64,000 nt of DNA from Archangium violaceum (GTDB taxonomy: Bacteria > Myxococcota > Myxococcia > Myxococcales > Myxococcaceae), in NCBI RefSeq assembly GCF_016859125.1, contig NZ_CP069338.1:2294001-2358000 (forward strand), in the 5' to 3' direction. The notes under the pieces were generated by a model. It was not told where the DNA came from and made no database searches. It saw only the letters and a program-made list of their open reading frames with translations. A program made the position numbers and the translations under genes. This document shows, piece by piece, positions 1 through 64,000 of this stretch. The number at the start of each line of letters is the position of its first letter. Position 1 is the stretch's first letter.

Positions 1-3000
1 GTTGCTCAGCAGTCGCTTCGTGCTCCAGGCCGTGCCGTCGTACAGCGTCACGTCGACGGCCACCACCCGGTCCACGTTGGCGTCCGTCCCATACACGTAC
101 GTCACCATTCGCCCGTTCGGGTACGTCACCGAGGCGAGGTTTCCATTCGCCGTGTACGTGTACTGGGTGTGCGGGTTCGCATTGGCCACGCTCCCGCACG
201 TCGTCTCCCCGGCCCTCACGCGAATCTCCCCCAGCACCCGTCCCTCCGGGTCGTACTGGTACCAGGTCCGTCCAAACGAGTCCTCCCGGTAGCGAATCCG
301 CCCCAGGGTGTTGCTCGGGGCCGGGCAGCCGGCGGGGGACGTTCCCTCCGAGTCGTAACCGTAACGGTAGAGAAGCTGGGACCCCTTGTCGGACACCTGC
401 CGGGCGGACAGTTGCCTCGAGAGCATGTCGTAGGAGTAGGTGACGTACTCATGCGCCTGGCGCATGGCCTCCGTCTCCTTCACCACCACGTTGCCCAACA
501 CATCGTAGGCGTAGCGGACCGGGCCATCCGCGTGCGGCAAAGTCACCTCCACCACCCCTCCGAAGTCGTCGTACTTGTACGTCGCCGCTGGCTGGACACA
601 GGTCGCGAAGGAGTCCGTGGCCGTGCACCCCACCTTTACCCCGGACACGTTGCCCTGCACGTCATACTCGAAGAGCGTGCGCTGGGCCACTCCGTCCGCC
701 GGGAACTCGTCCACCTGCACCAGGCGGTCGGCCCGGTCGTATGTCATGGAGGAGCACAACTGCGACAGCGGCGTGCCGTTCGCCTTCACGCCACCGCACC
801 AGGCCGGCGGGTTGTTGAAGGGCAGTCCCACACCCGTCTGGTTGTTCGCACCATCGAAGGACCTCGCCGAAGTGAAACTTCCCGCCCCATCACCCCACTT
901 CTGCCACGTGGGCCTGCGGTGCGCGTCCGCCGCGTACTTCAACACCCGCCGCGTCTCCGTCGTCGCCCCCGTCCTGGACAGGTAGCGCTCCTCTTTCCGC
1001 GTCCCATCCGGCCAATACGTGTACACCACCTTCTCCGTCCAACCCGTGCCGTCCGTGCTCGTGGCTCGGGCCTTCCACTGCAGCTTGTCGGTCAGCGTCC
1101 CGCCCGTGCACGCATCTCCCGTCGTCCCCGTCCGGTAGCAGAACACTTCCGCGTTCCCCGAAGGAGACTGGACCGAGGTCAGGTGCCGGCCATCCGCATA
1201 GCTGAAAAAGGTCCGTTGCCCGTTCGTTACTTTCTGGGTCAACCTGTCTTCTTCATACGAGTAGCCCGTCACCACACCATTCTCATCCTTGATGCTCGTG
1301 GCCTGGCCCCGCGCGTCGTAGGCAAGGTACTCCGTCGCCAGGGGCACGGAGGAAGAGCGCGTGGGATAGGCAGTCACCCGCTGCAGGCGGTTGCGAACAC
1401 TGTCTCCAGCGGTGCTGGGGTAGTAGTCGTAGCGGATCAGCGGGTAGTCATCGGCCGCACTGCAGTCGGTGGCGGACTCGCTCGAAACCATGCATGGGCC
1501 ATGCACCTCCATCGTCCGGCCCAATGGATCGGGGATGGACTCGCCCGAGGACACATGCGAGGTGAAATAGAAGGTCCCCACGAAACGACGCGTCGTCGTC
1601 CAATTGCCGTCGCTGGCGCGCACCAGCGTCCAGCCGGACTCGATGACGGCCTTCCGTCTGCCCGACTCGTACACATACGCGGTACGCTTCCGGCTGTCCG
1701 GCGCCGCGCCCAGCACGCTCTTCTCCTCGATGGATTGCGGTAACTGCTCCCCGTTGGGGCCGTAGGTATAGCTGAAGGTCTGCTCCTCCAGCGCTCCCGC
1801 TCCAAACATGTCCGAGGCACCGAGCTTCACACTGGTGCGCTCCAGCCGTGGCTGCGCCTCCGAGGACAAGGAGTACCCATACACCTCCCAGTTGTCCCTC
1901 TTGTCCTTGCGCGCCGCCTCATGGCCGGGCATTCCCGCGGTCGAGCATGTCCACTCCGTGCGCTCCGAGCCCGGGCTGCACGATTGGCTGGGGCTACACG
2001 ACTCCGCCTTCTGGTACAGGCGCGGCGCCATCTCCTGGCCATAGTTGGAGAGCGTCTCGAAGTTGTATATCAGCAGGGCTGACGGTTCAGTACCATCGCC
2101 ACGCCCTACCTTGTAGTCCCTCGCCGTCCGCTTCTGGGGCACCCTGCCGCAGCAGTTGGAGCCGGGCAGACAGCCCACCGCCGTCAAATCCCACTGAATG
2201 GACACGCTGGAGCCTTCACCCTCCACGGTCTTCACGCGCCCATCCGAGCCGTAGGTATGACGGACGAGTTCCACCCCCTGCTGTGTGTGCCGGAAGTCCG
2301 AACTCGTATACAGGTATTCCTCCTGGCGCGTGCGGTACTGGGCCCTGGCAATGCGCCCGGGTAGCTCCGCCCCGGTCGCCCCCCCTGGCCTGTAGTAGGA
2401 ATACGTCACCTCGGGCTCCGTGGAGCTTCCATCCGCCCCATCCGGGCTGCCCAGGCTCACCGCCGAAATGACACACTCAAAGGTTCCGTACGGCGATGCC
2501 AGCTTCCGGTAGCTGAAACCCAACGTGCGCCCCGTCGACGTCTGCACCGACGACAGATAGGGGACACCCGGGCTGCTGTCCGGCCCGCCCTGGACGCACC
2601 CCTCCAATGCTGGCGTTGCATAGTTGAGCGTCGCCAGAACCTGCCCCGTCGACGACAGGACGCGAGAGAGGAAATAGCGATTGTGTCCACCCTGAGCAGG
2701 CACGAAACGAGCCTCGAAGACGAGCCGACTCCCGTTCGCTTGCACCAACTCATACCCGGTGGCAGTCCGAAACAAACGTTCTCGCTGGCTGCGGTTTCCG
2801 CCTGACAGGGCCGCTTGACAGGGCACGCCCCCGCACGGGGTGAAGCGCAGCAGGGCCCCCTCCCTGTCCCGCACACTCCAATAGTTCGAATGCTCCACCA
2901 CCACGCCCATCCAGTTGTGCCACCACTCCATGGAGCCCGGGTCGCGGCCACTGGAACCAAAGGGCTTCGGGGCGCCCAGCATCGGACCGTCATGCGCCCA

Positions 3001-3759
3001 CTCATCTCCCCGCGAGCTGAAGGTCCGCTCGAAGCTCAGCGTCATGACGCTGTCCGAAACCTCTACATCCTTGACTCGCTCAAAGGTCGTCCCCGTGACC
3101 ATGTTGACGGGGTCGAACCAATTCGTCTCCTCGCACATGGTGGGAGGCGGCCCACCCTTTGGCTCGGTGTCCATACAATCCTCATCCACTTCACCATCGT
3201 TATCATTGTCGATGCCGTCGTCGCACTCCTCCCCCTCCGGGTACGTGCAATGCGTTCCTTCATTCAAGACGAGAGTGAAATCCTCGATTTTCTTCACCGT
3301 CATTCCATCATTGAGAACGCATTGACCTCCAGGATGGGCAGTGCAGTCTGCGTTATTCCGACACCTCCACCTACCACCCTTCTCGCAGGAATCGATTCGA
3401 GGAAGAGGACCCGGCGTTTCTCTATAATCCGATCCCCTCTTACATTGCGTATACACAGTCTCGCATTCACCAGACCGGGGAATCCCCGGGGTGCAATAGC
3501 GTTCGCTACTTCCACAGTCCCCCGTGTAGCACCACTGAGGGTCTTCGCCCGGGCAGGAGCAGATTTGCGCTCTGTAGAAGGGATCCCCCGGATGAGGGGG
3601 CAGCCACATCGTGTAAGAACCAGCACCATGGGCAAACAGAGGCGCCAACAGGCAAACAAGCCACAGGAACACGACGGCCCCTGCTCTCAACGGAAGCAAA
3701 AACCGGGCACTCAGCGAACCCCAGCGATATGCAAATGAATTGAATTGTCGCATATTCAT
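1..3759 (-). CDS. RHS/YD-repeat secreted protein, 3' end outside window
   Basis: Open frame of 1253 codons with no stop before the left edge, so the C-terminus is unseen. The N-terminus (start ATG 3759, alternative ATG 3753; no good ribosome site at either) carries a basic stretch and a hydrophobic segment ending near residue 46, which looks like a signal peptide. A Cys-rich part follows, then an acidic DNDNDGEVDED motif near residues 183-193 resembling MopE-type metal-binding repeats. A DUF6531-like segment (DPVNMVTG, then FERTFSS) begins near residue 214. From about residue 600 there are YD/RHS repeats such as YKYDDFGG, YAYDVLGN and WYQYDPEGR. In this family the repeats form a cocoon-like shell, often around a variable C-terminal toxin. 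Whether this one has a toxin cannot be seen. It probably forms an operon with the lipoprotein 84 bp upstream. Confidence 0.9.
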   Translation of the reverse strand, partial: MNMRQFNSFAYRWGSLSARFLLPLRAGAVVFLWLVCLLAPLFAHGAGSYTMWLPPHPGDPFYRAQICSCPGEDPQWCYTGDCGSSERYCTPGIPRSGECETVYTQCKRGSDYRETPGPLPRIDSCEKGGRWRCRNNADCTAHPGGQCVLNDGMTVKKIEDFTLVLNEGTHCTYPEGEECDDGIDNDNDGEVDEDCMDTEPKGGPPPTMCEETNWFDPVNMVTGTTFERVKDVEVSDSVMTLSFERTFSSRGDEWAHDGPMLGAPKPFGSSGRDPGSMEWWHNWMGVVVEHSNYWSVRDREGALLRFTPCGGVPCQAALSGGNRSQRERLFRTATGYELVQANGSRLVFEARFVPAQGGHNRYFLSRVLSSTGQVLATLNYATPALEGCVQGGPDSSPGVPYLSSVQTSTGRTLGFSYRKLASPYGTFECVISAVSLGSPDGADGSSTEPEVTYSYYRPGGATGAELPGRIARAQYRTRQEEYLYTSSDFRHTQQGVELVRHTYGSDGRVKTVEGEGSSVSIQWDLTAVGCLPGSNCCGRVPQKRTARDYKVGRGDGTEPSALLIYNFETLSNYGQEMAPRLYQKAESCSPSQSCSPGSERTEWTCSTAGMPGHEAARKDKRDNWEVYGYSLSSEAQPRLERTSVKLGASDMFGAGALEEQTFSYTYGPNGEQLPQSIEEKSVLGAAPDSRKRTAYVYESGRRKAVIESGWTLVRASDGNWTTTRRFVGTFYFTSHVSSGESIPDPLGRTMEVHGPCMVSSESATDCSAADDYPLIRYDYYPSTAGDSVRNRLQRVTAYPTRSSSVPLATEYLAYDARGQATSIKDENGVVTGYSYEEDRLTQKVTNGQRTFFSYADGRHLTSVQSPSGNAEVFCYRTGTTGDACTGGTLTDKLQWKARATSTDGTGWTEKVVYTYWPDGTRKEERYLSRTGATTETRRVLKYAADAHRRPTWQKWGDGAGSFTSARSFDGANNQTGVGLPFNNPPAWCGGVKANGTPLSQLCSSMTYDRADRLVQVDEFPADGVAQRTLFEYDVQGNVSGVKVGCTATDSFATCVQPAATYKYDDFGGVVEVTLPHADGPVRYAYDVLGNVVVKETEAMRQAHEYVTYSYDMLSRQLSARQVSDKGSQLLYRYGYDSEGTSPAGCPAPSNTLGRIRYREDSFGRTWYQYDPEGRVLGEIRVRAGETTCGSVANANPHTQYTYTANGNLASVTYPNGRMVTYVYGTDANVDRVVAVDVTLYDGTAWSTKRLLSN

Positions 3760-3843
3760 ATCAAAACAAAAAAAGATGACGAACATCGCCTCGTCGCGAT
3801 TAGAGTCCCAACCCCCACACAGCGATGAATCAGACGAAAAAGC

Positions 3844-4212
3844 CTACTGCCCCATGAGGGCGTCCCCAGAGCTGGGGAGTTCAGGGACGCACAACCTTCC
3901 CTGGGGCGTCGGGTACACCTGAGCACAATGCCAGTCCCGAGGACACTCCTTCTCCTCCTGGCACGCGCGGCTGCAAACGTAGCCCTCTTCTCGCCCGGGC
4001 TTCACATGAAGACAGACACCGGAAAGACAGGCACTGGCGCCGTTCTCCGAGCAGTCCTCTCCCAACTGCTTCGTCGCCTTCTGGGCTTGCAGCGGACGAT
4101 GTTCCGTGAGCACTTCCCTCCCATCTGACGCCGCGGGCTCCGTCTGGTTGTTCGAACAGCCCACCCACACTCCTCCCAGGGCGAGCCCCCACATCAACAC
4201 AATCCGCCTCAT
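3844..4212 (-). CDS. small Cys-rich lipoprotein upstream of RHS gene
   Basis: 122 residues. The start at ATG 4212 is preferred because it gives a classic lipoprotein signal (MRRIVLMWGLALGG, then VGC with the lipidated Cys near residue 18). The reading frame stays open to 4284, but the extra 24 residues are polar and would bury the signal. The mature part has about eight Cys in a spaced pattern (EDCSENG, CLSGVCL, CSRACQ, ECPRDWHCAQ), like the small disulfide-rich domains of myxobacterial surface proteins, so it is probably exported and disulfide-bonded. It ends 84 bp before the RHS start on the same strand, which suggests co-transcription. No enzymatic motif is visible. It could be an accessory factor or an independent outer-membrane lipoprotein. 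Confidence 0.75.
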   Translation of the reverse strand: MRRIVLMWGLALGGVWVGCSNNQTEPAASDGREVLTEHRPLQAQKATKQLGEDCSENGASACLSGVCLHVKPGREEGYVCSRACQEEKECPRDWHCAQVYPTPQGRLCVPELPSSGDALMGQ

Positions 4213-4628
4213 GAATTCTTCTTTCCGCTCAAAGAGCGAGAATTTTTCTCGATTTCCATTACTGACGCAGAACACATGATTCAAGGCGCCGCTCCTCTAC
4301 CAACTGCGACGCGATGGCGCTGTGAAATGGCTCACACCCTACATTTACATTGGCTCGCAATTTTTCGTAATGCACGAAAACCCTCCGTGTATCCATGGGC
4401 AGCGGCCGCCCCTTCACAAGACGTACCAGCCCTTGGATTCCCGCAACCCGCCAAAGTCCTGGAGGCGCCTCGCCATCCCTCCTTGGCGTGTGACAAATAT
4501 CGTCATTGAACTGACAAAATTCGGCCAGTCCCCGCCGTCACGGGAATGTGAATCATGCGCGGGAGACCACCTCGATGCGCCACCAGAGATTGAAGACAAA
4601 CAGTCTCGGCGGCGAGCAGCACCTCGGA
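4213..4628. other. intergenic region with small palindrome
   Basis: 416 bp without a convincing gene; the open frames here lack codon bias. It is AT-richer than its surroundings and must hold the promoter of the lipoprotein-RHS operon on the minus strand. A perfect 6-bp inverted repeat with a 3-nt loop (CGAGAA TTT TTCTCG) sits at 4237-4251, 25 bp upstream of the lipoprotein start. It could be a repressor site or a 5'-UTR hairpin. No clear -35/-10 pair was recognised. Confidence 0.4.
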
Positions 4629-6515
4629 TTACGCGGACGCGTCGGGATTCGCTTTCTCTCCCACCAAGAAAGAGCCGGGGGTGAGGGACTGGAGGGGTAG
4701 CTCGAGGGTGAAGGTGGCCCCCTGCCCTCGGCCCGGGCTCGAGCACGAGAGAATCCCGCCCAGCTCCTCGGCCGCGAGCGCGCTGGTGTGCAACCCGAAG
4801 CCGTGCCCGTCCTTCTTCGTGGTGAAGCCGTGGGTGAAGAGGCGCGGGAGGTTCTCCGGGGCAATCCCCACCCCATTGTCGGACACGGCGATGCGCAACC
4901 GCCCTTCCCCTCCAGACTCCACGCGGATGGTGAGGCACGGATCCTCACGGCCTCTCTCCTGCATCGCGTGACGCGCGTTGCTCAGCAGGTTGAGCAGGAT
5001 TTGGAACAGCTTGTGCCGGTCCACCCACACCGGCGGCACCGCGGCGTACTCGCGCCGGACCTCGATGTGCAGCCTTTGGAAGGCGGTGGCCTGCAGACGC
5101 AGAGCGCCGTCGAGGAGCTCGGGCAGGGACACCTTCTCCACCACCCCGGAGAAGCGCGCGTACTGCTGCTGCATGCCCACCACCGTCCGGATGTGCTCCA
5201 CGCCATCGCTCAGCGTCCGCAGCTCCGCGAGGATGGCGTCCCGCTCCTTCACCAGCTGGGCCGTGGCGGACTCGAGGTAGGCCGGCAGCGCCCTGCCCTT
5301 CGGATCGGATGTCAGGAACGTGCCCGGATCCGCCTCGTGCTCGCGCAGCAACCGCACGCCCTTCTCCAGACCGGACACCCGCATGGCGCGCAACCGCTCC
5401 CCCAGGAGGTTGGCCGACACGTTCACGCTGTTGAGCGTGTTGCCCACGTTGTGCAGGACACCGGTGGCCACCTCCGCCATGCCCGCCAGACGCGAGGCAT
5501 CCACCAGGCCGCGATGCAGCTCGCTCAGCCGCGCCTCGGCCGCCTTCCGCTCCGTGATGTCCCGGATGAAGACGGTGAGCTTCACCACCTTCCCCTCCTC
5601 GCTCAGCACGGGGCTGATGGTGAGCTCCACCGTGGCGCTGACCCCATCAGAGGGCGGGATGACCACCTCCTCCCGCACCTGCTGGCCGGCCCGGGCCTGG
5701 GCGAGCCACTCCTTCCACCGCACCTGCCGGGCGGGAGGCATCCAGGAGAAGATGAACTCGCCTCGTGGCAGGTCCCTCCCGAGGCGCCGCCGGAAGTAGG
5801 CCCTCGCCGTCTTGTTGATGATGATCAGCCGCCCTTCCAGGTCCAGGGAGCACACGAGGTCATCGGTGCTCTCGATGAGGCTGGCCAGCTCGCTCTCGCT
5901 GTCCCGCAGCGTCTTCAACGCCCGCTCGCTCGCCGCGTGCGCCTCGATGCGCGAGGAGAGGAACAGCCCACTCACCACCCACCCGCACAGGAGGAAGACG
6001 GCCCCGAAGCAGCTGAACAACCAATCACTGCCCCCGTAGCTGGCGCCCGCGTAGAGCGGATAGATGATGGCGTTCAGGGCGGAGAGCAGGGAGAAGAACA
6101 GGCCGGGACGCCACCCCAACAGGTAGGCGGAGAGCACCGGGAGCAACATGCTCGCGGCGTGCGTGGCCATGGCCAGGGAGCCCATGCGGAACGTGCTGAA
6201 GATGTCCGCCCCCGCCAGCATGGAGCACAGGAGCAGCGCCGGTGGCCGGGTCGACGTCCCCCAGCGCAACAGCGCCAGTGCCGCCCCGATGCACGCCGTG
6301 CAGACCACGCCCAACACCGTCAGGCTCCCGGCATACTCCGTGAGCTGCACGAGCCCCAGGAACAACGAACAGCACCCGAGCAGCAGCCAGCACACCCCGA
6401 CGAGCATCCGTGCCCGGCTGAGCTCGATGGCGTGCGCCCGGCGTAGACTCTCCGAGAGAGCCCCATCCAGCCGCTCCTGGAACCACGCCCCGAGCTGCTC
6501 CAAAGCACTCGACAT
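4629..6515 (-). CDS. membrane PAS-domain sensor histidine kinase (HNVGN H-box)
   Basis: 628 residues. Residues 36-190 contain about five to six hydrophobic segments, forming an integral-membrane sensor. A PAS domain follows (about 205-325, ending in the PAC-like FIRDITERKAAEARL). The phosphoacceptor region is unusual: H355 lies in VLHNVGNTLNSV rather than the common HEIRNPL type. The ATPase domain has an N-box (LLSNARHAM near 510-518), G1 (DNGVG 547-551) and G2 (GHGFGLH 570-576). Family knowledge says it autophosphorylates on His and passes phosphate to a response regulator; none is adjacent, so it is an orphan kinase. The H-box and C-terminus resemble those of the trifunctional kinase at 55988-61297. 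The ATG at 6515 has no obvious ribosome site. Confidence 0.92.
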   Translation of the reverse strand: MSSALEQLGAWFQERLDGALSESLRRAHAIELSRARMLVGVCWLLLGCCSLFLGLVQLTEYAGSLTVLGVVCTACIGAALALLRWGTSTRPPALLLCSMLAGADIFSTFRMGSLAMATHAASMLLPVLSAYLLGWRPGLFFSLLSALNAIIYPLYAGASYGGSDWLFSCFGAVFLLCGWVVSGLFLSSRIEAHAASERALKTLRDSESELASLIESTDDLVCSLDLEGRLIIINKTARAYFRRRLGRDLPRGEFIFSWMPPARQVRWKEWLAQARAGQQVREEVVIPPSDGVSATVELTISPVLSEEGKVVKLTVFIRDITERKAAEARLSELHRGLVDASRLAGMAEVATGVLHNVGNTLNSVNVSANLLGERLRAMRVSGLEKGVRLLREHEADPGTFLTSDPKGRALPAYLESATAQLVKERDAILAELRTLSDGVEHIRTVVGMQQQYARFSGVVEKVSLPELLDGALRLQATAFQRLHIEVRREYAAVPPVWVDRHKLFQILLNLLSNARHAMQERGREDPCLTIRVESGGEGRLRIAVSDNGVGIAPENLPRLFTHGFTTKKDGHGFGLHTSALAAEELGGILSCSSPGRGQGATFTLELPLQSLTPGSFLVGEKANPDASA

Positions 6516-6560
6516 GGCGCGGACTATGCCCCAACCCGGTGTCCGCCGGGCAACACCGCG

Positions 6561-8198
6561 TCAGGAGGCCAGCACCGCCCCCCGTAACTCGCTCGCCCGC
6601 TCGCCCATGGGCAGCAGCAGGGAGAAGGTCGTGCCAACACCCTGCTCGCTGCGCACCCGCAGCTCGCCCCCCATCTTCTGCACGAGCGAGTGGCTGATGG
6701 ACAGACCGAGCCCCGTGCCCGAGCCGACCGGCTTGGTGGTGAAGAACGGGTCGAAGATGCGCGGCAACACCTCGGGAGCAATCCCGTGGCCGGTGTCCGA
6801 GACGTCGATGCGTACGTACTTCCCCTCGTGCACGGTGCGCACACGCAGGGTGTGCCGCTGCGGGGAGCCGGGCTGCATGGCCTGGATGGCGTTGATGATC
6901 AGGTTCAGGAACACCTGGCTGAGCCGGCTCTCGCTGGCGAGCACGACGGGCAGCGCCTGTGCGTAGTCCTTCTCCAGGGTCGCCGTGCGCTTGAGCTCGG
7001 ACTGGGCCATGCGCAGCACGAAGTCGAGGCTCGCGTTGATGTCCACGGGCGCGAGCGCCTCGTCCGAGACGTGCGAGAAGGAGCGCATGTCGCGCACGAT
7101 GTCCCGGATGCGCCGGCAGCCGTCGAGCGACTCGGAGAGGGCATCGCGGGCCTCGACGAGCATGTCCGCCATGTGCCCCGGGAAGCAGGGCAGCGCCGCC
7201 AGCTGCCGCTCCAGGTCGTCGCGCCAGCCCTGCAGGTAGCTCAGGTTGGAGAGCACGTAGGCGATGGGGTTGTTGATTTCATGCGCGATGCCCGCCGCCA
7301 GGGCGCCCACAGAGGCGAGCCGATCGTTCTGGATGCTCTGCTGCTCCAGCCGCCGCTTCTCGGTGAGATCATGCCCCACGACGAGCAGGTTCCGGGACGA
7401 GCCCATCTCCTGGAGCGAGGCGGCGATGTCCAACGCCACGCGCTCGCCCCGCGCGGACGTCAGCCCCTGATCCGGCAGGCGCACCGTGCCGCGCGAGCAC
7501 AAGGTCCGCAGGGCCAGGCGCAGGGAGTCGCGCTCGTTCTCAGGGGCGAGCGCCTCGAAGCAGGTACCGAGCAGCTCGGAGGAACCGCGCCCCAGCAGCC
7601 GCACCGCCACCGGGTTGGCCTCCAGCACCCGCCCCGCCTCGTCGAGCAGGAAGACGGCATCACCCGAGGACTCCATCAACTGGCGGTTGCGCTCCTGGGT
7701 CTGCTTCACCTGGAGGCGCAGCCGCAGCAGCAGCTCCACCTGACGCTTGAGCGCGAGCAGGTTGCGGCGCTGCTCCTCGCCAAACGCGTGGGGCTCGCGG
7801 TCGATGACACAGAGGGTACCCAGGTTGTAGCCATCCTCGGATTGGATGGGGGCTCCGGCGTAGAAGCGGATGAAGGGCGCCCCGGACACGAGCGGGCTGT
7901 CGCAGAAGCGCGAGTCCTTCGTGGCGTCCTCGACGACGAAGACGTGCTCCTGCTCGATGGCGACGGTGCAGAAGGAGATGCAGCGCTCCGTCTCCATCAC
8001 GCCCGGCAGGCCCACGTTCGCCTTGAACCACTGCCGGTCCTTGTCGATCAGGCTGACGAGCGCGATGGGGACACCACACATCCGAGCGGCCAGCTGGACG
8101 ATGTCGTCGTACTCGGACTCGGGTGGGGTATCGAGGATGCCGTAGCGCAGCAGGGCCCGCAGGCGCTTCTCTTCGTACTGGAGACCGGGGGGGAACAT
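6561..8198 (-). CDS. cytoplasmic GAF-PAS sensor histidine kinase
   Basis: 545 residues from ATG 8198; the frame also extends to a GTG at 8291, but the shorter start begins directly before the conserved helix leading into the GAF domain (LRALLRYGILDTPPE). The order is GAF (about 25-150), PAS (about 170-280), HisKA with H306 in AGIAHEINNPIAY, then HATPase_c (N-box LIINAIQAM, DTGHG, FFTTKPVGSGTGLGLS). There are no membrane segments, so it is a soluble kinase sensing a small molecule or a redox/light cue through GAF. The canonical H-box distinguishes it from the neighbour at 4629-6515. The gap to that gene is 45 bp and both read leftward, so co-transcription is possible. There is no response regulator nearby. 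Confidence 0.92.
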   Translation of the reverse strand: MFPPGLQYEEKRLRALLRYGILDTPPESEYDDIVQLAARMCGVPIALVSLIDKDRQWFKANVGLPGVMETERCISFCTVAIEQEHVFVVEDATKDSRFCDSPLVSGAPFIRFYAGAPIQSEDGYNLGTLCVIDREPHAFGEEQRRNLLALKRQVELLLRLRLQVKQTQERNRQLMESSGDAVFLLDEAGRVLEANPVAVRLLGRGSSELLGTCFEALAPENERDSLRLALRTLCSRGTVRLPDQGLTSARGERVALDIAASLQEMGSSRNLLVVGHDLTEKRRLEQQSIQNDRLASVGALAAGIAHEINNPIAYVLSNLSYLQGWRDDLERQLAALPCFPGHMADMLVEARDALSESLDGCRRIRDIVRDMRSFSHVSDEALAPVDINASLDFVLRMAQSELKRTATLEKDYAQALPVVLASESRLSQVFLNLIINAIQAMQPGSPQRHTLRVRTVHEGKYVRIDVSDTGHGIAPEVLPRIFDPFFTTKPVGSGTGLGLSISHSLVQKMGGELRVRSEQGVGTTFSLLLPMGERASELRGAVLAS

Positions 8199-8351
8199 GC
8201 ACTCTTGATTTGCATCACCCTCCTGACGCGCGGCAGCACCCCACGGCCCTTCTGTGGAAAGGCAGACAATCGTCCAGTTGTCCTTCAACACGGAAAAGCA
8301 GCCCGCCTGGAGTTCGCCAGCCGCGCTGGAAGAGGGACGGCGAAGGCACCG

Positions 8352-9680
8352 TCAATCGAAGCGATTCTGCCGCTGCGTGTCCCGCATGAAGGCATAGACG
8401 AGCAGCGAGCACAGGATGCAGCCGCTCACGTACCAGAAGAACCAGCTCTCGTGGCCCCGCAGCTTGAGCCACGTGCCCAGGTACTCGGCCGTCCCGCCGA
8501 AGATGGACACGGTGAGCGCATAGGGCAGACCCACGCCCAGGGCGCGGATGCTCGCGGGGAAGAGCTCGGCCTTCACCACGGCGTTGATGGAGGTGTAGCC
8601 CGAGACGATGACGAGCGCCGCCAGCACCAGCAGGAAGGCCGTGAAGGCATCCCGCGTCCGCGTGAGGGCCGTCAGCAGCGGCACGGTGCACAGCGTGCCC
8701 ATGACACCGAACCACATCAGCACGGGCCTGCGGCCCACCTTGTCGGAGATGAGGCCGAACACCGGCTGCAACAGCATGTAGATGAACAGGCTCGACACCG
8801 AGATGAGCGTGGACTGGTCCCTCGACAGGCCCACCGAGTTCACCAGGAACTTCTGCATGTAGACGGTGTACGTGTAGAAGGCGAGCGTGCCGCCCATGGT
8901 GAGCCCCACCACGAGGGCGATCTCCTTCGGGTGCCGCAACAGCTCGCGCATGGGCCGGTGCGCCGTCTTCCGGGCCGCCTCCGCCTGGAAGGCCTCCGTC
9001 TCCACCATGTTGCGCCGCATGTAGAAGCCGAAGACGGCCAGCGCCGCGCCACATAGGAAGGGGATGCGCCAACCCCACGCCTCGAGCTGCGGCCCGGTGA
9101 GCACCAGGCGCTGCAACACCAGCAGCGTCATCGTCGCGAGCAACTGGCCCATGATGAGCGTGACGTACTGGAAGGAGCTGTAGAAGCCGCGGTGGCGCGA
9201 GGTGGCGACCTCGCTGAGGTAGGTGGCGCTGGTGCCGTACTCGCCGCCGAGCGAGAGCCCCTGGAGCAACCGGGCCAGGATGAGCACCACGGGCGCCAGC
9301 ACGCCGATGCGCTCGTACGTCGGGCACAGGGCGATGATGAGGGACCCCAGGCACATCAGCGTGACGGACAGCGACAGCGCGGCGCGGCGCCCCCGAAGGT
9401 CCGCGTACATGCCCATCACCCAGCCGCCGATCGGCCGGATGAGGAAGCCGAGAGCGAAGACCGCGGCCGTGTTGAGCTGCTCGATGATGGGGTTGTCGCT
9501 CGGGAAGAACGACTTCGCGAAGTACAGCGAGAAGGCCGAGTAGATGTAGAAGTCGTACCACTCGATCAGGTTGCCAACCGAGCCGCCGAAGATGGAGGTC
9601 AACCGCTGCCGCAGGCCGCGCTCGGCGGTGGCGACCCCTGGCAGCGCGGCGGACGAGGATTCGAAGCTGGACGAAGTCAC
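8352..9680 (-). CDS. kgtP: MFS metabolite:H+ symporter, KgtP-like
   Basis: 442 residues from a GTG at 9680; no in-frame ATG gives a sensible N-terminus. Twelve hydrophobic segments are present. The start of TM1 (GGSVGNLIEWYDFYIYSAFS), GFLIRPIGGWVMG and the loop ARLLQGLSLGGEYGTSATY are signatures of the metabolite:H+ symporter branch of the major facilitator superfamily, closest in my judgement to alpha-ketoglutarate permease. It would import a dicarboxylate or related anion with protons across the inner membrane. The two kinases downstream on the same strand might sense its substrate, but that is only suggested by position. Exact substrate uncertain (ProP- and ShiA-type members share these motifs). 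Confidence 0.88.
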   Translation of the reverse strand: MTSSSFESSSAALPGVATAERGLRQRLTSIFGGSVGNLIEWYDFYIYSAFSLYFAKSFFPSDNPIIEQLNTAAVFALGFLIRPIGGWVMGMYADLRGRRAALSLSVTLMCLGSLIIALCPTYERIGVLAPVVLILARLLQGLSLGGEYGTSATYLSEVATSRHRGFYSSFQYVTLIMGQLLATMTLLVLQRLVLTGPQLEAWGWRIPFLCGAALAVFGFYMRRNMVETEAFQAEAARKTAHRPMRELLRHPKEIALVVGLTMGGTLAFYTYTVYMQKFLVNSVGLSRDQSTLISVSSLFIYMLLQPVFGLISDKVGRRPVLMWFGVMGTLCTVPLLTALTRTRDAFTAFLLVLAALVIVSGYTSINAVVKAELFPASIRALGVGLPYALTVSIFGGTAEYLGTWLKLRGHESWFFWYVSGCILCSLLVYAFMRDTQRQNRFD

Positions 9681-9788
9681 GGACGCATCATGCCCGAGGA
9701 GCAGGCGGCCTGCCTTCGTTCCGGTCCGTGCCAATCGGCCCCAGCGTGCCCATGTTCGATGGAAACACTTTCCTGGGGAGGCGGGGCG

Positions 9789-9974
9789 ATGAACCAGCAG
9801 AACCCGGACGACAAGCAGGGGACCCGGCAGGGCACGGGCGAGAACGAGAACGAGAACGAGCAGATCCGCCACAAGGGAGGCGGGCGTTCGAACTCCGAGG
9901 AGAAGCAGTCCGGCCCTCAGCCCGAGGGCAACGGTGGCACGGGCCAGCCCGCGGCGTTCCCACCGCACAACTGA
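9789..9974 (+). CDS. small hydrophilic protein, low complexity
   Basis: 61 residues, starting at ATG 9789 behind a strong ribosome site (GGGGAGG about 8 nt upstream). The protein is almost entirely polar (Asn, Gln, Glu, Gly) and has a short tandem hexamer repeat (GAGAAC, three times) encoding alternating Glu-Asn near residues 18-24. It is probably disordered. It is followed 21 bp later by another small gene with its own ribosome site, forming a two-gene unit divergent from the KgtP-like gene. I do not recognise the family and infer no function. Confidence 0.6.
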   Translation: MNQQNPDDKQGTRQGTGENENENEQIRHKGGGRSNSEEKQSGPQPEGNGGTGQPAAFPPHN

Positions 9975-9995
9975 ACCCGGGCGCGGGAGAAGACC

Positions 9996-10271
9996 ATGTC
10001 TTCGGAGTGGGCGCAGGAGGCCGAGCGTCAGGCCAGGGCCATCACGAGGGATCTCGTGGAAGTGGGCAAGGTGAAGGGTTTCCGCGTGCTGTACCAGAAG
10101 CGGGAGGCGAGGTTCGTCCTCAGGGCAAGGACGACGACGGCCTACTTCTCCGCCCACGACTACCAGACACCGAAGGGCATGGACTGGCTCCAGCTACGCA
10201 TCGACATCCTCACGCGGGTCCGGCGAGGGATGTTGCAGGACGCACAGGAGGAATCCGCTCCCGCCCCTTGA
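9996..10271 (+). CDS. hypothetical protein
   Basis: 91 residues, ATG 9996 with a GGGAGAAG-type ribosome site 5 nt upstream. The sequence is soluble, with an amphipathic N-terminal helix (EWAQEAERQARAITRDLVEV), a central basic beta-like part and a C-terminal helix (LQLRIDILTRVRRGML). No membrane segment, Cys pair or catalytic motif is visible. It follows the small hydrophilic gene and is closed off by a perfect palindrome (REP copy at 10278-10300) 7 bp after the stop. Family not recognised. Confidence 0.55.
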   Translation: MSSEWAQEAERQARAITRDLVEVGKVKGFRVLYQKREARFVLRARTTTAYFSAHDYQTPKGMDWLQLRIDILTRVRRGMLQDAQEESAPAP

Positions 10272-10277
10272 GGATAT

Positions 10278-10300
10278 CCCCTCTCCCCCTGGGAGAGGGG
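10278..10300. repeat. REP-like palindrome, copy 1
   Basis: Perfect 10-bp arms CCCCTCTCCC and GGGAGAGGGG separated by CCT, directly after the stop of the small gene ending at 10271. It shares its core with five other copies in this window. Its position suggests it could also act as a transcription-terminating or RNA-stabilising hairpin. Confidence 0.75.
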
Positions 10301-10495
10301 AAATTGCCTGAGGGGATTGAGGGGCTCGGTGACGATCTCGACGTCTCGCGCGAGTCATCGCGCTCGACGTGGGTCTCGACGCGCTCCAGAGCCCCCTACG
10401 AGTGGGAGACGTCGGCGTGGAAGGTGTGCCCACCCACGTGAAGGACCTGGCGGAACTCGCCCCGCTGCTCGGTCTGGCTCTCGATGCTCATGGTC

Positions 10496-11050
10496 TCACG
10501 CCGCCTGCTCGGCGCCCTGCTGCGCCTTGACCGCCTGGATCTCCAGGGTGATTTCCACCTTCTCGCCCACGAGGACGCCGCCGGTCTCCAGCGCCTGATT
10601 CCACTTCAGACCGAAGTCGCGGCGATCCACCGAGGTCTTCGCCTCGAAGGCCGCCTTGACGTTGCCCCAGGGATCCTTGCCGATGCCGAGCTGCTCGGCC
10701 TCGAGCACCACCTCGCGGGTGACGTCACGGAGGGTCAGGTTCCCCGTCACCCGGAGGCCGTTGCCCGAGGACTTCTCCACCTTCGTGCTCTGGAAGGTGA
10801 TGGTCGGGAACTTCTCCACGTCGAAGAAGTCTGCCGAGCGCAGGTGGGTGTCACGCTGCTCGACACCGGTGTCGATGCTCGCCGTCTCGATGCGGACGGA
10901 GACCGACGAGGCGGAGATGTCCTGCTCGTCCAGCGACACCGTCCCGCTGTACGTCCGGAAGCTTCCGCGCACCTTCGCGATGACCATGTGGCGGACGGAG
11001 AAGTGGATGCCGGAGTGCGTCGTGTCGATGTTCCAGATTGCGTTGGCCAT
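10496..11050 (-). CDS. yceI: YceI family protein
   Basis: 184 residues; ATG 11050 is chosen because of an AAGGAAG ribosome site 5 nt upstream and because the conserved YceI opening (WNIDTTHSGIHFSVRHM) starts there. Family hallmarks include the SFRTYSGTVSLDE, FFDVEKFPTITFQS and LRDVTREVVLEA segments, which build the lipocalin-like barrel that binds isoprenoid-type lipids (known for YceI/TT1927b). There is no signal peptide, so this is the cytoplasmic subtype. It is divergent from a LysR gene with a palindrome between them, the standard arrangement for a LysR-regulated target. Confidence 0.92.
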   Translation of the reverse strand: MANAIWNIDTTHSGIHFSVRHMVIAKVRGSFRTYSGTVSLDEQDISASSVSVRIETASIDTGVEQRDTHLRSADFFDVEKFPTITFQSTKVEKSSGNGLRVTGNLTLRDVTREVVLEAEQLGIGKDPWGNVKAAFEAKTSVDRRDFGLKWNQALETGGVLVGEKVEITLEIQAVKAQQGAEQAA

Positions 11051-11139
11051 GTTCGTCTTCCTTTTCGGTGCGGCGTGTTTGATGTGCTGAAGGTAGCGGC
11101 GAGCGGTGGCCTTGATTAGATGGGGCGGACTGGAAGAAC

Positions 11140-11157
11140 TGTTCCACTCATGGAACA
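11140..11157. promoter_or_regulatory. putative LysR operator
   Basis: Perfect inverted repeat TGTTCCA CTCA TGGAACA (7-bp arms, 4-bp spacer) in the 133-bp divergent space between the yceI-like gene and the LysR gene. It lies 27 bp before the LysR start and about 90 bp before the yceI start. Position and symmetry fit a LysR recognition site, although the canonical T-N11-A spacing is off by one. Confidence 0.5.
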
Positions 11158-11183
11158 ACGCCGGGCCAGGAACCGACATCGAC

Positions 11184-12071
11184 ATGGACCTCAACGAACT
11201 CCTCGTCTTCGCCAAGGTGGTGCAGGCCGGCAGCTTCACGGTGGCGGCGCGCGGGCTGCGAATGCCCAAGTCCACCGTCAGCCGGAAGGTGTCCGAGCTC
11301 GAGGAGCGGGTCGGCGCGCAACTGCTGCAGCGCACGACGCGCAAGCTGAACCTGACGGAGGTGGGACGGGCCTACTACGAGCACTGCGCGCGCATCGTGG
11401 CCGAGGCGGAGCAGGCCGAGCTCGCCGTCACGCGCATGCAGTCCGCGCCTCACGGGCTGCTCCGTGTGACGGCACCGCTCACCTTCAGCTTCCTCGGACC
11501 GATCGTCGCGGGGTTCATGAAGCGCTACCCCGAGGTGCAGCTCGAGATGGTGTGCACGGACCGCTCGGTCGACCTGGTGGAGGAGGGATTCGATCTGGCC
11601 GTGCGCGCGGGACGGATGGCCGACTCGTCGCTCGTCGCCCGCCGGCTCGGGAACATCGAGCGCATCGTCATGGCGGCCCCGAGCTACCTCGAGGAGCGGG
11701 GAACACCCAGGTCACCCAAGGACCTCGAGAAGCACGACTGCCTCTTGTTTGGCGCGGGGCAGGTGGGGAACGTCTGGACCCTGTACTCCGGAAACAAGTC
11801 GGTCGAGGTCTCGGTCCGTGCGCGCCTCGTCGTGAACGAGCCCGACATGTTGGGCTCGGTGACGCTGGCGGGCGCTGGCATCGCGCTCCTCCCCACCCTC
11901 GACTACGCCGAGGATGCCTCGGCCGGACGCCTGCGGCGCCTCCTGCCGGACTGGACCTCGTCGGGCGCCCCGGTGCATGCCGTCTACCCGAGCACCCGCC
12001 ATCATTCCCCCAAGGTGATGGCCTTCGTGGACTTCCTGCGAGAGCGCTGGCCGGCCGCCCCCACGGATTGA
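11184..12071 (+). CDS. LysR-family transcriptional regulator
   Basis: 295 residues from ATG 11184. The frame is open to 11106, but those 26 residues precede the conserved LysR opening ([18 protein letters not shown]) and cover the operator-like palindrome. The winged helix-turn-helix spans about 1-60 ([20 protein letters not shown]), and the periplasmic-binding-like effector domain about 88-290 ([17 protein letters not shown]). It belongs to the subgroup common next to small oxidoreductase or YceI genes. It probably controls the divergent yceI-like gene and itself through 11140-11157. The pirin gene 92 bp downstream may be in the same unit. Confidence 0.92.
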
Positions 12072-12163
12072 CCCATCCATGGGACGATGTTTCCCGTCGT
12101 CGGCGTCTGGTGCGGACGAGGTCACGTCCCCATGATGGATGTCAGACAAGACGGGAGCCACAC

Positions 12164-13090
12164 ATGAGCTGGGACGAGACGATCGAGACGCGGCAACACC
12201 CGGAGCTGGAGACCCTCATCGTCTCCCGCACGAGGGACCTCGGCGATGGATTCGAGGTGCGGCGGGCGCTCCCCTCGGCCCGGCGCCGGATGGTGGGGCC
12301 CTTCATCTTCCTCGACCAGATGGGGCCCACGGTGTTCAACGCGGGCAAGGGGCTCGACGTACGGCCGCACCCTCATATCGGCCTGGCCACCGTCACCTAC
12401 CTCTTCGATGGAGAAATCCTCCACCGCGACAGCCTCGGGGTGGTGCAGCCCATCCGGCCCGGCGAGGTGAACTGGATGACGGCGGGGCAAGGCATCGTCC
12501 ACTCCGAGCGCACGGCCCCCGAGACGCGGGCAGCGGGCGGGCCGGTCTTCGGCCTCCAGGCCTGGGTGGCGCTCCCGAAGAAGCACGAGGAGACCCGGCC
12601 CACCTTCGTCCACCATGCCGCCGACACCATGCCCTTCCTCGAGGGAGACGGCGTGCGCATGCACCTCATCGCGGGAGCGCTCTATGGGAAGCGCTCGCCC
12701 GTGCAGACACTCTCGGACCTGTTCTACGCGGACACGGCCCTGGAGGCGGGCGCGGGGCTGGTGCTCCCGGCCGAGCACGAGGAGCGCGCGCTCTACCTCA
12801 CGGAAGGCACGGTGGAGATCGACGGCATCGAGTTCAACCCGGGTGAGCTCCTCGTCTTCCGGCCGGGAAGCGAGATTGGCATCCAGGCCTCCACGAAGGC
12901 GCGGATGATGCTGCTCGGCGGCGAGCCGATGGATGGGCCGCGCTACATCTTCTGGAACTTCGTCTCGAGCTCGAAGGAGCGGTTGGAGGAGGCGAAGGCG
13001 GACTGGAAGGCGGGGCGCTTCGCGCGGGTACCGCAGGAGACGGAGTTCATCCCGCTGCCCGAGGACCCCGCCCCCGTGCGCTACCCGTAG
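12164..13090 (+). CDS. pirin family protein
   Basis: 308 residues; ATG 12164 follows a GGGAG ribosome site. Two cupin domains. The metal-ligand set of pirins is visible: H69 and H71 (RPHPHIG), H113 and E115 (GIVHSERT). The C-terminal cupin holds [15 protein letters not shown] and the conserved [18 protein letters not shown]. Bacterial pirins bind Fe and some show quercetin 2,3-dioxygenase activity; others regulate central metabolism by protein contact. The actual substrate is unknown here. Location behind a LysR gene is typical. Confidence 0.93.
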
Positions 13091-13093
13091 GTA

Positions 13094-13119
13094 TCCCCGC
13101 TCCCTCTGGGAGGGGGGAG
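13094..13119. repeat. REP-like palindrome, degenerate copy 2
   Basis: CCCCGCTCCC TCT GGGAGGGGGG, an imperfect version of the element, lying between the convergent pirin and zinc-ribbon genes. It could terminate transcription from both sides. Confidence 0.5.
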
Positions 13120-13120
13120 C

Positions 13121-13498
13121 TCACGTCTTCAAGATGAACCGCACCGCGTCGGAGATCGCCGCCACGAGCCCCATCTCCTGAATGGCTCGCAGCTCGCCCC
13201 CATCGAGCCACACGCCCGAGCACCTTTCACAGACGTCGAGCAGGACGTGCCGGTCGCGCTCGCTTTGAACCTTCTTCATGAGCCCTCGGGGGCGGCACCG
13301 TGGACAGGCCACCTCGCGGTTCTGGAGCTCCTCGGACGGCAGCTTGCGCCACTCGAAGAGCCGCACGTTCACGGTCGACTCCAAGCGCCGGAGGGACTCC
13401 CCCTCGAGCCAATGGCCTTCGCATTGAGGGCACTGCTCCGCGTCCACATCCTCCGGACGCACCCGGCTCATCACCTTGTCGCAACGTGGGCAGTTCAT
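13121..13498 (-). CDS. zf-TFIIB-like double zinc-ribbon protein
   Basis: 125 residues with two zinc-ribbon units of the zf-TFIIB (PF13453) type: CPRCDKVM with CPQCEGHWLEGESL at the N-terminus, and CPRCRPRGL with CERCSGVWLDGGEL near residues 65-105. The W-L-[ED]-G-x-E-L after the second Cys pair is the family signature. Function of these small proteins is not established; zinc-dependent nucleic-acid or protein binding is likely. The gene is 21 bp downstream of the Rieske oxygenase gene and is probably the last gene of that operon. Confidence 0.85.
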   Translation of the reverse strand: MNCPRCDKVMSRVRPEDVDAEQCPQCEGHWLEGESLRRLESTVNVRLFEWRKLPSEELQNREVACPRCRPRGLMKKVQSERDRHVLLDVCERCSGVWLDGGELRAIQEMGLVAAISDAVRFILKT

Positions 13499-13519
13499 TC
13501 CACCGCCTACGGTAGCAGC

Positions 13520-14707
13520 TCAGATCCAGAAGACGATGTCGCGCTCCTCGTCGCTGGGGCCGGGGCCGTGTCCACCCTCGCGCAGCCAACGCCGGTAGGA
13601 CTCGATGTCCGAGTGGAGCAGATCCGCCTCGGTGCCGGTGAAGACGCCTCCGCCGGGGCCGTTGAGGAGCCCCTCGCGCTGCACCTTCATGATGTCCACG
13701 TCCTGGAGGATGACCTGCGTGGTGTACCACTTCACCAGCGGCTTGAGCGCGCGGGCCACCAGCGAGCGAGGCAGGTCATATGGGAGCCGATAGCTGATGG
13801 CCGTGTAGACGAGGCTGTCCGTGGGGCCAATGGGCGTCACCTGCGAGTTGATGGCGAAGCCGCTGCGCTCGCCCCACATGTAATCCACGCGGGTGATGTT
13901 CGGGACGAAGTAGTGGTCCGTGTGGACCATGGCCTCCCCGCCCGGGTTGAAGATGCGGCCCAGGCCCGTGACGGAGTCCTCCCCCTGCTTGTAGGTGACG
14001 AGCACGCTGCCCTCCGAGCGCTTCACGGTCGCGGGCACCCGCTTGCGCGCCACGCGGCGGAACCACCCCTCGTGGACGAAGACGGTGTGCGGCACGTCCA
14101 TGAAGTTCTCCACGAGGTTCGTCACCCCGTTGGGGAAGCGCGTCACCATGAAGTACACGGTCCACTTCGGGTCGTCCCAGTACGGCACGCGGAAGGCGGG
14201 GCGGCGGGCCCGCTTCGCGTCTCCTCCCATGAAGACGAAGACGAGCCCGTCCTGCTCCAGCGTGTCGAAGCGCTGCAGCTTCCCGAGGTCGCACGGACGC
14301 ACCTGGAGGCCCGCGCTCGAGTGGCCCCGTGCATCGAGCACCTCGCCGCATTGCCTGGGTCCGAGCGAGGGCACCTCCACCACCGCGCCCGAGGCGTCAT
14401 ATACCCAGCCGTGGTACGGGCAGCCGATGCGGCCGTGGAAGACGGCTCCGGCGGACAGGCGCGCGTTGCGGTGCAGGCAGCGGTCGCGCAGGGCCACGGG
14501 CCGGCCGTGCTCGTCGCGGAAGAGGACGACGTTCGTCCCGAAGAGGGTGCGTGCTAGCGGCTTGCCCGGGGTGAGTTCGGTGGAGAGGCAGGCCACGTAC
14601 CAGAAGTCCTTGAGGGCGCCGCAGCGGGTGAGCTCGGCCTCGGCCTCGAGGTCCACGGCGGGCGTCGTGACGAGCGCGAGGTTCTCGGCGTCGTTCGGGT
14701 TCCTCAT
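13520..14707 (-). CDS. Rieske non-heme iron oxygenase, alpha subunit type
   Basis: 395 residues from ATG 14707, preceded by a GAGGAAC ribosome site; the ATGA overlaps the stop of the upstream GH3-like gene, so translation is coupled. Rieske cluster ligands: C77 and H79 (CLH) and C96 and H99 (CPYH). The mononuclear iron site is the facial triad N201-x2-D204-x2-H207-x4-H212 (ENFMDVPHTVFVH). Overall layout resembles the single-component VanA/pheophorbide-oxygenase branch rather than benzene dioxygenases. It would hydroxylate, demethylate or desaturate a substrate with electrons from an unseen ferredoxin/reductase. Its partner genes (GH3-like, GNAT-like, RnfD-like) suggest a role in one biosynthetic pathway. 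Confidence 0.93.
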   Translation of the reverse strand: MRNPNDAENLALVTTPAVDLEAEAELTRCGALKDFWYVACLSTELTPGKPLARTLFGTNVVLFRDEHGRPVALRDRCLHRNARLSAGAVFHGRIGCPYHGWVYDASGAVVEVPSLGPRQCGEVLDARGHSSAGLQVRPCDLGKLQRFDTLEQDGLVFVFMGGDAKRARRPAFRVPYWDDPKWTVYFMVTRFPNGVTNLVENFMDVPHTVFVHEGWFRRVARKRVPATVKRSEGSVLVTYKQGEDSVTGLGRIFNPGGEAMVHTDHYFVPNITRVDYMWGERSGFAINSQVTPIGPTDSLVYTAISYRLPYDLPRSLVARALKPLVKWYTTQVILQDVDIMKVQREGLLNGPGGGVFTGTEADLLHSDIESYRRWLREGGHGPGPSDEERDIVFWI

Positions 14708-16413
14708 GGGTGCTTCGTTCCTCGCTGGGAGAACCAGGCGGTCCAGCCTGCCTGGCGATGAAGGTCCGTGGGCTTGATGTCCCCGGCACGTTGGCCGAGC
14801 GCGATACAGCGGGCCTCGTAGCGGCGCGTCCCCTCGGTGACACGGATGGCGCGCACGGGCCCGAGCTGACCGAGCTCGCGGGCATAGCGGTAGTGGAAGC
14901 CCTCGCGCAGGGCACGATCGAGGGCGTGGGCGGCCTCCTCGAGGCGCGCGTCGCTCGCGTCGGTCTCGAGGAAGAGCCGGTAGGCCGGAGGCGCGAGGGG
15001 CTCCCACTCGGGAGCCACCATGGCGAAGGCAGGACGCTGGCCGCCGAGCACACCGGGCAGCAGGGACTCGAGCACGGTGGACACTCGGGTGGCGGCGAGC
15101 TTCTCGCCGACGAGGTCACTCACGGAGTCGGCGCGGCCCATGAAACGCAGACAGGGCGTGGCGTGGTGGAAGCCCTCGACACGGACGAGGTCACCGATTC
15201 GGTAACGCAGCAGGCCGCCGGAGGTGGACAGGAGCACGGAGTAGGTGCGCCCCACCTCGAGCTCGTGGGCGAGCCGGGGACGCAACCCGGGGTGCTCGGG
15301 GTCGAGGAACTCGAAGAAATGACTGCGGACGGCGAGCACGGGGGAGGGGGCACCGAAGAGGGGGAGCGTGACGACGCCCTCGGTGGCGAGCAACCCCTTG
15401 CCCTGGACCTCGACGCCGGGGAAGCGGCGGCACGCGGGAGCGACGGAGTGAGCGGCCTGGGCATCGGTCCACATGCTGAGCAGCGCGAGCCGAGGCCAGA
15501 GCGCACGCGCCTGAAACCCGGAACGAAGCACCTCGCGAAGCAAGCGAGCGCGCCCGGGCCGGGGCATGAACCGCATCCGAGAGAGAACTCCCTCTCCCTC
15601 CGGGAGAGGGCCGGGGTGAGGGTACGCGTCACCGTCCTGCCCACCGAGTCCCCGAGGAGGCCGGCACACCCCACGTTCCAGATCCTCCGCCAGCCGTTCC
15701 CCATGCCGCTCCAGTGCCTCCATGAGCAACGTGAGGAAGCTCGGGTTCCACACGCTCAGGAGCGCGAGATCCTCACACGCCACGAGGAACCACAGCGTCA
15801 CATACCGGCACGACTCGACATCGGGCAGGTGGGCGACAGCACCTGGCACAGCGAACACACGCGAGAGCAACGGTTGCAGGAAGCGCGGGAAGTACGCCGA
15901 GTCCTCCACGCTGCCCACGGGAATGCCCCCGGCGGTGCGCCCCTGCTTGCGCCCGATGGGCGAGATGGACCAGTAGCTCGGCCCCTCGCGGACGGCGGGG
16001 CGCGAGTGGAGCAGGTCGAACAGCATGGGCGCGAGCGCGCGGTGGAACTCGTCGAGCAGCCCCCGGGTGACGGGGACGTACTTGGACGCCCCCGAGGAAC
16101 CTCCCGAGGGCTCGAAGCGAACCACGGGCTCGCGGGTGAGGACGCGTGGCGTGCCCGCCTCGAGGGCCTCGAGGTCCTCGAGCACCGAGTCCGGCGTGGA
16201 GATGGGCACGGCGTCCTGGAACTCGCGCGCCGTGCGGATGAGGGAGAAGCCCGGGGTCCTCGTGGACTGTGTGGTGTCTCGCGTGGCCCGGAGGATGCGT
16301 GACAGGCACTCGGACTGGGCTTGTTCGGGACGGGTGAGCGCCCGATGGAACAGGAGCGCTGACGGAGCCTGGGCCGCCATGAGGCCAGAGAGCATCCGGC
16401 GCGCGGTCAGCAT
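14704..16413 (-). CDS. GH3-family acyl-acid amido synthetase-like protein
   Basis: 569 residues, the usual length for the GH3 family. The adenylate-forming phosphate-binding motif is SGGSSGASKYVPVT (103-116); later hallmarks are RPRLAHELEVGRTYSVLLST and GLLRYRIGDLV. In plants GH3 enzymes adenylate an acid such as indole-acetate or jasmonate and couple it to an amino acid; bacterial members occur in biosynthetic clusters with unknown acids and amines. Residues 264-275 (YPHPGPLPEGEG) are encoded by an in-frame copy of the REP element, apparently a tolerated insertion in a loop. The 3' end overlaps the Rieske gene by 4 nt (ATGA). A 76-bp gap to the upstream GNAT-like gene holds another REP copy. 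Confidence 0.88.
   Translation of the reverse strand: MLTARRMLSGLMAAQAPSALLFHRALTRPEQAQSECLSRILRATRDTTQSTRTPGFSLIRTAREFQDAVPISTPDSVLEDLEALEAGTPRVLTREPVVRFEPSGGSSGASKYVPVTRGLLDEFHRALAPMLFDLLHSRPAVREGPSYWSISPIGRKQGRTAGGIPVGSVEDSAYFPRFLQPLLSRVFAVPGAVAHLPDVESCRYVTLWFLVACEDLALLSVWNPSFLTLLMEALERHGERLAEDLERGVCRPPRGLGGQDGDAYPHPGPLPEGEGVLSRMRFMPRPGRARLLREVLRSGFQARALWPRLALLSMWTDAQAAHSVAPACRRFPGVEVQGKGLLATEGVVTLPLFGAPSPVLAVRSHFFEFLDPEHPGLRPRLAHELEVGRTYSVLLSTSGGLLRYRIGDLVRVEGFHHATPCLRFMGRADSVSDLVGEKLAATRVSTVLESLLPGVLGGQRPAFAMVAPEWEPLAPPAYRLFLETDASDARLEEAAHALDRALREGFHYRYARELGQLGPVRAIRVTEGTRRYEARCIALGQRAGDIKPTDLHRQAGWTAWFSQRGTKHP
15590..15623. repeat. REP-like element inside the GH3-like gene, copy 3
   Basis: Core CCCTCTCCC TCC GGGAGAGGG at 15590-15610 followed by the outer arm GGGGTGAGGGTA to 15623. 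Orientation is opposite to copies 4-6. It is read in frame as part of the GH3-like protein (residues 264-275). Confidence 0.85.
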
Positions 16414-16436
16414 GGGTTCAACCCGGGGCCCTCGTT

Positions 16437-16470
16437 ACCCTCACCCCGTCCCTCTCCCGGAGGGAGAGGG
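16437..16470. repeat. REP-like element, copy 4
   Basis: TACCCTCACCCC arm followed by CCCTCTCCC GGA GGGAGAGGG (16450-16470), in the gap between the GNAT-like and GH3-like genes of the operon, only about 0.8 kb from copy 3. Confidence 0.85.
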
Positions 16471-16489
16471 GAAAGGACCGGCGTCCATC

Positions 16490-17263
16490 TCATGCCCCCT
16501 CCCTCACACCGATCAGCTTCAGGCCCCGGCGCGTCCACAGGCGGAGTTGCTTCATCGTCAGCTCCGTCAGGGCCCACAGCAGATCCCTCGCGCGGATCTC
16601 CGCCAGGCACACCAACTCCTCCCCGTCCACGTGTCCGGGGTTGCTCCTCGCGAAGAAGGCGATGTCCGGATGCGCCGCCGCCTTCCGATCGATCGGCGAC
16701 ACGCCATCCCTCACCCGGTAGTGCGCGCCCGTGAAGCGCACCGTCCCGCGTCCCGTATCGTACTGCGCCCCGAACCAGCGCCCGGCCAGCGAGCGCAGGA
16801 ACGACACGCGCTCCGACGGCGCCTCCCAGTCGTGGCGCGGCACCGTGCGTGGGAAGTGGTTCACCGCCAGCAGGTACGTCTTGTAGCCCGCGCTCAGCAG
16901 CAGCCACAGCAGCGGTCGCATCGGGCGGCGCAGCTTGCGCGCGAGCATGAAGCGCCCGAAGCGCACCTGCAGTTCCTTCTGTCCCCAGTAGTCCGGGTGG
17001 ATGACGGTGTCTCCCGAGAAGACGACCTCCACCTCCCGGCCCTCCACCTGCTCCTCGGCGACGCGCAGGGTGCTGAAGCCCACCAGCTCGCCCGAGCGCC
17101 TCGCGGACAGGAGAATCACATACTGCTTCTCGGCCAGGTCCCTCGTGAAGCGCTCGGCGCTGACGCCCGCGTAGCACACCTGCATCAACGCGAGCATCTG
17201 CGCGCGCTGCCGCTCGGTGAGCGACTCGCACGGGACGGTGGCACCCTTCAAGGCGGAGAACAT
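16490..17263 (-). CDS. GNAT-like acyltransferase of unknown substrate
   Basis: 257 residues. The first 130 residues read like a GNAT fold: a beta strand with ELVGFSTLRV, then VVFSGDTVIHPDYWGQKELQVRFGRFM, where the G-Q-K-E-L turn sits where acetyl-CoA pyrophosphate is normally bound. The canonical Q/R-x2-G-x-G/A is only approximately kept. The C-terminal half (WFGAQYDTGRGTVRF, DGVSPIDRKAAAHPDIAFFARSNP) matches no domain I know. Spacing to the RnfD-FG-GAP gene upstream is 8 bp, so the two are surely co-transcribed. A possible role is acyl transfer onto the product of the neighbouring GH3/Rieske enzymes. Confidence 0.7.
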   Translation of the reverse strand: MFSALKGATVPCESLTERQRAQMLALMQVCYAGVSAERFTRDLAEKQYVILLSARRSGELVGFSTLRVAEEQVEGREVEVVFSGDTVIHPDYWGQKELQVRFGRFMLARKLRRPMRPLLWLLLSAGYKTYLLAVNHFPRTVPRHDWEAPSERVSFLRSLAGRWFGAQYDTGRGTVRFTGAHYRVRDGVSPIDRKAAAHPDIAFFARSNPGHVDGEELVCLAEIRARDLLWALTELTMKQLRLWTRRGLKLIGVREGA

Positions 17264-17271
17264 CGGCGTCC

Positions 17272-20124
<2,853 letters not shown>

Positions 20125-20228
20125 GGGATGCGCCTCCGAACGCGCGCCGAGACTGCCGCGCCCCCGCTTCCCTGTCCAGGACGGGCGGGGGGCTTGCATG
20201 TCCCCCCGGGTGCCTGCCCACCATCTCG

Positions 20229-21191
20229 ATGATGTCCACGTCTTCCTCCCCTTGCGAGGCCCCGGTTGCAAACTCCGAGCACACCCTCCCCCTTCGCGCC
20301 CCCGTGCCGAAGGAGCTGCTCGCGCGCGCCACCCTGCCGGGACTGGCTCGGCTCGCCGTCACGCAGTGGGGATGGATGGGGTTGTGCTGGGCGGGCATGG
20401 CCCTGGTCCCCGAGGCGGCTCCGTTGCTCGCGCTGCTCGTCGCCGGCCGGCTGCACGCGCTCGGCGTCATCCTCCACGACGCCATCCACCTGCCCTGGCG
20501 CCACAAGGGCCCCGGCCTCCGGCTGCTGGAGCTCTTCACCGGCTACCCCGTCGCCACCACGCTCGAGGCCATGCGCTACCACCACCTGCGCCACCACCGC
20601 GACGCGGGCCTGCCGGGCGATCCCTACCGCCGTCCTCCCGCGAGCCCCTGGCGCCAGCTGCTCGTGTGGCTGCGCGTCTGCCCCATCCTCCCTTTCTGGG
20701 TGCTGCGCGGACCGCTCGGGTTGCTCGCGTGGATGCTGCCTCCGCTGCGCACCCCCTACGCGCGGCTCTTCCTCCAGGCTCGTTCCGGGAAGGAGCTCAC
20801 CCACGATGCCGAGGTGCTCGACTGTGCCCGCGCCGAAACCGGCCAGGTCCTCTTCCACCTCGTCGTGCTCGCGGCCGCCCTGCGCTGGCCCACGGCGGTG
20901 GGGCTCGGCTATGGGCTGCCCTTCCTGATGGCCTCGGGGCTGTGCGCGTGGCGACTGCTCGCCGAGCACACGCCCCGCTCCGTCCAGGGCCGTACCCCGC
21001 ACGACGTGCTCGCCTGCACGTCGGACCATGGGCTGGGCCCCGTGGGCCGGCTCCTCACCGCTCCGCTCAACGTGGGCTGTCACGTGGTGCACCACCTGCA
21101 TCCCCAGGTGTCCCTGCACCACCTGCCCCGCCTGCGCGCCTGGTACCTGCTGCGCTACCCTGAGCTCTACCCCCGCCCGCGTCGTCCTTGA
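20229..21191 (+). CDS. membrane fatty acid desaturase/hydroxylase
   Basis: 320 residues from ATG 20229 (ATG 20232 also possible; no clear ribosome site). This start leaves a 104-bp divergent promoter region with the RnfD-like gene, whereas the longest frame would overlap it. Three His boxes of the di-iron membrane desaturase superfamily are present: HDAIH (83-87), HHLRHH (118-123) and HVVHH (285-289). Four hydrophobic stretches fit the fold. The substrate could be a fatty acyl chain, sterol or carotenoid. The next gene overlaps by one base (TGATG), so the two are coupled. Confidence 0.9.
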   Translation: MMSTSSSPCEAPVANSEHTLPLRAPVPKELLARATLPGLARLAVTQWGWMGLCWAGMALVPEAAPLLALLVAGRLHALGVILHDAIHLPWRHKGPGLRLLELFTGYPVATTLEAMRYHHLRHHRDAGLPGDPYRRPPASPWRQLLVWLRVCPILPFWVLRGPLGLLAWMLPPLRTPYARLFLQARSGKELTHDAEVLDCARAETGQVLFHLVVLAAALRWPTAVGLGYGLPFLMASGLCAWRLLAEHTPRSVQGRTPHDVLACTSDHGLGPVGRLLTAPLNVGCHVVHHLHPQVSLHHLPRLRAWYLLRYPELYPRPRRP

Positions 21192-21826
21192 TGCTCTCCC
21201 CGCTCTCCCGCGTCCTCGTCCTCGCCCTGCTGGGCCTGTCCGTGCTGCTCGGCGTCCTCTTCTGGCGGAAGCAGAACGTGCGGCGCGCCCGCGGCGGCCG
21301 CATCTCCCCGCCCAAGCTCGCCTGGCTCCTCTATGCCGTCTTCCTCTGGTTCCTCCTCTGCCCCCTCGTGGCGCTCGACTCCGCCGTGAGTCCGTACCCG
21401 CGCGGGGTGCTCGGGAGCTTCGCCGCCTTCATGTGGGTGCGCGGCGTGGCCGAGCTCTACATGCTCTACGTCTCCCACAACTGGCGGCCCCCCTACGGCA
21501 TCGCCCACGACGTGCTGTGCATCCTCCTCGTGCTCGGCGGCCTCTCCGGGTACGCGCTCCACCACGACGGCCCGCTCTCGCGCATGGACGTGTGGGCGCT
21601 GTCGCTCATCGCACTCGTCCTGGTGAGCCTCGTCATCGAGGTGATGTACGCCACCCTCTTCTTCCAGGCCGTGGAGGGACACACCGTGGGAGAAGATGGC
21701 ATCTGGTTCGCCGACGAGGAGCAGGCCCGCTTCCGCCGCATCAACCGCATCACCTTCGCCTGCAACATCCCCCTGTACGCCGGCCTGGGCGCGCTGCTCG
21801 CGGTGGGCCTCGGACTGGGGAGTTAG
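21191..21826 (+). CDS. multi-pass membrane protein of unknown function
   Basis: 211 residues, ATG 21191 sharing its A with the stop codon of the desaturase gene (TTG 21188 also in frame). About five membrane segments: residues 7-23, 43-63, 75-95, 108-125 and 135-160, with a last one at the C-terminus. A conserved-looking YVSHNWRPPYGIAHDVLC loop and an acidic stretch (GIWFADEEQARFRRINR) lie between membrane parts. Tight coupling to the desaturase suggests it serves the same lipid-modifying step. Family not recognised. Confidence 0.8.
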   Translation: MLSPLSRVLVLALLGLSVLLGVLFWRKQNVRRARGGRISPPKLAWLLYAVFLWFLLCPLVALDSAVSPYPRGVLGSFAAFMWVRGVAELYMLYVSHNWRPPYGIAHDVLCILLVLGGLSGYALHHDGPLSRMDVWALSLIALVLVSLVIEVMYATLFFQAVEGHTVGEDGIWFADEEQARFRRINRITFACNIPLYAGLGALLAVGLGLGS

Positions 21827-21999
21827 AAGCCCTTCTTCTCGGGAACTGAAGTGCTGGAACAGCCGTCCAACGTGGCGAAGCTGGATTTCGGGGCCTTATT
21901 CCCTTAATCCAGAATGCTGGCTAATGACGAGATTAAAGTAATTTTCTAGTAACATGAAGGTCCGCCCTTAGGGGTCGGCCCCGTGTGGCAAACTCGCAA

Positions 22000-22053
22000 C
22001 GTGACGGCAGTGGGGAGGCTCCGGGCATCCCCCACCCGTAGCCCGTCGTCACG
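22000..22053 (+). promoter_or_regulatory. structured 5' leader of the subtilase gene
   Basis: Two nested helices: outer CGTGACG (22000-22006) pairs with CGTCACG (22047-22053), and inner GTGGGG (22010-22015) pairs with CCCCAC (22030-22035). It ends 35 bp before the subtilase start. The flanking 21880-21960 stretch is unusually AT-rich and probably contains the promoter. It may be a regulatory RNA fold or a stability hairpin; no known riboswitch class matched by eye. Confidence 0.45.
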
Positions 22054-22088
22054 GCCGTAACTCCCCCTCCACTCTGTAGGAAGGACGG

Positions 22089-23660
22089 ATGATGAAGGCC
22101 ACTTCTTTCAAATCCCGCGTGACTCGTACCCTGATGATGGGCTTGTGCCTCATGGCGGCTCCCGCCGTGCAGGCCAGCGGCATCAAGGTGCTGGAGCCGC
22201 GGCTGTCCACCGTGAAGCCCACCAGCCCCGAGCTCGCCCCGGAGACGCCGGTGCAGCGACTGGTGGTGAAGTTCCAGGAGGGCACCCGGGTGCGCATGCG
22301 CGGCGGAATGATCCGGGCGATGGGCTCCGAGCGCAGCCGGGGCGAGCACCAGCGAATGATGCGCCACGGCCTCTCCGAGAACCGGCTCCAGTCGGACGTG
22401 GAGATCGCCCTCAAGCTGATGATGCGCGCCCCGCGCATGGGCCCGCCGCAGCGGCTCTTCCGCCAGGACGAGCTCACGCTGTCGGAGCGCAAGCACCTCG
22501 CCGAGGAGCTCAGTGGCAGGGAGATGGCGGACCTGGATTTGTACTTCGAGGTGCCGCTGCGGCCCGGAACGCTCGCCGGTGAGGTGAACGAGCTGGTGAT
22601 GCAGCTCAACGCGATCCAGAGCGTGGAGATCGCCTACGCCGAGGCGGCCACCGAGCCGGTCGTGTTCGGCATCGCCACGGATGGCGAGGTGCCGGCCGCC
22701 CCGGTGACGTACGAGAGCCAGCAGGGCTACCTGGACCCGGCGCCGTACGGCATCGACGCGCGCTACGCCTGGACGGTGCCGGGGGGCACGGGCACGGGCG
22801 TGAAGATCGTCGACGTGGAGGGCGCCTGGAACGGCTCGCACGAGGATCTGCCGCCCTTCTTTCACGAGGGGGGCATCCAGTACACCAGCACGGCCTGGCG
22901 CAACCACGGCACCGCGGTGATGGGAATCATGGTGGGCCAGGCCAACGGCTACGGCATCACCGGAATCGCCCACGGGGCCCAGGTGGGACGCGAGGGCATC
23001 GCCAACCAGAGCATCGCCAGCGCCATCACCCGCGCGGCGCTCGCCGCGGGCCCGGGCGGAGTCGTGCTGTTGCAGCTGCAGGCCCCGGGGCCTCGCACCA
23101 ACAAGAACTGCGTCTGCAACGTGAGCCAGTGCAACGAAATCCCCCTGGAGTACTGGCAGGCCAACTTCGACGCCATCGCCCAGGCCACCGCCAACGGCGT
23201 GCACGTGGTGGAGGCCGCCGGTAACGGCAGCGTGAACCTGGACGCGCCGGAGTACCACGGCGCCTTCGATCGCGCGGTGCGTGACTCGGGCGCCATCCTC
23301 GTGGGCGCCAGCAGCGCCACCTCCCGCGCCCCCATGTGCTGGAGCAACCACGGCAGCCGCGTGGACGTGCACGGCTGGGGCGAGAACGTCGTGACGCTCG
23401 GCTACGGCGACCTGGCCTCCACCAGCGAGAACAGGTGGTACACGGCCAGCTTCAGCGGCACCTCCAGCGCCGCCCCCATGGTGGTGGGCACGGTGGCCAA
23501 CCTCCAGGGCATCGCCAACGCCGCCGGCAAGGGCCCCATCGACCCGCGCGCCCTGCGCGAGTTGCTGCGCGCCACCGGCACGCCACAGGCCACCAGCACG
23601 AAGCAGATCGGCCCGCTGCCGAACCTGCGCGTCGCCGTTCCCCAGCTGCTCGCGAGGTGA
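22089..23660 (+). CDS. secreted S8 subtilisin-like serine protease
   Basis: 523 residues; ATG 22089 follows AGGAAGGACGG. Signal peptide near 1-29 ending AVQA/SG. An N-terminal pro-region of about 170 residues is followed by the catalytic domain with D242 (KIVDVEGAW), H273 (NHGTAVMGIMVG), the oxyanion Asn N379 (AAGNGS) and the nucleophile S459 (FSGTSSAAPMV). Cys341, 343 and 348 cluster in an inserted CVCNVSQC loop. It is probably exported for extracellular proteolysis, which suits a predatory lifestyle. It stands alone with its own leader and faces the SpoIIAA-like gene with hairpins between. Confidence 0.95.
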   Translation: MMKATSFKSRVTRTLMMGLCLMAAPAVQASGIKVLEPRLSTVKPTSPELAPETPVQRLVVKFQEGTRVRMRGGMIRAMGSERSRGEHQRMMRHGLSENRLQSDVEIALKLMMRAPRMGPPQRLFRQDELTLSERKHLAEELSGREMADLDLYFEVPLRPGTLAGEVNELVMQLNAIQSVEIAYAEAATEPVVFGIATDGEVPAAPVTYESQQGYLDPAPYGIDARYAWTVPGGTGTGVKIVDVEGAWNGSHEDLPPFFHEGGIQYTSTAWRNHGTAVMGIMVGQANGYGITGIAHGAQVGREGIANQSIASAITRAALAAGPGGVVLLQLQAPGPRTNKNCVCNVSQCNEIPLEYWQANFDAIAQATANGVHVVEAAGNGSVNLDAPEYHGAFDRAVRDSGAILVGASSATSRAPMCWSNHGSRVDVHGWGENVVTLGYGDLASTSENRWYTASFSGTSSAAPMVVGTVANLQGIANAAGKGPIDPRALRELLRATGTPQATSTKQIGPLPNLRVAVPQLLAR

Positions 23661-23717
23661 GCGCTCCCGTGCCTCGTGGCGCCCGCTCGGGCCCCGGGGC
23701 GCGGACACCCGGTGCCA

Positions 23718-23740
23718 GAGCCCTGGGTTCTCCCGGGCTC
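23718..23740. terminator. hairpin between convergent genes
   Basis: GAGCCC (23718-23723) pairs with GGGCTC (23735-23740) between the convergent subtilase and SpoIIAA-like genes. A second GC-rich inverted segment lies just before it (GGCGCCC and GGGGCGC near 23678-23703). There is no T-tract, so a Rho-independent terminator is only suggested. Confidence 0.3.
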
Positions 23741-23745
23741 CGGTC

Positions 23746-24141
23746 CTACGCCGAGAGCGCTTCCTCCTCGCCGTAGATGAGCCAGCGCCGCGCCGACTGG
23801 TCATCGGTGAAGCGGCGGAGGATCTTGTCCGTCCCGCTCTCGCGCGCCACGCGGTTGAGCTGCAGCACGGCCAGCTGGCTCTCCACCATCTCGGCCACGC
23901 GCTGCACGCCGTTGTGGATGCCGAACTGCTGCACGTCCCGGAGCGCCTCCGCCACCTGGGGCGCGGAGGGACGGAAGGTGCGCATGTCCGCCTTGATCTT
24001 GATATTCCGCCCGGCGAGGCCGAGCGTGGCCGCCTTCAATTCCTCGACGAACTTCGACATCTCGTCCGGCCGGATGAGGCCGTCCAGGACGAGATCGATG
24101 ATCGCATGCTGCTTGTCGACATCGACTCTGTACACGACCAC
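23746..24141 (-). CDS. SpoIIAA-like (STAS/SEC14-fold) protein
   Basis: 131 residues from GTG 24141, which has a strong ribosome site (GGAAGGAG). The N-terminal half alternates strands and helices in the pattern YRVDVDKQHAIIDLVLDGLI then MSKFVEELKAATLGLAGRNIKIKADMRTFRP, typical of SpoIIAA-like proteins that resemble anti-sigma factor antagonists. No conserved phosphorylatable Ser is obvious. It may be a regulatory docking protein. Monocistronic as far as visible. Confidence 0.65.
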   Translation of the reverse strand: MVVYRVDVDKQHAIIDLVLDGLIRPDEMSKFVEELKAATLGLAGRNIKIKADMRTFRPSAPQVAEALRDVQQFGIHNGVQRVAEMVESQLAVLQLNRVARESGTDKILRRFTDDQSARRWLIYGEEEALSA

Positions 24142-24252
24142 TCTCCTTCCGTGTGGGGGAACACGGTACGGGGGTTAAAGGGGAGATGGAGAGGGACGAG
24201 CCTAACACCGCCCTCCCTCGAAACGAGCCCTACCACTCAGGGTGTCAGGAAG

Positions 24253-24747
24253 TCAGCCTCTTTCCAGGACGGAGAGTAACAACTCCAATCCGCGCGCCGT
24301 CGCGGCCCGTCGGATCGCCGTCCGATCACCCGCGAAGAGGTGACGCTCGTGAAACACCGCGCCAGCGCGCCTGGCCACGGCCAGGTGGACGAGTCCCACG
24401 GGCCTGGCCGCCGAGCCACCGGAAGGGCCGGCGATGCCCGTCTCACCGAGCGCCAGGTCCGCATGGGAGCGAGCCAGCGCCCCCTCGGCGAGGGCACGCG
24501 CCACCGCCTCGCTGACCGCCCCATGGGCCACCATCAGCTCCACCGGCACGCCGAGCTGCTCCGTCTTGGCCTCGTTCGAGTAGGGGGCGAAGCCACGCTC
24601 CACCACGGCCGAGGCGCCGGGGATGTCCGTGAGGCACGCGCACACGAGTCCCGCCGTGCTGGCCTCGGCCAGGGCCAGCCGCAGGCCCGCGCGCCGGCAG
24701 GCCTCCAACACGCGGCGCGCCCGCTCCTCCAGCTCTGGGCCCGTCAC
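24253..24747 (-). CDS. cinA: CinA C-terminal (nicotinamide-nucleotide amidase-like) protein
   Basis: 164 residues, GTG 24747, overlapping the methyltransferase stop by 4 nt (GTGA), so coupled to it. The PF02464 fold is clear: GLRLALAEASTAGLV, AVVERGFAPYSNEAKTEQLG, AHGAVSEAVARALAEGALAR and ETGIAGPSGGSAARPVG. Stand-alone domains of this type (PncC) hydrolyse NMN to nicotinate mononucleotide. The motif usually written AESCTGG reads AEASTAG here, and AVTGIAGPGGG reads LGETGIAGPSGGS, so activity may have changed. NAD salvage would link it to pncB at 47.6 kb, but its coupling to a GRAS protein suggests something else. Confidence 0.85.
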   Translation of the reverse strand: MTGPELEERARRVLEACRRAGLRLALAEASTAGLVCACLTDIPGASAVVERGFAPYSNEAKTEQLGVPVELMVAHGAVSEAVARALAEGALARSHADLALGETGIAGPSGGSAARPVGLVHLAVARRAGAVFHERHLFAGDRTAIRRAATARGLELLLSVLERG

Positions 24748-25838
24748 ACTCTGGCGTCCAGGGTGGCGCAGATGACGGGGACCAGCATCTCCTCCCGGTG
24801 GCCCACGCCCACGTAGCCGGGACCCTGGCGGATGTGCACCGTGGGGTGCGGGAAGGACCAGGAGCCCTCGAGCAGCCGGGCCGGCGCCGGGGAGAAGCCC
24901 GCGTTGCACAGCCGCCCCAACCACGTCTCCACCCGCTCGTGCCGCTCGTAGCGCTGAGAGTCGTCCACCACGCCGAGGATGTCCTCCAGCTCGCGGCCGA
25001 AGAAGAGCTTGATGCCATTGCGCTCGCGCGCGGGCAGGCCCAGCTCGTCCACCACGTCGAAGTTGTGGGAGAAGTGATTCCAGACGTTGTGGAAGCGCTG
25101 GGACAGCACGTCGGTGACGTGGTCCGAGTTCGGCTCGCACAGCACCACGGCGGCGGGCGCCACCTCGTCGCGCAGCCGGTGGAAGATGTCCTGCCGGTCC
25201 ACGCCCGCGGCGATGTGGTGCAGGGCGAAGGCCGAGTGCACCACGCGAGGCCCGGGACAGTCGCGCAGCAGGCCCCAATCGTTCGCGTCGAGCGCCTCGA
25301 TGACCTTGGGGATACCCCGGAAGCGCAGGTCGATGCCGAGCTCCCGGGCCGTCTCCAGCAGGCTCGTCTCCGCCCGCCGCAGGCTGTCCGTGTCGGGTTC
25401 CACGCCCACCACGGTGAGCCGCCGGGGGGCCGTGCCGCTCTCCTTCAGCGTCCGCAGCAGCGCCACCTCCTGCCGCCCCGTGCCCAGGCCCACGTCCAGC
25501 AACGTGGCCTCCTCATGGCCCGAGAGCAGGCGGCTCAGCAGATCATTGGCGATCTTCCCGGCCAGTCCCACCATCGGCAGCCGCTCGGCCACCAGGTTGA
25601 AGAGGGCGATCTGCGGCAGCTCGTAGCGCCGCAGGTAGAGGTTCATCTGCTGCGCCTCTCCGACTCCCAACCTCCGCGCCAACGCCGTGGCGAAGAGGAA
25701 GTACTGCATGTCCTCATCCACCGTGTCGACGTCCAACATCCGTGTGAGCGCCGCCAACGAGCGCCGGGCCGCGGATGCCTGTCCTCCCTGGAGCTCCTCC
25801 AACGCCCGCAACAACCATGCGAATTTTTCCGAACGCAC
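24744..25838 (-). CDS. bacterial GRAS-family S-adenosylmethionine methyltransferase-like protein
   Basis: 364 residues from GTG 25838 with a GGAGGTGG ribosome site. A Rossmann glycine motif (TLLDVGLGTGRQEVALL) is followed by VVGVEPD and the order of motifs known from plant GRAS proteins: VVHSAFALHHI, PAAVVLCEPNSDHV, then FDVVDELGLPARERN, GRELEDILGVVDDSQRYERHERVETW and LCNAGFSPAP. In plants GRAS proteins (DELLA, SCR) are transcription regulators without catalysis; bacterial GRAS proteins are described as small-molecule methyltransferase relatives. The complete glycine loop suggests SAM binding here. An N-terminal helical region of about 90 residues precedes it. Co-translated with the CinA-C gene. 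Confidence 0.7.
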   Translation of the reverse strand: MRSEKFAWLLRALEELQGGQASAARRSLAALTRMLDVDTVDEDMQYFLFATALARRLGVGEAQQMNLYLRRYELPQIALFNLVAERLPMVGLAGKIANDLLSRLLSGHEEATLLDVGLGTGRQEVALLRTLKESGTAPRRLTVVGVEPDTDSLRRAETSLLETARELGIDLRFRGIPKVIEALDANDWGLLRDCPGPRVVHSAFALHHIAAGVDRQDIFHRLRDEVAPAAVVLCEPNSDHVTDVLSQRFHNVWNHFSHNFDVVDELGLPARERNGIKLFFGRELEDILGVVDDSQRYERHERVETWLGRLCNAGFSPAPARLLEGSWSFPHPTVHIRQGPGYVGVGHREEMLVPVICATLDARV

Positions 25839-25980
25839 TTCGCCACCTCCAGAGCCCCTCCAGGAGCAATCAGGATTATCCCTGCTCTCCCTGGAGTTCG
25901 TCCATCCCGGTCAATTTCCGGCGTCGCTGTCTTCCCGGAAAACCGTTGAAGTGCAAGAGGTACGATTGGACCCGGGCGGG

Positions 25981-26196
25981 TCAACGGCGACGACGTCCCC
26001 CCACGGCGATGAGCACGAGGCCACCGGCCACGCACCCACCGCCGATGAGGAGATCGCGCTGGGTGCGCTCGGTGTAGCGCCCGGTGAGCTTCTCCATGGC
26101 ACGCTCCGCGAGGGAGTCGGTGGCGCGGTAGGCGCTCACCAGGAGCATGGTGCCGGCGATGACGAGAACGAATCCCACGATACGGGCGATCCCCAC
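25981..26196 (-). CDS. DUF3185-like two-TM protein
   Basis: 71 residues, GTG 26196 with GAGAGG ribosome site. Two membrane helices (about 5-22 and 48-65) flank a polar segment (YRATDSLAERAMEKLTGRYTERTQ) and a basic tail (GGRRRR). The GxxLLVxAYxAxDSxA pattern matches the DUF3185 family of small inner-membrane proteins of unknown function. Divergent from the acyl-CoA synthetase gene. Confidence 0.7.
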   Translation of the reverse strand: MGIARIVGFVLVIAGTMLLVSAYRATDSLAERAMEKLTGRYTERTQRDLLIGGGCVAGGLVLIAVGGRRRR

Positions 26197-26293
26197 GGCG
26201 TTACCTCTCGATGGCGTTGGAATGGGCCGGGACCTCCCGGCGCGGCGCGCAGGTTAATGCGGAACGGGAGCCCCGGGGGTAGCTTCCGCGCGC

Positions 26294-27856
26294 ATGGCGA
26301 CCACCCTCCTCGAGACCTTCCTCACCCGCGCCCGGCAGGAACCCGGGCGACCCGTCCTGGACTTCGAGCGGCAGCGCTTCACCGCCGGCCAACTCGCCGG
26401 CCACGTCGCCGCCTTCGCCAGCGCGCTCCAGCGCCGCGGGGTGAAGCCCGGGGAGCGCGTGGCCCTCTTCCTGGAGAACAGCCCCGCCTTCGTCATCTCC
26501 TACCTGGGCACCCAATACGCCGGGGGCGTCGTCGTCCTCGTCAACACCCAGTACCGGCTGGTGGAGCTCGGCCACATCCTCTCCGACGCCGGGGCACGCG
26601 TCTGCGTCACCGGAGCCGAGGGCGCCGCCGAGCTCGCGCCCCTGAAGCCACAGCTCCCCTCGCTCGAGTGGCTCGTCGGCGTGGAGCCACCCGGTGCACC
26701 CATGCCGTGGCCCGTCGTCGACTTCGACGCGCTCCTCGCCGAGGGCGACGCCTCCGCCTCCCTCCCCCTGCCCCGGGGCGAGCAGCTCGCGGTGCTCGGC
26801 TACACCTCCGGCACCACCGGCCGCTCCAAGGGCGCCATGCTGCTGCACCGCAACCTGCTCGCCAACGTGCGCGCCGTCACCGAGGCGTGGCGCTGGACGG
26901 AGAACGACAGGCTCCTGCTCACCCTCCCCCTCTTCCACACCCACGGCCTCATGGTGGGCCTCCACGGCACGCTCTACTCCGGAGGCAGCGTGGACCTGCG
27001 CCGCCGCTTCGCCGCCCCCGAGGTGCTCGCCGCCCTGCGCGAGGACGCCTCGCTGACGATGTTCTTCGGCGTGCCCACCATGTACGGCCGGCTCGTCGAG
27101 GAGGCCCGCCGCACCGGCGTGCGCCCGCGTCCCCTCCGGCTGCTCGTCTCCGGCTCCGCCCCGCTCAGCCCCCAGCTCTTCCACGACGTGGAGGAGACGT
27201 TCGGCCAGCGCATCCTCGAGCGCTACGGGATGACGGAGACCCTCATGAACACCACCAACCCCTACGAGGGCGAGCGGCGCCCCGGCACCGTGGGCATGCC
27301 CTACCCTGGCCAGGAGGCGCGCGTGGTGGACGTGCGCACCCGCCAGCCGCTGCCGGACGGGGAGACGGGTGAAATCGAGGTCCGGGGCCCCCACGTCTTC
27401 GCCGGCTACTGGCAGCGCCCGGACGCCACCGCCGAGTCCTTCGACCCCGAGGGCTGGTTCCGCACCGGGGACCTCGGCATGCGGGACGCCGACGGCTACT
27501 TCCAGATTACAGGCCGCGCGCGCGAGCTCATCATCAGCGGCGGCTTCAACGTCTACCCGCGCGAGGTGGAGGAGGTGCTCGCCACGCACCCGGGCGTCGC
27601 CGAGGTGGCGGTGCTCGGCCTGCCGGACCCGGACTTCGGCGAGCAGGTGGTGGCCGTCATCGTCCCCCGCGCTCCCTCGCCCGAGGCCCAGGTGCTGGTG
27701 GACTTCTGCAAGGACAGGCTCGCCAGCTTCAAGAAGCCCCGCCGCGTCGTCTTCGTGGAGGCCCTGCCCCGCAACGCGCTCGGCAAGGTGCAGAAACACG
27801 TACTGCGCGAGCGGCTCCAGTCCGACGCCAACGTCCAGAAACCAACAGTCACCTGA
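26294..27856 (+). CDS. AMP-dependent acyl-CoA synthetase (fatty acid or malonate type)
   Basis: 520 residues. ANL superfamily core motifs: the phosphate loop LGYTSGTTGRSKGAML near 168, YGMTET near 311, GWFRTGDLG near 395, RARELIISGGFNVYPREVE, and the catalytic Lys in ALGKVQKHVL near 496. The acid is adenylated and transferred to CoA. The GGFNVYP core and length are typical of medium/long-chain acyl- or malonyl-CoA ligases; the substrate is not certain. Stand-alone gene on the plus strand with no clear ribosome site at ATG 26294. Confidence 0.92.
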   Translation: MATTLLETFLTRARQEPGRPVLDFERQRFTAGQLAGHVAAFASALQRRGVKPGERVALFLENSPAFVISYLGTQYAGGVVVLVNTQYRLVELGHILSDAGARVCVTGAEGAAELAPLKPQLPSLEWLVGVEPPGAPMPWPVVDFDALLAEGDASASLPLPRGEQLAVLGYTSGTTGRSKGAMLLHRNLLANVRAVTEAWRWTENDRLLLTLPLFHTHGLMVGLHGTLYSGGSVDLRRRFAAPEVLAALREDASLTMFFGVPTMYGRLVEEARRTGVRPRPLRLLVSGSAPLSPQLFHDVEETFGQRILERYGMTETLMNTTNPYEGERRPGTVGMPYPGQEARVVDVRTRQPLPDGETGEIEVRGPHVFAGYWQRPDATAESFDPEGWFRTGDLGMRDADGYFQITGRARELIISGGFNVYPREVEEVLATHPGVAEVAVLGLPDPDFGEQVVAVIVPRAPSPEAQVLVDFCKDRLASFKKPRRVVFVEALPRNALGKVQKHVLRERLQSDANVQKPTVT

Positions 27857-27947
27857 ACGTTCGGGCACCTTCCGACACTCGGGGCGGAAAACTCCTCGGG
27901 GCCGGGCGGGGGCCGCTAGTGTCCTCGGGGCGAGAGGAGTGGGGAGC

Positions 27948-29477
27948 GTGAACGAAGCCGAGCTGTCCGAGGAGCCCGTTCGCCGGGTGTCGACCGGATC
28001 CCCGGGCCTGGACACCCTCTTGAATGGCGGGTGGATCCACGGTGGCACCTACATGGTCACCGGCGCACCCGGGACGGGGAAGACGATCCTCGGCAACCAG
28101 CTGTGCTTCTCGCACGTGGCGGGCGGAGGCCGGGCCGTGTTCGTCACCATGCTGTCCGAGTCCCACGGGCGGATGATGACGCACCTGCACCGCATGGACT
28201 TCTTCCAGCGCGACGTCATCGGCCAGTCGCTGCACTACGTGAGCGGCTACGCCACGCTCAAGGCCGAGGGGCTCGACGGGCTGGCGCGGTTGCTCTACCG
28301 CTCGGTACGCGAGCACCAGGCGTCGGTGCTGGTGGTGGACGGGCTGCTGGCGGTGCAGGAGAGCGCGGGCTCGGAGCTGAACTTCCGCGAGTTCCTCCAC
28401 GCGCTGGGGGTGCACAACGCGCTGGCCGGCTGCACCACGCTGGTGCTCACCAACTGGCAGGAGAACGCCGCGGCGCCACAATTCGCCATGGTGGACGGGG
28501 TGATGGTCCTGGACATGCAACGCCAGGGGCTCAAGGCGGTGCGCACCGTGGAGGTGACGAAGTTGCGCGGCGAGGCCCAGCTCATCGGCCAGCACACCTT
28601 CGAGATCAACGGCGGCGGGATTTGCGTCTACCCGCGCCTGGAGACGCTCTATTCCGAGCAGCCCCGGGAAGTGCCGGCCCCCGAGCGGCGGATGGGCTTC
28701 GGCGTACCGCGGCTGGACGGGATGATCGGCGGCGGGCTGCTGACCCACTCCTCCACGATGCTGTTCGGCTCGCCGGGCAGCGGCAAGACGCTGTTGGGGC
28801 TGCACTTCCTGGCGAGCGGGGCCCGCCAGGAAGAGCCCGGCCTCTACTACGGCTTCATGGAGTCGAGCCCCCGGCTGCTCACGAAGGCGTCGAACGTGGG
28901 CCTGGAGCTCCGTCCGTGGGTGGACTCGGGCTTGCTGGTGGTGGAGACACGCGCGGCGGTGGAAGCGCTCCCGGACGCCCTGGCCCACGAGCTGCTGGCC
29001 CTGGTGGATCGCCACAAGGCACGACGGCTCGTCATCGATGGACTGGAGCCGCTCCTCCAGGAGACGCTGGGCCCGCGGCGGACCCCCGGCTTCCTCATCG
29101 CCCTCACCAACGCGCTGCGCTCGCGCGGCATCACCTCGCTGATGACCCAGCAGACCCACGTGCACTTCGGACCCCTGCTGGAGGCAAGACTGGAGGGCCT
29201 GGAAGCCATCGTCGACAACATCGTGTTCCTCCGGTATGTGGAGCTGCGCTCCCAGCTGTACCGGATGCTGTCCATCTTCAAGATGCGCGAGAGCGATTAC
29301 GAATCCGCCCTGCGAGAGTTCTCCATCTCGACCCGGGGCATCGACGTGGCCGAGACCTTCGAGAGCGCCGAGGCCATCCTCACCGGCCAGGCCCTGCCGC
29401 CGCGGAAGAAGCAGAAGCGCTCGCTGCGCAGGAAAGTGGAACGGCGCATGCCCGCCCGGAGACGGAGCCGCTCATGA
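27948..29477 (+). CDS. double KaiC-domain ATPase
   Basis: 509 residues from GTG 27948 behind a purine-rich ribosome site (GAGAGGAGTGGGGAG). Two KaiC/RecA-like domains: Walker A GAPGTGKT at 39-46 and GSPGSGKT at 274-281; Walker B-like strands SVLVVDGLLAV and RRLVIDGLEPL; a Glu after each domain's second strand (MLSES, GFMESS). A basic C-terminal tail (486-509, RKKQKRSLRRK and on) replaces the KaiA-binding tail of clock KaiC. No KaiA or KaiB is nearby. The stop overlaps the response-regulator start by 4 nt (ATGA), so the two proteins probably work together. Likely a signalling ATPase rather than a clock. Confidence 0.92.
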   Translation: MNEAELSEEPVRRVSTGSPGLDTLLNGGWIHGGTYMVTGAPGTGKTILGNQLCFSHVAGGGRAVFVTMLSESHGRMMTHLHRMDFFQRDVIGQSLHYVSGYATLKAEGLDGLARLLYRSVREHQASVLVVDGLLAVQESAGSELNFREFLHALGVHNALAGCTTLVLTNWQENAAAPQFAMVDGVMVLDMQRQGLKAVRTVEVTKLRGEAQLIGQHTFEINGGGICVYPRLETLYSEQPREVPAPERRMGFGVPRLDGMIGGGLLTHSSTMLFGSPGSGKTLLGLHFLASGARQEEPGLYYGFMESSPRLLTKASNVGLELRPWVDSGLLVVETRAAVEALPDALAHELLALVDRHKARRLVIDGLEPLLQETLGPRRTPGFLIALTNALRSRGITSLMTQQTHVHFGPLLEARLEGLEAIVDNIVFLRYVELRSQLYRMLSIFKMRESDYESALREFSISTRGIDVAETFESAEAILTGQALPPRKKQKRSLRRKVERRMPARRRSRS

Positions 29478-29830
29478 GCAAGCTCCTCATCGTGGACGAC
29501 GAGGTGGCCATCCTGGAGGCCCTCACGGACATCCTCTCGGTGGAGGGGTACGAGGTGGCCACGGCCGCCAACGGGGCCGAGGGGCTCGAGCACACGCGCA
29601 AGGACCGGCCGGATCTCATCCTGTTGGACTTGATGATGCCCGTCATGGACGGACAGGAGATGCTGCGCCGGCTCAAGGAGGATCCGGACCTGCGCTCCAT
29701 CCCCGTGGTGGTGATGAGCGCCGGGCGCGTGTCGAAGTCGGAGCTGCAGGGCAGCCGCTTCCTGGCCAAGCCCTTCGAGCTGGATGACCTGCTGGACACG
29801 GTGTCCGCGGAGCTCAACAAGGGGCACTGA
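29474..29830 (+). CDS. single-domain response regulator
   Basis: 118 residues, a receiver domain only. Acidic pair D8-D9 (VDDE), phosphoacceptor D52 (LLDLMMPVMDG), a Ser at the switch position (VVMSAG) and K (FLAKPF). There is no output domain, so it acts by protein contact, most likely on the KaiC-like ATPase whose gene overlaps it. The kinase that phosphorylates it is not adjacent; orphan kinases in this window are possible partners. Convergent with orn, 9 bp apart. Confidence 0.95.
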   Translation: MSKLLIVDDEVAILEALTDILSVEGYEVATAANGAEGLEHTRKDRPDLILLDLMMPVMDGQEMLRRLKEDPDLRSIPVVVMSAGRVSKSELQGSRFLAKPFELDDLLDTVSAELNKGH

Positions 29831-29839
29831 GTCCCCCTC

Positions 29840-30409
29840 TCAGGAGCCCTGGCCGCCCGAGGCCACGCGGAAGAGGTGCGTGCGGTAGTGCGTCAGCTCG
29901 GCGATGCTGGCGCGCAGGTCCGCCAGGGCCGTGTGCCCCGACGACGTCTTCTTGAGCGGCACCATGTCCGGGAACCACGCGTTGCCCAGCACCTTCAGGC
30001 TCGTCACGTCCACCTGCCGGTAGTGCAGGTACCGGTCGAGCATCGGCATGTACTTCACCAGGAAGCGGCGATCCGTGTGGATGGAGTTGCCACAGAGGAT
30101 GCCCTCGCCCAGCGAGCAGTGCTGCGCCACCAGCGCCGTGACGTCCTTCTCCGCCATCCGCAGCGACGTCGGCGAGTCGCGCACCTTCTTCAACAGGCCG
30201 TTGCGCGTGTGCATCTCCCGCACCACCGGCTCCATCCGACCCAGCACCTCGTCCGGCTGCCAGATGACGCGCTCCATCTCCGCCTTCGGCACCAGGTCCG
30301 GACCCGTGATGATGACACCAATCTCGATGATGGCCGACTCGTCGGGGTCCAACCCGGTCATCTCCAGGTCGAGCCAGACGAAACAGGGGGATGCATGGGG
30401 GGCGGGCAT
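29840..30409 (-). CDS. orn: oligoribonuclease
   Basis: 189 residues from ATG 30409; reading further upstream only translates the REP element. DEDDh 3'-5' exoribonuclease: D14 and E16 (WLDLEMTGLD), GNSIHTDRRFL with its Asp, and the HTALADLRASI motif with catalytic His and Asp. It degrades 2-5 nt RNA and pGpG, closing c-di-GMP turnover. Length and motifs fit the family fully. Located downstream of the hydrolase-OsmC gene on the same strand but separated by the REP copy at 30451-30487. Confidence 0.96.
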   Translation of the reverse strand: MPAPHASPCFVWLDLEMTGLDPDESAIIEIGVIITGPDLVPKAEMERVIWQPDEVLGRMEPVVREMHTRNGLLKKVRDSPTSLRMAEKDVTALVAQHCSLGEGILCGNSIHTDRRFLVKYMPMLDRYLHYRQVDVTSLKVLGNAWFPDMVPLKKTSSGHTALADLRASIAELTHYRTHLFRVASGGQGS

Positions 30410-30450
30410 GAGGCGCTCAGTGTAACCCGGGTTTCCAGAACGGGGACGGA

Positions 30451-30487
30451 TACCCTCACCCCATCCCTCTCCCGGAGGGCGAGGGGG
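30451..30487. repeat. REP-like element, copy 5, supplying a stop codon
   Basis: TACCCTCACCCC arm, then CCCTCTCCC GGA GGGCGAGGG (30465-30485, one mismatch in the arm). The hydrolase-OsmC gene reads into it and ends at a TGA formed by its outer arm (30456-30458), adding the tail SPSPSGRGMG. Confidence 0.85.
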
Positions 30488-31736
30488 ATTGTTCACCGTC
30501 GGCCTCCTCATCATCCTCCAGGAAAGTGTTCACGTCGATTTCGGACTCCAGCGTGCGGTGCACCGGACAGCGGTCCGCCATCTGCACCAGCCGCTGCCGC
30601 TGCTCCGGGCTCAGCGGCCCCTCCAGCGTCACCACCCGGTCGATGCGGTCCACCTTGCCCTCCTTCGTCTCGCAGTGCCGGCAATCCTCGGCGTGCACCT
30701 TCGAGTGGCTCAGCCGCACCGAGACGTGCTCCAGCGGCCAGCCCTTGTTGCGCGCGTACAGGCGCAGCGTCATCGCCGTGCATGCCCCCAGCGCCGCCGC
30801 CAGCAGCCCATAGGGCGAGGGGCCCGTGTCCCCCCCACCGAAGGACGTCGGCTCGTCCGCGCGCAGCCGGTGCCGCCCCACCCGGATGTCCTGCGCGAAC
30901 GGGCCCTCCCCCGCCTCGCGCACCTCCACCACGCCCTGGGCCAGCTCCGGCCCGTCCTCGCGCTGCGCCTCCACCTCCCGGGAGCCCACGTACCGCCCCG
31001 CCCACGCCCCCACCATCGCCGCCGCGAAGCGCGCGTCCTCCGGCCGGCTCAACAGGTGGTCCGCTCCCTCCAGTGACAGGATGCTCTTGGGCTGGCGCGC
31101 CGCCGCGTAGAGGCGCTGCGCCTCCCCCATCCCCACCACCCCGTCCCCCGGCGCGTGCAGCACCAGCAGGGCCCGGCCCAGCCGGTGCAGCACGTCCTCC
31201 ATCGGCGACCGGGTGAGCGCCTCCAGGAAGTGCCGGGAGACGCGCATCGACCCCTCACCCAGCCGCACCCGCGCCTCCCCCTGCTCGCCCGCCTGCTTCA
31301 GCACCGGCGCCAACAACCCGTGGACCTGGCGCGGCTCGAAGGGCGCCCCGAGCGTCGCCACCGCCCTCGCCTCGGGCACCTCGCCCGCCGCGTGAAGCAC
31401 CGCCGTGCCGCCCAGGCTGTGGCCGATGAGCAGCCGGGGTGCTTCCCGAGTGGCCCGCAGGTGCGCCACCGCCGCCAGCACGTCCGCGACATCCGAGAAG
31501 TCGTGCGTGACGGGAGCATCCGCGCCGGCCTCCGTGAAATCGAAGCGCAGCACCGCCAGCCCATGCCCCGCCAGCGCCTGGCTGATGGCCCTGGCAGGGA
31601 AGGAGCCGCCCCCGCACGTGAAGCAATGCGCGAACAGGGCATGGGCCACCGGGCTCCGCGCCGGCAGGTCCAGGTACGCTTCCAGCTTCCGGCCCCGGGC
31701 TCCCGGGAAGGTCACTCTTTCGGTACGGGTCTCCAT
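30456..31736 (-). CDS. alpha/beta hydrolase-OsmC fusion protein
   Basis: 426 residues. N-terminal alpha/beta hydrolase (about 1-250) with nucleophile S107 in GHSLGG, an Asp in LHAPGDGVV and a His in GADHLLS. C-terminal OsmC/Ohr peroxiredoxin-like domain (about 265-410) with both catalytic Cys, C319 (ALGACTAM) and C390 (ADRCPVHR), which reduce organic hydroperoxides. This fusion is a known bacterial architecture. The last ten residues are encoded by a REP element, which also gives the stop. Followed upstream in the operon by a hydrolase gene (15 bp) and a phosphoribosyltransferase gene, a stress-type cluster. Confidence 0.94.
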   Translation of the reverse strand: METRTERVTFPGARGRKLEAYLDLPARSPVAHALFAHCFTCGGGSFPARAISQALAGHGLAVLRFDFTEAGADAPVTHDFSDVADVLAAVAHLRATREAPRLLIGHSLGGTAVLHAAGEVPEARAVATLGAPFEPRQVHGLLAPVLKQAGEQGEARVRLGEGSMRVSRHFLEALTRSPMEDVLHRLGRALLVLHAPGDGVVGMGEAQRLYAAARQPKSILSLEGADHLLSRPEDARFAAAMVGAWAGRYVGSREVEAQREDGPELAQGVVEVREAGEGPFAQDIRVGRHRLRADEPTSFGGGDTGPSPYGLLAAALGACTAMTLRLYARNKGWPLEHVSVRLSHSKVHAEDCRHCETKEGKVDRIDRVVTLEGPLSPEQRQRLVQMADRCPVHRTLESEIDVNTFLEDDEEADGEQSPSPSGRGMG

Positions 31737-31751
31737 CGGGCGTAGGGGGCG

Positions 31752-32426
31752 TCAGGGCCTCATCTCGAGCTCCAGCGGCGAACCGAGGAAGCGCGTGAAC
31801 CAGCCCGCCGCCAGGTCCGCCACCCGCTCCAGTGCGCCCTGCTCGGGGAACAGGTGCGTCGCCCCCGGGATGACCTCCAGCGCCTTGGGCGCACGCAGCC
31901 GCTCCAGCGCCTGCTGGTTCAGGTCCAGCACGATGTCATCCGCCCCGCCCACGATGAACAGCGTCGGCGCCAGCACCCGCTCCAACGCGCCTCCCGCCAG
32001 GTCCGGCCTCCCGCCCCGGGACACCACCGAGGCGATCGCCTCCGGCCGGTCCGCCGCCGCCACCAGCGCCGCCGCCGCCCCCGTGCTCGAGCCGAAGTAG
32101 CCCACCCGCAGCCGGCTCAACTCCGGATGCGCGAACACCCAGTCCGTCACCTCCCCCAAGCGCCTCGCCAGGAAGTCGATGTCGAAGCGCAGCGCCGCCG
32201 TCACCTCGTCCTCCGCTTCCTCGTCCTCCGTCAGCAGATCGAAGAGCAGCGTCCCCAACCCCGCCATCCGCAGCGTGTACGCCACGTAGCGGTTGCGAGG
32301 GCTGTGCCGGCTGCTCCCACTGCCGTGCGCGAAGATGACCAGCCCCCGCGCTCCCTCCGGTACCGCGAGCGTCCCGCCCAGCCTCGCCTGCCCGGCAATC
32401 ACCTCGACTTCCCGTTCCACCGCCAT
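31752..32426 (-). CDS. alpha/beta hydrolase (dienelactone hydrolase-like)
   Basis: 224 residues. The oxyanion region is IFAHGSGSSRHSPRNRYVA, the nucleophile S114 lies in GYFGSSTGAAA, and Asp and His come from IVGGADDIV and PGATHLFPE. Proteins of this kind are commonly encoded next to orphan phosphoribosyltransferases, as here (19 bp downstream of one). Substrate unknown. The start ATG 32426 follows a gapped GAGGAGGAG-like ribosome site. Middle gene of a three-gene unit. Confidence 0.9.
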   Translation of the reverse strand: MAVEREVEVIAGQARLGGTLAVPEGARGLVIFAHGSGSSRHSPRNRYVAYTLRMAGLGTLLFDLLTEDEEAEDEVTAALRFDIDFLARRLGEVTDWVFAHPELSRLRVGYFGSSTGAAAALVAAADRPEAIASVVSRGGRPDLAGGALERVLAPTLFIVGGADDIVLDLNQQALERLRAPKALEVIPGATHLFPEQGALERVADLAAGWFTRFLGSPLELEMRP

Positions 32427-32445
32427 GTCGCTCCTCCTCGTGCGC

Positions 32446-33141
32446 TCAAACCCACCAGTTGTCCCCGGCGTCCATCGCCGCCTCGGGACTCCCCACCTCC
32501 CGGCGCGGCCCGCGCACCCGCGCCAGCAACTCCTGCACCTCCTCGTCGGACGTCTGGCTGAAATCGCCGTAGAACTCGCCCACCGCCAGCATGAACTCGG
32601 CGGGATGGACGCAGATCAGGTCGTCCACCTCCGCGCGCAGCGAGTCCAGGGACTCCACCGCGCCCACCGGCACCGCGAGGACGATCTTCCGCGGCCGCCG
32701 CTCCCTCAGGGCCCGGATGGCGGCCCGTACCGTGCCTCCGGTGGCCACGCCGTCGTCCACCAGGATGACCGTGCGGCCGGCGAGCTCCGGCGCGGGATGC
32801 GGACCCCGGAAGCGGGCGACGCGGGCCGTCACCTCCGCCGCCTCCCGCTCGGCCGTCCGCAGCACCTCCGCCTCGGAGAAGCCCAGCGAGCGCATCATCC
32901 CCCGGTCCAGGAAGAGCGCCCCGCCCTCGGCCACCGCCCCCAGGCCCAACTCCGGCTGCCTCGGCGCCCCCACCTTGCGCACCACCCACACGTCCAGTGG
33001 CGCCCCCAGCGCCCGGGCGACCTCGTAGGCCACGGGAATACCGCCTCGCGGCAGGCCGAGCACCAGGGGCGACTCGGCCCGGTATCCCATCAGCAGGTCC
33101 GCCAGTCGCCGGCCCGCGTCCGTCCTGTCTCGAAAGCGCAT
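32446..33141 (-). CDS. orphan phosphoribosyltransferase A
   Basis: 231 residues, type I PRTase fold. The PRPP-binding loop VILVDDGVATGGTV (near 125) and LVLGLPRGGIPVAYEVA are diagnostic; the PELGLGAVAEGG segment is shared with the paralogue at 49014-49679. Enzymes of this subgroup are annotated simply as phosphoribosyltransferases; the base acceptor is unknown. First gene of the operon with two hydrolase genes and divergent (165 bp) from the PRPP synthetase gene, whose product it would use. Confidence 0.92.
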   Translation of the reverse strand: MRFRDRTDAGRRLADLLMGYRAESPLVLGLPRGGIPVAYEVARALGAPLDVWVVRKVGAPRQPELGLGAVAEGGALFLDRGMMRSLGFSEAEVLRTAEREAAEVTARVARFRGPHPAPELAGRTVILVDDGVATGGTVRAAIRALRERRPRKIVLAVPVGAVESLDSLRAEVDDLICVHPAEFMLAVGEFYGDFSQTSDEEVQELLARVRGPRREVGSPEAAMDAGDNWWV

Positions 33142-33306
33142 GGTTCCCCCGGGGTGAAGGTCTTTCGTCTAGGAGAAGCACGGCGCGCGACATTGGCTCC
33201 CGACGCCCTGACGAGGGCCCGGCCACCCACTCGGCGCGGGTGCACGAATCCCGCCCCCTGCCCGGCGGGAATGAGGGATGATGCGTGGCACGATGTGGAG
33301 GGGAGC

Positions 33307-34221
33307 ATGGACCTGACCGTCTTCAGCGGCACCGCCAACCGCCCATTGGGTGAAGCACTCGCCCGGGCACTCGGACGACCCCTGGGCAGGTGCAACCTCG
33401 AGCGCTTCCCGGATGGCGAGCAGCACGTGGAGCTCCTGGAGGACGTGCGGGGGCGCAACGTGTGCCTGATCCAACCCACCGTGCCTCCCGTGGGGGAGAA
33501 CCTGCTGGAGCTGCTGTTGATGGCGGACGCGTGCTGGCGTGGCGGCGCGACGCGGCTCATGGCGGTGCTGCCCTACTTCGGCTACGCGCGGCAGGATCGG
33601 CGGACGGGCTCCGGCGAGGCGCTCGGCGGCAGGCTGGTGGCGGACCTGCTGGAGCGCGGGCACTTCGAGCGCTTGGTGGCGGTGAACCTGCACACGCCCT
33701 CACTGGAGGGGTGCTTCGCCATGCCGCTCGAGCACCTCAACGCGGGCACCCTGCTGGCCGAGGCCGTGCGTCCCCACGCGGGCCCGGGCTCGGTGGTGGT
33801 GTCTCCGGACCTGGGCGCGGTGAAGCTGGCCGAGCGCTACGCGCGACAACTCGGGCTGCCGCTGGCCATCGTGCACAAGAGCCGGACGAGCGGCTCCGAG
33901 GTGAACGTCCGGGGACTGGTGGGCGAGGTGCGCGGGCTGCGGCCCATCATCGTGGACGACCTCATCTCCACCGCGGGCACCATCGCGGCGACGGCGGAAG
34001 CGGTGCGGGAGGCGGGCTGCGCCGATGACATCACCGTGGTGGCCACCCACGCACTGCTGGTGGGCCCCGCGGTCGAGCGGCTGAGCAAGGTGCCCGTACG
34101 CCGCCTCATCTCCACCGACAGCGTGGTGCCTCGCCAGGGGCTGCCCTTCCACCATGAGGTGGTGGGCCTCGCCCCGCTGCTCGCCGACGCCATCTGCCGC
34201 GTCACCGCCAACGCGCCCTGA
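33307..34221 (+). CDS. prs: ribose-phosphate pyrophosphokinase
   Basis: 304 residues, slightly shorter than housekeeping Prs (about 310-320). ATG 33307 has a GGAGGGGAG ribosome site. Conserved parts: FSGTANRPLGEALA, ERFPDGEQHVELLEDVRG (FPDGE motif), PYFGYARQDRRT (ATP-binding loop), VSPDLGAVKLAE and the PRPP-binding VDDLISTAGTI. The last usually reads VDDxIDTxGT, so the D-to-S change at the ribose-phosphate loop is notable. It makes PRPP from ribose 5-phosphate and ATP. Divergent from phosphoribosyltransferase A, it looks like an accessory, stress-linked copy rather than the only Prs. Confidence 0.92.
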   Translation: MDLTVFSGTANRPLGEALARALGRPLGRCNLERFPDGEQHVELLEDVRGRNVCLIQPTVPPVGENLLELLLMADACWRGGATRLMAVLPYFGYARQDRRTGSGEALGGRLVADLLERGHFERLVAVNLHTPSLEGCFAMPLEHLNAGTLLAEAVRPHAGPGSVVVSPDLGAVKLAERYARQLGLPLAIVHKSRTSGSEVNVRGLVGEVRGLRPIIVDDLISTAGTIAATAEAVREAGCADDITVVATHALLVGPAVERLSKVPVRRLISTDSVVPRQGLPFHHEVVGLAPLLADAICRVTANAP

Positions 34222-34258
34222 CGGCGGGAGACCTCCCTCCCGGGCGCACTCTTCGCCC

Positions 34259-34281
34259 ACCTGTCCGACTATCGGACAGGT
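34259..34281. terminator. perfect hairpin downstream of prs
   Basis: ACCTGTCCGA CTA TCGGACAGGT: 10-bp perfect arms with a 3-nt loop, 37 bp after the prs stop. No T-run follows. It may end prs transcription or serve as a protein-binding palindrome; the same 10-mer ACCTGTCCGA recurs at 51965-51974 upstream of the P450 gene. Confidence 0.45.
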
Positions 34282-34355
34282 CCGCGCCACTCGCGACCGG
34301 AGGGTGCCACTTCGAATGAGCATTGCAAGGCAGCGCGCCAAAGCCCGCCTCACGT

Positions 34356-34371
34356 TGTGAACCGCTTCACA
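34356..34371 (+). promoter_or_regulatory. CRP/FNR-like palindrome
   Basis: TGTGA ACCGCT TCACA matches the CRP half-site spacing exactly (TGTGA-N6-TCACA). It lies 134 bp upstream of the lipoprotein gene at 34506 in a 284-bp intergenic region. Binding by a CRP-family regulator is inferred only from the motif. Confidence 0.4.
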
Positions 34372-34505
34372 GCGTTACATCCAACTAATGGTAAATGGGG
34401 CCGGGAGTACCGGTCCCGGGTGAGCGGTCTCGGATTCTGTAGCTCCATTCTCATCAAGAGATAGCGACTCCCTGCCGCCGCCCAAACCAATGAAAAGGAT
34501 GGTGT

Positions 34506-36008
34506 ATGCGCAAATCGGCCTTGTCCGCAGCACTGCTTCTCGCCGTGGGCTGTGGTGAAAGCAAGAGCAGCCTCGAAGCATCCTGGAACGAGCGGGAAGT
34601 GGCCCCACAGCAGCAACCCGTTTTTCAATCATCATCCACGGAGTTTGGTGAGGCCATTCCGCTGAGCGTTCTCTGGAAGATCAGACAGGGAAGCAGCGAC
34701 TACCTGACCACCTCGAGCGCCACGGAACGTGACTCGTTGCCTCTGTCCGGGGCGTACTACTACGTGCCGAAGACCCTCCTCCCTGGCGTCGCCTCTCTCT
34801 ACCGGCTCCAGAATGGCTCCGAGCACATGGACAGTCCGGCATTTGGCGAAGGCGGATACACAACCGAGGGTGTACTGGGCTATCCGTGGGCGACCCGCCA
34901 ACCGGGAACCGTTGAAATCATGCGTGCGTACAATCCGGCCAACGGAGATCACGCCCTCACCCTCAACGACCACCTCATCACATTCCCTGGCGAAACCCTG
35001 TCCGGCTACCAACTCGAGCCACTCGGGGTCTACGGGTACCCCCGGTTCATCAACACCCACACCTGGATGCTCTCCCTGGCGGCCGGAGCCATCACCGTCA
35101 CGTCGAATGCCGTAGCCGGGGGCGCCGTCTGGGAATGGCGGCACAACGGCAAGCAGTACATCAACAATCACGACTACGGGAGACTCCTCCAGGCAGCGAT
35201 CTTCAGCGCCTGCCCTACGACGGAAGACTGCCGGAATCCAACCGAGGCTGGCGACGGCACCGGAGATCCGACTCCCGTCCCCGCCAGGGCGCACGGCTCT
35301 CCTGTCGTCGCCTTCGTCAACGAGCCCACCTCACAGTACACCGAGTCCATCCCTCTGGAGTTCGTACCCGGTAGGGTAGGTGGAGGCGCCGACAATCCCA
35401 TCCTCTACAAGGACGTACGGATCGCCAAGCGGATCACCCCGAACTACAACGGCATGCCGAACGTCGCGCGCTACACGACGTACATCACCGTTCCTCGCGC
35501 CGTGTCGCGAGCCACCGTCGAGATTCCAACCGCCTACCTGACAGCGGACCTCGACAACTTCTACACGTACGATGTCGTGCTGGACGAGCAGGGAGCCACC
35601 CCTGGGCCCCGGAAGGTCACTCCGCCAGGAGAAACCCTCGAAGGGATGAGCGCTCCGTGCGCGGACAGGCTCCTCCCCGGCCAGACCATCGCCAATGTCC
35701 ATTTCGAGCCGCTATCGGGCTTCGGTGGGGTGATCATCTCCAACGCGGCGAAGGACAAGGCCATGGGCATCTATGGCGCCAAGCCCGCCCAAGGTGGCTC
35801 CGTCTCCGCCTTCGGCATGTGGAGCTTCCTTTGCGATACGAATGACACCAGCACCCTCGGCGGCAGTCCGAACACGACAAAGTTCTCGGCCGTCAATGGC
35901 GCTGGACTGGCCGCGGGGCAGAACGTCTATGACACGTGGCTGATCAGCGGCTCCTTCGAGGAGGTCAGGTCCGCCATGCGGAGGCTCTACACGAATGGCA
36001 TGAAGTAG
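34506..36008 (+). CDS. lipoprotein with DUF5648-like repeats
   Basis: 500 residues. Lipoprotein signal MRKSALSAALLLAVGC with lipidated C16. Residues 55-175 contain two repeats typical of DUF5648-like modules (SLYRLQNGSEHMDS, then MRAYNPANGDHALT), which occur in secreted carbohydrate-related or surface proteins. The remainder (about 250-500) is beta-rich with no recognised domain (QYTESIPLEFVPG, VRIAKRITPNYNGM). The gene has clearly lower GC than its neighbours and stands alone. Probably displayed on the outer membrane. The start has AAAGGATGGTGT in front as a ribosome site. Confidence 0.8.
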   Translation: MRKSALSAALLLAVGCGESKSSLEASWNEREVAPQQQPVFQSSSTEFGEAIPLSVLWKIRQGSSDYLTTSSATERDSLPLSGAYYYVPKTLLPGVASLYRLQNGSEHMDSPAFGEGGYTTEGVLGYPWATRQPGTVEIMRAYNPANGDHALTLNDHLITFPGETLSGYQLEPLGVYGYPRFINTHTWMLSLAAGAITVTSNAVAGGAVWEWRHNGKQYINNHDYGRLLQAAIFSACPTTEDCRNPTEAGDGTGDPTPVPARAHGSPVVAFVNEPTSQYTESIPLEFVPGRVGGGADNPILYKDVRIAKRITPNYNGMPNVARYTTYITVPRAVSRATVEIPTAYLTADLDNFYTYDVVLDEQGATPGPRKVTPPGETLEGMSAPCADRLLPGQTIANVHFEPLSGFGGVIISNAAKDKAMGIYGAKPAQGGSVSAFGMWSFLCDTNDTSTLGGSPNTTKFSAVNGAGLAAGQNVYDTWLISGSFEEVRSAMRRLYTNGMK

Positions 36009-36087
36009 AGCGCCACCGCGAAGCGCTCGACCGTGTGGGCCCCGTGGACGGACGTGCGACCTCCACGTGGCCCCTACACCATCCCGC

Positions 36088-36777
36088 TCACGCGCTCGCC
36101 CGCTCCCGCCGCGGCACCAGGCACTCGAACACCAGATACGAGAGCAGCACCAGCCCCGCGAACACCGCCGTCGTCCCCACCAGCCACCGGTACGTCAGGG
36201 GCTCGCGCAGGTGCCCGAGCACGGCCTCGAGGAGCGAGCCGGGCCGGTTCAACACGTTCCAGCTGTTCCACCGCTCGAAGCGGCCCAGGTAGATGCCGTA
36301 GCCGCACAGCACCGACGCCGCCAGCACCCCTCCCCACGCCACGCCCCTCCCCCACCGCTCCTCCAGCAGCCGCTTCCACACCTCCAGCGAGAGCAGCCCC
36401 AACAGCCACCCCGTGGCCGCGAAGCTCGCCAGCATCGCCGCGTCGAACCACATCGGCACGCCCGGCCTCGGCTTGAGGTGGATGAAGTCCGTGAGCAGGT
36501 ACGGCGCGTTGGGGAAGGCCAGCAGCCACGCCATGCCCAGCGGCAGCAGGTTCCACCACCGCCCCTTCCCGCGCGCGTGCAGCAGGCCCGCCAGCAACGC
36601 GAGCCCATACGGCACCCACGCGAGGAACAGGTTCCATACCAGGAAGATGAAGCTCGGCTTCCCGCTCCACTCGAGCCGCAGGTGGAGCATGACGACGGCC
36701 GCCGCGCTGCTGAGCAGCACCGGCCGCAGTCCATGGTGACGCAGGAGGGACATCCATCGGGAGCGTGGGGTCATCAT
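36088..36777 (-). CDS. DUF1361 family membrane protein
   Basis: 229 residues from ATG 36777 (ATG 36774 and 36753 also possible; none has a convincing ribosome site). About six to seven hydrophobic segments. The family signature is present: FIFLVWNLFLAWVPYGLAL, LLAFPNAPYLLTDFIHLKPR, then SWNVLNRP and the closing TAVFAGLVLLSYLVFE. DUF1361 proteins are of unknown function in the inner membrane. Convergent with the lipoprotein gene and divergent from the enoyl-CoA hydratase gene. Confidence 0.88.
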   Translation of the reverse strand: MMTPRSRWMSLLRHHGLRPVLLSSAAAVVMLHLRLEWSGKPSFIFLVWNLFLAWVPYGLALLAGLLHARGKGRWWNLLPLGMAWLLAFPNAPYLLTDFIHLKPRPGVPMWFDAAMLASFAATGWLLGLLSLEVWKRLLEERWGRGVAWGGVLAASVLCGYGIYLGRFERWNSWNVLNRPGSLLEAVLGHLREPLTYRWLVGTTAVFAGLVLLSYLVFECLVPRRERASA

Positions 36778-36979
36778 GACGGGTACCGTGTTGTGGCCCG
36801 GGAGCCACGGGTGGGTCCGGCCCCCCGACCCCCCCGCCGCGCCCGGGCTGACGCAATGACACGGCGAGCGTGGCCACGAAAGGACAGGGAGACACGCTGG
36901 CGGGGGCTGGAAGGCATCCAACCGGGGAGCAGAGCAAGCCCCGGGCCATTCCCCCATCCTCCGGCTAATCTCCCCCGTC

Positions 36980-37729
36980 ATGTCCGACACGCTGCTGACG
37001 AACCTGGAAGCCGGAGTCCTCACCCTCACCTTCAACCGGCCGCAGAAGAAGAACGCCTTCACCGGAGAGATGTACGACGCGGCCGCCCGGGCCCTGGTCG
37101 ACGCCGATCAGAGCGACGCCGTGCGCGTGGTGGTGCTCACCGGCGCGGGCAACACCTTCACCGCGGGCAACGACCTCAAGGACTTCCTCGAGCACCCGCC
37201 CTCCGGCGAGGACAGCCCCGTCTTCCGCTACCTGCGCGCCCTGTCGCACCTCTCGCGCCCCGTGGTGGCCGGCGTGGAGGGCGTCGCGGTGGGCATCGGC
37301 ACCACCATGCTGCTGCACTGTGACTACGTGGTGGCCACCGAGCGCGCCGTCTTCAGCATGCCCTTCATCAACCTGGGACTGAGCCCCGAGGGCGCCTCCA
37401 GCGTGCTGCTGCCCCGCGTGGCCGGCCTGGCGCTCGCCTCCGAGCTGCTCATGTTCGGCGACCCCTTCGACGCGGCCACCGCCCTGCGCGCCGGCATCAT
37501 CAACCAGGTGGTGCCCGAGACGAGCCTCGCCGAGGTGGTGCACAAGCGCGCCACCGCCCTCGCCGCCAGGCCCGTGGAGTCCCTGCGCCTCACCAAGCGC
37601 CTGCTGCGCGAGCCCCTGCGCGCCACCGTGGACGAGGCCCTTTCGCGCGAGGGCGCCCACTTCATCCAGCGGCTCGCCTCCGCCGAGGCCCGCGAGGCCT
37701 TCAACGCCTTCCTCTCCAAGAAGAAGTAG
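36980..37729 (+). CDS. enoyl-CoA hydratase/isomerase family protein
   Basis: 249 residues. Crotonase fold: NRPQKKNAFTGEMY, oxyanion residues in FTAGNDLKDF and VEGVAVGIGTTM, and LGLSPEGASSVLLPR containing a Glu where hydratases keep a catalytic acid. The sequence resembles the PaaG/ECI-like group that isomerises or hydrates acyl-CoA in beta-oxidation and phenylacetate degradation. No pathway partners are adjacent. It could act with the acyl-CoA synthetase at 26.3 kb but is not linked to it. Confidence 0.92.
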   Translation: MSDTLLTNLEAGVLTLTFNRPQKKNAFTGEMYDAAARALVDADQSDAVRVVVLTGAGNTFTAGNDLKDFLEHPPSGEDSPVFRYLRALSHLSRPVVAGVEGVAVGIGTTMLLHCDYVVATERAVFSMPFINLGLSPEGASSVLLPRVAGLALASELLMFGDPFDAATALRAGIINQVVPETSLAEVVHKRATALAARPVESLRLTKRLLREPLRATVDEALSREGAHFIQRLASAEAREAFNAFLSKKK

Positions 37730-37741
37730 CCCGGTGGGGGC

Positions 37742-37981
37742 CTACGCCGCCCCTTCCAGCAGCGGCTCCTCGGGCTTCGGCTGACGCGGGCGCTCCGCCG
37801 TCCGCCTCAGCCGCCTCACCACCCGACCCATGTCCGCCGGCGACACCGGCGGCCAGATCCGAGGCGGTGTCCGCGGCAGACTCGGACGCGACGAGCCTTC
37901 GGCCTGGCCCCTCTCCACCTCGGGAAACGACGGGGACTTCACCAGGGGAGTCAGGCCCTCGTCCTTCACGTGCGCCATCAT
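37742..37981 (-). CDS. small Pro/Arg-rich hypothetical protein
   Basis: 79 residues from ATG 37981 (second ATG 37978), with a GGAGGCG ribosome site directly upstream. Rich in Pro, Arg and Glu (RTPPRIWPPVSPAD, RRLRRTAERPRQPKPEEP), probably disordered and basic. No family recognised. The frame is also open to 38086, but that part overlaps no ribosome site. Existence is supported mainly by the ribosome site and frame. Confidence 0.45.
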   Translation of the reverse strand: MMAHVKDEGLTPLVKSPSFPEVERGQAEGSSRPSLPRTPPRIWPPVSPADMGRVVRRLRRTAERPRQPKPEEPLLEGAA

Positions 37982-38125
37982 CGCCTCCGAAGGGGAAACC
38001 GTTACTCTGGGTGAAAAGCCTAAGAGTCCCCCTCCGGGACGGTCAAGGCAGCCGGGCCCTGGCTGGAGAATGTGTTTTCCAACCAAAGCCCGGAAAGTCC
38101 CGACTGTCTCTCCCCCGACAGCGGC

Positions 38126-40867
38126 TCAGCGACGGGGCGCCGTCGACGCCTTCCTGGGCGAGGCGAGGAAGGACTCGATGCCGGGGCCCTGGGCGGCCTT
38201 GAAGGCGATGCACAGGTCCACCCCCTCCAGCACCTGGGCGAGCGTGCGGGGGCCACCGGGAGCACGCGCCATGCGCTCGGTGAAGAAGGCGGCGGCCTCC
38301 TGGCGGTGCACCGGATCGCAGTAGGAGCCGGCCGACCACGCCAGCATCTCCACGCGCTCCTCGGGCAGCCGCGCGGCGAGCGCGTCGTAGTTCTCCTTCA
38401 CGAAGGCGTAGGCCACGTCCCGCGTGCGCACGTCCCAGCTGGCCGCGAAGAGCAGCCTGCCCACCTCGCGCATGTCCACGCCGGGCTCCAGCAGCAGCTT
38501 CAGGTTCTCCCGCACCAGCGCGGGCTCCTTGAAGCTCCCCAGCGCGCCGAGCAGCTGCTCGCGCTTCTTTCGCTCCTTCTCCGCGCGCATGGCCGTCATC
38601 AGCTTCGTGTGCAGGGCCGCGTCCCCATGGGCGGCGGCGATGCCCAGCGTGATGCCCACCAACTCCGGAGCGATGGCCCTGCTGTCACCCAGCCACTTCT
38701 CCGTCAGCTTGCGCGCCTCGGCCACCAGCTTCGCGTCTCCGCCCTGCCCGCCCGCGATGCGCAGCAACATGGGGCGCAGCAGCCGGGTGTCCTCGTCCTC
38801 GTTGGCGCGCGGGGTGAAGCCGAGCGCCCGGGCACGAGCCCCGTAGGTATCGCGCAGGAAGCGCTCCCGGTCCGCCTGGCGCGCGTCGGAGAGCATCGAG
38901 GGCCGCAGCAGGCCCAGCAGCTCCAGCGACGCCTCGAACACCTGGCGATCCTTCTCCCCGGCCAGGCCCGGCAGCAGCCCGAGCGCGTCCGCGGCCGGCA
39001 TCTGGCCGGCGCTCACCAGGGCCTGCACGTCACCGAGCAGGGCCACGCGCTCGGCGCGCGAGAGGGAGCGGTTCTCGGTGGAGAGCAGCCGGCCCAGCAT
39101 CTGCGCGTCCAGGGAGGCGCGGTAGTAGCCGGCGCCGTCCGCGTTGGGCAGCAGCCAGGAGGGGCAGCTCTTCGCCTGGGACAGCGGCAGCTCGGCCGTC
39201 TCGCCCTCCATGACGGTGCAGGCGCGGTCCACCACGGAGCCCGAGCCGTAGCGCACGCACAGGGGTACCTTCCACGTCTGCTTCGCCTCGCCCTTGGAGC
39301 CCACCGGCAGGAAGCGGCTCTGCGAGAGCTTCACCACGGGCACCTTGCCCGAGCAGTCCAGCCGCATGCTCACGAGCGGCGCGCCCCCCTGGTCCAGGAA
39401 GGAGCCCAGCACGCCGGACACGTCCTTGCCGGCCTCGGCGGACAGGGCCTCGAGGAAGTCCTTCGCGGTGGCGTTGCCATGGGCATGGGCGCGCAGGTAG
39501 CGCCGCACGCCGCGCTGGAAGACGTCCCGGCCCAGCCAGCTCTCCGTCATGGCCAGCACCGCCGAGCCCTTGCCATAGGTGATGCCGTCGAAGGCGTTGA
39601 GGATGTCATCCTCGCTCTCGATGGGCTGGCGGATGCGGCGCGCCGTCACCAGGCTGTCGGTGTCCAGCGCGCGCGAGCGGTCGCGCACGCGCTCGACGGG
39701 AGCATCCCACGTGGGCTGGGAGACCTCGACGGTGCGCGGCGTTATCCAGGTGGCGAAGGCCTCGTTGAGCCACAGGTCGTCCCACCACGCCATGGTGACC
39801 AGGTCACCGAACCACTGGTGCCCCAGCTCGTGCATCTGCGTCTCGTAGAAGCCGCGCTGCCGGCTGATGGCGTCCTCGGCGGGCTTGGAGAGGATGAGCC
39901 CCGAGTTGAACGTCACCAGGCCCGGGTGCTCCATGGCGCCCCCGAAGAGCGGCACGGACATCACGTCCAGCTTCTCGTACGGGTAGGGAATGCCGAAGTA
40001 CTGCTCCAGGTGGCCCAGAATCTCCGGCGTCACCTTCGCCGCGTAGGTGCCCTCCACGGCGCGGCCCTTCGGGGTGACGATGCGGGTGCGCACGGCCTTC
40101 TCGCCCGAGGGCTTCGCCTCGAGGAAGTCGAAGGGGCCCACGCCGAACGCGATGAGGTAGCTGGGCAGCGGCTGGGTGCGCGCGAAGCGCCAGGTGGTGC
40201 CACCGTTGGCACCCGGCTCCTCGCTCACCAGCGGCGTGTTGGTGACGGCCACGTTCCCCGCGGGCACGTGGAAGGTGAGCTGCCAGGGCACCTTGAAGCC
40301 CGGCTCGTCGAAGCACGGGAAGACGCGCCGCGCTCCGAGCGCCTCGAACTGGGTGTACGTGTACCACGCCCCGTCCTCCTGGACGCGGAAGGCCCCGAGG
40401 GTCTCCCGCTCGGAGAGCTCTCCCGAGTAGGCGATGCGCAGGTGCGCGGAGCCGGGCTGGAGTGTGCGCTCGGGCAGGAAGCCGAGGAAGTCGCCGTTGC
40501 CCTTTGTCTGGGTGAGGGCCACGGGCTTACCGTCCACGGTGAGGGTCGCCTCCTTCACCGTGAGGCGGCGGCCGAGCAGCCAGATGGCGTCGGTGGCCTC
40601 CTTCACGTCCAGGTCGATGTCCACCACGCCCTGGAAGGTGGGCTGGGAGGGGTCCAGGGTGAGCGCGGCGGTGTAGCCGGTGGGGCGCACCTGGGTGGGC
40701 AGGCGCAGCGTGGGCGACACGGGGCCGGGCCGGGCCGGAGTGGATGGAGCCTCCGCCTGGGACGCGGGAGCGCTGGAGGAGTCCGGCGTGGGAACGGGCT
40801 GACGAGCACCACAGGCCGTCAGCGTTGCCAGCAGGACGAGTGAGGCACGTCGGGTGGTCTTGGGCAT
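38126..40867 (-). CDS. lipoprotein M1-family aminopeptidase
   Basis: 913 residues from ATG 40867, whose product begins with a lipoprotein signal (lipidated C19 in TLTAC). A Pro/Ser/Ala linker precedes the M1 fold. The exopeptidase motif reads GGAMEH (309-314, usually GAMEN), and the zinc site is HELGH (346-350) with E369 (LNEAFATW). A Tyr in DGITYGKGSAV fits the catalytic tyrosine. A C-terminal helical ERAP1-like domain (about 540-900) completes the usual PepN/APN layout. It would remove N-terminal residues from peptides at the cell envelope, useful for feeding on proteins of prey. Divergent from the acyltransferase gene. Confidence 0.95.
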   Translation of the reverse strand: MPKTTRRASLVLLATLTACGARQPVPTPDSSSAPASQAEAPSTPARPGPVSPTLRLPTQVRPTGYTAALTLDPSQPTFQGVVDIDLDVKEATDAIWLLGRRLTVKEATLTVDGKPVALTQTKGNGDFLGFLPERTLQPGSAHLRIAYSGELSERETLGAFRVQEDGAWYTYTQFEALGARRVFPCFDEPGFKVPWQLTFHVPAGNVAVTNTPLVSEEPGANGGTTWRFARTQPLPSYLIAFGVGPFDFLEAKPSGEKAVRTRIVTPKGRAVEGTYAAKVTPEILGHLEQYFGIPYPYEKLDVMSVPLFGGAMEHPGLVTFNSGLILSKPAEDAISRQRGFYETQMHELGHQWFGDLVTMAWWDDLWLNEAFATWITPRTVEVSQPTWDAPVERVRDRSRALDTDSLVTARRIRQPIESEDDILNAFDGITYGKGSAVLAMTESWLGRDVFQRGVRRYLRAHAHGNATAKDFLEALSAEAGKDVSGVLGSFLDQGGAPLVSMRLDCSGKVPVVKLSQSRFLPVGSKGEAKQTWKVPLCVRYGSGSVVDRACTVMEGETAELPLSQAKSCPSWLLPNADGAGYYRASLDAQMLGRLLSTENRSLSRAERVALLGDVQALVSAGQMPAADALGLLPGLAGEKDRQVFEASLELLGLLRPSMLSDARQADRERFLRDTYGARARALGFTPRANEDEDTRLLRPMLLRIAGGQGGDAKLVAEARKLTEKWLGDSRAIAPELVGITLGIAAAHGDAALHTKLMTAMRAEKERKKREQLLGALGSFKEPALVRENLKLLLEPGVDMREVGRLLFAASWDVRTRDVAYAFVKENYDALAARLPEERVEMLAWSAGSYCDPVHRQEAAAFFTERMARAPGGPRTLAQVLEGVDLCIAFKAAQGPGIESFLASPRKASTAPRR

Positions 40868-40962
40868 GGGCGGGGGTCTAGCCCAGGTCGGGCGGGCAGG
40901 GTAGCGGTGGGAGGTGCGAGGCCTCTTGCCTGACATCCCACTTCCAGGTGGAGTGCGCCGCC

Positions 40963-41961
40963 GTGTCCGCCCCCGCCCCCGCCTCCGAGTCCCAGCGCCT
41001 CCCCCTTCCGCTGCCTCCCACCCGGCTCCCCCAGGTGCTCGGCAAGCGGCCGTCGCCCGTGGTGGGGTGGCTCGCCAACCGGGTGATGGACGCGGTGTGC
41101 GCGCTGCCCGCGTCCATGAGGGATGCCATCGCCCGCTTCGTGGGCTGGCTGGCGTTCACCCTTGGCATCCGCCGCCGGGTGGCCCTGGAGAACCTGGCGC
41201 ACGCGTACCCGGAGAAGAGCGAGGCCGGGCGGCGTGCCATCGCGCTCGGGGCCTACATCACCATGGCGCGCGTGGTCATCGAGTCCATCGACCCGAAGGA
41301 TCACGTGGAGCCCGAGTGGGAGGAACCGGAAGTCCAGGGCGCGGCGTGGGAGACGCTGAAAGCGAACATCGCCAGGGGCCAGGGCGCGCTGCTGGTGACG
41401 GCGCACTTCGGCAACTGGGAGCGCGCGGGGAAGATGATTCTGCGGCGCGGCATTCCGCTGAACGCTCTGGTGCGTCCGCTGAACGGGGCGCTCAACATGC
41501 GCATCGTGGACAACCGGGTCGCCGCGGGGGCGGGGCTCATCTACCCCAAGGGAGCCATCGCGCAGGCACAGGAGGCGGTGCAGTTGGGCGAGACGGTGCT
41601 GATGCTGCTCGACCAATCGCTCCCCGCGAAGGCGGCGGTGTTCGTGCCCTTCTTCGGCAGGCCGGCATCCACCACACCGGCGATGGCGGTGGTGGCGCAG
41701 CGCACCGGGGCGCCGGTGTTCGTGGTGATGGGGGTACGAGACGCGAGCGGGCGGAAGATGAGGCTGGAGGTGGAGGGGCCCATCGCACCACCCGAGGGAG
41801 TGGGCGAGCAGGACGCCATCACGGCGCACACGGCGGCGGTGACGGCGGTGCTGGAGAAGTACGTGCGGCGCTACCCGGAGCAGTGGCTGTGGCTGCACCG
41901 GCGCTGGAAGGTGCGGCCGCCGTCGGAAGGCGCGCCCCCGCCTCACGGGTTGAATCCGTGA
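40963..41961 (+). CDS. LpxL/HtrB-like lipid A (lysophospholipid) acyltransferase
   Basis: 332 residues from GTG 40963, behind an AGGTGGAG ribosome site (GTG 40948 also in frame). The family HX4E catalytic motif is H148-FGNW-E153. An N-terminal hydrophobic region near 30-70 (WLANRVMDAVCALP, FVGWLAFTLG) anchors it to the inner membrane; other family marks are LENLAHAYPEKS, LLDQSLPAKAAVFVPFFG and the closing EQWLWLHRRWK. It transfers a secondary acyl chain to lipid A or a related glycolipid. No other lipid A genes lie nearby. Confidence 0.92.
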   Translation: MSAPAPASESQRLPLPLPPTRLPQVLGKRPSPVVGWLANRVMDAVCALPASMRDAIARFVGWLAFTLGIRRRVALENLAHAYPEKSEAGRRAIALGAYITMARVVIESIDPKDHVEPEWEEPEVQGAAWETLKANIARGQGALLVTAHFGNWERAGKMILRRGIPLNALVRPLNGALNMRIVDNRVAAGAGLIYPKGAIAQAQEAVQLGETVLMLLDQSLPAKAAVFVPFFGRPASTTPAMAVVAQRTGAPVFVVMGVRDASGRKMRLEVEGPIAPPEGVGEQDAITAHTAAVTAVLEKYVRRYPEQWLWLHRRWKVRPPSEGAPPPHGLNP

Positions 41962-41968
41962 ATGCCTC

Positions 41969-42637
41969 GTGAGCACCATGACGCGAACCATCTTCATCGG
42001 AGACGTGCACGGCTGCGCGGAGGAGCTCGAGGCCCTCCTGCGAGAGTGCGACTACCGTCCGGGAGATCGGGTGGTGCTGGTGGGAGACCTGGTGGCGAAG
42101 GGGCCGGACTCGGCGGGCGTGGTGCGCCTGGCGAGGGAGCGCGGGCTGCTCGCGGTGCGGGGCAACCACGACGAGCACGTGCTGCGCTGGCGCGCGAGGA
42201 AGATGCCCGAGGGCAAGAAGCTCAAGCGCGAGCACAAGCAGGTGCTGGACACACTCGCGGACGAGGACTGGGCGTACCTGGAGTCACTGCCCCTGCACCT
42301 GCACTTCCCCGAGCTGAACGTACGCGTGGTGCACGGAGGCCTGGTGCCCGGCGTTCCGCTGGAGGAACAGAAGCCGGAGCTGATGCTCAACCTGCGCAGC
42401 ATCACGCCGGAAGGCGAGCCGTCGAAGAAGCTGGAAGACGGAGCCCCATGGGCGAGCCAGTGGAAGGGGCCGGAGCTCGTCATCTTCGGCCACGACGCGC
42501 TGCGAGGCGTGCAGCGACATCCGTATGCCATCGGCCTGGACTCGGGCTGCGTCTATGGCCAGAACCTCACCGCGTACGTGCTGCCAGAAGGCCACTTCTA
42601 CTCGGTGAAGGCGAAGCGAGAGTACATGGAGCTCTGA
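41969..42637 (+). CDS. metallophosphoesterase
   Basis: 222 residues from GTG 41969 (ATG 41978 three codons later is equally plausible). Calcineurin-like motifs: GDVHG, GDLVAKGPDS, GNHDE, VVHGGLVPG and FGHDALRG. The layout is that of ApaH/PrpE-type symmetric dinucleoside tetraphosphatases or phosphoprotein phosphatases, binding two metal ions. The specific substrate is open. It begins 7 bp after the acyltransferase stop and is probably co-transcribed with it. Confidence 0.92.
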   Translation: MSTMTRTIFIGDVHGCAEELEALLRECDYRPGDRVVLVGDLVAKGPDSAGVVRLARERGLLAVRGNHDEHVLRWRARKMPEGKKLKREHKQVLDTLADEDWAYLESLPLHLHFPELNVRVVHGGLVPGVPLEEQKPELMLNLRSITPEGEPSKKLEDGAPWASQWKGPELVIFGHDALRGVQRHPYAIGLDSGCVYGQNLTAYVLPEGHFYSVKAKREYMEL

Positions 42638-42695
42638 CGAGGCTCCGTGATGACTCCCTTGAGTTGCATTCCACTTCTGATAGGCTTCGAGCCCT

Positions 42696-43424
42696 ATGGC
42701 CCGCGGTGCACAAACGTGGCAGTGCCTCCTCGTCCTCATTGGGCTTGGGTGCTCACAGCCTCAGCCTATTCCAGGTGTTGTACGGCCCGGCCCCGAGGAG
42801 AAGTTCTTGGAAAGCCTTCCGGGGCCAATGGCAGGCTTCGGGTCATTCGACACCTCCTCGGACGCGCTACTCGCGGCCTGCTCGCTGATTCTGTCCAAGC
42901 CAAACGCAACGGTTCGCCACATCAAAGACCCGGAGCTGGCTCTACGAACCTCAACTGAATATTGCGCCTGGCTGTACTACACACCGGACCGCAAATATGA
43001 GTTGAGCATGTTAACGGACCAGGCAGAGCCAGGCGCTGCTCTGACCGGAAAGAAAAGCTGCAGAATTCCTGCTTTCGTGGATGACCAACGATACCCACCT
43101 GGCAGCCTCAAGTACGTCTTCGCTCTTCACAATCACCCTTTCGGGGGCCCGCTGTCCTTCTTCGACATGCGGAAGATCATTGAGCTCGCCAAGACTCACG
43201 AATGGGTCGTGGATACGAAAGAGGGAGAGATTCCGCTCGCCGTTATCGCGTTCTTCTCGAACACGACCGATCCTGAAAACCCCACGTGCGACGGCTTCTA
43301 TCAATACACTCCAGAGACTCGCACGCTGGATCAATGGGCCAACACACGAGATGGGTGGCGCCGGAGGAAGATGGGAACCGTGACCTGGCTCAGTGACAGA
43401 ACCTATCGTGTCGATCCGGAGTAG
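42696..43424 (+). CDS. lipoprotein with JAMM/JAB-like motif
   Basis: 242 residues. Lipoprotein-like N-terminus (LLVLIGLGC, C19). The central part holds H145-x-H147-x6-S154-x2-D157 (ALHNHPFGGPLSFFD), a close variant of the JAMM zinc-protease motif (HxH-x7-S-x2-D), and E88 in TSTEYCAWLYY is a candidate for the catalytic Glu. Several Cys may form disulfides. The GC content is markedly below that of neighbours. It overlaps nothing but is followed 3 bp later by another lipoprotein gene, so the two form a pair. Such envelope JAMM proteins are unusual; the motif could also be coincidental. Confidence 0.75.
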   Translation: MARGAQTWQCLLVLIGLGCSQPQPIPGVVRPGPEEKFLESLPGPMAGFGSFDTSSDALLAACSLILSKPNATVRHIKDPELALRTSTEYCAWLYYTPDRKYELSMLTDQAEPGAALTGKKSCRIPAFVDDQRYPPGSLKYVFALHNHPFGGPLSFFDMRKIIELAKTHEWVVDTKEGEIPLAVIAFFSNTTDPENPTCDGFYQYTPETRTLDQWANTRDGWRRRKMGTVTWLSDRTYRVDPE

Positions 43425-43427
43425 AGG

Positions 43428-43976
43428 ATGCGGATGAGAAACCTGCCTCTCGTGCTCGCCATCGGCCTCTCGGGCTGCATACTCCGAAACCTGTTTCAGC
43501 CCCCAACCCCACCGCAGTACGACAACTCCATTGTCTTTCCACAATTCTTCGAGCGTGAGGCTGTCGAGGTTGGCGCGAAGGGTGAGCCGTATGAACTGGA
43601 TGGTGTGACTCTCCGGGCCATCACGATTGCCGCGAACGACTTCCTCCCCATGGGGGCCAGGAATCCGCCGTGTGAGTACAGACAAGAGGCACAGCGTTAT
43701 CGCGTCATTCGCCAGGGGGACATCCTCTTCGTCTACATCTACGAGGACTACGAATATTGCGGCAAACCCATGCCGCTGGATTCAGGAGCGAAGTACGCGA
43801 TCAGCACGGATGGCCGCATTCTCCGGCGCGTCATCGATGGCCAGCCTGAGGAGCCCTTCGGCCCGGTGAGTCCCGATGCCGGTGACCTGTGGGTTCCAGC
43901 GAAGCCAGGTGTCCCGAGTGGGTATGAGCCTGTTCCACCCTCGACTCCAGATGGGGGTTCTTCAGGAGTGCCGTAG
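43428..43976 (+). CDS. lipoprotein paired with the JAMM-like gene
   Basis: 182 residues, ATG 43428 (or 43434) behind GGAGTAGAGG. Signal MRMRNLPLVLAIGLSGC with lipidated C17. The mature part is acidic and ends in a Pro-rich tail (AKPGVPSGYEPVPPSTPDGG). No domain is recognised (ELDGVTLRAITIAAND, DILFVYIYEDYEYCGKP). It shares the low GC of the preceding gene and sits 3 bp after it. Possible roles are an accessory or a protective partner of the upstream lipoprotein. Confidence 0.75.
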   Translation: MRMRNLPLVLAIGLSGCILRNLFQPPTPPQYDNSIVFPQFFEREAVEVGAKGEPYELDGVTLRAITIAANDFLPMGARNPPCEYRQEAQRYRVIRQGDILFVYIYEDYEYCGKPMPLDSGAKYAISTDGRILRRVIDGQPEEPFGPVSPDAGDLWVPAKPGVPSGYEPVPPSTPDGGSSGVP

Positions 43977-43981
43977 CTGCC

Positions 43982-44755
43982 TCACCGCGACGCCGCGAAC
44001 ACAAGCCAGGCCGCGGACACGTCGAGCAGTCCATGCACCGCCATGAGCCAGGGCAGCAGTCTGGGACGCCACCGCACCGCCGCGCCCACGGTGAGCGCGA
44101 AGGGCAGGAACATGAACAGCCGCCACGTGAGGAAGCGCGCGTCGAAGAGCAGCGGCAGCGTGGCGTGCTGCGCGGAGTGGAAGAAAGCGGCCACCACGAG
44201 CGCCTGGACGCGGCCCAGGCCCCACGCCTCGAGCCGGGGCATCGCATCCGCGTAGTAGGTGGGCAGCTCCGAGAAGGGAATCGTCAGCGGGAAGAGCACC
44301 AGCGCCGCCACCGCCGCCCACGTGGGCAGGGGCAGGACGAACATCTCGAGCGCGCGCTGAGGGTCCCCGAAGAGCAGCGTCGCGAGCGCGATGTTGGGAA
44401 GCTGTGCCATCGGCGCCGCGACCACCAGCACCCCGAGTAGCGCGAGCACGTCCCTCCCCACGTGACGCCCATCCACCTGGTAGAGCGAACGCAGGCTCCT
44501 GCCCTCGCACGCCGCCTGACTCCAGAGCCGCGCGATGGAGACGAGGTTGGTCAGCACGGCCGTCACCGGCCACCAGGCCGCCGAGGCGCTCCACGCATCC
44601 TCCCGGCCCGACAGCGCGAACCCCGCGGCGATGATCGCCTGGAACGCAGCGAACAGCACCGTCCGGCTCACCAGCGTCACCCAGGGGAAGGAGTGCCCAC
44701 GCTCCTGGGCGGACAGCCGAGCGGGGGTCGTCGAAAGAGCGATGTCCATGTTCAT
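43982..44755 (-). CDS. CPBP/CAAX-like intramembrane protein
   Basis: 257 residues from ATG 44755 (or 44749). About seven hydrophobic segments. Motifs that align with CPBP intramembrane proteases are a FSELPTYYADAMPRL stretch in place of EExxxR, FFHSAQHATLPL (the F-x3-H element) and AVHGLLDVSAAW (H-x3-D). The first Glu pair is reduced to one Glu, so protease activity is doubtful. It lies 10 bp downstream of the AraC gene on the same strand, suggesting a regulator-target pair. Confidence 0.75.
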   Translation of the reverse strand: MNMDIALSTTPARLSAQERGHSFPWVTLVSRTVLFAAFQAIIAAGFALSGREDAWSASAAWWPVTAVLTNLVSIARLWSQAACEGRSLRSLYQVDGRHVGRDVLALLGVLVVAAPMAQLPNIALATLLFGDPQRALEMFVLPLPTWAAVAALVLFPLTIPFSELPTYYADAMPRLEAWGLGRVQALVVAAFFHSAQHATLPLLFDARFLTWRLFMFLPFALTVGAAVRWRPRLLPWLMAVHGLLDVSAAWLVFAASR

Positions 44756-44765
44756 GACGGGATGT

Positions 44766-45617
44766 CTATCCCCGCGAGGGAGGGCGGGACTTGTACGGAG
44801 GGGACACGCCGGAAGGCGCCTCTTCCCCGACCGTGGCGACGACGCGCCGGCCCTTCCCGAGGGCCTTCGAGGGAGGCGCGCCCGCGAGCTCCCGGAAGTC
44901 CCTGTCCAGGTGCGGCTGATCCGCGTACCCCGCCTCGGCCGCGAGCTCCGCGAGCTTCCTGTCCGGCGTGGTGGCCGCCCCGCGCCAGGCCCGGGCCATC
45001 CGCGCGAAGCGCACGAAGTCACGCGGCGGCACCCCGACCGCCTCCTGGAACCGCCGTGTGAGCTGCCGCCGGGACACGCCCAACGTCTCCGCCAGCTCCG
45101 CCACGGGCGGGCCGTCCGCTCCCGACAGGGCCCGCGCGGCCTCACACACGAGCGCGTCACAGCACGGGCGCAGGTGCTCGGAGCTCAACGGCCACAGAGC
45201 CTCGAGAGCGACTTCCCCGCCGGGACGCTGGCGGGCCCACCCGGCGAGCGCGGCATCGAGCCCGGGAGCCACCTGCGCGAGAGGCAGAACGCGCTCGCGC
45301 AGCGCGGCCGCGGACGACCCCAGCAGACACGCACACGCGGGTGGCAGGTGGATGCCCACGACGTCCACCGCGCCCACCGGCTCGAGCAACAGCGCGCGCC
45401 CCAGCCCGCCCACCACGAAGCGAGCGGGAAGGGGGCGCACCCGGCCCTCCTCGACGAGCCGCCCGGGCTCACCGAGTTGGAGCACGACATCCGCCCCCGC
45501 CACGTCCGGCAGGATGGGGACACGCAGGTCCTTCTCCGCCTGCCCCGTCAGACGCCACACACAGTCCACATGACGGGCGAGCGGGGCGGGGGCGGGAAGG
45601 GAGTGCGAGTGCAACAT
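44766..45617 (-). CDS. AraC-family transcriptional regulator
   Basis: 283 residues. The C-terminal double helix-turn-helix (about 165-255) contains VAELAETLGVSRRQLTRRFQEAVGVPP with the usual spacing and the second helix ELAAEAGYADQPHLDRDFRELAG. The N-terminal part (about 1-150, HVDCVWRLTG, VVLQLGEPGRL) looks like the DUF6597 cupin-like sensor domain. It may regulate the CPBP-like gene that follows. Confidence 0.93.
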   Translation of the reverse strand: MLHSHSLPAPAPLARHVDCVWRLTGQAEKDLRVPILPDVAGADVVLQLGEPGRLVEEGRVRPLPARFVVGGLGRALLLEPVGAVDVVGIHLPPACACLLGSSAAALRERVLPLAQVAPGLDAALAGWARQRPGGEVALEALWPLSSEHLRPCCDALVCEAARALSGADGPPVAELAETLGVSRRQLTRRFQEAVGVPPRDFVRFARMARAWRGAATTPDRKLAELAAEAGYADQPHLDRDFRELAGAPPSKALGKGRRVVATVGEEAPSGVSPPYKSRPPSRG

Positions 45618-45636
45618 GAGACCACCAGCCCGCGCG

Positions 45637-46941
45637 TCACCCCTCGGGCGGACGCACCACCATCACGGGCCTGTCGGCGCGCGACATCACCGCCTTCGCC
45701 ACCGAGCCCATCAGCACCGTCTTCAACCCCGTGCGCCCGTGCGTGCCCACGCAGATGACGTCCGCGTCGAAGCGCTGCGCGGCCTGGAGGATCGCCGTCG
45801 CCACGTCCTGGCCCGCCAGCACCTCCACCTGCACCTTGCGCCCGTGGGCGTCCGCGTCCCGGGGCATGAGCTGGTGCAACCGCTGCCGCGAATCCCGCTC
45901 GGACTCCGTCACCTGCGCCTGCGGCGCCTCGCCCACGGTCACCACGTACACCGTGCCGCCGTTGGGCAGCAGCGAGAAGGCATACGGAATGGCCCGGTTG
46001 GCCACGTCCGAGAAATCCGTGGCCACCAGCACCGAGCGCAGCTCGGGAATGGGCACCGCCGAGCCACGCGCCGCCACCGTCACCGGCACGCTCACCACCG
46101 ACATCTTCGCCAGCCGCAGCGCGTGATGCGACACGCTCCACAGCTTGCCCATGGCGCGCCGCTGGTGCGAGCCCACCACCAGCAGGTCCACCTTCTCCTC
46201 CGCCGCCAGGGCCACCAGGTGGTCCGCGATGCGCCCCACCCCGGCCTCCAGCCGCACGCGCACCGGCGGCTGGCCCTGCGCCTCCAGCGGCGACGCCAGC
46301 GTGCGCACCTCGTTCTCCAGCGAGCGCCGCAGCTCGGGCGACACGTCCTGGGAGGCATGGGCGTGCGACAGGCCCATCCGCTGGTACTCCTCGTGCGGCC
46401 AGTAGACGCGCCCGGCCACCACCTCCACCTGGCCGTAGCGCCGCAGCGCCCGCAGCCAGTCCCTCGCCGCCTCGAAGGGCTGCGAGCGGTCCACGCCGAG
46501 CATCACCTTCAGCGGACGCGTCCCGGCCACCCACGCCTCGAAGGGCTCCACGTCGCGCACCACCAGCAGCGGCACCGACAACGCCGTGGCCAGCCGGTCC
46601 ACCGTGCCCCCCACCCCCAGGAAGGGCGAGGCACTCGTGGGCCCCGCCGTCACCACCAGCCCCGCTCCCTTCTCCTGGGCGAAGCGCGCCAGCTCCTCGG
46701 CCGGCTCACCCGTCAGGAGCTGGTGGCTCACCCGCGCCCCCAGCTTCTCCACCCGCCGCACCTCGTCCTGCAGCGCCGACGTCGCCGTGTCCTGCAGCGT
46801 CTGCCCGAAGGCACGCGCCAGGTCGCCCGGCAGCACGTGCACCAGGAAGAGGGGCTCGTTGAGCTTGCGCGCGAGCTCCGCGGCGGCGGTGGTCGCTCGC
46901 TGCGCGGCGTCCGAGAAGTGGGTGGCACAGAGGATGGTCAT
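45637..46941 (-). CDS. multi-domain universal stress protein
   Basis: 434 residues from ATG 46941 (GGAG 6 nt upstream). Three consecutive USP/HUP-type folds: about 1-140 (MTILCATHFSDAAQR; AGLVVTAG), about 140-290 (VVGSHQRRAMGKLWSVSHHAL) and about 300-434 (VLVATDFSDVANRA; VGTHGRTGLKTVLMGSVAKAVM). The last carries the ATP-binding G-x2-G-x9-G(S/T) motif; the first lacks it. USPs respond to energy and redox stress. Divergent (260 bp) from the trxC-pncB operon, probably from a shared control region. Confidence 0.93.
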   Translation of the reverse strand: MTILCATHFSDAAQRATTAAAELARKLNEPLFLVHVLPGDLARAFGQTLQDTATSALQDEVRRVEKLGARVSHQLLTGEPAEELARFAQEKGAGLVVTAGPTSASPFLGVGGTVDRLATALSVPLLVVRDVEPFEAWVAGTRPLKVMLGVDRSQPFEAARDWLRALRRYGQVEVVAGRVYWPHEEYQRMGLSHAHASQDVSPELRRSLENEVRTLASPLEAQGQPPVRVRLEAGVGRIADHLVALAAEEKVDLLVVGSHQRRAMGKLWSVSHHALRLAKMSVVSVPVTVAARGSAVPIPELRSVLVATDFSDVANRAIPYAFSLLPNGGTVYVVTVGEAPQAQVTESERDSRQRLHQLMPRDADAHGRKVQVEVLAGQDVATAILQAAQRFDADVICVGTHGRTGLKTVLMGSVAKAVMSRADRPVMVVRPPEG

Positions 46942-47201
46942 GACGGCTCCGCACGCGGGCCTGGGGCCCGGGTCTTGGGGGAAGGTCGGTTCACGTACCG
47001 TGCCGGGCACTCTAGCCAGCCGGGGCCCCGCCGGGCGTGGGGTAAATCGCCCCTCGCGCCCGTGTAAAAGCTGCACGCCCGACACACCGCACCGCAAAGC
47101 CTGCGCGCCCGCTCCCAGGGCGCACGGGCGGATTTCCTGGCATCGCGCCCGCAATCCCTCCCGTCGCTACCTTTCCACCGGAGAGGCCCTGGAGGTTCCC
47201 C

Positions 47202-47651
47202 ATGTTCCGCTGCTCGTCCTGTGGCGCCTTCAACCGCGTGCGTGAGCCCCATCCCCCCGGTCAGCCCACCTGTGGCCGGTGCCAGCGTCCGCTCGACCTG
47301 TCGGGTGCGCCCCAGGAAGTGGACGGGGAGGCACTGTGGCGGGCGGTGAGCGCCTCGCCCGTGCCCATCCTGCTGGACCTGTGGGCGCCCTGGTGTGGCC
47401 CGTGCCGCACCGCCGCGCCCATCCTCGCCGCCGTGGGCCACGCCCAGGCGGGCCGGCTCCTCGTGCTCAAGCTGAACACGGACGCCCATCCCCAGGCGTC
47501 CAGCCAGCTCGGCGTGCGGGGCATTCCCACCTTCGTCGTCTTCTCCGGAGGCCGCGAGGTGGCGCGCCGCAGCGGGTTGATGCCGCGGCAGGAGCTGGAG
47601 CGCTGGGCCCTGTCCGCGGCCCAGGGCGGAGGCCCCTGGGCCTCGCCATGA
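47202..47651 (+). CDS. trxC: thioredoxin 2
   Basis: 149 residues. An N-terminal zinc ribbon (C4, C7, C24, C27) is followed by a thioredoxin fold with active site W64-C65-G66-P67-C68 (WAPWCGPCR) and the cis-Pro in RGIPTFVVF. This is the TrxC type, which reduces disulfides in oxidative stress. The stop overlaps the pncB start by 4 nt (ATGA), so the two genes are translationally coupled. Confidence 0.95.
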   Translation: MFRCSSCGAFNRVREPHPPGQPTCGRCQRPLDLSGAPQEVDGEALWRAVSASPVPILLDLWAPWCGPCRTAAPILAAVGHAQAGRLLVLKLNTDAHPQASSQLGVRGIPTFVVFSGGREVARRSGLMPRQELERWALSAAQGGGPWASP

Positions 47652-48991
47652 GCGCGGCGCTCCTCACGGACCTCTACGAGCTCACCATGGTGGACGCCTA
47701 CCTCGCGGAGGGGCTGCACGAGGAGGCGGCCTTCAGCCTCTTCGTCCGCCGGTTGCCCGCCCGCCGCGACTTCCTGCTCGCCTGCGGGCTGGAGGAGGCC
47801 CTCACCTACCTGGAGACGCTCCGCTTCTCACCGGAGGAGCTCGCCTGGCTGGAGTCCCTGGGACGCTTCTCCCAGCCCCTGCTGGACTGGTTGGAGCGCT
47901 TCCACTTCACCGGGGACGTGCACGCGGTGCCGGAGGGGACGCCCCTCTTCGCCGAGGAGCCCCTGCTGGAGGTCGTCGCACCCCTGCCCGAGGCGCAGCT
48001 CGTGGAGACGTACCTCCTCAATCAGATGCACCTGCAGACGCTGGCGGCATCCAAGGCGGCGCGAGTGGTGGAGGCGGCCCGGGGGCGGCCGGTGGTGGAC
48101 TTCGGGGTGCGGAGGATGCACGGGGTGGACGCGGGCCTGAAGGTGGCGCGCGCCGCGTACGTGGCCGGGGTGAGCGCCACGTCCAACCTGCTGGCCGGCC
48201 AGCGCTACGGCATCCCGGTGGCGGGCACCCTGGCGCACAGCTACATCCAGGCGCACGACGACGAGCTCGCCGCCTTCCGCGCCTACGTCCGCCGCTTCCC
48301 CGAGACGACGCTGCTGGTGGACACGTACGACACGCTGGAGGGCGTGCGGAAGGTGGTGGAGCTGGCGCGGGAGCTCGGGCCGGACTTCCAGGTGCGCGCG
48401 GTGCGGCTGGACTCGGGGGACCTGGTGTCGCTGTCGCACGCGGCGCGCTGGCTGCTGGACGAGGCGGGACTGGAGCGCGTCCAAATCTTCGCGAGCGGCG
48501 GACTGGACGAGGACGCGGTGGCACAGCTGCTCGCACACCACGCCCCCATCGACGCCTTCGGGGTGGGCACGGCGATGGGCGTGTCCGCGGACGCGCCCTC
48601 GCTGGACATGGCCTACAAGCTGGTGTCGTACGCGGGCCATGGGCGGCTCAAGCTCTCCACGGGCAAGGTGCTGCTGCCCGGGCGCAAGCAGGTGTTCCGC
48701 GAGGAGGAAGACGGCGTGGCGCGGCGGGACGTGCTCGCGCGACATGACGAGGTGTTGCCAGGCCGGCCGCTGCTGCGTCAGGTGATGCACGCGGGCCGGA
48801 GGTTGGAGGGCACCTCCCCGTCCCTGGAGGCCATCCGGCTGCACGCGCGGGAGGAGCTGGCGCGTCTGCCTTTGGAAGTGACGCAGTTGGAGCCCGTCCG
48901 ACCTCCGTACCCGGTGGAAGTGAGCCCCGGGCTGAGCGAGGCGAGGGACCGGGTGGTCGCGGAGCTGGGGGAAGCGACGCACGCGACCTGA
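47648..48991 (+). CDS. pncB: nicotinate phosphoribosyltransferase
   Basis: 447 residues. Family motifs: LTDLYELTMVDAYL, FGVRRMHGVDAGLKVARAAYVAGVSATSN, the catalytic His H197 in GTLAHSYIQAH, TYDTLEGVRKV, VRLDSGDLVSLS and the IFASGGLDE binding loop. It condenses nicotinate with PRPP (with ATP hydrolysis) to nicotinate mononucleotide in the Preiss-Handler NAD salvage pathway. Coupled to trxC upstream and followed by phosphoribosyltransferase B. Confidence 0.96.
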   Translation: MSAALLTDLYELTMVDAYLAEGLHEEAAFSLFVRRLPARRDFLLACGLEEALTYLETLRFSPEELAWLESLGRFSQPLLDWLERFHFTGDVHAVPEGTPLFAEEPLLEVVAPLPEAQLVETYLLNQMHLQTLAASKAARVVEAARGRPVVDFGVRRMHGVDAGLKVARAAYVAGVSATSNLLAGQRYGIPVAGTLAHSYIQAHDDELAAFRAYVRRFPETTLLVDTYDTLEGVRKVVELARELGPDFQVRAVRLDSGDLVSLSHAARWLLDEAGLERVQIFASGGLDEDAVAQLLAHHAPIDAFGVGTAMGVSADAPSLDMAYKLVSYAGHGRLKLSTGKVLLPGRKQVFREEEDGVARRDVLARHDEVLPGRPLLRQVMHAGRRLEGTSPSLEAIRLHAREELARLPLEVTQLEPVRPPYPVEVSPGLSEARDRVVAELGEATHAT

Positions 48992-49013
48992 TCCGCTCCG
49001 AGGAGGCGTGACG

Positions 49014-49679
49014 ATGCGAATGCGATTCCAGGACCGGGCGCACGCGGGACGGCTGCTGGTGAAGTGCCCGAGCGACGCGTGGAACGAGTCTCCGCTGGTG
49101 CTGGCACTGCCTCGAGGCGGAGTCCCGGTGGGCTACGAGATAGCGCTGGCGCTGGGCGTACCGTTGGAGGTGCTCGTGGTGCGCAAGCTGGGAGTGCCGT
49201 GGAGGCCGGAGCTGGGGATGGGGGCGCTCGCCGAGGGAGGCACGCTGTACGTGAACCCCGAGTTGCTCATGTACCTGGAGTTGACGGACGCGGACGTGCG
49301 AGCGGTGGCACGGAAGGAGGCGCATGAGCTGGCACGGCAGGTGCGGTTGTACCGGGGCGGGCTGCCCTTGCCGGACATGAGGGGACGCACGGTCATCCTG
49401 GTGGACGACGGGCTGGCGACGGGAGGCACGGCGCGGGCGGCGGCGCGAGCGGCGCGAGCAGCGAAGCCACGGAGGCTGGTGCTCGCGGTGCCCGTGGCCG
49501 CGCGAGAGGCGGCGGAGGCCCTGCGCCGCGAGGAGGTGGACGAGGTGGTGACGGTGCAGGAACCGGAGAGGCTGGGAGCCGTGGGGGCCTGGTACGAGGA
49601 CTTCCACCCGGTGGACGACGAGGAGGTGCTCTCGCTGCTGCTGGAGGCACACGACCGCGGAGCCTCACCGGCTCCCTGA
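49014..49679 (+). CDS. orphan phosphoribosyltransferase B
   Basis: 221 residues from ATG 49014, well placed behind GAGGAGG (GTG 49008 also in frame). Same subgroup as the gene at 32446-33141: LVLALPRGGVPVGYEIA, RPELGMGALAEGG and the PRPP loop VILVDDGLATGGTA are shared almost residue for residue. Acceptor base unknown. It ends the trxC-pncB operon, so at both loci an orphan enzyme of this kind accompanies PRPP metabolism. Convergent with the isoaspartyl peptidase gene, 3 bp apart. Confidence 0.92.
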   Translation: MRMRFQDRAHAGRLLVKCPSDAWNESPLVLALPRGGVPVGYEIALALGVPLEVLVVRKLGVPWRPELGMGALAEGGTLYVNPELLMYLELTDADVRAVARKEAHELARQVRLYRGGLPLPDMRGRTVILVDDGLATGGTARAAARAARAAKPRRLVLAVPVAAREAAEALRREEVDEVVTVQEPERLGAVGAWYEDFHPVDDEEVLSLLLEAHDRGASPAP

Positions 49680-49682
49680 GCG

Positions 49683-50798
49683 TCACTCCTTGAAGATGGC
49701 GACGGACGCGACGCCGTCCGGACCCATGTAGCCACGGTACATGCCCGCGGAGTTGAAGGGCATGGCCACGTTGCCCTGCGCGTCCATGGCGATGACACCG
49801 CCCTCGCCGCCCGCCTTCACGAGGACGTCCAGGACGACCTGGTTGGCGGCCTCGAGCAGCGGCAGCTCCAGGTACTCCATGCGGGAGCAGATGTCGCGCG
49901 CGACGGTGTAACGGATGAAGTACTCGCCATGGCCAGTGGCGGAGACGGCGCAGCGCTCGTTGGCATACGTGCCGGCGCCGATGACGGGCACGTCACCCAC
50001 GCGGCCGAAACGCTTGTTCGTCATGCCACCGGTGGAGGTGCCCGCCGCGAGGTTGCCGGCCTGGTCCAGCGCCACCGCGCCCACGGTGCCGAACTTGTGC
50101 TCGCGGCCCGCGGGGTGCTCCCAGAAGGCCGAGGGCCCCTGCGGCTGGCCCTGCTCGGCCGGCGCCTGCTGCTGCTTCTTCTCCGCTTCCAGGGCACGCT
50201 GCAGGGACTCCCAGCGCTCCTCGGTGTGGAAGTAGCTCTCGGGAACGAGCTCCACGCCCTGCTGCTTCGCGAACTCCTCGGCGCCAGCGCCGATCATCAT
50301 CACGTGCGGGGACTTCTCCATCACGGCACGCGCGAGCGTGATGGGGTTCTTCACATGGTGCAGGCCCGCGACGGCGCCGGCCGCGCGGGTGCGCCCGTTC
50401 ATGATGGCGGCATCGAGCTCGTTCTTGCCGTCATGGGTGAAGACGGCGCCCTTGCCCGCGTTGAAGAGGGGCGAGTCTTCCATGACGCGGACGGCGGCGG
50501 TGACGGCATCCAGGCTGGAGCCTCCCTTGGCGAGGACGGAGTGACCGGCCTGGAGGGCCTCGTTGAGCACGGCGCGGACGGCGGCCTCGCGCTCGGGGGA
50601 GAGGGACTCGCGCTTGATGACGCCCGCGCCACCGTGGATGACGATGCCCCAACGGGGAGCGGGCCTGGAGACGTCGTCAGAAGAGCTCATGAGCTTCTCC
50701 TCCTCCCGTTTGGAGGTGAGGGCCGTGGAACACCCGAGCGGCAGCAGGAGGGCCGTCAGGGTAGCGGTGGCGAGAGCACGACGGAGCGGAACGAGCAT
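49683..50798 (-). CDS. iaaA: lipoprotein isoaspartyl peptidase/L-asparaginase (Ntn hydrolase)
   Basis: 371 residues from ATG 50798. Lipoprotein signal ATATLTALLLPLGC (C23), unusual for this normally cytoplasmic or periplasmic enzyme. The plant-type asparaginase fold is clear: WGIVIHGGAGVIKRE, GSSLDAVTAAVRVMED, FNAGKGAVF and the autocleavage site HKFGTVGAV with nucleophile T238. C-terminal half: GTSTGGMTNKRFGRVGDVPVIGAG. A Lys/Gln-rich inserted segment (EAEKKQQQAPAEQGQPQG) precedes the cleavage site. It hydrolyses isoaspartyl dipeptides and asparagine, releasing aspartate. Confidence 0.94.
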   Translation of the reverse strand: MLVPLRRALATATLTALLLPLGCSTALTSKREEEKLMSSSDDVSRPAPRWGIVIHGGAGVIKRESLSPEREAAVRAVLNEALQAGHSVLAKGGSSLDAVTAAVRVMEDSPLFNAGKGAVFTHDGKNELDAAIMNGRTRAAGAVAGLHHVKNPITLARAVMEKSPHVMMIGAGAEEFAKQQGVELVPESYFHTEERWESLQRALEAEKKQQQAPAEQGQPQGPSAFWEHPAGREHKFGTVGAVALDQAGNLAAGTSTGGMTNKRFGRVGDVPVIGAGTYANERCAVSATGHGEYFIRYTVARDICSRMEYLELPLLEAANQVVLDVLVKAGGEGGVIAMDAQGNVAMPFNSAGMYRGYMGPDGVASVAIFKE

Positions 50799-50885
50799 GT
50801 GTGGCGTCCTCGGAGAATGGCTGTGTCTGCCCGCTCGGAGCATACGCCCGGGTTCCATGAATCCTGAGCCACATTGGGAGGGAAA

Positions 50886-50920
50886 TACCCTCACCCTAGC
50901 CCTCTCCCAGAGGGAGAGGG
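50886..50920. repeat. REP-like element, copy 6
   Basis: TACCCTCACCC arm then CCCTCTCCC AGA GGGAGAGGG (50900-50920), in the gap between the isoaspartyl peptidase and methyltransferase genes. Same orientation as copies 4 and 5. Confidence 0.85.
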
Positions 50921-50940
50921 GACGTCCACGGACACCACTC

Positions 50941-51876
50941 CTAGCTGCGGTGCGGCTTCTGCCACATGCCGATGAGGCCGACCGTGAGCAGCTCGTCGTC
51001 GGAGTAACCCGCGAGCTCGCCCTTCTCCCGCAGCTCGCGCAGGGCGGGCGCCAGCTCGTCCTGACGCTCGTAGACGAAGCGCACGCCGGGCATCGTCTCC
51101 TCGAACATCCGCTTCCACTCGTCCATGCGGATCTCGTTCACGTAGCAGTTCGGCTTCACGGCGTCCCGGTGCGCGGGGCGCAGGTGCGGCCAGTACGGCA
51201 GGTCCCTCCCGCCGTTCGTATAGGTGCGCGGATCGTGGCTGCCGGTGTGGCTCGTGTAGAGGTGGACGGCGATATACGCGACACCGCCCGGGCGCAGCAC
51301 GCGGGTCACCTCCTGCAGGGAGGCGCGCGGCTGGGCGATGTGCTCGTAGGCCGACCACGAACACACGACATCGAAGGAAGCGTCGGAGAAGGACATCTGC
51401 TTCGCGTCCATGCGGAACACGGGCAGGCGCCGGAAACCCGAGACGGAGAGATCCCTCGCGAGCGTCTTCTCGAAGAGCTCGTCCCAACCGAGCACCTTGC
51501 GCGTGAGCGTCTTCGCCGTGCGGAGCACCGAGTTGTACCGGAGCATCGCCACGTACTCGCGCAGATCGAAGCCCTGCGGAACGATGTCCATGTCGATGCC
51601 GGTGACCCGGTTCTTCACCGAGAGCACCTTCATGTGCTTGAGCTGCTGACCGGGACCGACATCGAGGATGTCCAGGCCCTCGAGCTCGCGCCCGAAGGCC
51701 TCCTTGATGCGCTTCTCACACTGGCGGACGGCTTCGATCGTGAAGCCCACCTGCTGGATCGTGCCATCCTGCCACATGCGGTAGAGGTGTTGGACCTCCC
51801 GGACGCGGCTGACGAGCCCGGCGGGCATCGATGAATAGGAGTACCGCTCCTGTTTCGTTGGCTTCGCTTGATTCAC
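50941..51876 (-). CDS. SAM-dependent methyltransferase
   Basis: 311 residues from GTG 51876, behind a GGGGGAG ribosome site. Class I Rossmann fold: LDILDVGPGQQLKHMKVL (motif I), TGIDMDIVPQG, MDAKQMSFSDASFDVVCSWSAYEHIA (motifs II/III) and EVTRVLRPGGVAYIAVH. The substrate is unknown. An N-terminal helical region of about 50 residues precedes it. Divergent from the P450 gene, an arrangement seen in small biosynthetic modules. Confidence 0.9.
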   Translation of the reverse strand: MNQAKPTKQERYSYSSMPAGLVSRVREVQHLYRMWQDGTIQQVGFTIEAVRQCEKRIKEAFGRELEGLDILDVGPGQQLKHMKVLSVKNRVTGIDMDIVPQGFDLREYVAMLRYNSVLRTAKTLTRKVLGWDELFEKTLARDLSVSGFRRLPVFRMDAKQMSFSDASFDVVCSWSAYEHIAQPRASLQEVTRVLRPGGVAYIAVHLYTSHTGSHDPRTYTNGGRDLPYWPHLRPAHRDAVKPNCYVNEIRMDEWKRMFEETMPGVRFVYERQDELAPALRELREKGELAGYSDDELLTVGLIGMWQKPHRS

Positions 51877-52107
51877 GTGCACGCTCCCCCCGGCAAACCG
51901 GGCGAGGCAACAAGCTGTGGCTGGCGCTCCACGGCAGGGCCGCGCTCGTTCGATCTGTCGGTCAACCTGTCCGATGTTGCCAGACAACCCGTCCCGGTAG
52001 AAGTCCGCCCTGGCGGGTCGCGTTGTTGCACCCTGTTCCACCAGTCCCCAGCGGCTCGGGCCAAGCAGCTCACCTGGGAACCGAGCGAGCCTTCACGGAG
52101 TGTGCAG

Positions 52108-53481
52108 ATGACGTCCCCGGCTCCATCACCCACCACGCCCCGCATCGCCACCGGACCCCGGGGGTTGCCCCTCATCGGAGTCGTTCGCGACGTCCGCAAG
52201 GACGTCCTGGGCTGGCTCACGCGGACGGCGGCGGAACACGGCCCCGTGGCGCAGTACCGCTTCGGCCCCGGGCGCGCCTATCTCGTGACGCACCCGGACG
52301 GGCTCAAGCACGTGCTGCAGGACCACGTGAAGAACTACACGAAGGACCACTACAGCTATGCCATGTTCCGCCGGATCGTCGGCGATGGCCTGCTCACGAG
52401 CCAGGGCGAGACATGGCTCAAGCAGCGCAGGCTCGCGCAACCGGCATTCCATCGGGCGCGCATCTCGGCCATGGCGGGGCAGATGGTGCGAGCGACGGTG
52501 GAGCTCTCGGAGCAGTGGGCCACGTCCGAGCGCACGGGCGAGCCACGCCATGCGGTGCGGGACATGATGGCGCTCACCCTGCGCATCGTCGGCGAGGCGC
52601 TGCTCGGAACCGACGTGCGCGCGGAGACCGAGGCCGTGTCCGCGGCCTTCAACGTCATCAGCGAACAGACGGTCGAGCGCTTCCGCTCGCTGCGCCTCAT
52701 CCCGCCCGTGCTGCCCACCGCGTATGACCGGGCCTTCCGCCGGGCGAACCACGCCTTGAGGGAGGTGGTGGCACGGGTCATCGCGAAGCGCCGCGAACGC
52801 ATGGAGGACCAGGGAGACCTGCTGTCCATGTTCATGCTCGCGCGGGATGAAGAGACGGGCGAACAGATGGATGACGAGCACCTTCAGAGCGAGGTGCTGA
52901 CGATGATGCTCGCGGGCCACGAGACCACGGCGACCGCGCTCTCGTGGGCCTGGGCGCTGCTCCACCAGAACCCGGACGCGGAGAAGAAGCTCCACGAGGA
53001 ACTGGATGCCGTGCTCGGCGGCCGTCCCCCGACGGCGGAGGATATCCCCCGGCTCGTGTACACGCGCAGGGTGCTGGACGAGACGCTGCGCCTCTATCCA
53101 CCCGTCTACATCCTGAGCCGCAAGGTGATGGAGGACGACACGGTCTGCGGCTACCAGATTCTCGCCGGCTCGTCGCTCGACATCAGCCCCTACGTCACGC
53201 AGCGTCTTCCGGAGCTCTGGCCGGACCCCGAGCGCTTCGACCCGGACCGCTTCACGCCCGAGAAGATCGCCGCGAGGCCCCGGTACGCGTACCTCCCCTT
53301 CCTTGGCGGTCCACGTCAGTGCATCGGCAACAACTTCGCGCTGATGGAGGGCACGCTGATACTGGCGACGCTCGCGCAGCGCCACCGTCCGAGGATGGTG
53401 GACGGCTACACGCCGACGCCCGAGCCCCTCATCACGCTACGGCCTTCCGGCGAGCTCCCGGTCATCATCACCGCGCGCTGA
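52108..53481 (+). CDS. cytochrome P450
   Basis: 457 residues from ATG 52108 (GGAG ribosome site). I-helix AGHETT (269-274), K-helix ETLR (325-328), PERF region (PDPERFDPDRF) and heme loop FLGGPRQCIG (398-407) with axial thiolate C405. Length, the R-x-x-L-AQPAF region and the CIGNNFA sequence resemble the CYP102/CYP4-like class that hydroxylates fatty acids or related chains. There is no fused reductase, so an external one is needed. It is 231 bp from the divergent methyltransferase gene; that interval contains the 10-mer ACCTGTCCGA also found at 34259. Confidence 0.95.
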   Translation: MTSPAPSPTTPRIATGPRGLPLIGVVRDVRKDVLGWLTRTAAEHGPVAQYRFGPGRAYLVTHPDGLKHVLQDHVKNYTKDHYSYAMFRRIVGDGLLTSQGETWLKQRRLAQPAFHRARISAMAGQMVRATVELSEQWATSERTGEPRHAVRDMMALTLRIVGEALLGTDVRAETEAVSAAFNVISEQTVERFRSLRLIPPVLPTAYDRAFRRANHALREVVARVIAKRRERMEDQGDLLSMFMLARDEETGEQMDDEHLQSEVLTMMLAGHETTATALSWAWALLHQNPDAEKKLHEELDAVLGGRPPTAEDIPRLVYTRRVLDETLRLYPPVYILSRKVMEDDTVCGYQILAGSSLDISPYVTQRLPELWPDPERFDPDRFTPEKIAARPRYAYLPFLGGPRQCIGNNFALMEGTLILATLAQRHRPRMVDGYTPTPEPLITLRPSGELPVIITAR

Positions 53482-53496
53482 GCCGCGTCCCGGGCC

Positions 53497-54378
53497 TCAG
53501 GAGGGCCGGGTCAGGAGGAAGCGCTCGATGTCCTCGTCCCGCCCCATGTGGTGGAGGGCCTTCTCCTCGCGGCCGATGTGACGGAAGCCGGCCTTCTCCA
53601 GCACGCGCCGGGAGCCGGGATTGCGTGAGAAGCAGTTGGCGTGAATGGAGTCCAGACCGAGGGTCTCGAAGCCATAGCGGACCAGGGCCTGTGCCGCTTC
53701 CGTGCCGAACCCCTGCCCCCAATGGGCACGCCCGATCCAGTAGGAGAGCTCGGCGGTGCGGGGGCGCTCCTCCGCGGCCTCCACCAGACCGGCCGCGCCA
53801 ATCATCTCGCCAGACGCGGGCAGACAGAGCGCGAAGACGTGCGAGCGCGCATCCAGCGAGGAAATCCAGGCCTCCGCCATCCCGTCCTCGAAGGGATATG
53901 GGATTCCCGCCGCGTTCTCCGCCACCTCGCGGTCGCCCGCCAGGCGCTGGACGGAGCGCGCGTCTTCCAGTTGAAGGGGACGGAGGATCAGGCGAGCACT
54001 TTCGATGGCGGCTCCCTTGCGCTCGTGGGACAGGGCACGATGGATCGCCGGTGTGAGCCGTGTCGCGCGGAGCGCATCCAGCGCGAATTCCCAGCGCCCT
54101 TCGGCACAAAGACCACTCAGGCCCGCATCCTCATAGGCCTCGAGCGCCGCTGACACCAGGGCATCGCGCACCGCCTCGGCGACCGCGAGACCGGCCTCGT
54201 CGCAGCGTTTGCATTCGAGCGCGAACCCCAGACGGCTGCGCCGACCCTCTTCCGTGAGGACCCAGGGACGCTCCATCCACGGCGGCTCATGGCGCATGTG
54301 CTGCCGGTGGCCGCACTCGAGCTCGGCGACCCAATGGCCTTCACCATCGAGGTGGAACCCAGAGATCTTCTGCTTCAT
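53497..54378 (-). CDS. DUF3565-GNAT fusion protein
   Basis: 293 residues. The N-terminal 60 residues (MKQKISGFHLDGEGHWVAEL, C22, H24, H30, C56, C59) match DUF3565, a small zinc-ribbon-like domain normally found alone. A helical linker (DALVSAALEAYEDAGLSGLCAEGRWEFALDA) leads to a RimJ/RimL-type GNAT acetyltransferase (about 125-290) with RAHWGQGFGTEAAQALVRYGF as the acetyl-CoA loop and CFSRNPGSRRVLEKAGFRHIG. It probably acetylates an amino group; the substrate is unknown. The start lies 17 bp downstream of a nine-C tract on the coding strand, and AGGGA serves as the ribosome site. Confidence 0.88.
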   Translation of the reverse strand: MKQKISGFHLDGEGHWVAELECGHRQHMRHEPPWMERPWVLTEEGRRSRLGFALECKRCDEAGLAVAEAVRDALVSAALEAYEDAGLSGLCAEGRWEFALDALRATRLTPAIHRALSHERKGAAIESARLILRPLQLEDARSVQRLAGDREVAENAAGIPYPFEDGMAEAWISSLDARSHVFALCLPASGEMIGAAGLVEAAEERPRTAELSYWIGRAHWGQGFGTEAAQALVRYGFETLGLDSIHANCFSRNPGSRRVLEKAGFRHIGREEKALHHMGRDEDIERFLLTRPS

Positions 54379-54395
54379 CGGATTTCCCTATAGTC

Positions 54396-54404
54396 GGGGG
54401 GGGG
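54396..54404. repeat. homopolymer G9 tract
   Basis: Nine G on the plus strand (nine C on the coding strand) just upstream of the DUF3565-GNAT ribosome site. Length changes here would alter promoter or leader spacing; the tract is also a spot for sequencing errors. Confidence 0.8.
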
Positions 54405-54431
54405 GTAAAGCGCCAGACCATGAGCACGGCG

Positions 54432-55256
54432 TCAGTCAGTATCCTCTGGGACCGGCTCTCGTTCGGCAGCCCTCTTCTTCGCTTCCCACTCCGTCAATGC
54501 GGAGGCCACGGGGTGAAGCGAGTGGCGCTTCAGCCTCTTGTGGTGCACCGCGAGGAAGTGCTCACCTGCGACCGACACGAATTCAAAGGGAGCGGCTGGA
54601 TGGTTCTTCAGCCAGTCCCCTGCTTCCGCCCGGGTTTTGAATGATGGCGCCGTGGGAGATATTCCCCGTGCGGCGAGCTCTTCGATGTACGGCTCTATGA
54701 CGTAGTCGCGGTACATCCCGCGAGCATTGTCTTCACGCGAAGACCAGACCCGATAGTACTCATCGCCTACGAGTATGCGTGTTGGACTGGGTGGCTCAGC
54801 GAGGCTCCTCAGCCAGGTCTCCGCCTCATCGCGCGTCGTGAAATGGGCGATGGCGAGCGGAGCATATTCGACGCGGTTGTTGACGTAGTCCTCGAGAGCA
54901 TCGATCTGCCCGGTGTCGGCGATGAAGTTGAGCAGATGCATGAGAACGCTCGCGGACTGCTTCTGCTCGATCTCAGCAGCCTCGTCGAAAGCCCTCACGA
55001 GAAGCACCATGACCCTTCGTGAGGCCGCATCCCTACGCGCTTCGAGGACAGTGCTCACCTGAGGGCGTAACGCGGGAGCACCCGCCTCGAGGTATTTTTC
55101 AAACAGGTAGACCTGACCTGTTTCACCTATGAATGCCCTGTACTCGTTCACGAGAGGCCAGAGCCGCTTTTCTTCTTCTCTCCCCTCGAGCCGCGCAGCT
55201 CTCCATCGAACCGCGGCGAATCGTGATGCACTCGTGAGGGCGTCATGAATGCTCAC
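54432..55256 (-). CDS. partner protein of the frameshifted lipoprotein (immunity-like)
   Basis: 274 residues from GTG 55256, chosen because it overlaps the last 14 nt of the upstream lipoprotein frame, as in coupled gene pairs; a TTG at 55313 extends the frame but covers the upstream gene further. Soluble, with an N-terminal helical domain (about 1-120, DALTSASRFAAVRWRAARL, FIGETGQVYLFEKYLEAG) and a C-terminal region with two similar DEAETWLRSL / RAEAGDWLKNH units that may be repeated modules (about 140-250). Low GC for this genome. Family not known to me by name. By position it resembles an immunity gene placed directly behind a lipoprotein toxin gene. Confidence 0.7.
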   Translation of the reverse strand: MSIHDALTSASRFAAVRWRAARLEGREEEKRLWPLVNEYRAFIGETGQVYLFEKYLEAGAPALRPQVSTVLEARRDAASRRVMVLLVRAFDEAAEIEQKQSASVLMHLLNFIADTGQIDALEDYVNNRVEYAPLAIAHFTTRDEAETWLRSLAEPPSPTRILVGDEYYRVWSSREDNARGMYRDYVIEPYIEELAARGISPTAPSFKTRAEAGDWLKNHPAAPFEFVSVAGEHFLAVHHKRLKRHSLHPVASALTEWEAKKRAAEREPVPEDTD

Positions 55257-55921
55257 AGGGAAGCACCCAAGAGGTAGGAGTAGTGAACAACCCTGGAGAA
55301 GCTTCCGCGACAAACACGAGTGGCATCAGGACGAGAGCACCTCCACCCGAGGCGACGACCGTTGCAACGAAGACCACTCCAGCAATGACGATGACGGAGC
55401 CAACGAGAATTTCCTCGCGGTGATTCTTGATCCAATCAACCGCGGGCTCTATTTCATCGAACTCCGCGGCATACTCCTCGGCCCAGCTGCCCATTCGCCT
55501 CCTGCACATGTCTGCCTTCTTCATGCAGTGATCCGGGCACCACCATTTCCTGGCTTCGCGCCACGGCTGTGTCTTGACATGTTCATACTTCCAGTGGCCG
55601 ACCCAGACCGGCCTGCTACTCGCGAGGCAATCCTCCTCGCACTGGACTCGCCGACCTTCGCAATACTCCTCCAGTGGATTGGAGCTTCGCCAGATCGAAG
55701 TTCTCGAGCGGCTCCCAGGCGTGTGTCACTCGCCCAGCCCCTATCTCCTGGATGATGAGCGCATACCTGGACAGGCCGCGTGGGCCAGTGGGGCCCTGGA
55801 CCGAGCGCATGGGTCGGGTGGCACTACAGGAAACGAGGAGAAGAGCGAGGCTCGACGCCATGAGCGCCCGTGGGAGCGTCGTGGCGGACAGGTCGGGTTC
55901 TCTGCGTGGTGCTCCAAGCAT
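55243..55921 (-). pseudogene. frameshifted myxobacterial lipoprotein (SitA-like cassette?)
   Basis: Two frames make one protein. The first (ATG 55921, AGGGGGGA ribosome site; lipobox ending LLLVSC near residue 32) runs through SVQGPTGPRGLSRYALIIQE to NFDLAKLQ and then meets a TAG at 55616. Skipping one base near 55683-55690 continues as LEEYCEGRRVQCEEDCLASS, VGHWKYEHVKTQPWREARKW, CMKKADMCRRRM, then DWIKNHREEILVGSVIVIAG and a second hydrophobic stretch to the TGA at 55243. The junction falls just before the conserved Cys-rich part, so a 1-nt indel is likely: true decay, programmed frameshifting or a sequence error. TraA/TraB-delivered SitA toxins of Myxococcus have the same lipoprotein plus downstream immunity layout; the link is inference. 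Confidence 0.7.
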
Positions 55922-55987
55922 TCCCCCCTATACCCGGCCAGGGGTGAGCATAGAAGGAGCAAAGCGGTCAATGCTCCCGCTCCGCGC

Positions 55988-58900
55988 TCATGACACGCCC
56001 GGCTCGCGTTGAAGTGGAAGCTCCAGGATGGCCGTGGCGCCCTTGCCGGGGCCCTCGCTCTCCAGCGTGAGTCGACCTCCCATCAACTGTGCCGCCAACG
56101 CGCTCGCGTGCAGGCCGAAGCCATGGCCGTCCTTGCGCGTGGTGAAGCCATGCGCGAACAGCCTCTCGCGCACACCTGGGTCGATCCCCATGCCGTTGTC
56201 CATCACCTGGATGCGCGCCATCCCCCCCTCCGAGGTGAGCCGCACGCGCAGCAGCCGCTGCCCCTCCGGCAGTACGTCCAGCGCGTTCTTCGCGTTGCTC
56301 AGCAGGTTGATGAGGATCTGCAACACCTTGTGCTTGTCCAGCTGCGCCTTCGGCACCGCCGACAGCTCGCGGATGATGGACACGCCGTGGCGCTTGAGCG
56401 AGCCCATCTGGATGCGCAGGGCGTCATCCACCAGCTGCGCCAGATCGCACTCCATCTCCATGAGCGATGTCTTGGCGTAGGTCTGCTGCACCTGGACGAT
56501 GGCGCGGATGTGATCGATGTGCCGGGCCATCGCCTCCACGTCTCCCATCAACTTCTCCTGCTCGCGCAGCAGCTCGTCGGAGAGTCCGGCGAGGTAGTCC
56601 GGGAGCTGGCTGCCTCGCGGATCCCGGGTGAGGAAGTCCGCCAGGTTCCCCCGGTGCTCCAGGAGCAGGGTCGAGGCCTGCTTCACCCGGTTCACGCGCG
56701 AGGAGCCCACCGCCCTTCGCATCAGCTCGATGTTGATGACCGCGCTGGTGAGGACGTTGCCCACGTTGTGCAGCACGTTGGAGGCCACCTCCGTCATGCC
56801 CACCTCGCGCGCCATGTCCACCAGCCGGGCCTGGGCCTCCTTCAGCTCGCGCGTACGCTCGTCCACCCTCCGTTCCAGCTCATCATTGGCCCGGCGCAGG
56901 GCCGCCTCGCCCCTCTGGATGTCCGCGTACAGCCGCGCGTTCTCGATGGAAATGGAGGCCTGAGAGGCGATGTGGCTCAACAACGCGAAGCGCGCCGGAC
57001 TGAAGGCGTTGGTGGCCAGGTTGTTCTCCAGGTACAGCACCCCGGAGAGCACATCCTGCCGCATCAACGGCAGGCACAGCACGGACCGGACCCCGCCACG
57101 CCGCAGGTACTCATCGGACGAGAACGGATGAGGCTGGGTGGCATCGTCGATGCGCACGTGCTCATGGGTGCGCTTGACGTAGGCGATGAGCGTCCACGGC
57201 AGCTCGTGGGCAGCACCCTCTCCCGATGGGAAGACGGCGCCTTCCGGCGAAACGCCCGAGACGGCCGCGACCGAGAGCGTGTCCCCACTGGGCAGAAGCA
57301 GGGCGCCCCGCTGGGCTCCGGCGTTCTCGATGGCCACCTGCATCAGGGTGCTCGCCAGCCGCTCCAGGACGATCTCCCGGGAGATGGCCTGCTGCGCCTT
57401 CACCACCGTGAGCGCGTCGATCTGCGTCGAGTCCGTACTGGTGGTCGAGCGCTCCTCGACCTCTCGCGAGGGCGCCAGGCCCTCCCACCGGGCATCCAGC
57501 TGCTGGACCTTGCCCCGGGCTCCCCATTGCAGGTACGCCGCCCGGGCATCGCGCGCGAAGGCGAGGGCCACCGTCGGCGCCTGCCGCGTCCGCCAGAAGT
57601 TCGCCGCGAGCTCCGCCGCCATGCCGACGTAATGGATGAAACCGTTCTCACGGGCCAGGCGGATGGCCTCTTCATACGCGCGGGTCGCATCCTCCGACCG
57701 ACCCTCGAGGCGGGCCCGCTCCGCGAACACCATCCGCTCGGGAGCGCGGAACGTCTCGGGACAGCTCTCCGCCCACTCCGCGAGCTGCGCGTGGTGCTGC
57801 TGGATGGCCTCGAGGGACTTCGCCCGTGCCTCCGCCTCCTGTCCCTCGCAGCACGCGGCCAACGACAGGGCCCGGTAGAGGTTGAAGTCCAGCATGTTGA
57901 TGCTGATCCTCACGACCCAGAGGACTCCGCTCAGCTTGTCGGCGGCCTCGAGCGCCTCCGCGTAGGCGCCGCACATGAAGCGGGACTTGAGCCGGGTGAG
58001 CCAATAAACACTGCGCACGGCGTTCATGCGCGCGGACGAAAGAGACGCCTCGAATGCGCTCTCGTCGAAGCCCTCGCCGCTCAGCGTGTCGAACGAGAGC
58101 GAGCACCCGCGCAGCTGCTGCACGTAGCGTTGATAGAGGAGGAGGATGTCCTGGGCATCCACGCTCCCGGCCCTGCGCGCGAAGTCGGCTCGCTGTACCG
58201 AGTCCCGGTAGACGTCATCCAGGTCGTGCCCCAAGACGAGCCGGTTCAGGATGATGGACATGACGCTGTAACAAGCCGTCAGCACGTCACTGGTCTGGAT
58301 CGCATGGTGGAAGGCCTTGAGGATGACCTCATGCGCAACGGAGAGGGGCTGGCTCCAGTAACAGATGTACTGAAGGCTGTAGAGGACATTGGGCCGCCGA
58401 TGGACCAGGTTGTAACGCTCGACGAGCTCACGAGCGAGCATGCCCAGCTCGTAGCCCTCCCGATACCGTTTGAAGAAGGGGCCGATCATCACCCCAAGCC
58501 AGCCAAAGCCGGTCACGGAGGGCTCCGTGAAGCCGTGACGCAGGGAGAGGGACACCATCCGGCACAGGACGATGATGAGCAGGTGGGGATTGGTGAGGTA
58601 CGCCGGCCCGAACAGGGAGGCCAGGACGCTCATCGCCACCTTCATGTCCGGATCGGCCGTGGGTGGAAGGTCGGCGAGGCTCGCGATGGGCCGGTCTCCG
58701 AGCAACGCCCACACCTCCTCATAGGCCGCCGCCGCCTCCTCTCGCGAGGGGTTCGAGGGAATCGGCATGCCCAGCTGGTTCAGACACTCCAGCAAGCAGT
58801 CGCGGGCCTCCTGGATCCGACCCATTCCCATGAAGATGTCGTTCTTCAGGCGGTAGGCGGCCGCCATGTCCCCGTGGGTGCGTGCTCGGGGGCTGACCTC

Positions 58901-61297
58901 CTCCGCCAGGCGGCTCGCCTCGGCGACATTCCCGCTCATCAGCTCGCACGTCGCCCACTCGCGCCGCACCTTGAAGGCCAGCGCCGCGTCCGTCTCCCAC
59001 GGGTCTCCCGGTATGAGCGAGAACGCCTTCGCGAAATAGGTAATGGCGGGACGATGCGCGATGGAGGCCATCGCCTTCGCTCCCGCCTCCGCGTTCAGCC
59101 TCGCCAGCCGGTGGCGCTCCTCGGGCTCCTTCATCAGCTCCGCCCCGGCGTTCAGCTGGCTCACCACGTCGAAGAGCCTCTCCCTCAGCGCCTCGGGCGT
59201 GAGGCTCTCCAGCATCGCCCTCCCGATGCGCAGGTGGATGGCCTTCTGCTCCTCCTCCGTGATGAGCGCATGGGCCGCCTGGTGGATTCGATCATGCAGG
59301 AACCGGTACTGCTCCGGGCCTCCTCTCATCACCAGTCCCTCCTGCAGCGCTGGCCCCAACCCCTGCTCCACCGCCCCCACCTCTCCCTGCTCCGAGAGCG
59401 TACTCAACATCGACAGGGAGAAGACGTTGCCCACGCACGCGGCCAGATGGAGCAGTCGCTGCACCTCCCCCGGCAGCTGGCGCAGCTTGCCCACCAGGAA
59501 GTCCACCACGTTGTCCGAGTACCCCATCGCCCGGACCCCCTCCTCGTCCCACCTCCACCCCTCGGCCGTGCGCACCAACAGCCCGTCCTGGTCCAACGTC
59601 AGCAAGAGCTGGTTGAGGAAGAACGGGTTGCCTCCCGTCTTCTCCCGCACCAGCTTGGAGAGCGGGGCAACCACCTCCCGCCCCGCCCCTGGCAGCGCAT
59701 CCCCCACGAGCTGCTCCACCTGCTCCTGGCTCAGCGGCTCCAGCTGGATGTCCGTCACCCTCGCGCCCGACTTGCGCACCGCCTCCACCGTCAGCATCAG
59801 CGCATGGGAGAGACTGACCTCGTTGTCCCGGTAGGCCCCGAGCAGCAGCAGCGGCGGTGCCTCCGGGTGGGTGAGCAGATGCTGCAGCAATTGCAGACTG
59901 GCCGCGTCCGCCCACTGCAGGTCATCCAGGAACAACACCAGCGGGTGCTCCCTCGTGGCGAACACGCCCAGGAACTTCAGGAACACCTGATTGAAGCGGT
60001 TGCGCGTCTCGGAGGGAGGTAGCGCCTCGACGGGAGGCTGCCTGCCCGCGATGAGCTCCAGCTGGGGGACGAGCTCCACCATGCGCTGGCCCTGCTCCCC
60101 CCACGCTTCCTGGAGGCGCTCGCGCCAGCGCTCCAGCTCCTCGTCGCTGCCCGCCAGCAACTGCTGCACCAGCCCTCGAATCGCCTGCGCCAGCGTCGCG
60201 TATGGGATGTCTCGCTGGAACTGCTCGAACTTCCCACTCAGGAAGAAGCCGCGCCGCCGCACCACCGGCTTGTGCAGCTCCTGCACCAGCGACGACTTGC
60301 CGATGCCCGAGTAGCCTCGCACCAGCATCAGCTCCGCATGTCCTCCGTGGACGACCCGATCGAATCCACTCAGCAGCGTGGACACCTGGGCCTCTCGCCC
60401 ATAGAGCCGCTGTGGCAGGGAGAGGCGCTGGGGAACATCCCGGGTTCCCAACGCGAACACCTCGCGCACTCCCTGGCGTAGTCCCTCGCGGCACTGCTCC
60501 AGATCGGCGCGCAGCCCCTCGGCGCTCTGGTAGCGCTCCTCGGCCGTCTTGGCCAACAGCTTCATCACGATGGCAGAGAGGGCCAGCGGAATGGACGGGC
60601 GGAGCTCGTGCGGTGGCCTCGGGTGCTGGGCCATGTGCGCGTGGAACCATTCGAGCGCATCCCGGCCCTGGAACGGCCGGCTCCCCGTCAGCAGCTCGTA
60701 GAACGTCACCCCCAGCGAATACAGGTCCGTGCGGTAGTCCACCAACCGGTTCATCCGCCCGGTCTGCTCCGGCGACATGTATGCCAGCGTCGCCTCGATC
60801 AGGTGCGCCGGTGCCGCCTCCAGGTGCTCCACCCGCTGTAGCGAGGCCCCTCCGAAGTCGACGAAGCGGGTACTTCCCGTCGGCTCGATGATGATGTTGG
60901 AGGGCTTGATGTCCTTGTGGATGACACCGTGGCGGTGGATGTCCGCGAGGATCGACACGAGGGAGATGGCCAGCTCCAGGAATCGCGGCACCTCCATGGG
61001 CTGCCCCACGAAGTCGGACAGGGGCGTACCGCGCACCTCCTCCATCAGGAGCACGGGGCGCTCGAGGACCTGCTCGTGGGAGTAGGGCCGGACCACGCCG
61101 CTCACATCCCGCAGCCGTTGCAGGATGCTGTACTCCCGGCGATAGCGCTCGCGCTCGCGCGGACCCGCGGCGGCTGTCGCCGGAGTCTTGATGATGACCG
61201 GCAAGCCATCCGACTCACGCACCGCCTGGAAGAGCACGTTCAAACCCGTGGATCGCAGCGTACCGAGAATCTTGTAACCCGGGATGTCGAACATCAT
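55988..61297 (-). CDS. trifunctional Ser/Thr kinase-ATPase-sensor histidine kinase
   Basis: 1769 residues (ATG 61297 or 61294). Domains in order: Ser/Thr protein kinase (about 8-270; K37, HKDIKPSN 127-134 with D129, VDFGGAS 146-152, SPEQTGR); an AAA-type ATPase (Walker A GYSGIGKSSLV from 328, Walker B FLDDLQWAD) and a long helical TPR-like region; a GAF domain (about 1340-1480, QAQ and LPSGDTLSVAAVSG); a coiled coil; then a histidine kinase with H1510 (NVLHNVGNVLTSA), N-box LINLLSNAKNAL and G-boxes DNGMG and GHGFGLH. The kinase and ATPase parts resemble PknG/MalT-like signal integrators. Soluble. No response regulator nearby. Its last 161 residues differ at only 11 positions from the kinase at 63508-64000. 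Confidence 0.95.
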   Translation of the reverse strand: MMFDIPGYKILGTLRSTGLNVLFQAVRESDGLPVIIKTPATAAAGPRERERYRREYSILQRLRDVSGVVRPYSHEQVLERPVLLMEEVRGTPLSDFVGQPMEVPRFLELAISLVSILADIHRHGVIHKDIKPSNIIIEPTGSTRFVDFGGASLQRVEHLEAAPAHLIEATLAYMSPEQTGRMNRLVDYRTDLYSLGVTFYELLTGSRPFQGRDALEWFHAHMAQHPRPPHELRPSIPLALSAIVMKLLAKTAEERYQSAEGLRADLEQCREGLRQGVREVFALGTRDVPQRLSLPQRLYGREAQVSTLLSGFDRVVHGGHAELMLVRGYSGIGKSSLVQELHKPVVRRRGFFLSGKFEQFQRDIPYATLAQAIRGLVQQLLAGSDEELERWRERLQEAWGEQGQRMVELVPQLELIAGRQPPVEALPPSETRNRFNQVFLKFLGVFATREHPLVLFLDDLQWADAASLQLLQHLLTHPEAPPLLLLGAYRDNEVSLSHALMLTVEAVRKSGARVTDIQLEPLSQEQVEQLVGDALPGAGREVVAPLSKLVREKTGGNPFFLNQLLLTLDQDGLLVRTAEGWRWDEEGVRAMGYSDNVVDFLVGKLRQLPGEVQRLLHLAACVGNVFSLSMLSTLSEQGEVGAVEQGLGPALQEGLVMRGGPEQYRFLHDRIHQAAHALITEEEQKAIHLRIGRAMLESLTPEALRERLFDVVSQLNAGAELMKEPEERHRLARLNAEAGAKAMASIAHRPAITYFAKAFSLIPGDPWETDAALAFKVRREWATCELMSGNVAEASRLAEEVSPRARTHGDMAAAYRLKNDIFMGMGRIQEARDCLLECLNQLGMPIPSNPSREEAAAAYEEVWALLGDRPIASLADLPPTADPDMKVAMSVLASLFGPAYLTNPHLLIIVLCRMVSLSLRHGFTEPSVTGFGWLGVMIGPFFKRYREGYELGMLARELVERYNLVHRRPNVLYSLQYICYWSQPLSVAHEVILKAFHHAIQTSDVLTACYSVMSIILNRLVLGHDLDDVYRDSVQRADFARRAGSVDAQDILLLYQRYVQQLRGCSLSFDTLSGEGFDESAFEASLSSARMNAVRSVYWLTRLKSRFMCGAYAEALEAADKLSGVLWVVRISINMLDFNLYRALSLAACCEGQEAEARAKSLEAIQQHHAQLAEWAESCPETFRAPERMVFAERARLEGRSEDATRAYEEAIRLARENGFIHYVGMAAELAANFWRTRQAPTVALAFARDARAAYLQWGARGKVQQLDARWEGLAPSREVEERSTTSTDSTQIDALTVVKAQQAISREIVLERLASTLMQVAIENAGAQRGALLLPSGDTLSVAAVSGVSPEGAVFPSGEGAAHELPWTLIAYVKRTHEHVRIDDATQPHPFSSDEYLRRGGVRSVLCLPLMRQDVLSGVLYLENNLATNAFSPARFALLSHIASQASISIENARLYADIQRGEAALRRANDELERRVDERTRELKEAQARLVDMAREVGMTEVASNVLHNVGNVLTSAVINIELMRRAVGSSRVNRVKQASTLLLEHRGNLADFLTRDPRGSQLPDYLAGLSDELLREQEKLMGDVEAMARHIDHIRAIVQVQQTYAKTSLMEMECDLAQLVDDALRIQMGSLKRHGVSIIRELSAVPKAQLDKHKVLQILINLLSNAKNALDVLPEGQRLLRVRLTSEGGMARIQVMDNGMGIDPGVRERLFAHGFTTRKDGHGFGLHASALAAQLMGGRLTLESEGPGKGATAILELPLQREPGVS
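56013..56498. repeat. direct repeat, left copy
   Basis: 486 bp in the 3' part of the trifunctional kinase gene that reappear at 63515-64000 in the same orientation, offset 7502 bp, roughly 93% identical by eye. The right copy may continue beyond the window. Confidence 0.9.
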
Positions 61298-61504
61298 GGT
61301 TCAGGTCGACCTGCCCCCCTCCGAATCAAGGAGCGTACAACCGAATCCCTTCCCACCAGAAGCTACCCCCCGTCGCCGCGCGCCGCTCGCCCGGTCCAGC
61401 CCTGGGATAATGGTCCCCGCCACGGGCCGGAAATGGCTCTTTCGAGAGGACCACTTCATTCCCATACTCCGTCGCGTTCCTTCCTTCCGCCCCGGAGCCA
61501 TGCC

Positions 61505-61972
61505 ATGCGTCCCGCGTCGCCGTCCACCGAGCCACATTTCTCATTTGTCCTCGAAACACCCGCCGCCACCCCCGAGGCCGCGCGGCAGCACTTCCTCGCG
61601 AAACTGTCGGTGGAGACGGATCCCGCCGACCTCAGGCTCGACCTGGAGCGCGGCCGGAAGGGCTTCGTCGTGGTGGACACACGCCCGCCCGAGGCCTACG
61701 CGCGCCGTCACATCCCCGGGGCGATCAACATCCCGGGCCGCACCGTTTCCGCCGAGACGACGGCGGCGCTCTCCAAGGACGACGTCATCGTCGTCTACTG
61801 CTGGAGCCCGGGCTGCAACGGCGCCACCAAGGCCGCGGTCCGCTTCGCCGCGCTGGGCTTCCGGGTGAAGGAGCTTCTGGGCGGCATCGAATACTGGGTG
61901 AAGGAGGGCTGCCCCACCGAAGGCACGCTCCCCCAGGGCGTCCCCGTCTTCGGCATCAAGGGCGAAATCTAA
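61505..61972 (+). CDS. rhodanese-like sulfurtransferase
   Basis: 155 residues from ATG 61505 (GGAG ribosome site; ATG 61500 is out of frame). The rhodanese fold has DLERGRKGFVVVDTRPPEAY, RRHIPGAINIPG and the active-site loop VVYCWSPGCNGATK with the persulfide Cys in YCWSPG. The loop has the CxxxxxC-like extra Cys. An N-terminal extension of about 25 residues (PSTEPHFSFVLETPAATPEA) precedes it. It transfers sulfane sulfur or acts in thiol homeostasis. Divergent from the trifunctional kinase gene; 41 bp before the MocR gene, which may be co-transcribed. Confidence 0.92.
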   Translation: MRPASPSTEPHFSFVLETPAATPEAARQHFLAKLSVETDPADLRLDLERGRKGFVVVDTRPPEAYARRHIPGAINIPGRTVSAETTAALSKDDVIVVYCWSPGCNGATKAAVRFAALGFRVKELLGGIEYWVKEGCPTEGTLPQGVPVFGIKGEI

Positions 61973-62013
61973 GGGACTCCCCGTACCTGGTGGGCGAGGT
62001 AGGCTGCGAGCCC

Positions 62014-63489
62014 ATGCCGCGAGGAGTGCCCGCCGAGCTGTTCCCTCCGCACCTCCCGAGGTTGCGACAGGCGCAGGGACCGCTGCACCGACAGCTCTAC
62101 GAGCGCCTGCGTCGAGCCATCCTCACGGGCGTGCTACCGCCCCGGAGCCGGTTGCCCTCCACCCGGACGCTGGCGGCCACCCTGGGGGTGTCCCGCAACA
62201 CCGTGGAGCAGGCCTTCTCCCAGCTCGACGCGGAGGGGCTGTTGGAGCGGCGCGTGGGCTCTGGCTCGGTGGTGGCCCTGCCCGAGCATGTCTGGCCTCC
62301 GGATGGAACGGTTCGCGCCCCCAAGGGCCGAGCCGAGCTCGCCCCACCGCTGCGCGCGCGAGGCCGGCGGGTCGCGGAGCTGCCACTGTCGGCTCCGCCC
62401 AGTGGCCTGCTTCCATTCACCCCGTGCATGCCCGCGCTGGACGCCTTCCCGCTCTCCCTCTGGCGGCGCTCGCTCCAGCGCCAGAGCCGGCAGACTGGCA
62501 CGCAGCTGCTGACCTACGGAGAGACGGCGGGTTGGCGCCCACTGCGTGAGGCGGTGGCCGCGCACGTGGGGACGTCGCGCGGGGTGCGTTGCGACTGGCG
62601 GCAGGTGCTCATCGTCACCAGCACGCAGCAGGCGCTGGAGCTCGTGGCGCGCCTGCTGCTGGAGGAGGGCGACGCGGTGTGGATGGAAGAGCCCGGCTAC
62701 CTGGGCGCGCGCACCACCTTCTCCGCGGCGGGGGCCCGGCTCGTCCCCGTGCCCGTGGACGAGGGAGGCCCGCGGGTGGACGAGGGCCTCGCGCGAGCAC
62801 CCGGGGCGCGTCTGGCCTACGTGACGCCGTCCTACCAGTACCCGCTCGGCCTCACGATGAACCTCGCGCGCCGGCTGGCCCTGCTGGAGTGGGCCCGGGC
62901 CTCGGGCGCCTGGGTGGTGGAGGACGACTACGACAGCGAGTTCCGCTACACGTCCCGGCCGCTCGCCGCGCTGCAGGGGTTGGACGACACGGGACGCGTG
63001 CTGTACGTGGGCACCTTCAACAAGGTGATGTTCCCCTCGCTGCGGCTGGCGTACCTCGTGGTGCCGGAGCCGCTCGTCGAGCCCTTCCGCCGCGCCAAGT
63101 CCCTGGCGGACGGACATACCGCCCTGCTGTCCCAGGCCGCCATGGTCGACTTCATGGAGCGAGGCCACTTCACCGCGCACCTGCGGCAGATGCGGCTGCT
63201 GTACGCCGAGCGGAGGCAGGCCCTGCTGGACGCGCTCCGCCGCGAGGCCGGGGACAGGCTCCAGCCGGTGGGTTCCGTGGAAGCGGGGATGCATGTCACG
63301 GTGAAGCTAGCGGGCCGCGGGGATGACGTGGGGCTCGTCCAGCGGGCCAGGGGTCAAGGACTGGATGCGCGTCCCCTCTCCACCCACTACCTGGGACCGA
63401 AGCGCTCGAGCGGATTCGTGCTGGGCTTCTCCGGCGTGGATCCCGCCACGCTCCGGGCCGCGGCGGCCTCCCTCGTTTCGGTGCTCTGA
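62014..63489 (+). CDS. MocR/PdxR-type transcriptional regulator
   Basis: 491 residues from ATG 62014 (GTG 61990 possible). N-terminal GntR winged helix (about 22-88: LYERLRRAILTGVLPPRSRL, LGVSRNTVEQAFSQLDAEGL) fused to a fold-type I aminotransferase domain (about 120-490) with the PLP Lys K337 in GTFNKVMFPSLRL and the DDYDSEFRYTSRP loop. Regulators of this kind usually sense PLP or amino-acid derivatives and control vitamin B6, taurine or GABA genes. Its target is not evident; the rhodanese gene just upstream is one possibility. Confidence 0.95.
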   Translation: MPRGVPAELFPPHLPRLRQAQGPLHRQLYERLRRAILTGVLPPRSRLPSTRTLAATLGVSRNTVEQAFSQLDAEGLLERRVGSGSVVALPEHVWPPDGTVRAPKGRAELAPPLRARGRRVAELPLSAPPSGLLPFTPCMPALDAFPLSLWRRSLQRQSRQTGTQLLTYGETAGWRPLREAVAAHVGTSRGVRCDWRQVLIVTSTQQALELVARLLLEEGDAVWMEEPGYLGARTTFSAAGARLVPVPVDEGGPRVDEGLARAPGARLAYVTPSYQYPLGLTMNLARRLALLEWARASGAWVVEDDYDSEFRYTSRPLAALQGLDDTGRVLYVGTFNKVMFPSLRLAYLVVPEPLVEPFRRAKSLADGHTALLSQAAMVDFMERGHFTAHLRQMRLLYAERRQALLDALRREAGDRLQPVGSVEAGMHVTVKLAGRGDDVGLVQRARGQGLDARPLSTHYLGPKRSSGFVLGFSGVDPATLRAAAASLVSVL

Positions 63490-63507
63490 AACCGCCCTCC
63501 CCGTGCG

Positions 63508-64000
63508 TCAGGGAAGTGGGAGCTCCAGGGTGGCCGTGGCGCCCTTGCCGGGACCCTCGCTCTCCAGCGTGAGGCGACCTCCCATCAACTGCGCCGCCAG
63601 CGCGCTCGCGTGCAGGCCGAAGCCATGGCCGTCCTTGCGCGTGGTGAAGCCATGCGCGAAGAGCTTCTCGCGAACCTCCGGCGCGATCCCCATGCCGTTG
63701 TCCACCACCTGGATGCGCGCCCTCCCCCCTTCCGAGGTGAGCCGCACGCGCAACAACCGCTGCCCCTCCGGCAGCACGTCCAGCGCGTTCCTCGCGTTGC
63801 TCAGCAGGTTGATGAGGATCTGCAACACCTTGTGCTTGTCCAACTGCAACTTCGGCACCGCCGACAGCTCGCGGATGATGGACACGCCGTGGCGCTTGAG
63901 CGAGCCCATCTGGATGCGCAGGGCATCATCCACCAGCTGCCCCAGGTCACACTCCACCTCCATGAGCGACGTCTTGGCGTAGGTCTGCTGCACCTGGACG
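63508..64000 (-). CDS. C-terminus of a second trifunctional-type histidine kinase (partial)
   Basis: About 164 residues, running off the right edge, so the N-terminus is missing. They cover the part after the H-box (YAKTSLMEVECDLGQLVDD), the N-box (LINLLSNARNALDV), DNGMG and the GHGFGLHASALAAQ loop. Against the kinase at 55988-61297 there are 11 differences in 161 aligned residues; most are conservative, and all catalytic ATPase residues are kept. The close identity argues for recent duplication or gene conversion of the kinase module. Stop at 63508-63510. Confidence 0.92.
   Translation of the reverse strand, partial: VQVQQTYAKTSLMEVECDLGQLVDDALRIQMGSLKRHGVSIIRELSAVPKLQLDKHKVLQILINLLSNARNALDVLPEGQRLLRVRLTSEGGRARIQVVDNGMGIAPEVREKLFAHGFTTRKDGHGFGLHASALAAQLMGGRLTLESEGPGKGATATLELPLP
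63515..64000. repeat. direct repeat, right copy
   Basis: Matches 56013-56498 at an offset of 7502 bp. The copies enclose the rest of the trifunctional kinase gene, the rhodanese gene and the MocR gene. The homology probably extends past the window edge. Confidence 0.9.

Follow-up and report, generated by a model that had tools for sequence, protein, structure and literature searches.

The window analysed here, a 64,000-nucleotide stretch of Archangium violaceum DNA, carries on its reverse strand three genes that encode, in order, a GRAS-domain protein, a CinA-C protein lacking the catalytic serine of its relatives and a SpoIIAA-like protein. The features of the locus, in window coordinates and in the direction of transcription, are listed below.

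24744-25838, reverse strand: gene for the GRAS-domain protein (GTG start, 364 amino acids), with the GRAS fold over its whole length and a PF03514 score of 100.9 bits
25470-25496, reverse strand: SAM-binding glycine loop DVGLGTGRQ, residues 115-123, marked by conservation of G117 and G119
25215-25220, reverse strand: His-His pair H207-H208, past the fourth strand of the sheet, marked by conservation
24744-24747, reverse strand: 4-nt overlap (GTGA) between the GRAS stop codon and the CinA-C start codon, seen in the sequence
24253-24747, reverse strand: gene for a serine-less CinA-C (PncC-like) paralogue (GTG start, 164 amino acids), with a PF02464 score of 158.9 bits
24661-24663, reverse strand: CinA-C codon 29, GCC (Ala), at the place of the nucleophilic Ser of active NMN deamidases
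24565-24567, reverse strand: CinA-C codon 61 (Lys), the general base of the Ser/Lys pair, retained (from alignment and PMC5384747)
23746-24141, reverse strand: third gene, encoding a SpoIIAA-like (STAS-fold) protein of 131 amino acids (PF11964, 25.9 bits against a cut-off of 25)

The overlap between the first two genes, reported in a preliminary description of this DNA, is real, and suggests that the GRAS and CinA-C proteins may be translated jointly. Elsewhere in the window lie a gene for a two-domain KaiC-like ATPase (27915-29477), with a response-regulator-like open frame directly behind it, and a single gene in which alpha/beta-hydrolase and OsmC domains are fused (30456-31736).

The preliminary description had assigned the product of the first gene to the GRAS family, and this assignment holds. 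The protein exceeds the PF03514 cut-off of 27 bits, whilst Methyltransf_23 reaches 17.4 bits, under its own cut-off of 27, and NCBIfam yields just a sub-cut-off methyltransferase match. The match is not a chance one: at E ≤ 0.001 the 12.7-Mb genome yields no other GRAS match, and 14 control genomes yield none at all. The solved structures nearest by sequence are those of plant DELLA and SCL proteins, with E values down to 3.3e-15. No unrelated methyltransferase family gave a better match, either by sequence or by fold. Of the motif blocks that had been quoted, FD..D..LP.....R and GRE...I........R.ERHE are present, but the spacing given as ERHE..W is in fact ERHE....W.

To compare the fold with plant GRAS structures, we used an AlphaFold model built with 22 aligned relatives (pLDDT 90.2, pTM 0.89). 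Ranks 1-12 of the Foldseek search were all plant GRAS chains (query TM 0.77-0.83); rank 13 fell to 0.40, and no later row among the matches listed exceeded 0.47, nicotinamide N-methyltransferases being found amongst these weaker matches. In the VIA comparison, the best match was SCL3 (6kpb_C; Z 37.5, rmsd 2.5, 344 residues, model range 1-362), and rows 1-8 were all plant GRAS entries (Z 33.6-37.5). The model is thus alike in fold over its whole length to plant GRAS proteins (SCL3, RGA/DELLA, SCL7 and SHR/SCR), despite sequence identities of 18-21%, and its alignment to 6kpb_C is predicted to take in the entire domain, including the cap and the SAW part. As modelled, the bacterial GRAS domain is a class I methyltransferase fold furnished, as in plant GRAS domains, with a helical cap and the C-terminal parts. 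This agrees with the description of bacterial GRAS domains as having a Rossmann methyltransferase fold (Zhang, Iyer and Aravind 2012, as cited in PMC4279901, PMC5332381 and PMC9942845).

The SAM glycine loop (LLDVGLGTGRQ, residues 113-123) is intact, as the preliminary description had stated. G117, G119, H207, H208, E235, R282, E283 and W306 are identical in all 44 GRAS sequences that have a CinA-C gene beside them, and G117 and G119 are also found in 25/25 other bacterial GRAS sequences. D115 is invariant in the linked set (44/44) and present in 16 of the 25 others, whilst G121 is kept in 42/44 linked sequences. The acidic residue that ends strand 2 (residue 147) is D or E in 44/44. Judged by sequence, then, the GRAS protein appears to possess both the glycine loop and the strand-2 acidic residue of class I SAM methyltransferases, and it may act as one. 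R299 and E301, like R282, E283 and W306, are present in every linked sequence; PFYRE (R-E) and SAW (R-E, W) are motif names taken from PMC4279901, but their assignment to these residues is our own. When aligned to DELLA1, R299, E301 and W306 match and an R-x-E-R-H-E....W block is common to both, whereas DELLA1 has K-Q where the myxobacterial proteins have R282-E283. The DELLA1 loop (DFGLKQGMQ) likewise has K in place of the second glycine, which the bacterial loop retains. Plant GRAS proteins have a role in transcription; the bacterial proteins are likened to them by sequence and fold alone.

The best non-GRAS structural matches of the model were O-methyltransferases of the CysG/BelI type (CysG, Z 18.4), over about 210 aligned residues. 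Enzymes of this type are metal dependent and have a His-His-Asp metal site (PMC11408123). As the window protein has an invariant His-His pair (H207 is found in 25/25 other bacterial GRAS sequences and H208 in 23/25), a CysG/BelI-like metal site was considered, but no Asp partner was identified.

The second gene product matches the CinA-C family far above the cut-off (23.5 bits), PF02464 being its sole Pfam match, and the nearest solved structure by sequence is that of Agrobacterium tumefaciens CinA (2A9S, E 3.5e-38). Family, pocket and catalytic Lys are shared with the NMN deamidases (PncC/CinA-C), but where active enzymes have ESCTGG the window protein has EASTAG, placing Ala at the position of the nucleophilic Ser (S31 in A. 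tumefaciens CinA, S29 in E. coli PncC). In A. tumefaciens CinA, S31 and K63 are reported to form the catalytic pair, and an S31A protein had no detectable activity whilst its stability was unchanged (PMC5384747). The partner, described earlier as NMN-amidase-like, therefore deserves that name for its fold but, lacking the catalytic serine, probably not for its activity. The loss is general: in 43 distinct GRAS-linked CinA-C sequences the S31 position is Ala in 41 and Ser in two (G143 and G148), whilst in 39 distinct CinA sequences from outside this clade, drawn from 41 hand-picked loci mostly taken from one match list, it is Ser in 38, the remaining one being a fragment (L194) that is unreadable there.

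These observations make it highly improbable that the locus simply pairs a working NMN deamidase with a small-molecule methyltransferase, with nothing special in its mechanism. Both proteins do belong to known Pfam families, but absence of the catalytic Ser disfavours this reading and the genome encodes, elsewhere, a second CinA of 420 amino acids with an intact serine motif (ALAESCTGG) that could fill the housekeeping role.

What has been kept is as informative as what has been lost. The window protein has the catalytic Lys and every one of the residues that bind phosphate and ribose (together G46, S48, Y58, K63 and R145). Complete, unbroken linked sequences likewise retain E30, G46, S48, Y58, K63, T105, G106, A108, G109, P110, G120 and R145 (exceptions being the single row L135/L158, where a gap spans the positions of Y58 and K63, and the frameshifted A. 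violaceum row L004, in which R145 is unreadable). Inactive CinA lineages have been described before, in the form of YdeJ, YfaY and fungal proteins with active-site changes, the YfaY-type and fungal proteins having lost S31 (PMC3855486). According to the same source, however, these also lose G46/S48, Y58, K63 or R145, depending on the lineage, whereas the GRAS-linked proteins lose the Ser alone. Since the earlier inactive lineages have lost pocket or lysine residues too, loss of the Ser only is a different state.

Nor does the gene appear to be decaying. Pairwise pN/pS values of 0.09-0.56 (11 linked pairs) and 0.11-0.34 (four pairs of CinA-C genes with no GRAS gene beside them) point to purifying selection. 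That the protein is a decaying duplicate, its serine lost by drift, is thus barely credible, given also that the other pocket residues are kept. What can be said for decay is that the gene is a paralogue of a retained CinA and that the linked copy of A. violaceum Cb vi76 lies in two frames. This last break (L004/L177) resembles a frameshift and could be a sequencing error.

In a quick tree made without the S31 column, the minimum number of changes at this position is four, namely one Ser-to-Ala change followed by three later ones, with the basal copies from genome G012 carrying Ser. SH-aLRT, the sole support measure used, was 98 for the 54-row clade and 83 for the 52-row group that remains without the G012 copies. 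The tree leaves out eight of 100 distinct rows (five truncated at contig ends before the end of the protein, one carrying a frameshift, another an internal gap, and the misread fragment L194); all of these except L194 are included in the counts for the serine position.

What might a serine-less CinA-C do? E. coli PncC carrying S29A is reported not to hydrolyse NMN yet to bind it with a Kd of 37-64 µM, and NaMN with a Kd of 11.7-59 µM (PMC8231969). Most likely, the window protein too has kept the ability to bind NMN, NaMN or a closely related compound while no longer cleaving what it binds. An alternative is that the CinA-C protein is still catalytic, with water activated by the lysine, or a nearby Cys or Ser, doing the work of the lost serine, and that the GRAS protein methylates the same pyridine-nucleotide metabolite, so that the two would catalyse a two-step modification or salvage. 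Retention of the lysine and other pocket residues is in keeping with this, as are the water-based mechanism proposed for Thermus CinA (as recounted in PMC5384747) and the presence of nicotinamide N-methyltransferases lower down the Foldseek ranking for the GRAS model. However, A. tumefaciens CinA S31A is reported to be inactive even though C32 is present (PMC5384747), and position 32 in the present set is variously Cys, Ser or Gly. We regard this alternative as quite improbable.

The third gene encodes a protein with the SpoIIAA fold, as judged from its AlphaFold model (pLDDT 90.5): the top Foldseek match was 2q3l, which has a SpoIIAA-like fold (TM 0.67), with chains of SpoIIAA and RsbV ranking next, whilst PF11964 is barely above its cut-off. 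No invariant Ser is found at residues 53-61, past strand 3, in 20 STAS-like sequences, S102 being the sole invariant Ser, so that a phospho-switch like that of classical anti-anti-sigma factors is not supported. A STAS-like gene follows CinA-C on the same strand at all 39 GRAS loci that extend far enough, the other five ending less than 340 nt past GRAS. Orthologues (E < 1e-38) are present in 46 genomes, 41 of which also have a CinA-linked GRAS gene. Over 195 Myxococcota genomes, 41 have both GRAS and STAS genes, three GRAS only, five STAS only and 146 neither. In all three GRAS-only genomes the locus runs into a contig edge. G051 is entered here as STAS only, its GRAS being a distant copy elsewhere, and G121 and G123, where the STAS gene was found and a GRAS match was not, are very fragmented assemblies. 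Weaker STAS-like paralogues (E ~1e-35 to 1e-28) occur in the genus of the window and in group g11.

The preliminary description had also put forward the GRAS/CinA-C gene pair as a point on which conservation should be checked, and the pair proved to be strongly conserved. A GRAS protein scoring above the cut-off is encoded by 47/195 Myxococcota genomes, 45 of them from the family of the window, the Myxococcaceae. In 44 of these 45, CinA-C is the next recognised gene downstream of GRAS on the same strand, the exception being G051, and the arrangement is therefore found in 44/44 genomes with this GRAS orthologue. Amongst those with a name are Archangium violaceum, Hyalangium versicolor, Citreicoccus inhibens and Myxococcus, Pyxidicoccus and Corallococcus species. 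Genome G037, from the same genus group as the window genome, has a GRAS sequence identical to that of A. violaceum Cb vi76. Across the 44, CinA-C begins between -12 and +376 nt from the GRAS stop codon; a start codon that would give the 4-nt overlap is available in the CinA-C frame in 36/44, although at some loci, including some with an available overlap start, the likely start lies 100-380 nt past the GRAS stop. Identity to the window GRAS protein drops to about 42% within this set. The 44 linked GRAS proteins nevertheless form a single clade (support 93/94, just below the star of the program), within which the genus groups g1, g15, g17, g23 and g26 each form a clade; the Runella copies L151 and L157 were left out of this tree, and several outgroup branches are long. 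The arrangement has thus been passed down by descent and lost in places: both G051 and G153 lack GRAS between otherwise matching flanks, where the CinA-C and STAS genes remain.

Serine-less CinA-C genes are also found with no adjacent GRAS gene, in 19 genomes that include nine of 9.0-9.5 Mb from genus group g23. The same clade has 18 distinct lone sequences, of which 16 have Ala (15) or Asp (one) at the S31 position and the remaining two, both from G012, have Ser. The Asp is encoded by a GAC codon in the lone copy L107. No STAS gene lies beside the lone CinA-C at 17/20 loci (one with less than 500 nt downstream), and the neighbours, seen at a few loci, are mixed. Persistence of the serine-less protein without GRAS implies some GRAS-independent use, and we do not claim that pairing with GRAS caused the serine loss, as the lone copies are mostly serine-less too.

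The converse situation, GRAS without CinA-C, was found outside the Myxococcaceae. A scan with two peptide patterns, which was not exhaustive, gave 36 loci. With the window protein as tblastn query, no CinA was found at any of 17 non-Myxococcaceae GRAS loci (up to 4 kb on each side), which belong to Streptosporangiaceae, Bacillaceae, Paenibacillaceae, Bacteroidota and other groups, and the pair is thus ruled out as a general feature of bacterial GRAS proteins. Twenty neighbouring proteins chosen from 16 loci revealed no single function amongst them; they included response regulators, a histidine kinase with SpoIIE, an aminotransferase, a weak V4R match and a globin on the opposite strand. GRAS lies beside an Hpt/histidine-kinase protein and a SpoIIE phosphatase in a Spirochaetales MAG (L156, 2323-6569), beside a LytTR response regulator in Taibaiella (L148, 2921-6081) and beside a response regulator in Ectobacillus (L130, 3287-5080). 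In a Gemmatimonadaceae MAG it is followed by the V4R match, a sub-cut-off one to a possible small-molecule-binding domain (L125, 5041-5568). A divergent GRAS-like methyltransferase (47.9 bits; L100, 6972-7844) directly follows genes that, from reading of their sequences alone, appear to encode a cysteine-synthase-like protein and a PLP-enzyme-like protein. Within group g23 (Myxococcus/Pyxidicoccus), six genomes (L094, L096, L143, L147, L169 and L170) carry a second, divergent GRAS gene, and no CinA was detected next to it; at L094, L096, L143 and L147, the four inspected, the match to the query does not begin until about residue 78, and at L094 a DUF885 gene lies next door.

Taken together, the lone CinA-C genes, the two Ser-bearing linked copies, the CinA-free GRAS loci and the tracking of GRAS by STAS describe an association that is lineage-specific and long kept but not obligate. 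A rival reading is mere co-transcription, in which GRAS, with STAS, would do one job whilst the serine-less CinA-C would be a free-standing ligand-binding protein of the Myxococcaceae that happens to share the operon. Serine-less CinA-C persists without GRAS amid varied neighbours, other groups have GRAS without CinA, G051 and G153 retain CinA-C and the STAS gene after losing GRAS, and the distribution of STAS matches that of GRAS more closely than the distribution of CinA-C does. Yet order and strand have been kept in 44/44 genomes from five genus groups, which is hard to preserve without a functional link. On this evidence co-transcription alone is an unlikely explanation, albeit one to be taken seriously.

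Our preferred reading, held tentatively and at something less than an even chance, is that these three myxobacterial genes form a sensing module in which a pyridine-nucleotide sensor is coupled to a protein of the GRAS methyltransferase fold. The CinA-C protein would be made in step with GRAS as its ligand-reading subunit, would hold NMN or NaMN without cleavage and, by binding to the GRAS protein, would gate the activity of the latter. The STAS-fold protein would then be the likely output or scaffold.

Such a module invites comparison with gibberellin reception in plants, where GID1, a non-catalytic relative of hydrolases, is reported to read the hormone and bind a GRAS protein (PMC3531792). 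By analogy, a dead hydrolase, the serine-less CinA-C, might read a pyridine mononucleotide and switch the GRAS protein by ligand-dependent binding, an idea that we consider rather doubtful. The likeness is one of logic only (a non-catalytic, hydrolase-derived reader of a small molecule with a GRAS partner), and the binding is, in the present case, a proposal. The hydrolase family and the ligand differ: CinA-C matches PF02464 alone and shows no membership of the alpha/beta-hydrolase family of GID1. The window GRAS protein also has no DELLA region, the GRAS match beginning at residue 9 and so leaving no space for one at the N-terminus. This is analogy, therefore, and not homology.

Bacterial GRAS proteins and inactive CinA proteins were each known separately. 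Our literature search found, among the matches listed, no report of a GRAS domain together with CinA/PncC, nor of a conserved trio with loss of the nucleophile only, although the 2012 paper on bacterial GRAS proteins lay outside that search and may mention the pairing. Compared with what that paper is cited for, the domain and fold are the same, and what is added for the Myxococcaceae is the conserved serine-less CinA-C and STAS-like partners. Plant GRAS regulators are held to derive from soil bacteria (PMC9942845), and no tested function for any bacterial GRAS protein was found in the literature searched. A conserved partner with a guessable ligand brings such a function within reach of experiment, using just two or three small proteins. 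PncC with a Ser-to-Ala change has been engineered as an NMN-binding probe (PMC8231969); a protein with that same change in nature would be a natural pyridine-nucleotide sensor. If the analogy with gibberellin reception were to hold, it would mean that GRAS domains are predisposed to take disarmed hydrolases as partners and that the myxobacterial pairing arose independently of GID1 and DELLA.
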